Positions 1 to 64,000 of a stretch of DNA of 64,000 bases are shown here, in pieces. Position 1 is the first letter of the stretch. Each line of letters opens with the position of its first letter. The stretch is from Owenia fusiformis (taxonomy: Eukaryota > Annelida > Polychaeta > Sabellida > Oweniidae). The stretch spans positions 40,053,375 to 40,117,374 of the forward strand of contig CAIIXF020000005.1 in the NCBI GenBank assembly GCA_903813345.2, in the 5' to 3' direction. The position numbers were made by a program, and so were the translations under genes. Under the pieces are notes generated by a model. That model had not been told where the DNA came from. It made no database searches and saw nothing but the letters and a program-made list of their open reading frames with translations.

Positions 1-199
1 AAATAACACATTTTACAATATAAGTCCACTTAATATATGCTATGATGCTATAAGATGCTTAAATACATTTTTTGTCTTACGTATATCAAATTGCAATTCA
101 TGTTTCAGTTCTGAGATAAAGTAAACACAAAATATTCATCACATTGATACTTGATACATTTTCAGCATCGATACCCCTAAAATAATACTTTATTTTGGT

Positions 200-860
200 A
201 AATTGCTTCAATTTTCTTTGCAGGTGCATAGTTCGATGCAGTAGAATGCACCATGGCATTTGCAGTTCCCTTTGCAGTCACATTTGGTGCATCCACATTT
301 AATTATGACTTTACATGCTTTGGATGCTTAGGCAATATTGTCCATCTGGGCACCCACAATCCTGATGGGCTCCTGAACCATCCCCATAGGCTTGGTGAAG
401 AAAGAACTGGATCCACTATATACCACTGTCCCCATACCTGTAAGATCATTACATAAGTTCCATTGCTTGAAAACTGTCACCTTGCTATGATGGTAAAATC
501 CAGATGTGGTATCAGTTCCAGTAAGGGCCTGGAACATTGGCAGCACAAGTGGCCTTTGTGGTCGTAATGCCCAAGCAAATTCATAAATTGGAATGTAGGG
601 TTAGTTTTGCCTTTTGAAAATACTACATGGATCTCAATCTGTAGCTCAGAGGCACAGGCTATTAGGCTATCACAATATTACTGTCCACCGATCTTATCAT
701 AAATGTCCTGCAACCTTTTCCGACACCATGAGACACATCCAAAAACATGTGTATCTGCCTCTTCCTGGGAGCAGGGACTATTATGGCATAATTAGCAGGA
801 TTACTGATGCACTCTCCTTCAATGGTTGAGACAAAAATTCTATCGTCTGCCATAATATGA
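200..860 (-). pseudogene. Decayed transposon-type ORF, left arm
   Basis: Reverse-strand copy of the same coding sequence as the right arm. The frame at 328-546 reads LTGTDTTSGFYHHSKVTVFK, and 662-853 contains SHGVGKGCRTFMIRSVDSN. Relative to the right arm it has lost the segment encoding IERFIILVYQ. It is broken by frameshifts and its start lies within the palindrome centre. The two arms differ by many substitutions, so the inversion is not recent. Confidence 0.55.
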
Positions 861-1234
861 CTTGTAACAGTTGCTAGTAGTGCAAAGAACTCTATCTTGT
901 TGTCATTGTTTCTGAGAAATCTTATCCTAACACCAAACTACCAAGCAATTGGCAAGACTTTCTTGAAAGATAGAGCTCTTAGCACCATTCCTACATCCTT
1001 CAGCATCTCAAGTGGTAAAACTTGAAACTTTAAAATTAATGACTTGTATGTTTCAGCAAAGCCCAGAAAGGATTTTAAGCTTTTAACAAGTATAACCTTG
1101 ACCTAACGATTTAATCAGTAAAATATGGTGTCTTGATTTAAAATCTATATACTAGTATTTTGGACACGCCCTGTTGGGATACATAAACCCCATATGCTGG
1201 GTTCAGTGGAATATTACTATCCAAATGTGGAAAA

Positions 1235-2034
1235 TTAACAATGTCATGAGGCAGATACATATGTTTTTGCATGTGTCTCATGGTGTCGGAAAAGGTTGCA
1301 GGACATTTATGATAAGATCAGTGGACAATAATGTTCTTGTGATAGCCTTAGCCTGTGCCTCTGAGCTACAGATTGAGGTCTATGTAGCATTTTCAAAATG
1401 CAAAACGTATCGCTACATTCCAGTTCATGAGATTGCTAGAGCCACTAGGACCACAAAGATCATGTGTGCTGGCAATGTTTCACGCCCATACTGGAACTGA
1501 TACCACATCTCGACTTTACCATCAGAGCAAGGTGACAGTTTTCAAGCAATTGAACTTATGTAATGATCTAACAGGTGTCCTTTTGACTCTAGCAGATCGC
1601 CCATTAACCCTAACAACAGAAGTTATGGGCACAATTGAGAGGTTCATTATCCTGGTTTACCAGCCTACAAACAGAAAGACAGGCACATGTTCACTCATGA
1701 CAGATGGATCCCACTAGAGTACCTCCAACATGCGATGCAGAACTCTATCATGCCATGCGAGCAGCTCTCCAAAGAGCACATAATGGTACATAGTGGATCC
1801 AGTTCTTCCTTCGCCAAACCTATGGGGATGGTTTAGGAGCGCATCAGGATTGTGCGTATCCAGATGGACTATACTATCGCTAGCATCCGAGGAATGTAAA
1901 GTCATAATTAAATGTGGATGCACCAAATGTGACTGCAAAGGGAACTGCAAATGCCATGGTGCATTCTACTGCACCGAAAACTATGCAACTGCAAAGGAAA
2001 TTGTAGCAATTAACCCAAATAAAGTATTATCTTA
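1235..2034 (+). pseudogene. Decayed transposon-type ORF, right arm
   Basis: Frame-shifted pieces read in order as fragments containing IRSVDNNV, KTYRYIPVHEIA, HTGTDTTS, then IERFIILVYQ, WGWFRSASGL and a cysteine-rich tail (CGCTKCDCKGNCKC). This order matches, from memory, a family of unnamed repeat-associated proteins common in marine invertebrate and fish genomes, with a conserved D-T-D/H-E-I-A/F-H-x-x-T-G-x-D core and a Cys-rich C-terminus. At least two frameshifts and a stop separate the blocks, so it is not functional. I cannot assign the family to a transposon superfamily. Biochemical role unknown. Confidence 0.6.
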
Positions 2035-2590
2035 GGGGTATCAATGCTGAAAATATAACAAGGATAAATACGATGAATATTTTGTGTTTACTTAATCTCA
2101 GAACTGAAACATGAATTGCAGGACTTTTATTTTTATACTTTTGCTTTATAAATCAAAAGACATACATATTAATTTTCTTCAAGTACATGTGGATATATAG
2201 TGAGATTTTATGAGAAACATTGCTATTTTAAGCTGTTGCTAGATCATTGCTAGGCAAATTTAACCATTATTTCAAGCCGTTGCTAGGAAGTTGCTAAGGA
2301 AAATAGTCTGGCATAACTGCATCATTTATGCTTAAATACAATTTCTGTATGTTAAGAATTAATGTGGAAGGGATCCAAAGGCATACAAGTGAGTAAATAA
2401 TAGGAATATGTGTGCAAATGTCAAAATGGGCATTGTAACCTGTTGCCATGTTGTTGCTATGCAACATAGTGATGTCACTTCTGTAAATATGTTTGAATTG
2501 TTGTATTTTAGGATAAGAAGACTTTTTGTAATGGTCTTATAGCATCCTAGCATATATTAAGTGGATTTATATTGTAAAATATGTTATTTG

Positions 2591-4344
2591 AGATGGTTGC
2601 TATGTAGTTGCTAGGCAAATATATGATTTCACAAAAGATCAAACCCCTCAGATTAGAGCCTATCTTAGGGTCCAACTTTGTGCCAAGTTTGGTTGCTCAA
2701 CTTCCATTCTTCATTGGTGAATATTGTGAGATAAGGAGTTTGAAATTTGATTTTTCTGTTAACATTGTGTTAAAAAGCAGTAATAATAGGAATCCTCTGT
2801 ATTCTCAATTATTTTTCTAAAAAGGGCTTTAGAAAAAGGGCCCTGTCTCTAAAATGTCTTGAAATACATAGAACAATAAGAAAAAACTCCAAAATAAACT
2901 TTAGTATGAAAACGCAAGGTCCCTATGGGGGCCTTGCACCAATTGATTCCACTAATTGAATAGATGATTGACATCAATGAAATTTTGCACACCTCAGGAC
3001 AGATAAATTTCACCTAAGGCAGAGCTGGTTTGTTTGGAAAAATTACCCGTACACATTCAGCCCTCATTCTGGCTTTACATTTGGCAGTGATTGCTCTCTT
3101 TAGATTAGCAATTGTCCGAGAATTGTTTCGGTATACATAATGTCGTTCAAATAGCCCCACAAGAAGAAATCATGTAGATTCAATCAAGCCTAGGCTCTAT
3201 GGTGTTGATTTAGCCAATCGAGTGAGTCATTTTATGTATGGGGAGGGGAAACATCTTGTTAAAACCACTGCATGGGACAATTAAATCCCCTACAGTGACC
3301 AAGGGCTGCCCAAAACTTTCTAAGGATGATACTGTAATTCAGTAGCACCACTGAGTCTCAAATTTGGTTGATCTTGTCTGCAGTTTTTGGAGATTTCTTT
3401 CTTTCGAACTAAATAAGCTACACAATTTTTATCTTTTCTGTCGAGTCTGCCAAGTTTTCAAGGAGTCCTAAACTTTGCATCCCACTTGAATATGACACAT
3501 TTTCATGGATAATAATGACATCTAAATTGCATGTGGAACTATTGTTACATTGATACTTTTGATTTGGTCTTAAAATCGGTCGCTACCACAAAACTTATTT
3601 ATTTCAATCCCATGGCAAATTGGCTAAGATGACATTTCTACAACATTTTCCATTGAATCAGCTATATTTCCCGGAAAAATGAAAACAAAACCATCATTAT
3701 TAAAGAAGTTATTCAAAATCCTTTGAATCTCCTTTTTTCCGGTCACACCCTGTACTTATCAACAAATTTGATCATTCTATAACTTATAGAATAGTGTAGT
3801 AAAGTATTAGTGTATCATACTTTATTGTATCATATTGTATTGAAATATGTTGTATTGAATTTTGTTGTGTTGTATTTAATGGACTGTATTATGAGTATTC
3901 TTTTATGCTGTGTTGTGTTTTATTTTGACTGTATTGCATCTAACATACGTACCATGGTTCAATATGTGGTGACAGGGTTCAAACTCAATTCCAATATTCA
4001 GCAGATGGACAAAGTAATTTGGTAGATACACTAAAACATAGTCATCTAAAAAACAATGATAAATGTAATTAGAAAATTAGCAGCTTCACAGAATGACAAA
4101 TCACACAGAACAATACGTTATTTCAAACCAGTACTATGGCTGCCATTTTTGCAAAATCCCTCCAATACTTTTTCTTATAGCAAAAGTGTCATGAGACATT
4201 GGAGTATTCACATCACAAATATGAACAAAATCGCTGGTGGCCATTTTGAAAATTTTCTTCCAAGCGAATTTACATATATTCATGCTTTAGTCAAAATTTA
4301 TACAAATGTATACATGTATAAGTACACATATTCATGATTTAGCC
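2591..4344. other. Intergenic, no gene recognised
   Basis: No coding exon with splice signals is visible. The first part has scattered GTTGCTAGG-type motifs (about 2230-2620) that recur as a low-copy degenerate repeat. 3800-3930 is TTGTAT-rich low complexity. A CACCCTGTA end at about 3745 resembles the terminus of the small TA-flanked elements found elsewhere in the window. GSAP 3' exons were looked for on the minus strand and not found. Confidence 0.4.
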
Positions 4345-4349
4345 AAATA

Positions 4350-5070
4350 TGTCAGAGTGAAGAAATGTCCTAGTTGCTCACAATATTATTAGTTCAATCT
4401 TAAATCAGATTTGAATTTCTGAGATCTTGTAGATGATTTTGAAAAAAATTGGTGAAATTTGAAGCAAGTTAAAAAGAATCTAAAGTCAGATTTGAACTTC
4501 CGAGAACTTGTAGTTGATTTTAAAAAAATGGTCAATGTGAAGAAAGTTGAAAAAAAAACTTTTTGACCTTGAGAAGGTCATTGAAGGTCAAATCTTTTTT
4601 GACCTAGAGAATGTCATTGAAGGTAAAATCTATAGTCAGAGTTGAAGTTTTGAGAACTTCTAGATGATTTTGAAAAAGAGAATTGGTCAATTTGAAGCAA
4701 GTTGAAAAAAAATACCTTTTTGACCTTGAAAAGGTTATTGAAGGTCAAATCTCAAAGCTAAGCTCAGATTTGTACTTTTGATAACTTGTAGATGATTTTG
4801 AAAAAGAAATTGGGTCAATTTGAAGCAAGTTGAAAAAAAGACATTTTTGACCTTTTTGACCTTGAAAAGGTCAAATCTTAAATATAAAGTCAGATATGAA
4901 CTTCTGAAAAATTTGGATAATTTTGAAAAATATTGAAGTCAGTCTACACAGTATTTGTTAAGTTATTGGAAGTTGTAAGAATTTGTTACAGACACCAACC
5001 ACTGATCGCCAACCGCCGCCACAAAAAACGGAGACCATAACAATATGTCACCACTCTTGGTGGTGACATA
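4350..5070 (+). repeat. Dispersed repeat with AAGGTCA-rich tandem body, copy 1
   Basis: Contains about five degenerate tandem units (4430-4930) built from GATGATTTTGAAAAA, TTTGAAGCAAGTTGAAAAA and TGACCTTGA-AAGGTCA blocks. It ends in a conserved terminal segment with a GGTGGTGACAT motif. The whole arrangement recurs in reverse orientation at about 26165-26800, and the terminal segment alone recurs at 11455-11550 and 25625-25750. Probably a non-autonomous mobile element; superfamily not determined. Confidence 0.65.
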
Positions 5071-5423
5071 AAAATGGCAAATGCAAGAATGGACACGGAT
5101 TGGATTATTTTTGTCCCTAAATGAAATATGTTTTGTGGGATAATAGCTCATCGTACAAGTACTTTACAAATGAATATAAATTTCAAAACATCAACCTAAT
5201 TAAAATATTGATTAATTTAAACTAGACACACCAATGATAATAATAATATGAGTAAATATCAGACAAGAGGTCAGACATAAACAACTATGTCAGATAACAA
5301 TTTGAAGGCAATATGAAAATGGAGCCTAGGCATGATATTTATAGTTGTAACATGTCATAGCAGTTTATCACCTATAACCTACATGTACGCGTGTCCATAT
5401 ATGGTCATGCACTTTAAACTTAC
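5071..5423. other. GSAP intron or downstream sequence, nothing recognised
   Basis: Follows the last GSAP exon I can place (donor at 5423). The next expected exon, matching the human YVAVYLPGHFF region by memory, was sought on the minus strand and not seen. Confidence 0.35.
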
Positions 5424-8400
5424 TGAGTACTGAGAAATGAATTCTGGACTTCTTTGCTATACTTCTTGGGAACTTTGGGACGGAGCAATTGAGTGTTTTC
5501 CCTGCAATAATATCATTAGGAAAGTTTTTTAGTTGTCATTAGTGTGGTTATGTAATATACAGGGTGTGTATTAAGTAGCTTACAATTACAATACAAAGTC
5601 TGTGTAAATTGTAAAGATACTTTATAGACAGCCTGTATATCTAAAAGTTATTTACTCATAGAAAGTAAGCCCCTTTAACGGCCATTTGCAACATCTCAAA
5701 ACATTTTTTATCATTCAAATGTTATTTTACATGCTAATCTTGTGTATGAAGCATTTGTGGATTTTTGTCCATGAATAAATCAAGGTAAGAAAATTCATAT
5801 ATAGAAGAGGATATAGACCAGTGTAAATAAGGTTCCAGCTAACAAATAGTTCCACAAAATATTAAGTCTAGACATTCATACACTATACCTACCTAAGTGT
5901 ATGATGCATACTGAGTATTTTAGTTCTATCAATTCTTCAGCGAGAGCTCCCTCAAATTCTTGTAACTGTGTATGAGAAAAAAGACAATGGTCATTTAAAA
6001 AGCATTTGCATAAATCACTTAACATTTTGATGGTTCTTCTTAAAAAACAATATTTTCGAAATTACAATTGATATTCTGAAAATCACCGATCCAAACCCCA
6101 TCTGTCTTTTTCAAAATTCAAATCTAACCCTGAAACTGATTTTATCAGGATATTGCATCCATATTTTACAGTCTATCCCTTGCTGCCTGTAAATATGTGA
6201 AGATTCCATGATTTACTTACAGGTGCTGATGTTCTAGGTGTAGCAGGGAGAGGATGCTGGTAGCACACACACAGAGTGCCATTAGACTGACTTACTACTT
6301 CAATGTTAACACTGCTATCTAAAACAACAAGGGAAACATTCAGTCTAGCTACAAGCCCTTAGATTAATAGCCGCGAAATTTCAAAATGCCAAAAACGTGA
6401 AATACAATAGCGTCAAATATTAGTGGGAGTACAGTATTCAACTTTTAATAACAAGTTTTAAAATAGAAATAATTTATAACACTAAAATGAGAGAAATCCT
6501 GGGAATAGTTCTGATATGAGATCTGATACAGGATTTTGGCTAATACGGGATCGAATATGGGATCAAATGCGGAACTTTGGCTGATACAGGATTTGATAGA
6601 GGATTTTGGCTGATATGAGACCTGATTTTTTAAAACCAATTCTATTCCCTGTTTATTTCCCAGGGAAAATAGGTTATTATGGAATAGAGACCTGGTATGA
6701 GTTAATGAAAACACAGAATGAAATCCTGTGTTAAGGGCTGATGTGAAAAAGTCAGTCCACCCCACTGGGGATCGAACCCACGACCCCTCTCTTGCCGGGC
6801 GATTGCTCTACCACTGAGCTATAGGACCAACTGGCTCTTCTTGTCAAGGGACTGATACATATGTATGGCTGTCATTTTCAAATGAATAATACATAATATA
6901 GGTATAATACCTGGTATGCCAGAGCACAAGGGTAGATTGAGGTAGCTGGATCTGGAAGAGCTCCTGCTGTATGATACAGGAACTTCAAGAGGTAACTCAA
7001 CCTACAAATACAGTCATTTTACCCATAAGTAATGTTAAGTGTTGAGGTTCAACTGTAGTAGATATAAAAGGGAAATCATTTAAATATAGCTCAGTCTGAG
7101 GGCGAATATGAATCATTTACAGTAAAACTTTGAATATGGAACACCCTCAGTTTGTTCCTCAAAGGCACAAATTCCTTTAACAGAACAATTTGGTCAATGG
7201 GACTTGGTTGTATTGAAAACTGTTCCATATAGAGATGTGTTCCTTGCAGAGGTGTTCTATAATACAGGTTTTAGTGTACTATCAGTATTAGGATGCATAA
7301 GCATATGTAGCTTATCTATTATATCTAATACCAGCACAGTACTATCAGTATTAGCACATATGTAGCTTGTATATGTAATACAACAGTAGTATTCTGGTTG
7401 CTGCAGAGGCTTCATTGAAAATATGGAAGTTATTGAATTTTATTGGATTTCATTGGCATGAGATTAGCAGGGGCTAGTATAGCATTACCATAGTTAATCA
7501 TGAAGATGCCACAAAACAATCAAAACATACCATAACTTCTATATTGGCTTGTCCAGTGAATTGAAAACTGGCTAGAACAGGATCATACTGGCTTCCTCCT
7601 GTTTGATTTGGTGATTTCCGGTGGTATATCACATACAAACGCTGGTTCTGCTGGTCAAACTGACACCAAGTGAATTTTTTGTTGGTAACTTGTTGCTTTC
7701 TTGGCTGCCCTCCTAGGATCTGAAAATCATCTTAATATGTGAAATATAACAATTTTCCAGAGGTATCCTATGATCTAATATGATGTCACATCCAAATCAT
7801 CAAATAATGTACAACTAGACAGTAGAATTGCCACTACTAATCTTGTTAAATATTTCGTTAAGCATCAGACAAAGATATTGAATATGTATGGCAACATAAA
7901 TGGACTCACCCCAACCCAAAGCCATATTCAAAAAATCAAAATTATAGAAAAATGGGGCCTTTCATGGAAAATAATGGTATGCTGAATCACTCAATTAATT
8001 TTTCCAAAAAATCTCCATTCCTTTCAAAGTTGTAGCAAAAGTCCTTCCAAATCTTTTTGACAATTTAAACAAAAAAGTATGTTTCACATTCATCATCTTC
8101 ATTGGTTACTTCATTTTCTATGTACTCAGGTATTCTCAGATGAACATAGTTTTCCAAAACTTAGTTAAGCACACTCACCACAGCTTTGTCTCCCATCTTG
8201 GAAATAGGTATGTGATACAGCCCAATAGCTGGAAAGAAATACATTGATAACATTTCTTATTCACAGTTTTTGGCTCACACGACACAAAAGTGGATATTAT
8301 GTACAATCTTTCTTACATATATAGAGTACTTGCATATTTGTTTGAAAATCATTAATTAAATGTTCATTGTTAGTCAGTGGTTTTATCATTAGAGTTTGCA

Positions 8401-11400
8401 TTATTGACAGTCCTTTCCTTTAAGACATTTGTTTATGATTCTGTATATGATTGATGCTTAAATTCATGTGTTATTGAAAGATGTAAAATAGTGATTTCTT
8501 TATATCAACAACATCTCTAAAAGGAATCGCAGGAATTTTACAATAGAATTTAGCAACATAAGGTATTTAAAAGCACAACCCAATAGTGAAGACTGGATTG
8601 TAAAGAACAGCTTGAATGCAAATATTTGAAAAAGGTAAACCTACATTCTTTGTGCAGTATGACCAACATATGTGACTCTCTATCGACCTGCCCTCTATAT
8701 TTGGTGTATAAGAACTGAAGCTTCAATGCATTTGGACGTTCAATGTTCAAGTAGAACACTCTTTCCTGAGGCTGAATCTCTGCTATAAACGCTTTATAGA
8801 TTTCTGAAATGAATGAATTGATACAGATGCTACATTTACTTATTCAATCCAGGCTAGAATGTGGAACATTATAATACAGGGTGACCCAAAAAACAGAACC
8901 CACAAATATTTGACTGAAGCTGCCAGGTTCAGCAATTTGATTGGTCTATATAATAGTTGCTATGGTAACCCAATGTGACCTCAACTGGGGAAAATATTTG
9001 AGAGCTTAATCATTAATGATCTTGAGGTAGTAACTCAGTAATGTTAAGTGGAAATGTGTACCGAGTTTTAAGATAATTGGTTCAGAAGTATTAAAATGGG
9101 AAAAGTTTTGATCATACTTCTGGATCACCCTGTAATGGCCTGTATATCATAGAAATATCAGGTGTTGGTTTTACCTCGAGGTCTCTGTGTTGGGGAGCCT
9201 GTTCCATCTGCGCTATCATACTCTTGTGTAACAAATCCTGAAAGCATATATTTTCACATGTGCATGTCATTATCACTTAATATTAATTAAATATTCCATT
9301 CTATTGAGGCAAATACATGTTCCTTTCCCTCAGTATATTTCCCACAGTCCCAAGGATAATATGCTATAGATCCAGGACTTTTCTAACATGATACTCCAAA
9401 CAATCGATCTGCAGATGGAGAGTGTAGGTGTGTAGTGTAGGTAGTGTAGTGTAGGTAGACAGGGGAATACACAGTCATCTTACTAAGCATGTGCTCAGTT
9501 CTTACCCAATGAGGAATATTCCAATGATGTAACGAATGGAATAATCACACTTGATGAACCCTAATTTACAGAAATTAATGCAAAGTTGGTTAAAGCACAT
9601 TATCTAATTGTTTCATTATTTTGCACTTCAATGAAAAGCTTTCAAATTATTCAGATGGTCAAATCTAGTCAATTATCTAACAAATGTACATTATGTAGGA
9701 AAATCACTACTAAATACCACAGACTTAAATTATGATTAACTTACCTAGAAAGGTTTTCTCCAAATTAATTGTACAATTCACAATGTTCACATTCTTGTCA
9801 TGCATGAAAACCAACTGAAAAAAAGTAAGTAATAACCTCAAAATGTTTTGATACAATTAATATAACTAACTTTATCCTATGCTAAGTAGAGTTTTAAGGA
9901 GATAAGTTGGTAAGATACATCCCGTATCCTGATTATGAGGTTTCCATATCCAGAACCAATCTTCCCGCTTCGGTGCATATCTTCCTGCTTCCGGTAATTT
10001 CACTGAAAACTCTACTCGGTATAGGATAAAGCAGTTATGTACGGTCGGTTTGGATATTGGGTTCATCCCTCGTGAGATATGCTACGGTCCCTCAGGTAGA
10101 TATAAATATTTTCCTCTGGATAAACCCCATATCCAAAACCTCCCTTTACATAACCCTTTTATACATGTGCATAAATTGCATTGTGAAATGACTATACCAA
10201 AAACAGAGTAATAAAATTCAAAAAAAGATGGCGCATGCACAGTTAGGTAAAATACATGCATTACCTTGTTGTATTTACTGCTTGGATCATATGTGCCAAT
10301 GTGAACTACGGGGCCTTCTTCCTGAAAAATACAGGTCCAAGAAGAAGAATATAGTAAATATATTATGTAAACAAAGTAGAATATTCAGTTGCTCTTATGC
10401 AATTGCTACTTCATTTCAGTTTACATTTATTCAATTCAATACTTCATTTTGTCAGAAATATGAAAAAAACATAACATGTCACAATATCTTGTTATTTTAT
10501 ATAAATACACAGGGCCAAAGAAACGCCAATTTTTTTTCAAAATGCTATAACTTTTTTAATTTTTGATATTAAATCATAATTTGCATACCAAATGTAACTT
10601 GAGGTTGTTATCTAGCCATTGATAATGAATTACACTCTTTTATTTGAACAAAATATGTCACCAGCGTCTCACTTAAATATGTGATGTGCCATGAGAAATA
10701 AGCATAATTTGCAAAATGTTCCTGAACTGATAAGGCCTGATGATCGCCAAGCTAATAGCCCTGATGCAAACCCCAGTGAGTATTGGGTACGGGAAGGTCT
10801 CCAGGAGATTGTATGAAGGCACCCAATCTAGAAAATTGCTCTACTAAAGCTGGAAATTAAGACAGGTTGAAAAAACACTTAGCTAACATTTCAATGATAC
10901 TGCAATATCAGCAAGGCGACTAAAACTAAAATATATCATCAATTAGGGTGGCAGACCAATTGAACTCCCCTTTTAGATCAAATATAATCCAAGTTGAAGG
11001 ACTTGTTACATTATATTATTACTGAGAACCCTTGGCACTATATAACTGCAAAATTTGGGGTATGTAGGTTGGAAAATAAAAAAGTTGTAGTGTCTTGAAA
11101 AATAAGTGGCGTTTTCTTTGGCCCAGCCTGTAATTCATACTTAGGCTGTTTTGAAAGTACTTATAAAAGAACGCTCATGGGCCTTCAGAGACAACTTTAT
11201 TGTTTGGTGTATATTCTTTCAAAAAAGGCCCATGGCATATTCACAAAGAACTCTGGTACATGAAAAATGTCTCATATCCATATTTTGCAGAATACATGTT
11301 ATGTTCTTAATATTTTGAGTAATGTCGAGTTTACCTCTAGCTCAGGAACAATATCTATCCAGCAATAAAGCAGAGTGCCATCTTTCTCCTGTCCTAGGAG

Positions 11401-14060
11401 CTTGAACTTCACATCATTCGACCCTGGAATAATAGCATATTTTAATACAAGGCATTAACATGCAAAATGTCACCAATATTTGTTACAGGTGCCAACCTCC
11501 TATTGCCAACTCCCAATCGCCATCACAAAAAACGGAGACACTGGTGGTGACATAATAATAGAGTGTTGACAACCAATAAGCACTGAGCTTAAATGCCCGG
11601 CTAATGTTGCGGACTCCATGAGTACTGTAATTCAAACCCTGGCAATAGTGTTGACAATTCCAACCTTAAATCCCAATACACTTGCTCCATTCCTTGATAG
11701 TATGCACTTTACAATCATATTATTGTAGAAGTGGCAAAAACGTATATAGAAAGAGTTCAATGTTTGGTTGAGCATCAGGATATGCTATAGGTAGTAGTAA
11801 TTACTTTATTAATTATTTCTCAGAAAATCTCAAGGCAATGCTATAAGACTGTCAATTTGATTTCAAATCTCAAATCTAATAACAACAAATTGAGTATTTT
11901 ATAAGGTTAACCAGAATGGTGCATAACAGATACTGAATGACAGAACTAAAAAATTTATATCGAGAGAATGAGATGACAATTCCGAATTGTCCGAATCCCA
12001 ATGGTCCAAATCCCATTCATCCAAATCCCATTCGTTTGAATCCCATTCTTCAGAAACCTAATGTTTCAAGTGTCCCAAATCAAAATCTGTGACTCATTGT
12101 TACAGAAAATGTGTAATGCATCTCAGCTCATCGTGTATGTGGTATAAAGGGTGTCTAATTGTCTATAAAGTATATTTACAATTCACTCTGCATTTTTATT
12201 GTAATTGTAAATATGTAAACTTAGACAACCTGATCATAGTACTGTTGGACATGGCTTATAGGTAGTTATCGTACAAGGCAATGCTCAAGTGAGAATATAG
12301 AGAATCTTTTTGTTCATATGAGATATTTAAAAATCAAAATATGTTTCAAACTTTTATCTAGGCATCCAAAAAACATCTCCATAATATTAAAAATGGTGAG
12401 CTTTATCTGATGTTTTTGTTTCAATGGGCATATTTCATTAAAACAATTTAAAAATTCCAAAAGTAATAATCAATCTTATTCAATAATCACACATCAATGT
12501 TAAGTTTTATTCCACATTTCTTTCATCCTTTAAAGGCCCCGTGTAAAGTTTAAACCACTTTGGCTTATATTGTAGTCTTACCCAATGTTATCAAAGTGTG
12601 ATATGTGAAACTTTTTTTTTAAATTTCAAAAAGTGGTTTTTGATAGACTTGTTGTTGTTAATTTATTTAAAACCAACTTTTAGAGGTCACTCATATCTTC
12701 TAATTAGCCACAATTTATACCAATGCATAGCATTCATCCTCCCATGTTTTTTGCCGAAAAAATTAAGAAAATCGGTTGATAAACAAGGGAGAAATGAACT
12801 TATCAGTGCATGAAAATGGTTCTGAGAAAAATGCATTTCAAAATTTTAGTTCTCATAGAAACCAATGGTACAATGATATCTGAAACATAATTTATTCTTC
12901 CTTTTAACCTGGTTAGACAATCAACATTGGTGTTTTATGAAAGTCTAGCATATTTGGAAAAGATTGACATCGAAAAAAAATTTCAATTTTTTTCAAAAAG
13001 TTTTGGTTACCTTAGTGACATCACTAATGTTTCAAAATATTTTTGGTATGCTGAAACAGTGAAGTGGCCCGCTAAATATGGCATTTTATTATTGAAATAG
13101 TGTGTCCTTTGTTCGATCTTTGCATTGGTGTTAAAAAGATAATCTTTTTTGAAATGCATTAAGAAATATATCATGATTAAGAAATTTCAAAAAAAAATGG
13201 CGGGAAATTTGAATATTTGAGAAATGAAATGCTCACAAATTTTTTTGTTCAAAAATCTCTAAAATCACTTTTTAAGTCCTGACAAATAGTAAATGAATGA
13301 TAAAAAAAATATTTTCAAACTTTAGACGGGGACTTTAAGAAGGCGGGATTTGGATCAATGGGATTCAGATGATTGGAATTCGGACGATTGGAATTCCGAT
13401 GATTGGGATTAGACCATTGGGATGAATTGAACTTAGACCATTGTGACCTGGACAATTTGGATTTCCGCCGTTGTGATTCGAAAGAATGGGGTTTAGATTT
13501 ATTGGGATTCACTGTCAGAGCTATTCAGATGAATGGGATTCAAAAAGTAATGGCGCCCCAGGGGAATGACTAACTAACGAGCATAGTGTAACAAGCCAGA
13601 TAAAGAAATAGAAAGAAAGTGTGCTAAATTTAATGCCCCGCATGGGAATCGGACCTAGGACCCTTGGATCCAAAGACTGATGCTCTACAGACTGAGCTAT
13701 AAAGGCTTAAGGCACTACAGCTGGGCCGTAATAGCAACTTGCTACGAAGGGTCGTTACAAAACCATTGAAATTCAGACAATTGGGAATTGCACGAATGGG
13801 ATTCGGACCATAGGAATTTGGATTTGAACCAATGGGTCGATCCAAAAACTTCGACAGTCCAACTCGTCAACACAGGAGTAGACCCCTCTAGAGATTGACA
13901 TGACGTCTCCTAAAATTAAAAGAATGATCATGGATGATAACTTAAGAAAGCCAAGAAATAGATATAAGAATCTACCTTTGATGTCTTGCCTTTTGCGTCT
14001 GTCCAATATCCATTGCAGAATATCAACTTCAACATTCAGTGTCGGAGTCAAGTCTATCAT
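5424..14060 (-). CDS. GSAP: Gamma-secretase activating protein homologue (5' twelve exons, partial)
   Basis: Minus-strand exons: 14060-13976, 11423-11335, 10321-10265, 9814-9745, 9237-9175, 8803-8645, 8228-8179, 7719-7531, 7001-6911, 6318-6221, 5965-5893, 5501-5424. All phases agree and give 367 residues beginning MIDLTPTLNVEVDILQWILD. Remembered human GSAP matches throughout: DVLPWLRAQR at the start, then FGLYDCQ (here HIGTYDPSS), CSVNSERTLLA (NCTINLEKTFL), FVWAQWDMSEQRLYYI (FTWCQFDQQNQRLYVI), MFEVPLD (VELPLEVP) and GSLCVCY (GTLCVCY). The family (pigeon/GSAP) is reported to bind gamma-secretase and APP C-terminal fragments; the human 16-kDa C-terminal fragment is the reported active part. 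Only the N-terminal half is present here, and the remaining exons were not found before position 1. Introns carry several small mobile elements. Identity is firm at family level; conserved function is inference. Confidence 0.85.
5555..5647 (+). mobile_element. Short inverted-repeat element, copy 1
   Basis: About 90 bp in GSAP. It begins TACAGGGTGTGTATTAAG and ends AGACAGCCTGTATA. A diverged reverse-complement copy lies at 12150-12235. Probably a very small non-autonomous transposon. Confidence 0.5.
6445..6840 (-). mobile_element. tRNA-derived SINE-like repeat
   Basis: On the minus strand 6840-6770 reads like a tRNA 5' region: an A-box (TAGCTCAGTGGTAGAGC) followed about 35 bp later by a B-box (GGTTCGATCC). 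The anticodon arm does not pair properly and the acceptor stem fails, so it is a pol III promoter head rather than a tRNA gene. The downstream body (6760-6480) contains reiterated GGATTTTGGCTGATA-type units. This organisation suits a tRNA-derived SINE inserted in a GSAP intron. Confidence 0.6.
8877..9132. mobile_element. TA-flanked MITE
   Basis: Ends CAGGGTGACCCA and TGGATCACCCTG are imperfect terminal inverted repeats, flanked by TA on both sides (8875-8876 and 9133-9134). Length is 256 bp with no ORF. TA duplication and the CAGGGTG terminus fit a Tc1/mariner-derived non-autonomous element. It lies between GSAP exons 5 and 6. Confidence 0.75.
10508..11130. mobile_element. TA-flanked MITE with GGGCCAAAGAAA ends
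   Basis: The left end CACAGGGCCAAAGAAACGCC and the right end GGCGTTTTCTTTGGCCCAG are inverted repeats. Pairing continues inward with gaps (CAAAATGCTATAACTTTTTT against AAAAAAGTTGTAGTG). The element is flanked by TA on both sides and is 623 bp with no conserved ORF. Tc1/mariner-like non-autonomous element in GSAP intron 2. Confidence 0.7.
11455..11555 (+). repeat. Terminal segment of the GGTGGTGACAT repeat family
   Basis: Contains CAAAATGTCACC, a degenerate GCCAACTCCC-type segment, AAAAAACGGAGAC and CTGGTGGTGACATA. The same blocks in the same order occur at 4985-5070 and 25635-25745, and reversed at 26165-26300. Confidence 0.55.
12145..12240 (-). mobile_element. Short inverted-repeat element, copy 2
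   Basis: Reverse-complement relative of 5555-5647: TGTCTATAAAGTATATTTAC pairs with the other copy's GTAAAGATACTTTATAGACA region. Located in GSAP intron 1. Confidence 0.5.
12529..13338 (+). mobile_element. Non-autonomous element with TTAAAG...AAAGTTT ends, copy 1
   Basis: Left terminus TTTAAAGGCCCCGTGTAAAG and the reverse complement of the right terminus (CTTAAAGTCCCCGTCTAAAG) are inverted repeats. A second copy in the opposite orientation lies at 44184-45072 in CDK20 intron 6; its interior aligns over several hundred bases. No ORF of note. Superfamily unassigned. Confidence 0.7.
13340..13520 (-). repeat. Degenerate GGGATT-type short tandem repeat
   Basis: About a dozen loosely periodic 11-13 bp units (CATTGGGATT, GATTGGAATTC). 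The same words recur at 11995-12055 on the other strand and at 13770-13835. Frames across it give Asn/Ser/Pro-rich ORFs that are artefacts of the repeat. Confidence 0.55.
13632..13708 (-). mobile_element. tRNA-like SINE head
   Basis: The minus strand has an A-box (TAGCTCAGTCTGTAGAG) and a B-box (GGTCCGATTCC) with tRNA-like spacing and a partly pairing acceptor stem. The anticodon arm is replaced by a CTTTGGATCCAAGG palindrome, so it cannot be a working tRNA. Probably the promoter head of a tRNA-derived SINE in GSAP intron 1. Confidence 0.55.
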
Positions 14061-14384
14061 GGTGAAAACACCAAGAAGGGACTAGAGAACACACGCCAGG
14101 GATTGTTTGGGATCTAGTTTTGTAAACATTGAAATAAAAACGAAGCTGAAAGAGGAGGTAAAGTAGCTTATATCATTTACAACTTAATGTTTTCATTTTC
14201 ATAATTAAAGATCATTTGTCAAATTAGGTTACATATATTTTTGAGAACCCTACCCATGATATATATTTGTATCATGTCCATGATAAGTCGAGGTTCTTGT
14301 ACCCAATGTTTTGATGCAAAAGTTTACCGGAAGTAAACTCAATTTGGCAATGTTGTAAGCGAGGAACCCAAGAGCAGGATAAAA
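14061..14384. promoter_or_regulatory. Shared upstream region of GSAP and DALRD3
   Basis: Only 324 bp separate the GSAP start codon (minus strand) and the DALRD3 start codon (plus strand). Both 5' UTRs and core promoters must fit here or in unseen upstream exons. I see no TATA box at a convincing distance and no long CpG-rich tract. A CCGGAAGT motif (about 14327), the consensus of ETS/GABP sites typical of housekeeping bidirectional promoters, is present. Function as a bidirectional promoter is inference. Confidence 0.6.
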
Positions 14385-17300
14385 ATGCAAAATCCAACAG
14401 AAGTTACTGATTTAGACGGTGTTACTTCACACATTTCTAAATGTGTTCATGAATACTTGAGTAAAGTAGTATGTATGCCTACCCATAATTTGAAAGTGCT
14501 CAAGAGAACAACAGACTTGAAAAAAGGAGATTTTTCTGTTGCTCTACAAAAGGTGAATGATCAAGTGGTAAGTAAGTTTTAGTAACCTCACCTTACCCTC
14601 TTAGGGAGCCATGTTAGATTTTTATGTTTGGTATATTAACGAAGACGCAATTTACATATTTAGTCCCTCGCTTTTGTTACATTGACGATCTTCATGAATA
14701 TTGCCAATGTGCCAATATTCATGAAGATCGTCAGCGTAACAAAACAACAGTGTCAAGATATAGGGACAGAAAATATTGACATTTTAAAAGTACCGTTTTT
14801 TTCGTTTTGTTATTATGGAAAGTCAAACATGACTATAGATGATGTTTTATGTAGGCATTTATGTATGATACTTAACCATACTCTACGAAGAATGGATGAT
14901 TTTTGTAGGCATTTATGTAGGCATTCTTAAAAAACGTTACTTTGCCTTAAAAACGTTACTTTATTGGACTTTAACTTTTCTCCTCGAAGAATGGATGATT
15001 TTATATTAAGCATTTTCAAAACACAGTACTTTGCCAATAAAACGTTACTTTATTGGACTTTAACTTTTCCCCACAAAAGCCGGAATGCATGATTTTTTAT
15101 GAAGGCATTCTTAAAACACGATACTTTGCCTTAAAAACGTTACTTTATTGGTCTCTAACTTTTCTCCTCGAAGAATGGATGATTTTTAGGTAAGCATTTT
15201 CAAAACACAGTACTTTGCCAATAAAACGTTACTTTATCGGACTTAAACTTCTCCCCACAAAGAATGTATGATTTTTTATGTAGGCATTCTTAAAACACGT
15301 TACTTTGCCTTAAAAACGTTACTTTATTGGACTTTAATTTTTCTCCTCGAAGAATGGATGATTTTATATTAGGCATTTTCAAAACACGTTTCTTTGCCTT
15401 AAAAACGTTACTTTATTGGACTCTAACTTTTCTCCTCGAAGAATGGATGATTTTTAGGTGGCATTTTCAAAACACAGTACTTTGCCGATAAAACGTTACT
15501 TTCGTGGACTCTAACTTTTCTCCTCGAAGAATGGATGAATTTTTAGGTAGGCATTTTCAAAACACAGTACTTTGCCGATAAAACGTTACTTTCGTGGACT
15601 CTAACTGTTTCCATGCCAAGTTGTTAAAACACGTTACTTGGCCAGTTTATTCCTTCAAGTGTCGAACATTTTAGCCTGGCATTTTTAAAAAGCGTAACTT
15701 TGGCCGATTTCCGTAACTTTCTTGTACTCTTAAGTTTTCCTCCATCGAGCGTTGGTAAATTTTAGGTAGGCATTTTCAAAAAGCGTTACTTTGGCCCTTT
15801 TCCGTTACTTTCTTGGACTTAAACTTTTTTCGATGTGTAACTTGAAAATCTTGTCAGTGAGTGGTATTACTAATTGTAAAAGATAAGATGGACCATAGTG
15901 TAAAGAGAGGCTAGTAGTGTTTTTCCATCTATTAATTCACAACGAATCAAATGACCCGTTATGGAAAAATAGAAACTTTTGTACAATGCCTAACTTTTGT
16001 TCTGGTTTGTTTCGTAGTTCGATGATCTTCCATGTTATTTTCGAAATAATAACATGGATGAAACTCCCTAAATAGGTACAGCTTTACTGCACGTTATACC
16101 TAACTATCTGTAATATACAATAGTTACGTCTTGTACGTATATATGTTAATCCATGTTTTTTTTTTCATTTTCTGTTGCAATATGTTGGTTGCTTATTTAA
16201 CGTTCAATGTACTCAATTAGGCGGTTAAAAGACCAAAGTGGGTCCTTTTTCATGAATGTACGTTAATTTATAGATTAGTTTAGCCGATAACAGTGTTGAA
16301 TTACTTCAGAGTTGCAATTTTAGCGATTCATACGATAAAAGATCGATTCATCCCAAACACCCACTTTACCGGAAGGCGCTCTCTGACGTCCGCGCCATTT
16401 AGGTCACTTATAACATGGCATTATTTTTCACTTCCCTTTATTAGTACGTTTGAATGCAACCATCTTAGACATTGATGCAATAATTTTGACCCTCTTACCA
16501 AAACAAATATTCTTCTTTTCTTCATCCTAGGTCTGATGGTGTATCTTGTTTATTCGATTTTGTTGTGCCAAGTCATGTTGTACTGAGCGACATCTTTATA
16601 AAACACAGTTTTCAATCCGACTATAAGTATGAGTAATTCATAAAGATGTCGTTCGCTTCAACTACATCTCATAAATGTCGAACTAAATCACTAGTTTTCA
16701 AGAATTATATACACATTGTATTATTAAAAACACGAGCTAACAAACAATACAATCGTTTGCATCAGAATACCAATGTATTTTTCCATTTAATATTGCACTG
16801 TGGTCTTTTGACTGCTTTTTATCGACTGACGGAGACAAAACTGAAGTTCGTCAAAATGCGATTCAAAATCATCTATTGAGTACTTTGAATTTAAAAAGCA
16901 ATCAAATGACCATATTGCAACTATATTTGGAGAAATAGAAACTTATGTACAAGGCCTAACTTATTTCAGATAGTTACAGCAAACGTGTGGCATTCAGTAA
17001 TTTATTGAGTTTCATCCATGTTAATTTTTAGTGTCGAAAATGTCATGGCAGAGAAGCATCGAAATATAAGAGGCCACACATATGATAGCTAACTACAAAA
17101 CAAACCAAAATAAACAAAAGTTAGGCCTCGTACAATTGTTTCTACTTTTACAAAATACTGTTCAATATCGTCCTTTGATTCCTTATTTTTTACATTCAAA
17201 ATACTCAATCGGGCAAAAAAGTTAAAGTCCAAGAAAGTAACGGAAAAGGGCCAAAGTAACGCTTTTTGAAAATGCCTACCTAAATTTCACCAACGCTCGA

Positions 17301-20300
17301 TGGAGGAAAACTAAGAGTACAAGAAAGTTACGGAAATCGGCCAAAGTAACGCTTTTTAAAAACACCAGGCTAAAATGTTCGACACTTGAAGGAATAAAGT
17401 TAAAAGTAACGTTTTACTGGCAAAGTACTGTGTTTTTAGAATGCCTACATAAAAAATCACCCATTATTCGAGGAGAAAAGTTAAAGTCCACGAAAGTAAC
17501 GTTTTATCGGCAAAGTACTGTGTTTTGAAAATGCCTACCTAAAAATCATCCATTCTTCGAGAAGAAAAGTTAAAATCCAATAAAGTTACGTCTTTAAGGC
17601 AAAGTACTGTGTTTTGAAAGTGCGTGCATAAAAATCATCCATTCTTCGTGGAGATCAGTTAAAGTACAATAAAGTAACGTTTTTAAGGCAAAGTAACGTG
17701 TTTTAAGAAGGCCCTACATAAAAAAACCATCCATTCTTCGTGGAGTATGGTTAAAGTCGAATAAAGTAACGTTTTACTGACAAAGTACTGTGTTTTGAAA
17801 ATGCCTAATATAAAATCATCCATTCTTCGTGGAGATCAGTTAAAGTCCAATAAAGTAACGTTTTTAAGGCAAAGTAACGTGTTTTGAAAAGACTACACAA
17901 AAATTCATCCATTCTTCGTGGAGAAAAGTTAAAGTCCAATAAAGTAACGTTTTTAAGGCAAAGTACTGTGTTTTGAAAATGCCTGCATAAAAAGCCATCC
18001 ATTCTTCGTGGAGTATGGTTAAAGTTGAATAAAGTAACGTTTTACTGACAAAGTACTGTGTTTTGAAAAGACTACACAAAAATTCATCCATTCTTCGTGG
18101 AGAAAAGTTAAAGTCCAATAAAGTAACGTTTTTAAGGCAAAGTACTGTGTTTTGAAAATGCCTGCATAAAAAGCCATCCATTTTTCGTGGAGTATGGTTA
18201 AAGTTGAATAAAGTAACGTTTTACTGACAAAGTACTGTGTTTTGAAAATACCTAATATAAAATCATCCATTCTTCTTGGAGATCAGTTAAAGTCCAATTA
18301 AGTAACGTTTTTAAGGCAAAGTAACGTGTTTGAAAATGCTTACATAAAATTCATCCATTCTTCGTGGAGTATGGTTAAAATCGAATAAAGTAACGTGGAG
18401 TGTCAAAATACTGTGTTTTGAAATTGCCTACATATAAAAATCATCCATTCTTCGTGGAGATAAGTTTAAGTCCAATAAAGTAACGTTTTTAAGGCAAAGC
18501 ACCGTGTTTTGAAAATGCTTACATAAAATTCATCCATTCTTCGTGGAGTATTGTTAAAGTCGAATAAAGTAACATTTTACTGAAAAAGTACTTTGTTTTG
18601 AAAATGGCCTACATAAAAAAATCATCCATTCGTAGAGATCAGTTTAAGTCCAATAAAGTAACGTTTTTAAGGCAAAGTAACGTGTTTTAAGAATGCGTAC
18701 ATAAAAAGCATCCAATCTTATTAGAGAAAACTTAAAGTCTATTAAGGTAACGTTCTAAAGGCAAAGTAACGTGTTTTAGAAATGGCTACATAAAAAATCA
18801 TCCATTGACAATGAACGAACGTTTTAAAGGCAAAGTAACGTGTTTTAAAATGCCTGCATAAAACATAATCTCTTCTTCGTAAAGATAATGATTATATCAC
18901 CAGGTTTCAACAGCCAAGGTAGCCAACGTTCCTTAATTACTTTTCATAATAACAAAACGAAATAAACAGTATTTTTAAAATGTCAATATTTTTTGTCCCT
19001 ATATCGTGACATATATATAACAAAAGCGAGGGACTAAACAAAAGCGAGGGACTAAATGTGTGAATTGCGTCTTTGTTAATATACCAAATATAGAACCGCC
19101 TGCATATTCTCAAACTTGATACTTTGAGCCAAATTATTGTCTACAACTTGACTTATAAGTGGTGTAGAATCGAGAAATAAAAATATCTTACCCAAAACGT
19201 AGCCCGGAAGTTCTTCCATCTTGTTCGCTGACGTATCGTCAGCGTAACCAGGTGAGTAACTTTGTGACTGTCAAATTTGATTGATTTTTTCTCGAGTACA
19301 TTCCTGCAATCATGGTGTTCTGTCGAAAGCCCATGAATATATCAAATATTCTTCAATCTTCAGGTCACAAAAAAGCTGTCTAGATCTGTTTGCATATTAC
19401 TTTGCAGTACTATAATATTAGTGATGTACTTGAGTTCAGATGTACTAATCTGTAAATATGCAGTTTTACAGTATGTGTCGTGTTTCGATGTAATACTCAA
19501 TAAAATACATAAAATTAACCTACCTGTATTCACGTTAATTTTTTCTACTTTGCAGGGTATTTCCGATGACATCAGTCCAGCGTTAATGACCCAAAGTCAA
19601 AGCTTAGGCCTTCCAATCCGATCATACAGATATGACGCAAAAGGAGGCTTTCTATATATTACATTGGAGAGAGCTGTGATATTTAAATCCTTGCTGGCCA
19701 AGGTGTCTGAATATGGAACAGAGTTTGGCTGTAAGAAGGACATAAATAACTCCATAGAGATGGTGGTCCATATACCAGTAGAATGGCAAAGTGATGGCCA
19801 GATGAACTTGGACCAAGTACGAGCAATTCTATTGAGTCAACATGCTTCTCTTCTACTTCAAAATGCTGGGTATGTAGCCTTTAGATTATCTTTTTCTTAT
19901 GGCCATTATGCTTGTCTTTAAGATAGCAACAAAATCTTTTCATTCATTAAACGTTTTTATAAACATTATATAAAAAAAAGATTAAAACTATTTTGAAGAA
20001 CACTTGTAAAAATAATATTACAAACTGTAAGGATTTAGCTGATCTTTTAATCTCCACAACCACATTTATCAAATATAAGTTCAGCCTCAAGAAGATTGAT
20101 GTTTAACATTATTTTTGTTTTTCTTTGTCATTTTTAGTATGTACCGATTAATTTCATTCCATCATCTGAAAAATCAATAGACAAGTAAAATAATCAAGTG
20201 GCTGATAATGCATATAGCCAATACAACTGTACGATGCATATGTATTTATAAAATGAATTCTACGAAAAAAAAAGAATTAAATAATTTCATGTTTGATTCC

Positions 20301-23300
20301 TGCATGATTACAATAACAAACCAAGAGAGTAACTTTCTTAGAGGCTCTAGATTTAAAGTCCTTGGTCATGGATGTATAAAATATTGTAATTGTAGTTCAT
20401 ATTTCAGGCACAAAGTCCACGATGTGCAATACAACTGTCCAGAACCAGTGAATAAATTGATTAAACTATATCTTAACAAGGATAACAAATCTGATGAGAA
20501 CAAAAGTACTGTGTCACTTGAAGAGGATATGAAAGCATTATTTGAAAAATGTTTGAACAGTAAATGTGCAGAAAAGTGTAAAGATGGAGGCACTGGTACT
20601 GTTATCAACCTGAAGTCTTACTCGGAGGAAATTAGTGATCTCAACGGAGGCTTTGATAAAAATATTCAATATGCAAAATGTGAGTTGTTTTGTATATGTG
20701 TGATATAACCTGAATGTTCAAAGGAAAAGATGTTAATGTGTGCCAAGAATGATCAATTCGTCACAAAACATTTCTTCCCTGTTGAAATGACAAAGTCAGG
20801 CACTGCCATAGAATATTTAGAATGCTAAAGTAGTAGGCAAAGTAGAACAAAATAATCTGACTGTAGCCTATTGCAGAACATTTTCTCCAGTGTATCAATA
20901 ATGAATGTATCTTTTTGTCCATTATTAATAATGGACCACAATTCTCACCTTCTACCCATTATGGTTTTGAAGAATGGGACTTTTCACTTTTTTGGTGACA
21001 TTCTCTAACACTTGTCATATTTTTGTTGGCACTCTTGGTTGTAAATATATTTGATATACTTTTCAGTTGACTCTTGGAATGACACAAAATTAAAACAAGT
21101 TGCAGAGCTGTCTGCTAGTTACAAAACTTTCCAGGTAATGAATGCTTTTAGACAATCCCCAATGTTGTGTTAATATAATGAAATATGTTTCAACGGTTTT
21201 TCATACCAAGGCTCCTTATCCGTCATTTTCAAGCAATTCATATGCAATTTTGCAGATTTGTTGAATATTCTTGCAAAATCGTACGATCCTCCCTCCAGCT
21301 GATTTATCTGTTTTGCAGGTGTGATTACATTTATACGTTTTCATTTGTTTCAGAATGACCTCCATTGTATACATATTGTAGCTCAAAAGCAAGCCTATAG
21401 TCAACAACAAGTGGACCTCATATGGAGCATGCTTGAGGATAACACATCCCATCATATAGAACAGGTGTCTGTCTGATTTATTTAGTATGAACCATGCACA
21501 TGGAAGCAAATTTGAAAAAGTGTGTATTTCTTCATGAAACATTTAAGATATTTCAAATAAATCAATCATCAATGCAAATTGACATTAGTATTCAGGATAA
21601 CATACTAGAACTAAACATTTCCTGATCTCCAACTTGCTATTGGATCAGTTAATAAGAGATCTTGTGTCAGATGTCACATATGATATTCCAACACCATTGC
21701 TGTCGCAAATAATCAACGTTTTTTGCAGATTTCATTGGACATGTACTCGTATGTATCAGAATCCTAATTGTGTATTTCAGAGTTTTAATGCTGTGTTTCA
21801 GCATTTCTATGATGTTTCAAAATTTTGATGCTGTGTTTCAGTGATATAATACTGTGTTTCAAAATTTCATTGATGTGTTTCAGGATTTTAATGCTTTGTT
21901 TCAGAGTTTAAATGCTGTGTTTCATGATTTTAATGCTGTGTTTCAGAGTCACTTTGTGTACAGAGGAGTGGCTTCCAGGTGTAACCGTAACTCTGGAGGT
22001 GGTCATAACACAATGCCAAATGCCCAGCAATTTTACAATCTCAGGTTTAATCAAATGAAGGAGTCCACAATTATGAAATATGGAAATATAGCTAAAGGTA
22101 AGGTACAGCATCTAGTTGATCATAATAGCAAGGAAGATGAATATAAAGCTACATACTAATGTCCCAAAAATGTAATTTTGCACTTAGCAATGTAACCATT
22201 CTTTCATTTACAATTAGGCTAAATCAAACCTTAATTTGCTATTATGCCAATGATACATTACACTTATATTTAATGTTTTTGTCTAACTCCATTGACAACA
22301 ATTGATCGATAGAGTTCATTTATTACACATTTTCTTTTATACAATGTGCTGCATTGTGATCCGTTTACCATGTCAGTTTTATAATTGCACAATTATCATT
22401 ACAACCAGGAGAGAAATGGGAGTCCATGATGCATGAGCTTACGTCAGCTGCTATCAAATTTGAAATGCTCACAACAGTTCCAAGTAACATGGTATGTAAA
22501 GATTAAACTCAATTCACAAACACTTCAATCAGTTTGAAATGACTCAGACACATTCTTTTAGGCATTCTAGATACTTACTGGCATTTCTTTGCTATGGCAA
22601 CCGTACCAAGACAGGAATGGACTTGCAATAAATATACCAGGGATGTGTTTGAATGAACAGAGTTTTATAAACATATTTCAATATCATACTTAATAATTTG
22701 ATTTTTCAAATTTAATGTGTTTGAATTATAAGGATGTTTGAGTGTAATTTAGCAATGTTTTGTTGTTTATGACATGACATATCAAGTGCATTTTGACAGG
22801 TGAAACTGGATCTCTCTGAGCAGACTGACAAAGGAGGTCCTATGGACAACAAAGGAGGTTCATTCGTGTTGTACAACTGTGCTAGACTTTCAACTCTCTT
22901 TCAACATTTCCATAGTAATGTAGCTGCAGGTACAGTCTATCAAATATTCACTCAATTAGTTATGGCAAAAATCTTGTATCCTTTCTTTCAGAGCCCAAGT
23001 ACCCATAGTGCTTTTTCCATGAAATTTCTTTTGAACTTTTTTAACTTTACACAAACTTTTGATACATTGTCTGTATTTTCAATTCAATTTCAATTCAACA
23101 ATTGTTTTACAATTTCAGGCGTATACCCTCCACTTCCTGATCTTGATTCCATAGACTGGTCCCTTCTTAAAGATGAGGTATGTTCATATTGATTGGTCCC
23201 TTCTCAAAGATGGGGTATATTACTTTGATTGGTCTCTTCTTGAAAATGGGACATGTTCATATTGACTGGTCCCTTTTTAATGATGAGGGGTGTGTTCATA

Positions 23301-25911
23301 TTTACTGGTCCCTTTTTAATAGGGGTGGGACGATGACCCGATGAGTCGATTCCCCGCGGGTTGAGGCCTTCGGGTTGACCCGAATCGACTCCTCTAGTTG
23401 AGGAGTCGACTCGTTCGGGTTGAAAATGATGATAACTTCCGGTTTATAATTCCAGGCAATTTTTGGTATCTAAACTGTAGATTTCAAGGCTTTCTTTCAT
23501 GATCTAGCCCATCTATGTGTTTATATTAGATATTAGAAATGTCCAGAGTATTATTAATGTAATAACATTACTTGTTGTATGTACTGATTGGAATAAAATA
23601 GAAATTATAAACTTACGTTAGACTTGTTTTGTTTTCTTTTTGGTGATTAATTTACGAACGAAAATAAAATGACGTTCGTTATTTTATCTTTATTATTAAT
23701 GTATGTTGTCATTCCCTGTGAGAAATTTTCTATGTTTTATGAGTAAACAATTGTTTATTATCCCCCCGAATACAAATATATGACAGGTAAAACGATAATA
23801 ATGGGAACAAACTCCGACTTTTTTGTTCTGTTACGAAAGTTCTACACGTTCGTTAAATGTCTAATATACGAACGACCACAGGCTTTTGTGTTCGGTATTT
23901 GTTTTTAGATCTTAAATAAAAGTTGTTGAAATTTGTGCTTTTTATCAGATTATATCCGAATTCTTTTCAACTCAAATACTTTAGAGTGTTTCTAGTTTGA
24001 AAACTATGAGATAAATCACTGATTTATTGATAATCGTAAGTGTTGGGTGTGTTGTTGCAAACGCGCCGGTCGTTCGTAGATATATGCCTGTTCAGCAAAA
24101 AGATCATATCCGTTTGGAAAAACAAATACAACGCAGATTGCAAGTTAAAACATGTTTTATTCTCTATAAATAGTAAATACTATTAACAAGTAGTTATAAT
24201 TCACCAAAAATCAGTCATGCCCTACTCTTTAAAGAAATATAATGTATATAACCCGACCCGAGTCGGAACTCGAATCGGATTTTTCTGGCCCGACCCGACC
24301 CGGACCCGAATCGTGCCATTTCGACCCGTCCCACCCCTACTTTTTAATGATGAATGAGGCATGTTCATATTTACTGGTCCCTTTTTAATGATGAATGAGG
24401 CATGTTCATATTTACTTTTTAAAGATGAGGTACCAGGTATGTTGATATTGATTGGTCCCTTCTTAAAGTTTTGTTCCTTCTTAACTGAATTAATGTGATC
24501 TTACAGAATTAAAACATGTCATCCTGAGATTCTATGAGGCTTGGCAGCTACATTGAGAATGTATTATTTATGTACCGCTAGCAATGTGCAAAGTTCAACT
24601 AATTGATACCATACATTCTCATCTAAACATTACTATGATAAATCCATACAGCAAAGTGCAATCTGGAAACAAAGATCCCATTGAATAAAATATAGCCCTG
24701 TGGCAAATCACATTGTATGAATCTCAAATGCTAACTATGCATCCCTGTTGTATGATGTTTGTGCTTCCAGGAGGAATGGTCCCTTCTCTTCAACTATGTG
24801 ATGTCTTACCCCAGTATTGTACAACAAGCCATAGCTCCTCTGCACAAGGGCATTCATAGCCAAATACAAACTCATAAAGTAAGTACTGCCATAGTCTTAA
24901 AGCCATGTTTATTTGAATTGTTCCTCCATTATAAATGCACACTGTGTTATTTTTTTGTACATGCTTGATTAGTGAGTATCAGTTCATATCTAGGACATAT
25001 ATAAGGCATTAATTGAGAACTTGTATGAATTGTAAAGATTTTACTTCAGTTTTTTAGGTGTTTACTCAAGTATATTATGAAATGTAAAAATGTCCAAAAA
25101 CAATTTCATGATTTCCTTTTAAGTTTTGGCTTTGTCTGAAGAGCTCTCCTATAATTCCCTTACTACTTTCTACTATACATGGACAGGATCCCAGGACACA
25201 ATTTTTACCATTTGCTTTGACACTTCAAATTGATCATATGTTCAATTAATATGTTGTATGACTTGTTTTCAGATTTGTAATTTTCTGCTTCATATGGCCA
25301 GAGACATGAGTTCTTATTACAGTAGGGTTCACATATTGTCTGTAAGTATCAGAATGTCAAAAAAGTAACTTGATTTAACAATTTTAAATCCAGTAGGCTA
25401 ATGTTGGTCAACTATACCCTTTTCCCTTAAGACACCCATGTGAATGTATTTTTCTATTTTCCTTAACAAAATAACACAGTGCTGCTGAAGTATATCCCAC
25501 CAGCATTGATGATGAATGAAAATAATTTTTGCTTTCATAAAACATGTCATTTGGACCCATTTCCACAATAAAGCTTATATTTCACAGTTGTAGAATCATC
25601 TAGATTGCATTAAATAAACAAGAGATTAACATGCAAAATGTCACCACCTGCCCTTTGTTACAGACACTGAATGCTGACCACTGAACACCATCTACAAAAA
25701 AGTTGGAGACAATAAAAATATGTTACCACGTGGTGGTGATATGGGTGGTAACATACTATGATATTGAGCAGTTTTGTATTGATTTTTACAGGAAGCCAGG
25801 CCTCACTTGTTACCCCTGATGCACAGCAGACTCCACCTGATGAAAGGCCTACAGCAAGTCATGCACAATGCCCTCAGTCTCCTCAACATACAACCTCCAA
25901 CACAAATGTAA
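14385..25911 (+). CDS. DALRD3: DALR anticodon-binding domain-containing protein 3
   Basis: Thirteen exons: 14385-14567, 19556-19873, 20138-20184, 20408-20679, 21067-21134, 21354-21464, 21947-22097, 22409-22491, 22800-22929, 23119-23177, 24771-24878, 25273-25341, 25792-25911. Phases close exactly to 572 residues plus stop, near the 543 of human. Strong remembered matches: TSAAIKFEML, GGSFVLYNCARLSTLF, VYPPLPDLDSIDWSLLKDEE and MSSYYSRVHILSEARPHL (human [20 protein letters not shown]). The C-terminal third is the DALR all-helical fold shared with arginyl-tRNA synthetase; no catalytic synthetase domain is present. Human DALRD3 recognises arginine tRNAs and recruits METTL2 to make 3-methylcytidine-32. 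The exon 2 donor is uncertain: a stronger GTATGT lies 4 bp upstream, but only GTAGCC at 19874 keeps phase with exon 3. Exons 3-4 are the least conserved part. Confidence 0.93.
14684..14732. repeat. Perfect 20-bp hairpin
   Basis: GACGATCTTCATGAATATTG at 14684-14703 is the exact reverse complement of 14713-14732, with a 9-bp loop. It lies just inside the left end of the foldback element and is absent from the right arm. Confidence 0.85.
15840..17210. other. Centre of the foldback element
   Basis: No convincing ORF. Small inverted matches are visible: GCCTAACTTTTGTT near 15988 against AACAAAAGTTAGGCC near 17114, and a further copy of the TAGAAACTT-TGTACAA words at 16935-16955. So the centre also derives from inverted repeats. 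Confidence 0.5.
17210..18880 (-). repeat. Right-arm tandem array of ~88-bp units
   Basis: About 17-18 units, each with TCATCCATTCTTCG, GTTAAAGTCCAATAAAGTAA and CAAAGTACTGTGTTTTGAAA. Two subtypes alternate for much of 17760-18600: TTTTACTGACAAAGTACTG and TTTTTAAGGCAAAGTAACG. This gives a higher-order period near 180 bp. Open frames on the minus strand across it are repeat artefacts. Confidence 0.8.
21772..21946 (+). repeat. Tandem array of 3' splice-site-like units before DALRD3 exon 7
   Basis: Nine degenerate units of about 20-25 bp share TGCTGTGTTTCA-N-ATTTTAA. Six of the nine end the motif with CAG, as in an intron acceptor, and the last one is the acceptor I use for exon 7 (cut at 21946/21947). 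The array therefore offers several alternative acceptors upstream of the used site. Confidence 0.75.
23155..24470 (+). repeat. Minisatellite grown from the DALRD3 exon 10 end and donor site
   Basis: The last coding bases of exon 10 (GACTGGTCCCTTCTTAAAGA) plus the donor GAG|GTATGTTCATATTGATTGG are repeated downstream. Degenerate copies start near 23192, 23232, 23268 and 23306, and again after the hAT element near 24345, 24374, 24415 and 24452. Unit length is about 36-46 bp. Some copies keep a GATGAGGTA-type donor. The array was later split by the hAT-like insertion. Confidence 0.8.
23320..24339. mobile_element. hAT-like non-autonomous element with 8-bp target duplication
   Basis: Starts TAGGGGTGGGACG and ends with the inverse of it (CGTCCCACCCCTA, with one added CC step). 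It is flanked by perfect 8-bp direct repeats CTTTTTAA at 23312-23319 and 24340-24347. Length is 1,020 bp. Subterminal regions are rich in GACCCG/CGGGTC words, typical of transposase-binding repeats. No transposase ORF. The 8-bp duplication fits the hAT superfamily. Confidence 0.88.
25630..25760 (+). repeat. GGTGGTGACAT repeat family, short copy
   Basis: Has CAAAATGTCACCACCTG, TTGTTACAGACACTGAA, AAAAAAGTTGGAGAC and ACGTGGTGGTGATATG blocks in the same order as at 4985-5070. Located in the last DALRD3 intron, ending about 30 bp before exon 13. Confidence 0.6.
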
Positions 25912-26164
25912 AAAAAAGGTAGATATATATGTACAGTGTACAATTCAACCCCCCTCCTTTAACTCTTCTGATATCAAGATATTTTGTACCTTCCAATTGC
26001 CATGTATAACGTAATAGGTGTCACTTTTAAAGTGCATCTCCATGTAAGCCAAAATGGTGCTATTTTGAAGAAATACAATTTTGAATGACAACAAGGTCTA
26101 TTCTTGTAGTGACACATTGTTACTGTCTTTGTGACAGATGGCATCTGTAACAATTGTTACACTT
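25912..26164. other. DALRD3 3' flank
   Basis: Expected 3' UTR. No canonical AATAAA close to the stop was noted. Nothing else recognised. Confidence 0.3.
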
Positions 26165-26800
26165 TAGTAACCTTTTACAATAGCTTACTTGACTGGTTAT
26201 CTTGTTAATGCCTCCTATTATGTCACCAATATTGTTATGGTCTCCATTTTTTGTGGCGGTGGTTGACGACCAGCGGGTGGCGGTTTGTGGTTGGTGTCTG
26301 TAACAAAGTCTTACAACTTCCAATAACTGTAACAAATACTGTTTAGACTGACTTTAATTTTTTTTAAATCAACTTTCACAAGTTCATATCTGACACTAGA
26401 TTTAAAATTTGACCTTCAATGACCTTCTCAAGGTCAAAGGAGATTTGACCTTCAATGACATTCTCAAGGTCAAAAAGGTCTCTTTTCAACTTGCTTCAAA
26501 TTGACCAACTTTTTTTCAAAATCATCTACAAGTTCGCAGAATGTCAAATTTGACTTAAGTTTAAGATTTGGCCTTCAATGACCTTCTCAAGATCAAAAAG
26601 GTTTTAAAAGGTCAAAAAGGTATTTTCTCAACTTGCTTCAAATTGTCCAAATTTTTTTTCAAAATCATCTTCAAGTTCTCAAAAGTTCAAATCTGACTTA
26701 AGTTTTGAGATTTGACCTTTTATGACCTTCTCAAGGTCAAAAAGATTCATTATATTGTGAGCAATTAGGTGGTGACATTTTGTCATGTTAATTGTCTTGT
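26165..26800 (-). repeat. Dispersed repeat with AAGGTCA-rich tandem body, copy 2
   Basis: Reverse-orientation relative of 4350-5070. It starts with the terminal segment (TCTCCATTTTTTGTGGCGG, GGTTGGTGTCTGTAACAAAG), followed by tandem TGACCTTCTCAAGGTCAAA, CAACTTGCTTCAAATTG and AAAATCATCTACAAGTTC units. It ends with GTGGTGACATTTTGTCATG. It lies in the tail-to-tail gap between DALRD3 and the next gene. Confidence 0.7.
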
Positions 26801-27020
26801 TTATTTACGCATTAAGTAGATGTTGACAAATAGTGTACATGAAATAAATCAATTTTTTTTATTTAAAACATTTATTTATTTACAATACCACTAAATTTAC
26901 TGTCAGCTACTTGGAGTGCTTTAAATTTATCCATGACTCCAGAGCACTACAATCAAATATGTGTGTTATCTCTAAGCTATTTGTCTTTTATCTATCTTCC
27001 TGAAGCATTTAGAGAAAACT

Positions 27021-30000
27021 TCAACTTTGCTCATTGTCCTCAGTTGTATGTAGAGCTAAGACTTCATTAATATTCTCTTTACTAACCTTTTGTGAATGCA
27101 TGTTATCATCAGCTGAGTTATTAGAATCTCGACTTACATTACTGCTTGATAATTTAGGTTCATCAAGTTTAACTTCTGAGTTGATGTTTTGTGTTCTATT
27201 GACTTCTGTCTCAGCATCAATTATATCTTTATTGTTTACAGTCTTATTCTCTGGATTTGAATCATGCGCCACTGACTTCTCCATTTGAGCATTATGTAAC
27301 AAGTTTTCTTTTTGATTAATGTTTATTTTGTGATGATCTGTTTTGATTTTTCTCTGATTATTGGTTTTATCTTGAGGTGTTTTCTTGGTTTCCTTTATTG
27401 GAGCCAATTTTTTCATGAAATTAGGTTTCGGTGCTGTTAGTTTTGTCCTCATTTTATTTGCAAATTTTCCCAATGCATTTTTCTTTGGGGCTGACTTGTT
27501 CTCAGTTTGTTTCTTTTTAGGCTTTCTATTTTTGGCAGTAGTTGGTTTTTTCAGCATCGGTAATAGTTCAGCTTTTTCCATCAAGGAATCATTCAGTTTC
27601 TTATGTGCAGCAGGAAGTGTGAAAATGGAAAATGTAAAAGCTGGGGAGAAGTTTAGAACTGATATTTCATCAGGGTCTGGGAAGGATATCTTTGACTTTA
27701 ATGTGGCGCTGACTGATGGGAAAACATCATCACTTTCTTCTGATGTTGTAGATTCCTCACTGCTTGTGTGCTTGATCTAAAAAGGTAAACAGAGATACCA
27801 TATTTAAGACCAATTTGATTAATCAATCATGGCTTGTAGTGATACAAAATGAATGGGACTATTTTTCCTTAATAAAACACACTAATACCTCACTCTCTAC
27901 TTCAACGTCTATTTGCTTTGGTGCTCTCCCTACTGTAAATTCTTGTTGCTTTGCCCTGAGATCATTGTTTATCTTCTCTAATGGCAGTGGAGGAAGGGTC
28001 GGTAGTTGGGCAGTGCAGGGACCTGGAGAGGGCGTCCTAACCATATCTTAATAGAATCATTTTCAGTATGTTTATAGACATTTGAAAGAAGTTTTTAAGG
28101 ATGTAGTCATCTGCTCTGTTTTGTGTGTTGGTTCAGTGGCATAAGTGATAAATACATTAATTTTTGGCAATAAAAGTAGAATTGACAAAATATAAACTTC
28201 ACACTTGTACAAATCAACCATTTATGAGAAATTATCCTGCTCAAACCTTTGTTTCTTGGATTATCCAAGAAATTAAAAACACTGACCGATCTTGAAATAA
28301 TTATTGGTTAATTTGTGATTAACATTTGTGTCATTACTCACTCTCTGGGCAGCTGCTATGACTGGCCCTGTGAGCTGATTGCATCAAAGTGCTGGGGCTC
28401 AATTGCATATGTCCCCCTGGTTTATTACTGGACATCACAACATTAGCTGCCGTTATGCTCTGGTGTTTGTTGCTTCTGTATGACATTTGGGTTTCTGAAG
28501 TGAAATATCAGTATTTGTATACATTGATCATAAGGAAGCACTAATAAGGGTATAATACTTGAAGATCACAAAGCTCACTTGGACTCTCATAAACTATAAA
28601 TGTGTAACCAAAACTGTGATATGTCTTAGGAATATATGTAAGTATTTAATTATAAGTATTATACAAGTATATATAAATACATGTATTCTACATGGTTTTA
28701 CCAGGATTTTGGTATTCTTCTGGATTATTGGGATCCCTTAACTTCTTATTTTTAACAGTAGTTTCTTTCTTCACAGTAGCCTTTCGTTTTTGTTTCTGCA
28801 CTGAAGCAGTGGATCCTGCATCATTACCATCCACATTTTCCATGTTATCATCATCCTGGTTGTCTTTTTCTTTTATATCATATTCGTTATCCGTCTGTGG
28901 AGCTTTTTCAGTGCCACCCTTAGTCCCCTTGGTCTTTTTACGGCTTGCTAGAACATGGCTACTGGCCTGTTGACAAAATGAAATGTGACCTGATATTTGC
29001 AATGTATAGTATGTCAAATGGAGTCTGGCCCAAACCAAATCTTAGGCATTTGCTTGACATCGAGTAAAGTAATATCAGGCAACTGAGCTATGGAAGGTCT
29101 GTTATAAGGTATATTTCTGCCAACCATTTTAACTTGGAGTGTTTCTGAATGAAGTTACAATTAAATCACTATTACCAAAGGCTTTACAGAACCCAACAGA
29201 TAGAAAGGTGACAATGATTTTAGAAAAGAAACATAAATAGAAAATATATATTGTGTATTTTTGCATATCATTTGTGATTTTGATTGAGCCCTTTTGATTT
29301 TAATTCAGTGAATAAATAAATACCTGTTGTTTCTGCCCTGTTGCTGGGCGACTCTGAGTTCCCTGTTGATCTTGTCTCACTTTGGCTTCATTCATCTCAG
29401 TGGTTGTTTCATTGTCTGCTGCATATTCAGTTGTATCAGCGGTTGTCTCATTGTCTGCTGCATATTCAGTTGTATCATCAGCGGTTGTGTCTGCAATTAT
29501 TTCTATTGTGTAATCTTGTCATATGACTGATGTTTATTTTTATTGCACCACTTACCACTGAAAGGTCATTTTGATGCATACAAGCAAACAAAACATTAAC
29601 CATTTGATGATTTCCAATCACTGGATGGATTCTGTACTGTAATGACGTTACAATTAGGCCACACAGCTCTAGCAGAAATCAACTACTCCTCTCCATTCAT
29701 TTTTTCTGATCATATGTTGTGAATAAGACAAAATACATGACAGCAGTATCCACAAACAAAATTCTGATCACAAATGGTCAATTGGATATAAAGTAAACGA
29801 GTCTTCCTACCTTTGGTGCTAAAAATAGTGCTCTTCAGATAACCAGCCTTCGTCTCGGGTCTTCCCGTTCTGTTTTTCACAGCAAAGTTCTTTTTTGGCA
29901 CAAGGACAGTTGAGTTACGTCTTGAATGAGTGGGTTGGGACATGTGAGGAGGTATAATGGAGGACCTTCTATATTGTTTGCTACGTTCATGCTTGTTATA

Positions 30001-33000
30001 GCTACCACTCATGTTTGAAAGTGTATCCTGGGAGTAATCATCCTCATTCATCTAGAGTATAATGGACATAGTTGTTATTGTATTGAGTATGTAAACAAAG
30101 TGGTCAATGATTATGAAGCAACACAAGCTGGACTGCGACTTGTCATAGCAGTCCAGAATCAAAATGGAGGAACATGTGATTGGCTGTCGAGGAAACTGAT
30201 AAATCCGGATACTGTTAAATGGTGTCCAATCAGTGACAAAGAGATCTACAATACATCCATTGTTCATATGTTTAATGGAAATAATGGACCAGTTGTTCAG
30301 ATTTATTTGAAACAGTAGCAGAATTTTTACTTTTAAAGCTAATCAGATGATTTGACTTTATATACATTTAGACATATTTTCAGTGTGTTTCTGCTTATTT
30401 ACAGCTAAACTAAAACTGAAAGAATGTTTTCTGAGAATGTTGTGATGATAGAACATTCACACACAGAGAGGATTAAGTTCCAACTGTGCAAATAAGCATG
30501 CAAAGTGAATGCAGTCAGGCAGAGTACCATCATACTAGTTGCCAGCTTACCTACTTTTGTGAAAATCATCCTATTACCTCAATAGTTGAATTTTCTTGTA
30601 AATCATTTCTGCTTTTTCTTGCCATTTGTGTTCCATGATGTTTAACACTATCACCTCTTGTTCTCCACTTCATCCTTCCTGTAGAAGTCTCTGTTTCGTG
30701 ATATTTACTCCTTTCATCTTCTGATTTAAAGCTATGTTCACCAGGATGCATGCGGGGATCATTCCTGTAAGACAACCTCCGTTCATGACCTTTGGCAATG
30801 TTGTCAAGGTAGCCATGCTGCAAGCCACCAGTGGCACCCTCTTTGTTCAGAATATCCATAAGAGAGTCATGTGATCCACGCTGTGTTAAATTACGATATA
30901 TACCTGAAATGGTAGTTATTGAGTCATATCAGAGTGACATGCTAAAGTTGTATTGTAGTATTTTTTGAAAAATATGAGGACAACATTTGAAACGCATATG
31001 ATATAAAATAATTATGCCCATACTTGGAACTTTGGTCTGGTCTCTCCCAGGCAGTAGAAAGGAATTGTCCACATCACTGTCATAGTTGGCTAGAGCCTTG
31101 AGCACCTTGTAGTCCTCGTACGATAATTCTAGAAATGATTGCATGCATCAAAATAAGTAGATTATTATGACATATGTACATTGTTTATGTACGTATACGT
31201 ACTGAAATAAGAGCGACAAACAATATCAACAAACAGAGCCAGTCAACGAAATAGTTCTATGAATCATTGTTAATAAACTTAAAGAATCTGAAAACAGATA
31301 AAACAGGCTTCATATATTAAATCCTAAAAAATGATTTTTATTCTATTTTCAGAGGTGTATAGTATCCTGATAACAGGGAGAAAATTCAAAGAAGTTCATT
31401 CAACAGATGGGACATTTTAGGATTTCTACAGTTTTTTAGAACATGAGAGGTCATAGACATCAGCCTGCAACGATAAAACTTATGTACATCACTAAGAACC
31501 CCATAATTGAACCTAATTGGAGAATTTCTTTTTTTTATTACTGATAAAGTTGGCATGATATATATGTATACACCTACCATTGTTATGTCTGCCAGTGATG
31601 TGAATGCTCATCTCACTGGGGAAGTAAAGAGAGAATGTGCTGCCATCCCTGGTGGAGAAGTCGCCTGTAGAACCTCGTCTCTGACTGAAAATGTCTTGCA
31701 GGTTCAGAGTACTGTCCCTTGTCAGCCCTAAAATATAAAATAGATTCTTTATGGTATACACTACATACATTGAGCAATTTTCAGACTCTGCTCCATGATA
31801 ATCAAGGTATGAAACCTGTCGATTCCAAACACCTGTTTGACTGGCCAAAAGTGTTCAGATCAGCTATGTTCACATTTCAAGGTTATAAACATGTGAGTCA
31901 ATGGGAGATTACCGAAAAAGCTGTTTACATTGAGATACAAATGGTTCCTTCAAAGGAGAAATATGTTGAAGATGATAATGTTAAATGATAATTGCACACC
32001 TGTAAGATCTATGACAGAGCCCTCTTTTTCCGAGATATAGAATCTGCCATCCTCTCCCAGGAAACCTGAAGTGAGAAACTTGAATGTAGAAATTGGTTGA
32101 CAATTTAGGGTGGAATGAAAGATTTGAACATTTTTATTGTGATAATGTCTAGTTTTGTCCACAAGCTATAGGTAACTTGAAAATGTACGAAACACAATTA
32201 CATCATTAGAAATTAAATAAAGTGGTCTCTACAAACTGATTAAATATGTTGTTAATGTTATTGAAGCATCCCTTATCAGTTTTGAAATGAATGTAGGTTA
32301 CTTTTCCCTAGATTAGAATTTTAAATGTTCAGTTTAAAAGTTTGAACTACAGATACTGTATGCCCAGTTTCAAATAAACCACTTGGTTTGTGAAGATTAA
32401 AGGTTGTATAAACTATTAAAGTGATTTTCACTCTTTTTCAAACCTATAGTTTTATGTATCCTTTAATTTATTTGTGTTTTTGCACCTTTGGACAAAAACT
32501 TGAAATCTACATGCTACGGAGGAAACTAGTCTCCCCTCATCAAATTCTGTAAAGATTATTTAATTTAGAAAAAGGTTCCTGACTTTACTCAGGTCATATG
32601 AGATAATTTCAAACATGCATGAAAATACCTGTGTGTAGCCTCCCATTCTTGTCAACTATTCCTTCTGTAATGAACTCGCCATCCTCATTATATGTTCCTG
32701 TGTAGAATAAACCATTTTGTCCATGTCGCCCCTGCAGCTTCAGGCCTCCATTTGTTGTGTACTCTCCTGGTGTTGTTGTTTCTGTCTTTGGTACAGGTAT
32801 CCCCATGTTCTCATACTCCTCACTAAGTTTCTGGGCTTCTTGTCGTCTCTCTTGTTTGGCTTTTTTTATCAATTGTTTTGCTCTTTTTTTCTGTCGTTTT
32901 CTCCTGATTTTTTCTTGTTTTGATTTACGTTCTGCATGCTTTTTTTCATCATAGTCACTTTCATCAGATGACATTAAGTAGTGTTTTCCATTTTCCCTAT

Positions 33001-35564
33001 TTCTATCTTTTGATTTCCTTGTCTTTCTCATTTTAGAACTGTCAGACAGGTCATCATCGAAAGTTGAAGAATCGCTGGATGAACTTGTAAAATCAATCAT
33101 TTTATTCTTTTTGTAGCTTTTATGATGTTTGCGCCTGCCTTTTTCACTTCTACCCCTAGTAGCACTACCACTGTATTCATCTGTTTCACTGTCAAAGCTA
33201 CTAGAGTTATAAAGTGCCTTTTTCAGCACCTCAAGACTGCTTGTTATCGCTTGAGCAATTTTATCCTTGTGCTTTCTTTTCTTTTTTGTTTGTTTCCTCT
33301 GTCTGTGCTTCGAGTTTTCTCTATCCTTATCATGTCTTATTTTATGACCTTTTACTTTCTTCCGATTTCTTTTGCTTTGTTGTCTGTTGTCTTCAGAAAC
33401 AGTTATAGAAGAGTCGGAACTATCTGAATAGGAAGTTGAATCATATGATTCTTCTTCCTTATTGGGCTGGTGGCCAAGGAAAAAGTTTGGGTTACCATGT
33501 GAGTATCTGGAATGGGTCTCATTGTCTTTCAGCTTCTATAACAATAAAAACATGGTTATGAAATGCGTCATTTGTGTTATTTTTGTTCTTTTAAAAAGAA
33601 TACATAAAAACACAGCAAATAGACTTTTTAGTGCAGATTTTCCAAAAATCAGTGTCTTCAATCCCATTACAGCATTACTGAGTGGTATCCAAGATTAATA
33701 CGTGGATTCATTAATTAGTTAAATGATAGTCATATATAATGTACCTAGCACCCTTGAAATTTTGGAACGATACAAAATGCTAAACATATGTAAAAAGCTG
33801 TGTTAGATCTGTAGGCCTGGTCATATAAGCATTTGTATTGAAATAATCATAATGAATTAGATGTTCTCCATTGATTTCTTTTCCTGAGTGGTTCATAAAT
33901 TCAAATATTGATCTTGCTTGTTACCTTGATAAACAAAGAAGTGTTTTGAGACAACATGAATAAAGGTCCCTTGACTGGCTTGGGTGGTGAGTCACAATCT
34001 GTTATAAGTTTCCCGGATGCCGCCCAGTTATCAAGACATCTCTGACAATGAAAAAGTGGTCTGGCAACACGTCCTGGGATGTAATCTCGTTTTGTTATCT
34101 ACAATATACATTATTTGGTTTCAGCTTTTTCCCTTTGATAGCATATATTTCATCGGGTATTGCATAAATTCTTGCAGTCTAGCTACAAGCCCTTAGCCTT
34201 GTGTTGTATAGATAAGGGTCCACAGACTAAAATTCTTCAGGGAATTAGGCCTTTATTGACTGATGAGAATGCAGGCCCGTAGCCAGGGGGGGGGGGTTTG
34301 CAGGGTATTCTTTCAAAATCATGCAGTTTTTCACCATTTTGAGCACTTCTCAAGTGATTTTAGCCATATTTGGGCCAAAATTGTCAAATGTGAACCCCCC
34401 CTGGATATTTTTGAAAACTGAACCCCCTTGGCAGATCCTGGCTACGGGCCTGGAATGAATATATTTTTTTCATTGTTAGTCAATTTAAGCTTACATGGTG
34501 TTTCAGATTATCTTATTTCTTGATATAAATGTATGTTGGTCGACATAATTATCAGGGAAAATGTGTACCTCAATGGGTACTCCAATAGAATGGCAGTCAA
34601 GTAGCTGCCTTAGGGACTCATCAATTTTAAGAGGATCATCTTGTATTTCTTCACCACCAGTCTCCAGAATTGTTTCAAAACCAAACTGAATTAAATGAAT
34701 AAAATCAATCATGACAATGGCATAACACAATATAAACATCTAAACATTCAAAATTACTTTGGACTTTTGTGGAAAGGAAAATGATATTTAAATGTCAAAA
34801 TAAAGTATGTGAAGCACAATAACATGCCCTTAGCAAGCTTTTGCCAAGGGAGGGGGCAGTTTTGAAAAGTCCAAGAGGTTTCAAATTAGACAATTTTGTT
34901 TCAAAATCACTTGAAAAATGGTAAATGTATGTAGCCACTGATTGTTCATTACCTGAGTCTTTTGTGATATTACTGGCTCTTTCTTTGGGGGCACTTGGAT
35001 GTCTTGACCAGTTATCTCCAGCTCTGAGTGATCCTGTCCATTGTGGATTGGTTTCAATCGACCAGCGTGAATGATTTCTGGGAATAAGGCCTCCTAAAAA
35101 AATAAGTGAAAATCAAAAGCCAACTGTATCCATGACATCACCATTCCAAGAGTGTAGTAAATGAGTAGCTCAATATAACTATTATTTAGCCTATTGATGT
35201 ATACCCCTTTAGTTGTGCTCGAGCCAGGAACATGGTCATTTTCTCCAATAGAAACACTGACAGACTCTCCCTGAATGACAGCTGGGAGAAACTTCTCCAG
35301 GTCAGAGTTTTCCACATCAAATTTAGCAGGCTTGCCTCGTGTTTGCTAAAACAGAGAAACACTTTTTAGACACTGTATATAAGTTAAGTTTATCAAGGTT
35401 TGAAATATGGCGAGAAAGCCCACATTAAAATCTGATAATGATTATAGACTTGGATTTATCAATAAGCTTACCTTAGAAATGTTCCCTCTTTGTCTGAAAC
35501 GACTGTCATCTTTCTTTTCACCGAATTCAGCTAACTTTGGTAACACAGTTTTTAAAGCTGACAT
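27021..35564 (-). CDS. Unrecognised 1,319-residue low-complexity protein, 16 exons
   Basis: Exons (minus strand): 35564-35472, 35345-35205, 35093-34953, 34685-34569, 34098-33925, 33535-32629, 32065-32000, 31727-31578, 31128-31024, 30903-30578, 30051-29811, 29490-29324, 28966-28702, 28494-28342, 28046-27889, 27776-27021. Every junction has GT-AG and the phases sum to 1,320 codons, so the model is well supported although I recognise no homologue. Residues 1-222 look like a folded region (MSALKTVLPKLAEFGEKK; a CQRC pair near 180). About 225-485 is Ser/Asp- and Lys/Arg/Glu-rich, with likely charged helix. About 485-545 has Gly-Asp/Asn-Gly-x-Phe/Leu repeats (GQNGLFYTGTY, EDGEFITEG, KNGRLHTG, EDGRFY). 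The rest is polar, ending in a Lys/Pro-rich segment (KKPTTAKNRKPKKKQTENK). No signal peptide or membrane span. Function not assignable. Confidence 0.85.
29386..29490 (-). repeat. In-frame tandem repeat in the unknown gene
   Basis: Exon 29490-29324 encodes two adjacent copies of an approximately 12-residue unit (DTTEYAADNETTA), from a 39-bp DNA repeat that keeps the frame. The unit is acidic and Thr-rich, so copy number could vary without breaking the protein. Confidence 0.75.
34272..34452. mobile_element. MITE with CAGGCCCGTAGCCAGG ends and 5-bp duplication
   Basis: 181 bp with near-perfect inverted ends (CAGGCCCGTAGCCAGG and CCTGGCTACGGGCCTG), flanked by the direct repeat GAATG at 34267-34271 and 34453-34457. 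Contains a G-run at 34286-34296. It sits in an intron of the unknown gene and serves as an uninterrupted reference for the nested copy at 57565-61189. Confidence 0.88.
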
Positions 35565-36043
35565 TATTTTTACCAACTTTTAAACTTTTCCAAGTTTGAA
35601 TTTCGCGCTTGTTAACTTTTTGTGACGTCATTGCCAGCTCTTCAAATTAAAGGAAAATATTTTGTTAAAATTTTGAAAATATTTTTTCCCTAAAGTTTAT
35701 TGAAAATAAACGTTCTAGACCTAGATTATCGCGTTGAATTGATATTTAAGGTAAGGGGAAGTATTTGCCACATCATTTGGATACACCATAGTCAATGCTT
35801 ATGTTCGTTATGCATAATAATCTAGCATTTCAAAATTTTGAATTTGTTGCTACGTGGGCGATAATAGGCAATATAGCTTCAGAAACATTTCATCGAAAAC
35901 AAAGAGTAGACTATTCTTTCTGAGTGAAAAAAGACATTAATCCATCTAGCTCTCTTCTTACTGTTTTATAGAAGCCATCTGAGGGGTTATTTCTTCTTCA
36001 TTAGCTAGATGGTCTTTACTCGAGTCTCTAGCCAATTCTTGGC
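35565..36043. other. Upstream region of the unknown gene
   Basis: Contains the probable promoter of the minus-strand gene starting at 35564. No diverging gene is visible on the plus strand. No clear TATA box was seen. Confidence 0.35.
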
Positions 36044-36877
36044 TACTATTTTTTTCATGGCCTGAGTTCGTCGCTAACATGCTAAATTTAAGAGTTAGCT
36101 GACGTTTGGGAGTCTGACTTACCTTCTAAAGGTTAGAACCCGAATCTTAATGAAACCATATCACCTTTGTTCCGTCAACCATGGAGCATTTGCCACAACA
36201 TCCAAGAGGTAAACCATGGACCATGAAAATGAATGATTTCCTTGTAAGTTCCGGAAGTTTCAATACGAAAAATTACAGAACATATGTGAAAACCGAATAT
36301 TTGTTCGTTGTTTTCACGATTTACAGGTTCGTTTGTTCTCCAATGTTTTGGTCTAAATTATAAAGCATCACCAACAGGTCTTACTCTATTAATCAACTAA
36401 TACAGCAGACGGCTCATATTTCTACGTAGCATTTCGTTCAGACCAATAGTGGGAGTGCAGATCACGCAGTTTCGTTCGTTGCATACTTCACTTGAAATTG
36501 GTAATTTTGAATATTGGCTACTTCACTTAGCTTGGCGGATGTAGAACATTGCTTAATATTCTTTTAATTTTCACACCAGACATGCTTGGTTGACACGTCA
36601 ACAAAGTAAAGTTCAAGGGTCAATGCTTTATTTCGTGATAACTACAACGCCTTCCCGGAAGTCAACATTAATGAAAAATGAAAAAGTCGGAAAAGCATTT
36701 ACACTAATTTCTATCAAATGCTGTGTTTATGCATCATCAATGACGCAACAAAGGTGATATGGTTTCATTAAGATTCGGGTTCTAACCTTTAGAAGGTAAG
36801 TCAGACTCCCAAACGTCAGCTAACTCTTATATTTAGCATGTTAGTGTCGAACTCAGGCCATGAAAAAAATAGTAGTT
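36044..36877. mobile_element. Palindromic element, 130-bp arms
   Basis: 36044-36172 (TTTTTTTCATGGCCTGAGTT through AGGTTAGAACCCGAATCTTA and ATATCACCTTTGTT) is the reverse complement of 36747-36877 with few mismatches. The centre is about 570 bp. The ORF at 36181-36363 inside it has no homology I recognise. Likely a foldback-type or MITE element. Confidence 0.8.
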
Positions 36878-36886
36878 CAACAAGTT

Positions 36887-37295
36887 AAGGTACAGCTGGA
36901 AAGTAACATTTTGGTAAAAAATTGCTATACCTGCACATGTTATTTTCTGGTACAAAATAAAGTATGAAGGCATGTATCAATTTCCTTGCTTTTTTCAGGA
37001 AAGTATCATTACATTGTCTTCTTTTAGAATATCTGGTAGGCGTTCAAAGGGAACTCCAGGGAATTCTGATATTTCACACTTCCTGTTTTTCCAAATTTTC
37101 TTTCAAAGTTTCCAGACAACACAGGAGCTACCATTGACCTGTTTCCAGGTTTACTAAAAGTAGACAGTGTAATGATACTTTCCTGAAAAAAGCAAGGAAA
37201 TACACACATGCCTTCATACTTAATTATGTACCAGAAAATAACATGTGCAGGTATAGCAATTTTTTACCAAAATGTTACTTTCCAGCTGAACCTTA
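36887..37295. mobile_element. Palindromic MITE, ~145-bp arms
   Basis: 36887-37035 (GTTAAGGTACAGCTGGAAAG through CAGGAAAGTATCATTACA) pairs with 37145-37295 (AATGATACTTTCCTGAAAAA through TTTCCAGCTGAACCTTAAAC). About 110 bp lie between the arms. It directly follows the previous palindrome. Confidence 0.82.
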
Positions 37296-38455
37296 AACCC
37301 AATACCACGGCTTTCATTTATTAACCTGAATGTTCTTATTGCAGTGATTGGGTTTAACTTCCGTGCTTTGCTTTCATTTGTTGCAAATTCTCACTATCAG
37401 TTATTAATTAAACGTGCATGGAATTCCATGCGCTGTCATAGACCACCATTAAATTTTTTGCATCAAGGGCTGAATAGGCACAGACGTTAAACTTAGGGCG
37501 GGCCACAAGATATGTCAGATAAGAAATAAGGCCCAGACTGGGTTTAACTTGTTGAACTAATTCTTGGCAAGAAGTAATTTCATCTGGAACACCGTGAACG
37601 CCATTTGGAAAATGCTGGCCGCGTGTCATGAATTTATCAAATATTTTCAATATTGCATGATTTCGTCTAAAATTAAAACAAATGGCTCCAAGAAAAATGG
37701 CGATATTCGAAAACTCCAGACGAAATGTTAATGTCTGACATTAGTAACTGGCTGTAAATTCTAAGTTTATAGGGATCCAGAAGATGTGAACTAATACATT
37801 GATCACTTCAAGTGTGTATTTGGTGAGGTACAATGTAATAAGACCAAAACTCGCAATTACAGTGCTGATATAAAATAATAAAGGGTGCGTTTTCAAACTA
37901 AACAGAGTGCTCCTACCAAAATGAATTTGCCTACATACCCCTGAGACTCTTATCTGAGAGATAGAATGAACAAATAAAACAAAAGTTTTACTATTATAGG
38001 TAAAAAGTTCTCTTAAAATTTCGAAGTGATTTTACCTGTTAATTCTGTCTTTGGTCCGCCATTTTTGCGGAAGTTACACTTAAACACAAACTCCATGAAA
38101 CGAAACGAAATCACTAGAAAAAACCATGGCACAAGTTGTGCGCATGTGCAGCAAAGTTTAAACCAATCAGATTATTTGATTATTTTGCGCACATGAATTA
38201 TTGGCTTCTGAGCACTTACAAACTAACCACAATAAACAAACCTGGCAGAGACTACCTTTAGCCATGTAGCCTACTTCATTTTAACGAAATTTCAGCTCAA
38301 ACTCGTGACATATGCATATGCTCGTATGAAGCCTTGGAGACACTCATTTTGGTAAATATGATTTACGGTGTATACTTTTCTGCAGTTTGTAGGAGTTTGG
38401 GACATTAATGTTAAAATTCAAGAAAATATGCCAATTATACGACTGATAAATTAAT
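37296..38455. other. Intergenic, nothing recognised
   Basis: No exon with splice support, no tandem repeat and no inverted repeat that I could see. Short open frames on the minus strand (37408-37650) have no recognised similarity. Confidence 0.35.
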
Positions 38456-39665
38456 TATCCCATCGAACGAAGTTCGGAGGGATATAGGGAACGCCTCCGT
38501 CCGTACGTCCGTACGTACGTACGTACGTCCGTCCGTCCGTCTGTACGTCCGTCCGTCCGTCCGTCCGTCCGTCCGTCCGTCCGTCCGGGCAATAACTCAA
38601 ATACCGTTGGCCCGATTTTGTTCATATTTTGTACACATATACCCTATGGGGGTAGAAGTTCTGCTCGAAAGCCGATTTTCAAAATAGCGGCTCATTTCAA
38701 AATGGCGGCCATTTTAGTGTCGAATTTACAGTAATTTAGGTACAATATGTAAAATTGTAACAGCAATATGTTTTAGATGTAAAAAAATTAAATAGGACAT
38801 TAATAAAGCTAGAAATGTAGATATGAAAGAAGCACATGGCAGCCATCTTGAAAAATGGCGGTCTTTACTCGTTATTTTACGATTTTTGCTGTAACTCGAA
38901 AAGTAGTGGAGCGATTTTGTTCATATTTGGTATGTGAATACTATAAACATTGCACACTGTCTAAAGACACTTTTAGTAGAAGGTGGCCATTTTGAAAAAT
39001 GGCCTCCATTTTTCAAAATGGCCGCCATTTTAACGTATTTTACTATAACCCGAAAAGTAGTGGAGCGATTTTGTTCATATTTGGTATGTGAATACTATAA
39101 GCATGACACACTGTCCTATGACACTTTTGGTAGAAGGCGGCCATTTTGAAAAAAAATTTGAAAAATGGCCGCCATTTAAACATATTTTACTATAACTCGA
39201 AAAGTAGTGAAGCGATTTTCTTCATATTTGGTATGTGAATACTGTAAGCATGGCACACTGTCTAATGACACTTTTGGTAGAAGGCGGTCATTTTTCAAAA
39301 TGGCCGCCATTTTAACGTATTTTACTATAACTCGAAAAGTAGTGTAGCGATTTTGTTTATATTTGGTATGTGAATACTATAAGCACTGTATATACACTGT
39401 CTAATGGCACTTTTGGTAGAAGGTGGCCATTTTGAAAAATGGCCGCCATTTTAACGTATTTTACTATAACTTGAAAAGTAGTGGAGCGATTTTGTTCATA
39501 TTTGGTATGTCAATACTATAAGCATGGCACATGGTCTAATGAGAATGACACTTTTGGTAGAAGGTGGCCATTTTGAAAAATGGCTGCCATTTTTGCTATA
39601 TCCTTCGTTTGTAAAAATGCCATCCATGGCTGTTCGATGGGATTCGCTACGCTTTGGCGTTGCCG
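38456..39665 (+). repeat. Dispersed element with CCGT microsatellite and GGCCGCCATTTT array
   Basis: Starts TTATCCCATCGAACGAAG, followed by about 85 bp of CCGT/ACGT tetranucleotides (38498-38587). It then has about five units of 134-157 bp (38862-39600), each with ACTCGAAAAGTAGTGGAGCG, CATATTTGGTATGTGAATAC, GACACTTTTGGTAGAAGG and GGCCATTTTGAAAAATGGCC. It ends TTCGCTACGCTTTGGCG. A short copy with the same two ends and no array lies at 56411-56635, and a partial 5' end at 51752-51850. Confidence 0.75.
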
Positions 39666-40166
39666 TTGTTCTGGTTTGTATCAGCACTATAAAATTGTGA
39701 TGTGAAAAATGGCGGACATTTGATTTCAAATTTTATGATTACTACATGACCCGTATACACATGGTCTCAGTCTGATTACCTAATAGAAAATTTTAAAACA
39801 ACAAAGAAGTGATCAAAACATTATAGAAATATCTTTTTGATTGCTATGTTTTGCCATTCAGCCATTTTCATAGCATTTTCTTCCTGTATTCCTTGCCTCA
39901 GATGAAGGCAAAATAGCAAGTTGCACAAGTTATTGTTAACCAGCTGAGAACTCTGGGAGCCAATCCTTGATAGCCCTGGCATTGGTCTTATATTTGGACA
40001 TTTCGTATGGCCTTATATTGATTGGTATGGGAGCACATTAAAATTTGATAACTTGGTATGGGAACATATTGATATCTGAGGGTTCAGCCTAGGACCCCTG
40101 CCAAATTTTTTACACAGTGAACCCCTGGGGTTAAACCTAACATTAGACTTAAAAATGTTTGCTATT

Positions 40167-40628
40167 CAGTGATCTCCCCAGGATTTTTTCAGAGCAGGGG
40201 GTGGATTTTTTAACAAGTTTCGCCACGGGCTGGGTAAATTTTTGCCGCTCGAATCGCACGCATACTTTGTCAAATGTGCTTCAGCAGCTCCCACAGGGTT
40301 ACTATTTCTTCACGTACAAAATGTAAATAAACACCAAATCTCATTTAGGAAAACCTTTTATTTGATAATACTACATGATAATATGGTTGTAGTGATCATT
40401 GTTCAGTTTCCATAAAGCCTCATGTCCTTGCATCTTCTGTGGTGCCTATCAATTTATCAAACCACCTCCCCCATGCTGCCTCAAAATTGAAGACTTTTTC
40501 CCTTGGCCTGTTTATGATTATATTGAGGACACTGGGCAGGTGAAGCAAGCTTGAAGGAACAGGTGGAGGGGGTAAATTGAGTGAAAAGGGGCGAGCGCCA
40601 TGCAATTAGATTCTGGGGAGAACTATTG
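40167..40628. mobile_element. Candidate non-autonomous element with CTCCCCAG ends
   Basis: Left end AGTGATCTCCCCAGGAT and the inverse of the right end (AGTTCTCCCCAGAAT) are short imperfect inverted repeats about 460 bp apart. No exact flanking duplication was confirmed. Confidence 0.45.
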
Positions 40629-40870
40629 GTAAATAAATGCACCCATTGTCCCATTCTCTAGTTGATGCACATATAGATTAATCTTATCTGTTCAACGCTT
40701 AAGATTTGATTTTGTGCTCATTGAAATTATAAATTGTATTTTACTCAAAAGCTCTTAATGATAATAGATTGATACAATATGTATTTCAGATTGCAAGTAT
40801 GTTACGTCGCATCAAGTCATGTCACTTTGGACTTGTCACATAAATATAGAAATCGACAGTGACAACAATT

Positions 40871-43800
40871 ATGGATCAGTATACTATACTAGGCAGGGTG
40901 GGTGAAGGAGCGCATGGAATTGTTTTCAAAGCCAAACATATTGAGGTGAGAAATATTGCATACATTGTTGCATATATCTTGATAATAGACGAGATGCAAG
41001 TGGAAATAATCTTGATTTACGTCATTTAATACTCAAAATTCAGTCAAAGTGATGTCATATTTGAAGTCTACATGTAAAAGTATATCTAGAAATATGGTTT
41101 CAAAAATTGTTTATCAACTTTGAAAATTTAATTTTTTGGGAAAAATTGACTTCTAGTTCGGGTTGATTCCCCATAGACCCAATGTTGCAAAATCAAAAAA
41201 AGTGAAATATCTTTTCTTGTATTGGACAGACAACATTTTCTTTTACTGAACATATTTTAATTTGCATAACTATTAGATACATAAGGGTTATATGAAAATT
41301 GAACCACTAAAACAGATATAATTTAAGTTTAAGGGAACTTTCTACTATACCCGCCATGTTATCTGACCCGAACGAGCCACCTGGCGGTGAAACTGATAAC
41401 TACCTACTCACATCTGCGTTATTGATTTATTGTACTCTTGAGGTATCTTAAAGAAGAATTATGGACAAATGTTTTTCACGCTACTATACCCTAGTAGCAT
41501 ACTACTTGCTAATGTTTACACCCGTTTTAATGCAATATTTAGGCCTATGAAATGTAAAATGATAAATTATAGCCTAATTATCATATTGATCTTGGCCTAT
41601 TTCCAGTAAGGCTAGGCAAATTTAGGTTTAACATTCCAAAAATTGCAACAGTTTTTAAATTAGTCTTACTTTGTATATTGATATCAGTAGAAAAACTTCA
41701 AAAAGTAGAAAATATACATGTTTTTGTTGATTTTAGAGTGGGGCTCTGGTGGCACTGAAGAAAGTTCCCCTGAAGAAGCTTGATGATGGTATACCTAGTG
41801 CAGCACTAAGGTAGGTGACATACTTCATTTAACCTAGCGCAGCATTAATGAATGATTCTGCCTTTAAACTAGAATTCAAGAATTAATTCTTCGAACTCCG
41901 TAATCTACATGTTTAATTGTTATTTGTTATATTCTGTATTTCAGGGAAATCAAGGCACTGCAGGAGATAGAAGACAACCCTTTTGTAAGTATATATACAA
42001 TTAAGAAGACGACAATAAAATTTATTTCTGCATCGCCTCATTTATTTGTATATAAGTCATCGAACAGAACATTAATACTAACTTTGGTACTTATTACAAA
42101 GCTGTGTTGAGTCTAACGAAGCATTGATCTTTAAAGATAAATTGGTATGGCAATCATTGAATATAAAAGGAAAAATCATTTTCATTTTGATACTAATCTT
42201 ATTCTGTTAGTATTTAGGATTTAAATTTTAAAAATATGCTTAAGGAATAAATAACGATAGGCCATTCAGCCATTCAATATGGTGAAATTCAGCATGAGTT
42301 GGTCATTATGTTGTACAAAGCACCAACCGATGGTAAATAAAAAGTACTAGTAGGCTAATGTAAAAGTAACATTGGCAATATTTTAGACTTACGTTAATGT
42401 TTACAACAAAAGCAAAGGACTAAATATATGAATTCTATCTCCTTTTAAAAGCAAATTCCAAACTGAAGATACATTCTAAACAAGACTATATTATCTAACT
42501 TTGAGCCAAAATATAATCTGCAAGTGGTAATAAATCAAGAATACAAAAAATCCTACTGAAGTCTGAACTGGAACTTAAGCAGTTCCTTCATTCTGTCACT
42601 TTGACGTTAAATAGTTACAGTAGTTGGGGAACAGTGATATAATGGGTAGGCTAACTGTTTCTAAATATGTGTTCCAGGTGGTAAAACTGAGGGAGGTCTT
42701 CCCCCATGGTACTGGTTTTGTCCTGGTATTTGATTATATGCTTTCTGACCTTGCTGAAGTGATACGTAACATTGAACGGCCCCTGTCTGAGGCCCAGATC
42801 AAATCCTACATGCAAATGCTGTTAAAAGGTGTAGCTTATTGTCATGAAAACAATATCATGCACAGAGTAAGTACTGCTGTTTTGTTACAAAAATTAAATG
42901 AATAAGTACTATAGTCTTCATGTCATGTGGGATTTTTATATTATATTAGCTGAAAGGCTCGTGGCTCTTTGGAACATTATATGCATGCCATGGTCATCAG
43001 CTGACATGAGAACCACAGTAAATCATGTACAGTGCATATTCGAACACATATCAATATATCAACCAAATCCCTCTCACTTTGACCACGCCTCTTATCCAAA
43101 TCCCTCTCACTGTGAGTACTTTTCTCATCCCAATTTTATAACTCCCATTGAAATGTAAAAACCTGCTAATTTAAACACTTTTGGCAGTCCCAGTGGCATT
43201 TGGATTGGACACAACTGACAGATTTTACTGTAGTTATCTGTTGCCTCTTATTTCATGACATAATGCTACTATAGCAACCAGCACATTTCATTGTATTCTC
43301 ATAACTACATTTTTACGATACTGTATACATATCAGTCACAAAACATAAATTGTATGTTTATGTATTTAAATTATTTTATTAATGTTTCAATTCATAAAAA
43401 AATCATGAGATTGTAAAATATCACTCATATTTAAAAATTGTTGAATGATAGTATCTATAATACAGTATATTACATTGAGCATCCCATTTCCTTTCGAATC
43501 TTGTGATGTTATATGTATGTTGATGGGAAGAACGATTATATTTTCAGGATTTAAAACCAGCTAACTTGTTGATCAGTTCAAAGGGCCATCTCAAGATTGC
43601 TGACTTTGGTCTGGCTCGAGTTTTCCAGAATGACACGGGTCGGCTTTACAGCCATCAAGTAGCTACAAGGTAATGGAAGAATACAATCATTTGCAATTTG
43701 ATTGAAAGTGGTTATAGAAAATTGAGCCAACAGAAAGAAAAATGCATCTTAAAATTCCATTTTTTGAGAAACTTAAATAATGGCACGATACATGTACATT

Positions 43801-46800
43801 TAAAAGTTGATAATCACTTGTTTTAATGCCAAATGAATCAAAAATTTGAAAAAAGTTTACATTTTAAATTTTCATGACACTAAATTTGAAATTTTAAGGT
43901 CAAAGGACAAGATCAACAAATTATTAATCTATTGTTTTAATTTTTCTTTAAGTGTAGCTTTTATTCTATTTAGGTGGTACAGAGCCCCAGAATTGCTTTA
44001 TGGTGCAAGGAAATATGATGAAGGCTGTGATCTTTGGTAAGTGTGATTCAACTTGTTGAAATTTCCCGCAATAACAATTCTGTCTAATGAAGTGAGACTA
44101 ATATTACCTCTACTATGTAGGTATTTTATGCACCATCTGTATATTGTAATCCCATCAAAAATATCTTTACATGGTAACCTCTTCTTAAAGACCCTGTGTA
44201 AAGTTTGAAAATATGTTTTATCATTCATTAACTATTTTTTTGATTTTAAAAGTTGTTTAAGAGATTTTTTTCTTTGGGGAAAAATTGTCAACTTTTTTTC
44301 TCAAATATTCAAATTCCCACCATTTTTCAAAAAATGTAACACGTGGGAATTATAGGATTCACAACTTACAAAATCTTTAAAATTTCTCTCCAAGCAGGGT
44401 TTGGAATTTGCTAGCTAAGTATCCTAGCATGGTTCTAAAATAAATTCTGAACATGTCACAAAAAGTTAATCTTCAAATATTCCTCTATCATGTCTATGCA
44501 GTGCAAAACACATTATCTTTTTAATACTATTGTAGAGATTGAAGAAAGGACATTCTATTTCAATAATAAAATGTCGTATCTAATACGCCTCTTAAATGTT
44601 TAGCATATTAACAAAAATTACCCCAAGTGACATCATTGTAACGTCATTTAGAGTGCGTAATCTTTTTTTTTCCATTTCAATCTTTTCTAAATAAGAAAAA
44701 CTTTCAAAATAAAACAATGTTGATTGTCTAGCTAGGTTGAAAAGAAGAATATACAGTATTATGATTTAAACATTACTGGTACTATGAGAACTTTTTAGAA
44801 ATTTTAGAATGCATTTTTCTCTGAACCACTTTCATGCATGGATGAGTTCAGTTCTCGCTTATTTATCAAGCAATTTTCTTCAACAAAAGATACGTGAAGA
44901 TTCATGTGGTGTGAATTATCTCTTATTAAATAAATCCACAATTTTTCGAACAAGAAGTCCTTCAAAAACCACTTACTGAAATTTAAAACAAGCTTCATAT
45001 ATTACATTTTGATAACATTCAATAAGGCTACAATATGAGCCAAAGTGGGTTAAACTTTATATGAGGTCTTTAAACACATGTGCATGGAAAAATACCTGTA
45101 AAAGAAAGAATTTTCCAAAAGTGTGTACATATAATTGTAAAGGTGTTTTCTCACAATACAAAGAAAGATAAATATTGGAGAAGAAAATAAACACAAAGTC
45201 TGAATAATACTTAGCACATCCAGGGATTTCCACCCATAGTTCTTCATATATCATGTATCAGGGCATAGTTTATTTACCATTGTTTTTAATTGGACCTGGA
45301 ATATAGACAAAGGAATGTATGTATATTTATTTGGCAGTTCATTGGCAATTTCATTATTCTTCCAAAGTATATTGTGCAGTCCACGCCACTTTGAAAGAGT
45401 CTGGAAATGGACATTGTTCACACTCCAGTAAGTTGGGTAAAACTCAATTAAACCTGCATGTTTTGGTAGGAAGAGTACATGTGTGAGGCCAGCGCCATGC
45501 ATGCCAACCAGGATATCACTGTTGCTCACATATTGTAGCTGCTGTTTCATAGATAGTAAATCTATTTGACTGGATTTTACTGTGAACCTAGGATACATCT
45601 CATGTGTAACATTCAGCAGTTCTTTTTCATTTTTTATTTTTCTGGTGACAAATCCTGTGGGGTTTCTGGGATGAGCAAGATAGTCCCGTCGCCATATGAA
45701 TGAAATTGTCAGATTGTCACAGTTGAGTTTTTTGTCATTGCTAATGTTATAACGTTTGAGGAAGAACTGACTGAAATCTTCAATATATGGGATGTTCTTC
45801 CTGCTGTGTTTATGCATAGGACTGGAATAACCCAGAATACCCCATGCAAGATTTGTATACTTGACTACCTTAGTCTTTCTTCCTATATAGTCTGAAGAGT
45901 TAAAAAGTGTTTTCCAAACTGGATCTAGAGCCCCATTAGGGTGGCCATCAATAAAGAGAATATTTGTCTCTCCTGGGGAATGATTAAAGAACTTCATTAA
46001 AAGGAAAGCATTGTAGTAGTCTGTCATGGTATGATAAAGGTTAGCGTACTCATAGCGTGTTATAGCAATCGTGAAATCTCGTACTGTTTGTTCAGCTCCT
46101 GGTAACACTGGGACCATTTCCAAAGCCTGCAACCACAAAGATAAGTGATTTTTTATACCATCGAATCTATAATTGGGAACGTGTTCATTGCATTTAAGCT
46201 GAAAAAATCCTGGCTTCATTGTATAGTATTCTTTAATTTCCGCCTGATTAAACACACTATTGATTTTTTCACCACCCTTTCTTCCTGATGCCAAGGATGT
46301 ATTAATAGTTGCATTGGAAATGTGAACAAAATTGTTGTCAAATAATTGTAACTGATCCCTGCAGTAGGTTTCTCTACTAGAGAACCACTTGTCCATCTCT
46401 TCATTATCCATAATTGGTACATCATGTTTCATATGGTCAGTCTCAGTGACTGTTTTAAGTGAAATATCATCAATATGTTTTCTCACAGAACTTTTATTTT
46501 TATCATCAGGAATTGGTTGAGTGTCTTTCACAGATAAACGGCCTGCAAGGTTCAGATCAGAAAATTCTAAGTATTTGGAATTGAAGGAATTCAATCTTTG
46601 GAGGAAGAATTTCATTGTTTCATCCTGTTTTGTATTAATATTTTCTGCTTCATTTAAATTGTTCCCATGATGGTAAACATTGTTAAGAGGTATATTTGGA
46701 ACAGGGAGATTCAGGAAAATTAGCATATAGAGACTCCATAACACTGCCATCAGCAGGAATATACGATTACTCATTGGCTGTCGAAACAATTGTTTCCATT

Positions 46801-49800
46801 TTCTTCTTGACATGAAAAACGACATATTGCATGCTAGTCGTCAATTATTAATAAATATAAGCAGTAATTTCTTGTTCCTTGCCACAATTGATATTTCATC
46901 AGAATACAAATGTCTCCCAATGTTCCTACTGCTGATTTGGTATTGACCCAATTCACCTTTTTCTTAAGCTTCTATTGTACTCTACCTGAAAAGAAATAAA
47001 ACAGTGATATACTATTGAATTAAATGATTAAATTAGCAAGATTAAAGAGCTAGAAAGAAGGAAATGTTATAGATTTCAAATAGTTTTGGTCAATATTTTT
47101 GGAAATAGATTTTTATATGACTATTGAATTGTATATCTGAGAGGAATATCCCACCAGAATTGATCAGCCGATGATGTCTTAGCAACACACTTCAAGGATT
47201 AAGATGGTGAAATGGAATAAAAAGTTAACATTGACCCAAAAATGACTTTTTTATAAGTAAAAAAAAAGAATTGAGTCAAGCAATCTAAAGTTGTTATTGA
47301 ACCAAGAAATGATAAAAACCCTGATTTCTTATAATTTTGAACCTGAATAAAAACCTGGATGTTCACAATGACAAACAAGATAAATCTTTATCTGAGAACC
47401 CGAATCAAGACTACTGACTAAATGCTAGACCACATTTATATATGCATACAATTTTATTTCCTGATGTAATATATTATGTAATAGTCAATTTTTATCAGCA
47501 AGAAGTTTTGAGGGCATTGCAGCCTTTTCATCTGTATTTATGATACTTTTAGATTGCCCTAAGCACTTTGCATCATATCAAATAGTAAATGTATATAATT
47601 ACCAATGATTGGGACTACAGTGTAAGGGGGCTTGATCTCTAATTGCTTATTTGTTGTAAACTATATTTATTAGATGATAACATGATAACTTCATGTCACA
47701 AAATTCAAAATGTGCCCATATGCAGGGCCTTAGCCAGCTTTTGCCAATATTTCAGGTACTTTTAATAATTAGCAATTAAATTGCTTCACAAAAAATTATC
47801 CCAAAAATTTTCATCTGTTACATCTTACTGATAGCCAAGTGAAGACTTTGATTCTATCCAGCAGTTTTTGCAAAAATGTCAAAATATAATCCCAAGATAT
47901 TGCATTGATTTACTTAAAAGGTCCAACAATTAGTGCAGAGGGGTCATTCAATGATCATGGACCAGTGTCAAAATATATTCAAGTTTGGATATTTCATCAA
48001 GACTAACTTACTGCACTCCTGGTTTTTTGCGCGCTACTATATTTAACGCTTTTCATGAGTTTTGGAAAATTCGCAAAATATTATAGCTGCAAAATTCCTA
48101 CAGTTCTAATTCGCAAAATGTTATTGTCGCAAAATTCCGTTAGTTTCGTTCAGTGCTGGGCGATAATAGGTAAAAACGTGAGCTTTCGAGTTTTGAAAAA
48201 AGAGAAATTAAGAAGAGAGATCTTTATTACTGTATCAAAATGAACAGTCTAATGAAATGGCATAATAAGAAGCCAAAATCACCTGTCAAAGGAACAATCT
48301 TGGCTGATATCTGAGTCGAAATAGTGATCTCGTATGACAAATCCGCGAAAATAAATAGCCGCGAAATTTCAAAAAACTGAAAATTAGCGAAATATAATAG
48401 CCGCGAAATTTCAAAATGCAAAAAATTCGAAATATAATAAACGTGATGGATGTTAAAAATCTATAAGTGGGACTCCCTTTATAGAAGCTTTGAACTGAAT
48501 TTACACTTCTTATGCTGAAATAGATAGTTTATCCATACATTTTAAGAAAATTCGTATGTCAAAGAAGATGTTAAGCCAAATGTTGCCCTGATAGCTCAGA
48601 AAAAGTAAAAAAATTTGAATTTTTTCTCTACAGACCTTGTTTATTAGAATTTACTTACCTTCTCACAGTTATACAAATCTTTATCTTTGGGACTCATCAT
48701 AGTCAAATTATATTTGTGTTCTCTTGATGCTCTGTTTGTTTTCAATACATAAACTTTTCCAAGCTATCTTATAAATACTAGTTATTACACTATCGTATTT
48801 GCTGTTGCGTTTACTCTGTGAATGTATAAGCTCTTTGTATGTACAGAGACATATAATATGTCTCTGGTATGTATAAGTTATGTCATGGGCACCAAGCAGG
48901 CCTGCACTGAGACAACATACCACCAACTAAGACCCCCCATTGCCCTTGTTTAACCAGTGAATTAGTGACACGATGGGGAGAAATTGACAAGTATCTTAAA
49001 TACTAGAATCCTTACGAGCACATCCTTAAAGGTGAAGATGGCTTAGAGTTATATTTGAAACATATCTATTATGTTTAAATTAATGGATAAGCATTTAGGT
49101 GTTATGGGTTTGTTTCATTCTTGGCTGATGTGATCACCTTGATTCATCAGTGTATTTATATGACTATATCCCCCTCCGTTCAATACCCCTCCATTCAATT
49201 TAGATTATTATCAATTTTTTTTTTTATAGCGTATGGTATATAATTTTAAAAAGTCAGCAATGGCATTTATTTTGATAAATAATAATTTGATAATAATGTC
49301 ACTTATATTATAACAGGTCGTGTAGACCCCTGTTGCTTGATTTATAGCAAAAACATTGACTTTTGCACGTTGGTGATATTATGCCCTTTTTAATAGATCT
49401 CATATCTTAGAAGTCTATCGGTCCAAAAAATATCCTAAGAGCCCTAACATATTTTACCGTGTTGTGTGCCTATTCATTTAGCAATTCAATTGTTAACTTT
49501 CTCCTAAAAAGTAAATCCTAGCAGAAACCATCGCATTCCCCCTCCGTTCTTCCGATCACCGGGAGTGACATTTGTGGTACAACAACTAAAACTGCTATTT
49601 ATATTAAGTGGTATCTATATTTATTTTATGTTTATTCATGGTATCCATTTCATTTGTAAATATACCAGAGATGACTTCCACAATTTTAGTTTGATGCCAA
49701 TTTAAAGAAGTTAGAAAAACACATGGATCATAAATTTTACCAACGATTTTGAGGTTATTGTGTTGTTACTGAAAGAATCTAGGTTTCTACATAATAATAT

Positions 49801-52800
49801 ACTGTATCATACAAATCCCTCATTTCATCAGAATTTTGCTTGTGCCATCACTGAATATAAGGATTATATAAGGATTCAACTTGTTATCATAGACTTTAAA
49901 GAGACTTTTTAAAGCCCATATTGTTATTAGGAAGTTTCAAAGAAGATTTTGTGAGTTTAATTTTTTTCTCCACTTTGAAAAAAATGACAGAGAATAGCAT
50001 TTACCTGGCAATTCCCCTTTTGCCAAAAAGTAAGACTGTTCTCATGTACAAAGTCAATGGGAAGTTTTGTAATTGATAACTATATTTAAAAAACAGAATT
50101 CATATTGGCTCATTAATTATATGTTGATCCATAAGAGGAATTTTTCTTGTAATTGTAATTTATAAAAGTGTTCCCAGCAAGAGTTTAAAGACTTACCCCA
50201 TTTAAAGTCAGAGACATTCAGGTCTCAGCAGTATATTGTCTCAGGTTGGGTCTTATGGGTACCTGTAAATACTGCATTCTGTTAATATCCCATCACAGTG
50301 TATTGGAAATTAAGTATTGTGTATTGGAAAACATTTTTCTCTGATTGTCAGGTTAATCGTTAATAGATTGATTAAAGTCAGTAACGTAGTATAGTGTGAT
50401 CATTGAATTTTTCAGCAGTTATTTTAAAGATGATTTTTATGATATTGGTATGGTACATTGTTATCATGCACAACATATCCCCCCAGGCATGTTAGTGTTC
50501 ATGTAATCAAGTAATATTTGCAAATCAAATGTATTTAAAGGGCAACTGAAAATGGCTTATTAGACTAAATATCCAAATTAATGTCAACCAAAATTTTTTT
50601 AAAGATGCTTCTTAAAAGTTTGATGTCCTAGTTGCAGAATGAGAAAAACTCTTAACAAAATCCAGTTTATTGAGATAAACTCTCTTTATAAGTAACTACA
50701 CACTTAACTACTGGGAAATAATATGATCATTTATATTTGAATGGTCAACTGGAAAATGGCTAATTTTCACTTATATTTTAGTGAGAATTTTATGTAACCG
50801 AACTTTGTTTTGAATTCGTGCATTGCGCCGTGATAGTGGTGAAGCTTCACATTTTCAGAGACCCGATAGCTCCCAAAATTGCATTATAAACAGCTGTTGG
50901 AATTTACTTCTTTGTGGAGTTTCTACTTCATTTCTCATCCTTTTGAATATGTTTACAACTTCTTTTTAGGGTTAAATTTCTTAGTTTTGTATGTTCATTT
51001 AAATGCAATTGTTTTGTACCTTAGGGCTGTTGGCTGTATATTTGGAGAAATGCTGAACAGTTCCCCTTTATTCCCAGTAAGTTACTCTATTAATTATGTT
51101 TTGTACATTATATCACTAAGTATGGTCAAATATACACTCATATATATGCCATGACCACACACTTGAATAAATCCTATGATTGTTACAATGAAAAAAATAA
51201 AAATTATGTAGCACTTTCTAACACCCAATTTTCACTTCCATTTCTGGAATCATTTGAATTCTATTTTAGTGTTAAAACAATGTATATTTGTATGTACAAT
51301 TCAATGATTAAAACCATTTATAATGATCATAATTATAATGCACAAAATTACTTGTACAGTCCGTCCCAAAAGACGCAACAAGCAAAAATATTGTAAAACC
51401 ACAAAACCAGTGATGATTACATAAATTTTATTTAATTTACCATGAAGCCATGTGTCTCCTCTTTCCAATGGTAAATGAAATTGATATTATCATCACTGGT
51501 TTGGCATGTTTGGTGGTTTTACAATGTTTTTGCTTGTTGCGTTTTTGGGACGCACTGTATATTAGCCTGAACTCTTGCCCTATAGCATTGTGTTCTGTTC
51601 AACCATGTATGAATAAAATTAAACTTGATGCTTTTTCTAAAATAGGCCTAGTAGATAATTTCTTGTGTTTAAATCATTTAACTGTACATATAAACCTACC
51701 CAGAAGTCTCCTGAATGGATTCGAGAACAAGAATACATGCTGTTCACTTTTTATCCCAACGAATAAAGTTCGATAGGGATATAGTGAAGCCTTCCGGCCG
51801 TCTGTCAGTCTGTCTGCCCGGAAGATAACTTGAATACGAGTGGACGGATTTTCTTCATATTTGGTGCAAAGATGTATATTGGTGAATAGTTGTACGCAAC
51901 AAAATTGTAGAATTTCACAATAATTTTCTGATCTCTTAAAAGTATGGCTATATTAATATTATTCTCAAATTGAAGGATATTTAGGGCAGATCACTATTTT
52001 GGTATTGCTTTCCAGATTTGTGCCTCAGAAATGGTCACCCAAATGCTTTTTAAATTGGTAGAAATTCTCATATATCTAATGTTTCCGATGTTTATGTTTT
52101 TTTGACAAATACAGATTCATATAACAGTATAAGTCATAGTGTTCATTGGGATTTACTACTCTGTGGAGTTGCTGTTTTCTAGAAAAATGCATGATTGAAT
52201 TATTTTTTTTGATTTGTGGCCACTTGTATGTGTTATATGTCTAACTTCAGGGTGAGAATGATATTGAGCAACTATGTTGTGTATTGCGCATCTTGGGCAC
52301 ACCAAATGAAAAGATTTGGCCGGTAAGTTGTTCTTTATATGACTCAAGCCATGGTAATTTTAATTTGAGATATATAGCTATGCCCTGACAGTCATCATTT
52401 GTGTGTGAAGGGTTCATGGTAATTCTAATTTGAGATATATAGCTATGCCCTGACAGTCATCATTTGTGTATGAAGGGCAAATGGTAATTCTTATGTGAGA
52501 TATATAGCTATGCCCTGACAGTCATCATTTGTGTATAAAGGGCAAATGGTAATTCTTATATGAGATATATAGATATGCCCTGACAGTCATCATTTATGTA
52601 TGAAGGGCAAATGGTAATTCTAGTTTGAGATATATAGCTATGCCTTGACAGTCATCATTTGTGTATGAAGGGCAAATGGTAATTCTTATGTGAGATATAT
52701 AGCTATGCCCTGACAGTCATTATTTGTGTGTGAAGGGCACATGGTAATTCGAACTTGAGATATATAGCTATGCCATGACAGTCATCATTTGTGTATGAAG

Positions 52801-53942
52801 GGCAAATGGTAATTCTTATGTGAGATATATAGCTATGCCCTGACAGTCATCATTTGTGTATGAAGGGCTCATGGTAATTCTTATGTGAGATATATAGCTA
52901 TGCCCTGACAGTCATCATTTGTGTATGAAGGGCAAATGGTAATTTTTATGTGAGATATATAGCTACGCCGTGACAGTCATCATTTGTGTGTGAAGGGCAA
53001 ATGGTAATTCTTATGTGAGATATATAGCTATGCCCTGACAGTCATCATTTGTGTATGAAGGGCTCATGGTAATTCTTATGTGAGATATATAGCTATGCCC
53101 TGACAGTCATCATTTGTGTATGAAGGGCAAATGGTAATTATTATGTGAGATATATAGCTATGCCCTGACAGTCATCATTTGTGTATGAAGGGCTCATGGT
53201 AATTCTTATGTGAGATATACAGCTATGCTGTGACAGTCATCATTTTTTGTATGAAGGGCACATGGTAATTCTTATGTGAGATATATAGCTATGCCCTGAC
53301 AGTCATCATTTGTGTATGAAGGGCAAATGGTAATTCTTATGTGAGATATATAGCTATGCCCTGACAGTCATCATTTATGTATGAAGGGCAAATGGTAATT
53401 CTAATTTGAGATATATACCTATGCCCTGACAGTCATCATTTTTTGTATAAAGGGCAAATGGTAATTCATATGTGAGATATGTAGCTATGCCCTGACAGTC
53501 ATCATTTATGTATAAAGGGCAAATGGTAATTCTTATGTGAGATATATAGCTATGCTGTGACAGTCAACATTTGTGTATGAAGGGCAAATGGTAATTCTCA
53601 TGTGAGATATATAGCTATGCTGTGACGGTCATCATTTGTGTATGAAGGGCAAATGGTAATTCTTATGTGAGATATGTAGCTATGCCCTGACAGTCATCAT
53701 TTGTGTATGAAGGGCAAATGGTAATTCTTATGTGAGATATGTAGCTACACATCAAGTTGATTCAATTTTATTTTTTTCTAACACAGGGAATGTCAGAGCT
53801 ACCAGACTACAACAAGATCAGTTTCCCTGAGAACCCCCCTATCCCAATGGAAGAAGTGCTACCCGATGCATCTAAAGAAGCTTTATCTCTATTGAAAAAA
53901 TTCCTGGTCTACCCATCGACAAAGAGGATATCAGCCAAAGAG
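40871..53942 (+). CDS. CDK20: Cyclin-dependent kinase 20 (cell cycle-related kinase), 3' partial
   Basis: Nine exons: 40871-40945, 41737-41810, 41945-41984, 42678-42866, 43548-43669, 43974-44036, 51025-51076, 52251-52322, 53787-53942, giving 281 residues in phase. It starts MDQYTILGRVGEGAHGIVFK, almost identical to remembered human CCRK/CDK20 (346 residues). The Gly-rich loop GEGAHGIV, the lysine in VALKKV, catalytic HRDLKPANLL, DFGLARVF and the ATRWYRAPELLYGAR activation segment are all present, so it should be an active kinase. The family acts in cilium length control and Hedgehog signalling, and phosphorylates CILK1/MAK kinases in vertebrates. About 65 C-terminal residues (after RISAKE, human ALLHQYFF onward) are missing; they lie past 64000 or were not found. 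Intron 6 (7 kb) contains another gene on the opposite strand. Confidence 0.95.
40993..41425 (+). repeat. Dispersed repeat, copy in CDK20 intron 1
   Basis: Aligns over about 430 bp with 58379-58806 (GAAATAATCTTGATTTACGT, TTTATCAACTTTGAAAA, GATTCCCCATAGACCC, GGTGAAACTG-TAACTACCTA). The two copies differ by scattered substitutions. Element type unknown. Confidence 0.7.
42385..42550 (+). repeat. Diverged end of the foldback element
   Basis: CAAAAGCAAAGGACTAAATA and TTTGAGCCAAAATATAATCT correspond to CAAAAGCGAGGGACTAAATG and TTTGAGCCAAATTATTGTCT at 19020-19150, with the same spacing. A solo, decayed piece in CDK20 intron 3. Confidence 0.55.
44184..45072 (-). mobile_element. Non-autonomous element with TTAAAG...AAAGTTT ends, copy 2
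   Basis: Inverted copy of 12529-13338. The minus strand reads CCCACTTTGGCTCATATTGT where copy 1 has ACCACTTTGGCTTATATTGT. Ends TTAAAGACC and GGTCTTTAA pair. Lies in CDK20 intron 6, 3' of the nested glycosyltransferase gene. Confidence 0.7.
45251..46825 (-). CDS. GT61 family glycosyltransferase, beta-1,2-xylosyltransferase-like
   Basis: A single uninterrupted ORF of 524 residues. A short basic N-terminus (MSRRKWKQLFRQ) precedes one hydrophobic span at about 20-40 (IFLLMAVLWSLYMLIFL): a type II signal anchor, so probably a Golgi enzyme with a lumenal catalytic domain. Motifs match, from memory, plant N-glycan beta-1,2-xylosyltransferase: ITRYEYANLYHTMTDYYNAF at about 255-275 (plant ITRFEYANLFHTVTDWYSAY), FIDGHPNGALDPVW, RRDYLAHPR near 377 and GMHGAGLTHV near 440. 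These define the GT61/DUF563 fold also found in EOGT and POMGNT2. Several N-glycosylation sequons are present. An acceptor-like TTTCTTTTCAG just upstream (about 46985) suggests a 5' UTR intron. The gene lies within CDK20 intron 6 in the opposite orientation. Donor and acceptor sugars are inference. Confidence 0.85.
   Translation of the reverse strand: MSFFMSRRKWKQLFRQPMSNRIFLLMAVLWSLYMLIFLNLPVPNIPLNNVYHHGNNLNEAENINTKQDETMKFFLQRLNSFNSKYLEFSDLNLAGRLSVKDTQPIPDDKNKSSVRKHIDDISLKTVTETDHMKHDVPIMDNEEMDKWFSSRETYCRDQLQLFDNNFVHISNATINTSLASGRKGGEKINSVFNQAEIKEYYTMKPGFFQLKCNEHVPNYRFDGIKNHLSLWLQALEMVPVLPGAEQTVRDFTIAITRYEYANLYHTMTDYYNAFLLMKFFNHSPGETNILFIDGHPNGALDPVWKTLFNSSDYIGRKTKVVKYTNLAWGILGYSSPMHKHSRKNIPYIEDFSQFFLKRYNISNDKKLNCDNLTISFIWRRDYLAHPRNPTGFVTRKIKNEKELLNVTHEMYPRFTVKSSQIDLLSMKQQLQYVSNSDILVGMHGAGLTHVLFLPKHAGLIEFYPTYWSVNNVHFQTLSKWRGLHNILWKNNEIANELPNKYTYIPLSIFQVQLKTMVNKLCPDT
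46985..48005. other. CDK20 intron 6, upstream of the GT61 gene
   Basis: Expected to hold the GT61 promoter and perhaps a 5' UTR exon. No other coding exon or repeat recognised. Confidence 0.35.
48010..48470. mobile_element. Foldback-like repeat with CGCGAAATTT motifs
   Basis: The left part (TTGCGCGCTACTATATTTAA, AAAATTCGCAAAATATTATA) is a degenerate reverse complement of the right part (ATAATAGCCGCGAAATTTCA, AAAATTCGAAATATAATAAA). A short relative with AATAGCCGCGAAATTTCAAA and a GTGGGAGTACAGTA end lies at 6366-6436. Probably a decayed non-autonomous element. Confidence 0.55.
48471..51024. other. Remainder of CDK20 intron 6
   Basis: About 2.5 kb, AT-rich, with no exon or clear repeat recognised before exon 7 at 51025. 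Confidence 0.35.
51357..51557. mobile_element. Near-complete palindromic MITE with TA flanks
   Basis: 201 bp. The ends CAGTCCGTCCCAAAAGACGC and GCGTTTTTGGGACGCACTG are inverted, and pairing continues for about 65 bp per arm (AACAAGCAAAAATATTGTAA against TTACAATGTTTTTGCTTGTT). TA on both sides. Tc1/mariner-type non-autonomous element in CDK20 intron 7. Confidence 0.82.
51752..51850 (+). repeat. Partial copy of the TTATCCCA... dispersed element
   Basis: TATCCCAACGAATAAAGTTC, GATAGGGATATAGTGAAG and a short GTCTGTCAGTCTGTCTGCC tract match the 5' end of 38456-39665. Confidence 0.6.
52350..53752 (+). repeat. 65-bp minisatellite in CDK20 intron 8
   Basis: About 21-22 head-to-tail copies of a 65-bp unit (ATGGTAATTCTTATGTGAGA, TATATAGCTATGCCCTGACA, GTCATCATTTGTGTATGAAG, GGCAA). 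Copies differ by few substitutions (CCCTG/CTGTG; GGCAA/GGCTC) and rare TTT insertions. The array starts about 30 bp after the exon 8 donor and ends about 30 bp before the exon 9 acceptor, so it makes up nearly the whole intron. Confidence 0.95.
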
Positions 53943-53964
53943 GTTTGTATTGATTAGGTATTTA

Positions 53965-54490
53965 GTTACTGTAGACGTCTTTAATTGCGCGGTGTGTATA
54001 TTGTCGCTATACTTGCGGGATGCCTTCCATCCGCGAAAAAAAGAACCCGTGAATAATTAGCTACCCATGAAGGTATAGGGTAGTTGACTTGAAAAAAACT
54101 GAAAAATTTTGAAAAAATTATGATTTTGTTGATTTTCTGTAAGACTGAGGCACTTACCCCTCATATCCCTAAGGTGCATTATAGTTTATAAGTGTGTGCG
54201 TATAAGTATAGCTTCATTAGTCATTATCGTGAAATAGTAATGCACACAGTTGTTTTTATAGCGGAAAACGATCTCAAACACTTTTATTTTAGTTCATGCA
54301 TGCGCACTGAACTCATAGATCAAAGTTCAAATTAACATCGGTGTAAGAACTAACTCAGCAATCAATACTGCTGCAGGACTACTATAGTATAATTCAGTGC
54401 GAAAAATTTACAGTACATGTGATCAAAGTTTATACAGATAACTTGATGAGTGCAATCAGCGCGAAAATATACACACGCGAAATAACGAAT
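53965..54490. mobile_element. Candidate element with GCGTGTGTATATT-like ends
   Basis: GCGCGGTGTGTATATTGTCG near 53990 is roughly inverted at 54465-54485 (GCGAAAATATACACACGCGA). The interior has no ORF. Related in wording to the CGCGAAATTT repeats. Weak evidence. Confidence 0.35.
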
Positions 54491-54524
54491 TTATAAAAGG
54501 GGCGAAAAGGAGCACGTTGGTTAT

Positions 54525-55212
54525 CGCAAACAATTTCAGAAGGTTATATCTTGGATTATGACTATATTCTGACAATGAAGACAAGTTTATCTTTTAGATC
54601 AATTCATTATCTCAAAGAAAATTATGCTCAGTATTAATAAATTCAAACAAACTCGGAGATATTTAACTAGCAATTAACCCATCAACACACTTTTTCAAAG
54701 ATGTTGACCCCATTTTCACCAAAAATGCAATCATTTTTTACAATGTTTAATGCATTACTGTTCTTTATTTTGATGTATCAAATAGTTCTTGAAAGAAAAA
54801 CTTAATTGCATTAAGATAAGTGTTCCCCATGTTATTTCTCCATTGAAAAATCTCATGCTATCCATTGGTTTCAGTTCATTTTGGTCATCCAAATTGAATA
54901 TCTTTAAAGTCCCTGGAGCAATCAAATTTTCCTTTTAGAAAATCGAACATGTCTCAAAGCACATTCTAATTATGCATTCGACAATATAATAATAGGTTGC
55001 ATTTTTGGTGAAAATTAGGTCAACATTTTTGAAAAAGTATGTTGATTGGTCCATTGCCCCTTCAATATCACTTAGGTCTGATTAACTAAATTATCATTAT
55101 ATATACTTCTCCTGAAGTTAATGAATGGATCTAAAAGATACACCCATGTTCATGATCAGAAAATATTCATAATTCAAGTTAGAATCGTTTGAAATTGTTT
55201 GCGATAACCTAC
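54525..55212. mobile_element. 690-bp foldback element
   Basis: GGTTATCGCAAACAATTTCA at 54529 is inverted at about 55188-55207. Further pairs nest inside: TCTTTTAGATCAATTCATTA / TTAATGAATGGATCTAAAAG, CAACACACTTTTTCAAAGAT / TTTGAAAAAGTATGTTG, and TTTTCACCAAAAATGC / GCATTTTTGGTGAAAA. Arms are about 330 bp with little spacer. No ORF. Confidence 0.75.
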
Positions 55213-55216
55213 GAGC

Positions 55217-55801
55217 TAGAGGTGTCAAGTATTAACCGGTTAACCGGTTAACCGCCGATAATGCCTTGACCGGTCTGAGTTTTTATGGGCGGTTAGTTGA
55301 CCGTGTATAATTCTGTTATTTCCCGCGCTTATTTTGCATGCTAATCCGATTGGTTTTATGGTGTCAGTTTCACGTAAGCTACTCATACATGTCATAAGTC
55401 CCATAACTCCTTACAAACATCCAATCAGCAACTTTAATCCCTGCCACATTGCTTTCCCGCGCTTACTTTGCATTTTAATCTGTTTGTTTTTCAAGCGTCA
55501 GTTTCATGTGAGCTACTCATACATGTGATAGGTCCGATAATTCCTTACAAACATCCAATCAGCAACTTTAATCCCTGCCACATTCCTTTCCCGCGCTTAC
55601 TTACATAGAATAACGTAAAGCTTGACGAACGTAAAAAATAAACGCCGATATATCATTTTCCAATTTTTTTCAACTTTCAAGATCGGAGATGAAGATTTCA
55701 TTTGAAATTATCAGTTCAAATTTCCCGCCGGTTAACCGACTTTAACCGGTAAAAACCCCCGGTTAACCGGTTAATGCTCAAGCGGTTAATTGACACCACT
55801 A
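55217..55801. mobile_element. hAT-like MITE with 8-bp duplication CTACGAGC
   Basis: Ends TAGAGGTGTCAAG and TTGACACCACTA are inverted and subterminally rich in TTAACCGG words. Perfect flanking direct repeats CTACGAGC lie at 55209-55216 and 55802-55809. Length is 585 bp. The interior is two tandem copies of an approximately 134-bp unit (TTTCCCGCGCTTA, AGCTACTCATACATGT, CATCCAATCAGCAACTTTAA). It inserted at the edge of the neighbouring foldback element. Confidence 0.9.
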
Positions 55802-56036
55802 CTACGAGCTCCTTTACCTTTGTGTAAATTAAGAAGTCTTCAGTAACTTAAATGCTCATCCTCTCTCTACATGATCTCAGCTTTAGTCCTGAGACAAACA
55901 TTTACCTTGTAGCTAAGTATATCATGTATCAACAAAGCTTTGTTATTATAAAAGACAGTGTTTTTACACCTGTTTTAGCAGAAACAGAATACAATAAATC
56001 AATAAAAGATGATTGCCAATGGATAGGTGCAGGTAG

Positions 56037-56404
56037 CAGGCCTGTCAACTTGGGAACACCTAACATGAGTGACTTACAAATGTTGAACACCTGTCTTCCA
56101 AATTTTGGACCCCTTGGCCCAAATCAGAACACTTTGGCCCACATGGGGCTTAAGGACAAAATATTTCGAGATAAATGCGTGACATATACGGTATCCGCAT
56201 GAAAAGTCAGAACGACATGCGTTCGATTTTTTTGGCGTTTGGTTTTGTGCTGTATCGGCTATCACTTTTTTGAAGTTTTTGTACAGTAATATTTTTGCAG
56301 TATTTGCGTGACATATTCTGTCACGCAAAAATAACTGGCGTGACTTCAAATTTTCCAGCAAAAGCGTGATAAATACGCAAATTGCGGGACAGTTGGACGG
56401 CCTG
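56037..56404. mobile_element. MITE with CAGGCCTGTCAACT ends
   Basis: 368 bp. The left end CAGGCCTGTCAACTT and the inverse of the right end (CAGGCCGTCCAACTG) match. It is flanked by a 6-bp direct repeat AGGTAG at 56031-56036 and 56405-56410. The right half shares GTGACATATTCTGTCA and CGTGACTTC with 61420-61521. Confidence 0.7.
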
Positions 56405-56410
56405 AGGTAG

Positions 56411-56635
56411 AAATAATTATCCCATCAAACGATGTTCGGAGGGATATAGGGGGAATGCCTCCATCTGTCTGTCCATCCATAAGTCCGTAGGTACATCCTT
56501 CCTTACGTATATGAGCAACTATTTTGAAAATGGTGGCCATTTTTTGTGTTATTTTACGATTTTTGCCATATACTTTATGTGTGTAAAAATGCCAGCCATG
56601 ACTGTTCGATTGGATTTGCTACGCTTTGCCATTAC
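56411..56635 (+). repeat. Short copy of the TTATCCCATC... dispersed element
   Basis: Starts TTATCCCATCAAACGATG with GTCTGTCCATCC and ends GATTTGCTACGCTTTGCC, matching the two ends of 38456-39665 but with only one AATGGTGGCCATTTTT unit inside. Confidence 0.7.
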
Positions 56636-57564
56636 TTTTGTCAAGTTTAATTTTGATGATAAAATAGTCAAATGTATAATTCAAAAAATGTATTTCAAGA
56701 AATATTGTTTTATAACAGTAATGATTGTTTATCAACTTTGATAATGAGTTGAATGGAGAATGAAATGTTTTTTTCATGTATTTTGATTGTTTTTGACAAA
56801 TTTTGTCAAATTGCAATATTCAGGTAGCAACTAAAATGCTCAAAGAAAAACATTATCATGTAGCAAACTGCCCCTCAAATTCTAGACTGAGATATCTGTA
56901 ATCATTGTCTCAATCTTGTCTTATAACAAATCCTCGGTTATTTTCCGCCTTTTTGCACTGAACGAAACGACCATTACTTTAAAATTTTTGACAATTTGTG
57001 GTTTTTCAGTCCAAAATCCGCATGTTTTCATTAAAAATAGGAGAATGAATCATCTAGTTCTAATTAAGGTACTATAACAAATTGGGTGTGAAACAAATTA
57101 TAGCGTATTCATCGATGAAACGTGTTATAATTACCTGTTTGCTGTGCAATATTTCGTGCAGGCGACATTTATGTTTTCCCGGCAGGAAATTCTGTTTCGC
57201 TTAAGCGAGTAGAGTCCAATCAGTGGTGTTGTCTTATTTTGCTTCACTATGGATCCGTATCAACCAATCAGCGTTGAGATTGTTTATCGCTATCGGAAAT
57301 ATGATGAAAAAAATGAAAAAATATCGGAGTGGTAAGTTCCATTGATTCTATGCGTATGCGATGGAAGGGTTGAAAACTTGAAATGAGATTCATTAGGTAA
57401 ATTTGAGGTTGCAAACATTTGCTCCCGGCCACCCAGGTTTTGGAGCAAAATGTCAAATCAGATAGCAAATTTGCCACTTGCTACTGACCCTAGACTAATA
57501 ATTGTGAACACCTTGGTCCAAAATAGAAATAGAATACCGTGGTCCAAATTTTGGACACCTTGGT
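56636..57564. other. CDK20 intron 9 or downstream, no gene seen
   Basis: No exon recognised; the missing CDK20 C-terminus was sought and not found. 57490-57560 has words (TTTTGGACACCTTGG, GTGAACACC) shared with 56085-56140, so the left half of a second copy of the 56037-56404 family probably sits here. Confidence 0.4.
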
Positions 57565-57662
57565 CAGGCCCGTAGCCAGGATTTGCCAACGGGGGGTTCA
57601 GTTTCAAAAACTTCCAGGGGAGGTTCACATTAGAAAATTTTGGCCAAAACATGGCTAAAATC

Positions 57663-60581
57663 CGGTTGGAAGAAAAGGATGACACCACAAAAGGATGACA
57701 CCACAAAAGGATGACACCATAAAAAGATGACACCACAAAAGGATGACACTAGTAGAAAAAGGATGACCCTTGTAAAATGTTATAAGAAATAGATGACAAT
57801 GCTTGATTTCTATATTTCATAATCCCTTTGAACCAAATACTTTGCTAAATATATGAAATTAGCTTTCACTTATGCAAATGATGAAAATGAGAATAAAGCA
57901 AGAGGAACAATTATAGGAGCTAAGATGAATTAGGGGTTGAGTTGAAAAAGACTATCATCATTGTACAATTATTATTATGAATGCACATTGTAATTTGAGA
58001 AATTCAATAATCTGCCATGCAAATATGCAAAAATAGCTACAAGTCTAAGGAATCTCAAACTGTTATAATCAAAAGCCATTTTGAAATTCAGCTGCCATCT
58101 TAAACAATTTTTTCTTGAGCAGAGGTCCTTTGTCCTCAGCATCAGTATATACAATTTTAACCAAATCATCTTGTATTTGTAATTGTAAACTTGTATAAAG
58201 TAATCAAGGATTACTTTCTTCTATGAAAAATGGTGGCCCTTTTAAAGTTCAGCTGCCATATTTCTTCTCCAGCGGAGCTCCTGTGTCCCTAGTCCCTTGA
58301 AACTAAATGGCCATCTTGAAAATCTCTTATTGAGAAGAGACCCATCGTCCCTCGGCATCAGCATATAAAATAACCCAGATGCGAGTAGAAATAATCTTGA
58401 TTTACGTCATCAAAAATTCAAAATTCAGTCAAAGTAATATCATATTTGAAATCTACATGTAAAATTACATTTAGAAATGTGGTTTTAAAAAGTGTTTATC
58501 AACTTTGAAAAATTAGTTTTCTTTGAAAATGTGACTTCTAGCTCGGGGAGATTCCCCATAGACCCCATGCTATAAAATCACAAAAAATGAAATATCTTTT
58601 CTTTTAGTGGACAGATAATATTTTGCTTTACTGGACATATTTTCATTAGTATAAGTATTAGACACATAAGGGTTATATGAAAATTGAGCCACTTAAATTG
58701 ATAATATTCAAGTTTAAAGGAACTTTCTTATATACCTGCCATGTTATTTGACCCGAATCAGCCACCTGGTGGTGAAACTGGTAACTACCTACTCGCATTT
58801 GGGTAATTGGAACCAAATCAACTATTCTAGTATTTGAGTTACAATTATAAAATAATAAAAGTTACAATTTTACAAAAAATGATGGCCATTTTGAATGGCG
58901 CAGCCATATTGAAATTCCATTTTGACAGAGGTCCTACACCTATAAGGCATAAGCCTATAGAATTTGAACCAAATAAGCTTGTACTAAGTAATCAAGTATT
59001 ACATTCAATTATGAAAAATGGTAGCCATTGTATTAAATAATCAAAGATTACTTTCTTCTATGAGAAATGGTGGCCCTTTTAAAATTCAGCTGCCATATTT
59101 CTTCTCCAGCGGAGCTCCTGTGTCCCTAGTCCCTTGAAACTAAATGGCCATCTTGAAAATCTCTTATTGAGCAGAGACCCATCGTCCCTCGGCATCAGCA
59201 TATAAAATTGGAACCAAATCAACTATTCTAGTATTTGAGTTACAATTATAAAATAATAAAAGTTACAATTTTACAAAAAATGATGGCCATTTTGAATGGC
59301 GCAGCCATATTGAAATTCCATTTTGACAGAGGTCCTACACCTATAAGGCATAAGCCTATAAAATTGAATCAAAGTCAAAAATGAATAAAAATCAACCGGT
59401 ATTTTGTAATCCCTCAGACAAACAAACGAATGGATAGATGGCTTCTCTATATCCATGCAAACTTCATTTGGTAGGATAACAAAATGTGTTTCCCGTATGA
59501 AGGCCAATGGAGTTTCCAACTATATCTTGTCAGACTTTGTGAATTTGCAGAATTGCCTCCTGTCTCCAATTACATCATAAGTAGAATGGTCCGAACAGAT
59601 CCTCTTTTTGAAATACTGTATCTCATCTAAATAAACCTTTTATATTAGATCTAATTTTTTTTATTTTGTTTATATATAATTTGTTGTCGTTCTCTTCCTA
59701 AGTAAGATTAATATGCAGACCTTTCTTGGGAAATGCTTTTCATGATGAAAATATTCAAGAACTGATGAATTAATTCAACTTACAAACGATTATGTAAATT
59801 AAGTCAAGTGTGGTCATTCCCTAAAATTATAAAGCTCTTAGATTGCATGATTAAATAGTTTAAAGGTGTCATCACATGCAATAAACTACTTAAGAAGATT
59901 CATCTTTAGACTGAACCTTGCAAATAGATAACATAGATAGTTAAATAATACAATGAGAAAGAAAGAATACAAATAAACTAACGGAACTATTTCATTGTGA
60001 AATTAATCTAAAATACAACTCATCACATTTTCTACGTAATTATTGAATATTTGCTGAAGCTTGTTTAAAAGTCCATCAACATTTATCAGGAAGGGAAAAT
60101 TCATTGACACTCAGATGCATATCTTTCCTGTAACAATAAATGGGCCTCAACAAATTGCACAAGCATGCAGTAACATTTCCCCATATTTACCTTTTAGTAT
60201 CTACAATGAGACCACCTTTAAGTATGTTCTTCCAAATAATATATGAAAACTAATATTGGATTTGAATTTATTTTTCATAGCTGGCTTCTAAGGTCAAAAA
60301 TGATTAAACAAGAATTAAAATAAAGCATGTTTCAAAACAATTCCATGACAAAACTTGATATCTTATGAACAGGCAAGTGGGACAATCCTGGCCAAACTTG
60401 ATATTTTATGTACAGAACAGTGGAATAGTCTGGTACACCTGATCTTCATTGGGGGTTTAATAGGTACAAGCGACCTTTAGATGTAAACAAACACATCATA
60501 ACAAAGAGTGTGCAAAGTTCAATCTAGTGTCATCCTTTTGTAGTGTCATCCGTTTATAGTGTCATCCTTTTCTTCCAACCG
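57663..60581. mobile_element. 2.9-kb element with GGTTGGAAGAAAAGGATGAC ends and 9-bp duplication
   Basis: Ends CGGTTGGAAGAAAAGGATGA and its inverse are followed inward by tandem AAAAGGATGACACC-type 15-mers on both sides. Perfect 9-bp direct repeat GCTAAAATC lies at 57654-57662 and 60582-60590. No transposase was recognised. The interior has internal duplications: about 58198-58371 repeats at 59036-59207, and about 58806-58960 repeats at 59207-59361. It also carries the 58379-58806 repeat shared with CDK20 intron 1. A 9-bp duplication would suit a Mutator-like element, but this is inference. Confidence 0.85.
58379..58806 (+). repeat. Dispersed repeat, second copy
   Basis: Diverged copy of 40993-41425, carried inside the 2.9-kb element between its internal duplications. 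Confidence 0.7.
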
Positions 60582-60610
60582 GCTAAAATCACTTGAGAAG
60601 TGCTCAAAAT

Positions 60611-61102
60611 CACGGACGTCAAGTAAGTTTCTGGCGAAAGCCGGAGCATAGATTATTTAGAGGACTGGAAACAAGAATGACCTACCTTTTTATTTCCCGA
60701 ATCTCGCCTGAAATTAGCTCATCTTGGTGACTGTAACCTGTATATTTGTATAATAGCGAGTCTTCTTGTATCGCATCTGCCTCAATTTTAAAGTTTAATT
60801 GGTATTTTTAATATGATTTCACTGTTTTTGTGGACTGGTACGATTAAGCCAAGCAAATGGCAGCTGATCTGTACAAAGTACTTTTAGTACTAATTATCGC
60901 AAATGATAATAATTTTGGAAACAAAATTATACTAAATAGATTACTTAGCATCTAAGGTAAGTAAAACTAGATGAACAACTGAGTCAATAGTGATAAATAG
61001 GCCAAAACGAACTGGCAGAATTGAAAAAGACTGCCATCTTGTTTCCAGTCCTCTAAATAATCTATGCTCCAGCTTTCGCCAGAAACGTACTTGACGTCCG
61101 TG
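60611..61102. mobile_element. 492-bp element with CACGGACGTCAAGTA ends and 8-bp duplication
   Basis: The ends CACGGACGTCAAGTA are exact inverted repeats, and pairing continues for about 80 bp (CTGGCGAAAGC-GGAGCATAG, ATTATTTAGAGGACTGGAAA). Flanking 8-bp duplication CTCAAAAT lies at 60603-60610 and 61103-61110. The intact MITE at 34272-34452 shows the empty site (GTGCTCAAAATGGTG on its minus strand), proving insertion. Confidence 0.9.
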
Positions 61103-61194
61103 CTCAAAATGGTGAAAAACTGCATGATTTTGACATTTTTGGCCAGGGGAGTTCGCCGGAACACTGGAATCCCCCTGGCTACAGGCCTGTTGGT

Positions 61195-61521
61195 TCAAAT
61201 TTTATCGCTTATATCAACATTTTGAATACCTCCAATTTTTCGTCTTGCTCCGCTCTCCTTCAAGGGGGGGGGGGTCAGGGACAAGAAAGCAAATGCACAA
61301 CATATTACCAATTCGTGTGAAACTTCCCCACGAACTGTGTTTGATTATTTCGACGTTCGTTTTTTTCGGCGTAAACTGAAACATTTTTGCTTGACAATGA
61401 TTTGGTAAAGTGCGTATTTGTTTGACATATTCTGTCAATCTTAAAAAAACATGCGTGACTTCAATATATCTTTAGCAAATACGTGACAAATATGCAAATT
61501 GCAGGACAAACGGATGGCCTG
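61195..61521. mobile_element. Right part of a second CAGGCC...CAACT family copy
   Basis: TTTGACATATTCTGTCAA, GCGTGACTTCAATATATC and ACGTGACAAATATGCAAATT, ending GGATGGCCTG, match the right half of 56037-56404. Its left half probably lies before 57565, so this copy is the outermost host of the nested insertions. Contains a C/G-run at 61264-61273. Confidence 0.55.
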
Positions 61522-62968
61522 CCATTTCCACAACGAATGTACTAATAATTTTTAATGTGATTTGCTTCAAAATCCAAAAATGTATTTTCTTATTTTCGAG
61601 GATAATCCACCCTGGTACTTCAGGAAGCCATTTATCGTTTAGAATAGAACAAATGGTATTTTAAGTTGGTTATAGCCCCTAGAAAACCTATGAAATAATT
61701 TATTGTGTTGTCTGATCATCATATTTGTTGTTATTGTTATTTTAAGATGTCAGTCAAATCTGGTTTGTCATCATTACCTAACTGCAAAAGTACATTATTA
61801 GCTCAAATGGATGAGGTATTGTAATTGCCCAGTGGTCTGTATGTATGTATGTCTGTCTGTCTCTCCATCCGTCTGTCCGTCCATTTTTATATTACAAGAC
61901 GTCCATCCATCATTGTAAGTATTCCATCAATTTGCTTGAAATTGTACAGGTACTTTAATTTAAAAGTTGTCAATAATGTCTACAAACTTTTACCAAATTA
62001 AGTAGCAAAGATTTAAAATGGAGGCCTATTTTATTGTGGAAAAATCAGGTTTTCGATTCTTTTTGGTCTCCATAAGTATTTGCTTGATATTGTACAGGTA
62101 CATTAATTTATCAATAATGTCTACACATTTAAGTTAAATATGTCATGCATGCGTGGTGTCTCATTAGGGGTTCCATAATGGGCGGGAGTTAACAGCAGAA
62201 GAGGCTTACAAATCCACTCAATTAGGTTCAAATTTTATATGTTGATGTCTGGGGATACAGGAATCCTGTTCAAAAAGGAATTATTTAGATGGCAGCTGAA
62301 TTTCAAAAGGGTCACTGTTTTTCATAAAATAATGTTATCTTTCATAACTTAAATACAGCTAACTAAGTGTAATGTATGTATGTATGTATATATTTATTGC
62401 CCTTTATATAAAGGAGATACATGTATACAATGTAATGATATTAGAGATTTTACATAAACATGAACGAAAGGTTTATGAATCAGTGTAGGAATATGTACAG
62501 TGCACATACTTTTGTAAAAAAAAGTTCAGTCACACTTCAAGTGTTTTAGTCCATTTCAGATATCTGTTCAGCTTCAGAGTTTCATGTTTAGAATGGGAAA
62601 TTTGAAATTTCATGTTGATGTCAATGGGAATCATTATACTCATGTCTGTTGAATACATTCCTGACAATTTTGAAAAAAAGTCAAAAAGACTGTATTATAG
62701 TAAAAGTAAACTACTAAACTTACCATTGCTTCCTACAGAATTGTTGTTTTCTGGAGATATACATGTACTTGTATGTGGTACATGTATATGAAGTTAAAAA
62801 AGAACCGATTTACATGTACTGGCGCTTTTATTATTTTAATAATAGTTATTGTTGATGTATATTTGGTATCCAGATGATGTTTTAGTATCTTCTGGATGAT
62901 TGGTTTGAATTTATGTTTTTACATGGTGACCCAAAAGTGCAGCATTATTTAAATTCCCATTTTACATA
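61522..62968. other. No gene; microsatellite-bearing repeat
   Basis: 61800-61900 has AGCTCAAATGGATGAGG followed by TATG/TCTG/TCCG tetranucleotides, similar in style to the 38456 element. ATGTATGTATGTATATAT at 62372-62390 is another simple repeat. No exon recognised. Confidence 0.4.
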
Positions 62969-63854
62969 CAGGGTGTCCAAAAAACAGGACCGTAAGAAAA
63001 CTGAATAATTCGGTCGATTTCGCATATTTTGCCTTGATATTTTAGAATTATTTAGTTCATTCAATGTGAATTTTGTTCTGGAAGTTTGATGATAATCTGT
63101 CAATTGTGTCAAAAACTACAGTACTTTACAAAACAAGCTCAGTGTGGGCACTTCTCTCTATACACAAATGAATACTGTGAACCAAGTTGTTAATGACCCT
63201 AACCTATACATATCAATATGGATGGTACATATTGGGGTAGTTATTGCCCTCATAAGATTGTCAGGGGCCTGTCGGTATACACATTGTCTTTGAGAAATCC
63301 CCAAAGATAAAAATCTGGGGGATTTAGATCTGGCGAATGAGCTGCCCATATGGTTTGTGTTCTGTGACTGATGAGCTGACCACCAAAGCATTGCCTAAAC
63401 CATTTCAGCATATCATTTGCAGTGTTAGGGTGGTATTGTCTTGTTGAAACCACTACTTATCTCCTTAGATGTCCCTTCTGGTGCTTAGTGACCTCCAAAA
63501 CTTAGCGAGAACTTGATGATTCCATGTTTCCTCATTGCCACCTAGGCAATGCATTGTTCAGACTGCAATGGATGCTGTAACATTTTATCAGGAGGATGTA
63601 AGCCCTAGTTTCAATTGTTCTTGGAATAAACTTGTCCATATGTGGAGGAAGATCATCAACAGCTTTGTTTGCCGCATTGAATTGTGCATAGAGAGGAGAG
63701 GTGCACATTTTGGGCTTGTTTTGTAAGGAACTGTAGATTTTGACACAACTGGCAAATTATTATCAAACTTTCACAACAAATTTCCAGGCAAAATATGCAA
63801 AATTGACTGAGTTATTCAACTTTCTTGCCGTCCTGTTTTTTATTTGACACCCTG
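62969..63854 (-). mobile_element. Deleted mariner-like transposon
   Basis: Ends CAGGGTGTCCAAAAAACAGG and the inverse of TTTGACACCCTG are terminal inverted repeats, and inward pairing continues (GAAAACTGAATAATTCGG against CTGAGTTATTCAACTTTC). TA on both sides. Length is 886 bp, shorter than an autonomous copy. The transposase remnant is listed separately. Confidence 0.85.
63158..63720 (-). pseudogene. Mariner/Tc1-type transposase remnant
   Basis: Minus-strand fragments in at least two frames. 63453-63250 contains AHSPDLNPPDFYLWGFLKDN, the conserved segment around the third catalytic Asp of one group of Tc1/mariner transposases, followed by VYTDRP. The N-terminal helix-turn-helix and first catalytic motifs are missing or scrambled. 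Not functional. Confidence 0.7.
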
Positions 63855-64000
63855 TATATGGCTTGAAAGCAGAAATGCCACTCAAGGGTTGCTCGTGTGC
63901 AAAGTAAAACTTGAAATTGTGAACGTGGCAGATTACCGTGGCAGATTACATGGCTGTATTCGCGCCTTCTATAAACTGTAAACAAAGTCAATGCTTCAGC

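Follow-up and report, generated by a model that had tools for sequence, protein, structure and literature searches.

A nest of transposons lies in the window, i.e., the whole 64,000-nucleotide stretch of Owenia fusiformis DNA that was analysed. The nest is best read as five non-autonomous cut-and-paste DNA transposons inserted successively, and the probability of this reading is put at about 0.96. The reading is carried by duplicated target sites, by other copies in which the sites are empty, by junctions that occur only once and by families with the same termini elsewhere in the genome. The superfamily labels are putative, and the elements were presumably mobilised in trans by transposases encoded elsewhere. 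An earlier note, made from the sequence alone, had described four families between 57470 and 61521. The nest itself was confirmed by exact duplications, TIRs and empty sites, and the three target duplications claimed (TTGGT, GCTAAAATC and CTCAAAAT) are exact where they had been placed; the arrangement of a MITE with 16-bp TIRs holding a 2,919-bp and a 492-bp element also holds. The count of four did not hold, as a fifth element inside the 2.9-kb element had been overlooked. The features are listed in Table 1.

Table 1. Components of the nested stack and comparators within the window.
Feature	Coordinates	Strand	Remarks
Level 1, degraded hAT-like MITE, split by level 2	57466-61521		Left end uncertain; family copies cross the insertion site
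Comparator, another level-1 family copy	56037-56404	+	Duplication AGGTAG
Level 2, hAT-like MITE, TIR CAGGCCCGTAGCCAGG	57565-61189		TTGGT duplication; aligns to 34272-34452
Left target duplication TTGGT, level 2	57560-57564		Exact
Right target duplication TTGGT, level 2	61190-61194		Exact
Comparator, intact level-2 MITE, own duplication GAATG	34272-34452	-	Both inner sites empty
Level 3a, Mutator-like element of 2,919 bp, non-autonomous; 16-bp tandem units in TIR CGGTTGGAAGAAAAGGATGACAC	57663-60581		9-bp duplication
Left target duplication GCTAAAATC, level 3a	57654-57662		Exact
Right target duplication GCTAAAATC, level 3a	60582-60590		Exact
16-bp-unit array, left end of level 3a	57673-57749	+	TRF
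Inverted 16-bp-unit array, right end of level 3a	60525-60571	-	TRF
Internal duplication, first unit (58191-58370 and 58807-58973), interrupted by level 4	58191-58973	+	96.7% and 98.2% to second unit
Internal duplication, second unit; empty site of level 4	59028-59373	+	Alignment to first unit
Level 4, 436-bp Spy-like MITE, ends TAACCCAGATGCGAGTAG / CTACTCGCATTTGGGTAA	58371-58806		Between AA and TT, no net duplication
Level 3b, 492-bp element, 66-bp TIR starting CACGGACGTCAAGTA	60611-61102		8-bp duplication
Left target duplication CTCAAAAT, level 3b	60603-60610		Exact
Right target duplication CTCAAAAT, level 3b	61103-61110		Exact

The innermost element is a 436-bp MITE, and the net gain relative to its empty sites is likewise 436 bp. 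The left-end 20-mer of the family occurs exactly 560 times in the genome, and all 20 fetched copies lie between a left-hand AA and a right-hand TT. Within the locus itself, the second unit of the short internal duplication provides an empty site for this MITE, which, leaving no duplication of its target, would escape a plain duplication search. In the 2.9-kb family, all 18 other fetched places that contain the region also lack the insert; there the alignment passes from element position 707-709 to 1143-1153, and 17 of the 18 match the empty site AAATTG. When the borders of the internal duplication are widened (start at 58140), its two units differ by 10.3%, against 2.8% between the second unit and 2.9-kb family copy L019, so that the origin of this duplication is uncertain.

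The 436-bp MITE shares with the Spy group of the PHIS superfamily an AAATTT-like site, entry between AA and TT without net duplication, and TIRs; a preference for AAATTT/AAWTT is described for that group in the available text of two sources (PMC4482050, PMC11304231). Unlike the Spy group, the 436-bp family has no transposase tied to it. The sequence can be read equally well with an AT or AAT duplication, and the family might thus be a relative of Spy with 2-3-bp duplications, ISL2EU (AT) or Pangu (ANT). This is a possibility of some weight, but the less probable one, since the constancy of AA and TT in 20/20 copies fits the Spy preference. An assignment to PIF/Harbinger with a TAA duplication was rejected because TAA is absent from the empty sites.

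The 2.9-kb element, host of the Spy-like MITE, resembles Mutator-like elements; it is apparently non-autonomous, and its ends consist of tandem repeats. Its TIRs match at 51 of 55 positions. Target duplications are exact over 9 bp in 18 of the 19 other copies and exact over 8 bp in the remaining one, as counted from the TIRs, with L102-L105 replacing four of L019, L022, L025, L028, L033 and L036 and L106 added. These values agree with the 8-11 bp, mostly 9 bp, given for MULEs in the accessible part of PMC6446971. As an additional criterion of our own, the TIR architecture was compared with that of MULEs in this genome that carry a transposase: inverted terminal arrays of 15-16-bp units, like those of the 2.9-kb element, were found at three of four fetched MULE transposase loci (L110, L111 and L113, not L112). 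By eye, GTTTGAAAG flanks L111 on both sides and GTACATAG is seen at L113; a scripted search for exact duplications of 8-9 bp reported neither, only matches within the L113 array.

Similar ends are described for other elements. In root-knot nematodes, Tm1 Mutator/Foldback elements (PMC3169594, in the text available) have 9-bp duplications and composite TIRs with 13-15-bp repeated motifs, and their terminal motif CGGTTAA resembles CGGTTGG of the 2.9-kb element. The latter, however, has 16-bp units of another sequence and no transposase, and a common descent of the two would be hypothetical. Rehavkus elements, relatives of MULEs, likewise have TIRs and a minisatellite and duplicate 9 bp of their target, but their minisatellite is described as preceding the 3′ TIR (PMC6446971, same part), whereas in the transposase-less 2.9-kb element the arrays belong to both TIRs.

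What the 2.9-kb element and the local MULEs have in common is architecture only, not sequence; none of eight PF10551 matches to MULE transposase lies close to the 53 listed TIR places, and no such transposase was found between the TIRs. Convergence of an element from another superfamily with 8-9-bp duplications, e.g., Merlin, would account for this, but such an origin seems improbable in view of the 9-bp duplications in 18/19 copies and the terminal inverted 16-bp-unit arrays resembling those of 3/4 MULE transposase loci. The Mutator-like reading leads to a tentative suggestion that the genome hosts a distinct animal lineage of Mutator/Foldback type, with autonomous and non-autonomous members whose ends are inverted 15-16-bp tandem arrays. 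The 2.9-kb element might be one non-autonomous family of this lineage, and the array, offering several binding sites per end, might be the target recognised by the transposase.

The 492-bp element is the second insertion in the level-2 MITE. Its TIRs match at 64 of 66 positions, and 16 of 20 fetched family copies have exact 8-bp duplications. P elements are characterised by 8-bp target duplications and termini CA...TG, and the 492-bp element has both; these features also fit hAT and other superfamilies and do not decide for P, and the element is left unassigned to a superfamily. No P-type transposase with the TIRs of this family was found in the 3 of 11 PF21788 loci examined.

Searches of the genome did detect MULE, P and hAT transposase genes. 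These searches, which were incomplete, revealed no transposase tied to any of the five families: TIRs of the stack were found neither near the MULE matches nor in the 15 transposase loci checked, the listed TIR places of the 492-bp family being part of a total of 193. No frame of more than 181 codons lies between the longer TIR pairs of either the 492-bp family (L097-L101) or the 2.9-kb family (L102-L106). Nineteen frames of at least 80 codons were listed in L097-L106 and 10 were scanned, three of which matched non-transposase families, below the cut-off.

A TIR starting with CAG is a mark of hAT elements. The level-2 MITE, with TIRs matching at 15 of 16 positions, has this start and a 5-bp duplication; exact 5-bp duplications occur in 15 of 20 fetched copies of the family, and two more have one mismatch. 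Both MITEs assigned here to hAT have TIRs starting with CAGG and duplications of 5 or 6 bp, within the range of 5-8 bp stated for hAT in the available text of PMC4482050; in contrast to the affinity shown by these features, no hAT transposase with the TIRs of either was found in the 8 of 138 PF05699 loci examined (~3 kb each). The earlier note had pointed to the copy at 34272-34452 as an intact MITE with both inner sites empty and had proposed removing the two inserts in silico, and this proved correct. The 197 bp of the de-nested MITE and that copy, reverse-complemented, align over their full lengths and are identical in the stretch spanning both insertion sites. All 20 fetched MITE copies are likewise unbroken at both inner sites (at most 4 mismatches in 36).

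Repeat-rich sequence is easily misassembled, and part of the stack could in principle be a chimera of sequences from different places; this is very unlikely, because chimeric joins would not be expected to yield exact duplications of the target at three levels or family termini cut to the base. The TIRs and 5-bp duplication at the outer ends of the 3.6-kb unit might also suggest a single composite element moving as a whole, genome-wide copies of which the earlier note had named as the evidence against nesting, but this was ruled out by the junction search (24-mers, up to 2 mismatches, whole 498-Mb genome), in which each element-in-MITE junction gave one match, in this window, against 0 in the reversed control, and by the absence of the inserts from the 20 fetched MITE copies and the occurrence of the parts alone elsewhere with their own duplications, so that only a missed divergent copy would reopen the question.

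The outermost level is the most degraded. The earlier suspicion that the level-2 MITE splits another family copy was borne out, as family copies align through the junction. The joined flanks score 220 against the other family copy in the window (maximum of 200 letter shuffles, 80.5), and the left flank alone gives a weak score of 59 against the same copy (maximum of 500 shuffles, 52.5). Matches that span the junction were found in other copies, one at 88%, and seven of nine aligned copies cross the TTGGT site; the exceptions are L011, diverged at the site, and L017, shortened just after it. The family has TIR CAGGCCTGTCAACT, with the CAG start, and 10 of its 13 sequences have exact 6-bp duplications, a hAT-like length seen in the family and not in the outermost copy of the stack itself. 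The right end at 61521 was upheld. The proposed left end at 57470 was not, its terminus not being preserved: homology is clear from ~57500, an eroded terminus may lie at 57466, and a search for the left TIR and 6-bp target duplication of this copy gave no clear candidate.

Divergence of the window copy from its family consensus falls with depth, being 24.1% for level 1, 13.0% for level 2, 3.1% for the 492-bp element, 2.4% for the 2.9-kb element and 1.1% for the 436-bp MITE; this trend is partly built in by sampling, because the 492-bp, 2.9-kb and 436-bp samples were selected for closest similarity to the window copies and the level-2 sample for closest similarity to the copy at 34272. Other MITE copies differ from their consensus by a median of 2.9% and other 492-bp copies by 0.8%, both values below those of the window copies.

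On this reading, the stack grew by successive insertions. A hAT-like MITE with 6-bp duplications came first and decayed, and a second hAT-like MITE with 5-bp duplications entered it at TTGGT. Two elements 20 bp apart, the transposase-less 2.9-kb Mutator-like one at GCTAAAATC and the 492-bp one at CTCAAAAT, entered the second MITE, and the Spy-like MITE entered the 2.9-kb element at a point flanked by AA and TT, within one of the two units of the short duplication. The sequential insertion put forward earlier is retained, but its full age order is not, since the two insertions in the level-2 MITE are siblings and nesting gives no order between them.

Nested elements serve relative dating, e.g., in TRANScendence (PMC5657132) and REANNOTATE (PMC2672092), which, as far as their available text shows, follow the same logic of the interrupted element being older than its interrupter. 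The present case does not differ from these in kind and brings together five families of DNA transposons in a single 4-kb locus. It is a clear but ordinary nest, such nesting being common in animal genomes. Its value lies in ordering, in part but with good support, the activity of five families of DNA transposons in the same genome: the hAT-like family with 6-bp duplications came first and was followed by the one with 5-bp duplications; the 2.9-kb Mutator-like and 492-bp families came next, and the Spy-like family was active after the 2.9-kb one.

The segment 57466–61521 holds a nested stack, from an outermost hAT-like MITE through a level-2 MITE to two sibling elements within the latter, of 2.9 kb (2,919 bp) and 492 bp. 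The earlier note had described four levels with target duplications at three of them. The nesting is correct and all three duplications are exact; the level count is one short, a fifth element of 436 bp being present. The terminal inverted repeats (TIRs) agree at 15/16 positions in the level-2 MITE, 51/55 in the 2.9-kb element and 64/66 in the 492-bp element.

Features of the stack and their coordinates in the window
Feature	Position	Sequence	Remark
Target duplication of level-2 MITE	around 57565-61189	TTGGT	exact
Target duplication of 2.9-kb element	around 57663-60581	GCTAAAATC	exact
Target duplication of 492-bp element	around 60611-61102	CTCAAAAT	exact
436-bp MITE	58371-58806	ends TAACCCAGATGCGAGTAG and CTACTCGCATTTGGGTAA	inside 2.9-kb element
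Internal duplication, first unit	58191-58371 + 58805-58973		interrupted by 436-bp MITE
Internal duplication, second unit	59028-59208 + 59206-59373		site of 436-bp MITE unoccupied

When both inner elements are removed in silico, each together with one of its two duplication copies, the level-2 MITE shrinks to 197 bp. The MITE at 34272–34452, proposed as an intact empty-site comparator and flanked by its own 5-bp duplication GAATG, serves as such, its reverse complement aligning end to end with the 197-bp sequence. The 36 bases spanning both inner sites are uninterrupted (≤4 mismatches) in all 20 fetched MITE copies, drawn from the best 40 of 2,776 candidate places. The 5-bp duplication is exact in 15 of these and has one mismatch in 2 more; the remaining three include L075, where the script may have misplaced the end, and L076, where it did. 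A single composite 3.6-kb element is rejected, as its internal junctions are single-copy: in the search suggested for this purpose (one 24-base pattern per junction, 2 mismatches allowed, 498-Mb genome) the MITE/2.9-kb and MITE/492-bp junctions each gave one match, both in this window, in agreement with sequential nesting, and each pattern reversed as a control gave 0.

The suspicion that the level-2 MITE splits a copy of another family was borne out, family copies running across the insertion site. With both MITE flanks joined as the query, the junction falling after base 105, the best 40 of 885 candidate places yielded 50 matches. Five places outside the window match continuously from query base 40–46 to 418 at 68–69%, and others over shorter junction-crossing stretches (best 88%, bases 41–148). 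When nine fetched loci, the window copy 56037–56404 (+) and the joined flanks were aligned, seven of the nine loci were continuous at the MITE insertion place; L011 is diverged there, L017 is shortened just after it and the window copy has a gap at that place. CAGGCC.../...GGCCTG ends with exact 6-bp duplications occur in 10 of 13 family copies (12 fetched loci and 56037–56404), the exceptions being L009, L012 and L018. The right end of the outer copy lies at 61521, as reported earlier. On the left, clear homology begins at about 57500. A possible eroded terminus lies at 57466, where the six preceding bases differ from the CCATTT that follows 61521. The left flank alone scores 59 against copy 56037–56404, just above the maximum of 52.5 in 500 shuffles; for this side, the joined-flank genome search and the multi-locus alignment are what support the outer copy.

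The 492-bp family is represented by the best 40 of 395 candidate places, scoring 92–100% with the window's own copy included, and the initial 26 TIR bases have 193 genome matches (≤1 mismatch). Its 8-bp duplication is exact in 16 of 20 fetched copies, has one mismatch in two, is 7 bp long in one and is missing in one. L097 (C2:11034947-11039380) comprises 4.4 kb with repetitive frames flanked by two TIRs of this family; no recognised transposase was found in three frames scanned. For the 2.9-kb family, 53 TIR matches (≤2 mismatches) were found, and the 9-bp duplication is exact in 18 of 19 fetched copies, with an exact 8 bp in the remaining one. Copy numbers from scored places are "at least" values for these two families and the level-2 MITE. 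Two 2.9-kb-family copies of equal length, L030 (C4:16854734-16856855) and L031 (C4:16646293-16648414), lie ~208 kb apart, share the 9-bp duplication GTATACGCA and probably represent a segmental duplication, not two insertions. Window segments 62221–62357 and 38615–38715, about 70–81% similar to the element's internal repeats, may be relics of other members or reflect a shared repeat unit.

The 2.9-kb element carries a 16-bp unit in tandem at both ends, in inverted orientation; among its reading frames of at least 60 codons, none reaches 100. The MULE transposase domain PF10551 has 8 matches in the genome, none of them near the 53 TIR places, and no autonomous partner of the element was found there. 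Inverted arrays of 15–16-bp units flank three of four fetched MULE loci, L110, L111 and L113 (open frames around the domain of 422, 599 and 617 codons, respectively), and not L112. Candidate duplications were seen by eye on both sides of L111 (GTTTGAAAG) and L113 (GTACATAG); the script scan reported neither. With its 9-bp duplications and inverted end arrays as at these three loci, the element shares duplication length and end architecture with MULEs of the same genome. Tm1 of root-knot nematodes, described as a Mutator/Foldback family with the terminal motif CGGTTAA, likewise has 9-bp duplications and short repeats within the TIR, of 13–15 bp instead of 16 bp (PMC3169594). Another relative is Rehavkus, which combines 9-bp duplications with a minisatellite (PMC6446971).

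The fifth element was recognised from about positions 707–1150 of the 2.9-kb element, which match 21 other places at 97–99%. The rest of the 2.9-kb element is absent there, except for nearby pieces at 69–82% at C4:23460872. All 20 copies fetched from these 21 places have AA on the left and TT on the right, and the left-end 20-mer (AA included) occurs exactly 560 times in the genome. Conversely, the 2.9-kb-family region runs on without the 436-bp MITE at all 18 other fetched places that include this region, and none of 23 loci compared (19 places) carries the MITE. The empty site was pattern-matched in 17 of the 18, with 14 reading AAAATTGG, two GAAATTGG and one AAAATTGA; the pattern found no match in L029. 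Relative to these sites the insertion is a net gain of 436 bp with no duplication, similar to Spy transposons, which prefer AAATTT or AAWTT and make no target duplication (PMC4482050, PMC11304231). Insertion with an AT or AAT duplication may have occurred instead, as it yields the identical sequence. A TAA duplication is ruled out against the empty sites. An older relative of this Spy-like MITE (85%) lies at 40984–41424, so the family or its parent was active more than once.

The two parts of the first unit of the internal duplication are 96.7% and 98.2% identical to their counterparts in the second, and no such duplication was seen in the other 2.9-kb-family copies compared. Simple tandem duplication and exchange with a different copy are both candidate origins, and the event could predate or postdate the 436-bp MITE; its unclean borders favour neither origin (the first unit taken from 58140 differs by 10.3% from the second, which differs by 2.8% from L019).

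The nesting gives the order outermost copy, level-2 MITE, then the 2.9-kb and 492-bp elements, with the 436-bp MITE later than the 2.9-kb element. Measured against their family consensus, the window copies show an uncorrected divergence that decreases with depth (24.1% outermost, 13.0% MITE, 3.1% 492 bp, 2.4% 2.9 kb over its last 1.2 kb only, 1.1% 436 bp), a trend partly built in by sampling, since the outermost and the three inner samples are best matches to the window copies; the MITE sample was selected for the highest similarity to the copy at 34272, not to the nested one. The median K2P values of other copies (2.2, 2.9, 0.8, 3.4 and 0.7% in the same sequence) do not by themselves yield the nesting order. 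Both sets of values derive from 18 of the 20 MITE loci fetched, 15 of the 18 first-fetched 2.9-kb loci, 9 of 12 outermost loci (those omitted being partial or without clear ends) and all 20 of each of the other two families.

All five families bear marks of cut-and-paste insertion, with target duplications of 6 (outermost), 5 (MITE), 9 (2.9 kb) and 8 bp (492 bp), and none for the innermost. No frame within 57300–61800 exceeds 92 codons, and each element would therefore presumably have been moved by proteins made elsewhere. The genome holds P and hAT transposase genes; stack TIRs were found at none of the loci examined (3 of 11 P and 8 of 138 hAT). The original observation is correct, and the structure is one level richer than reported; a nested stack is an ordinary kind of structure.
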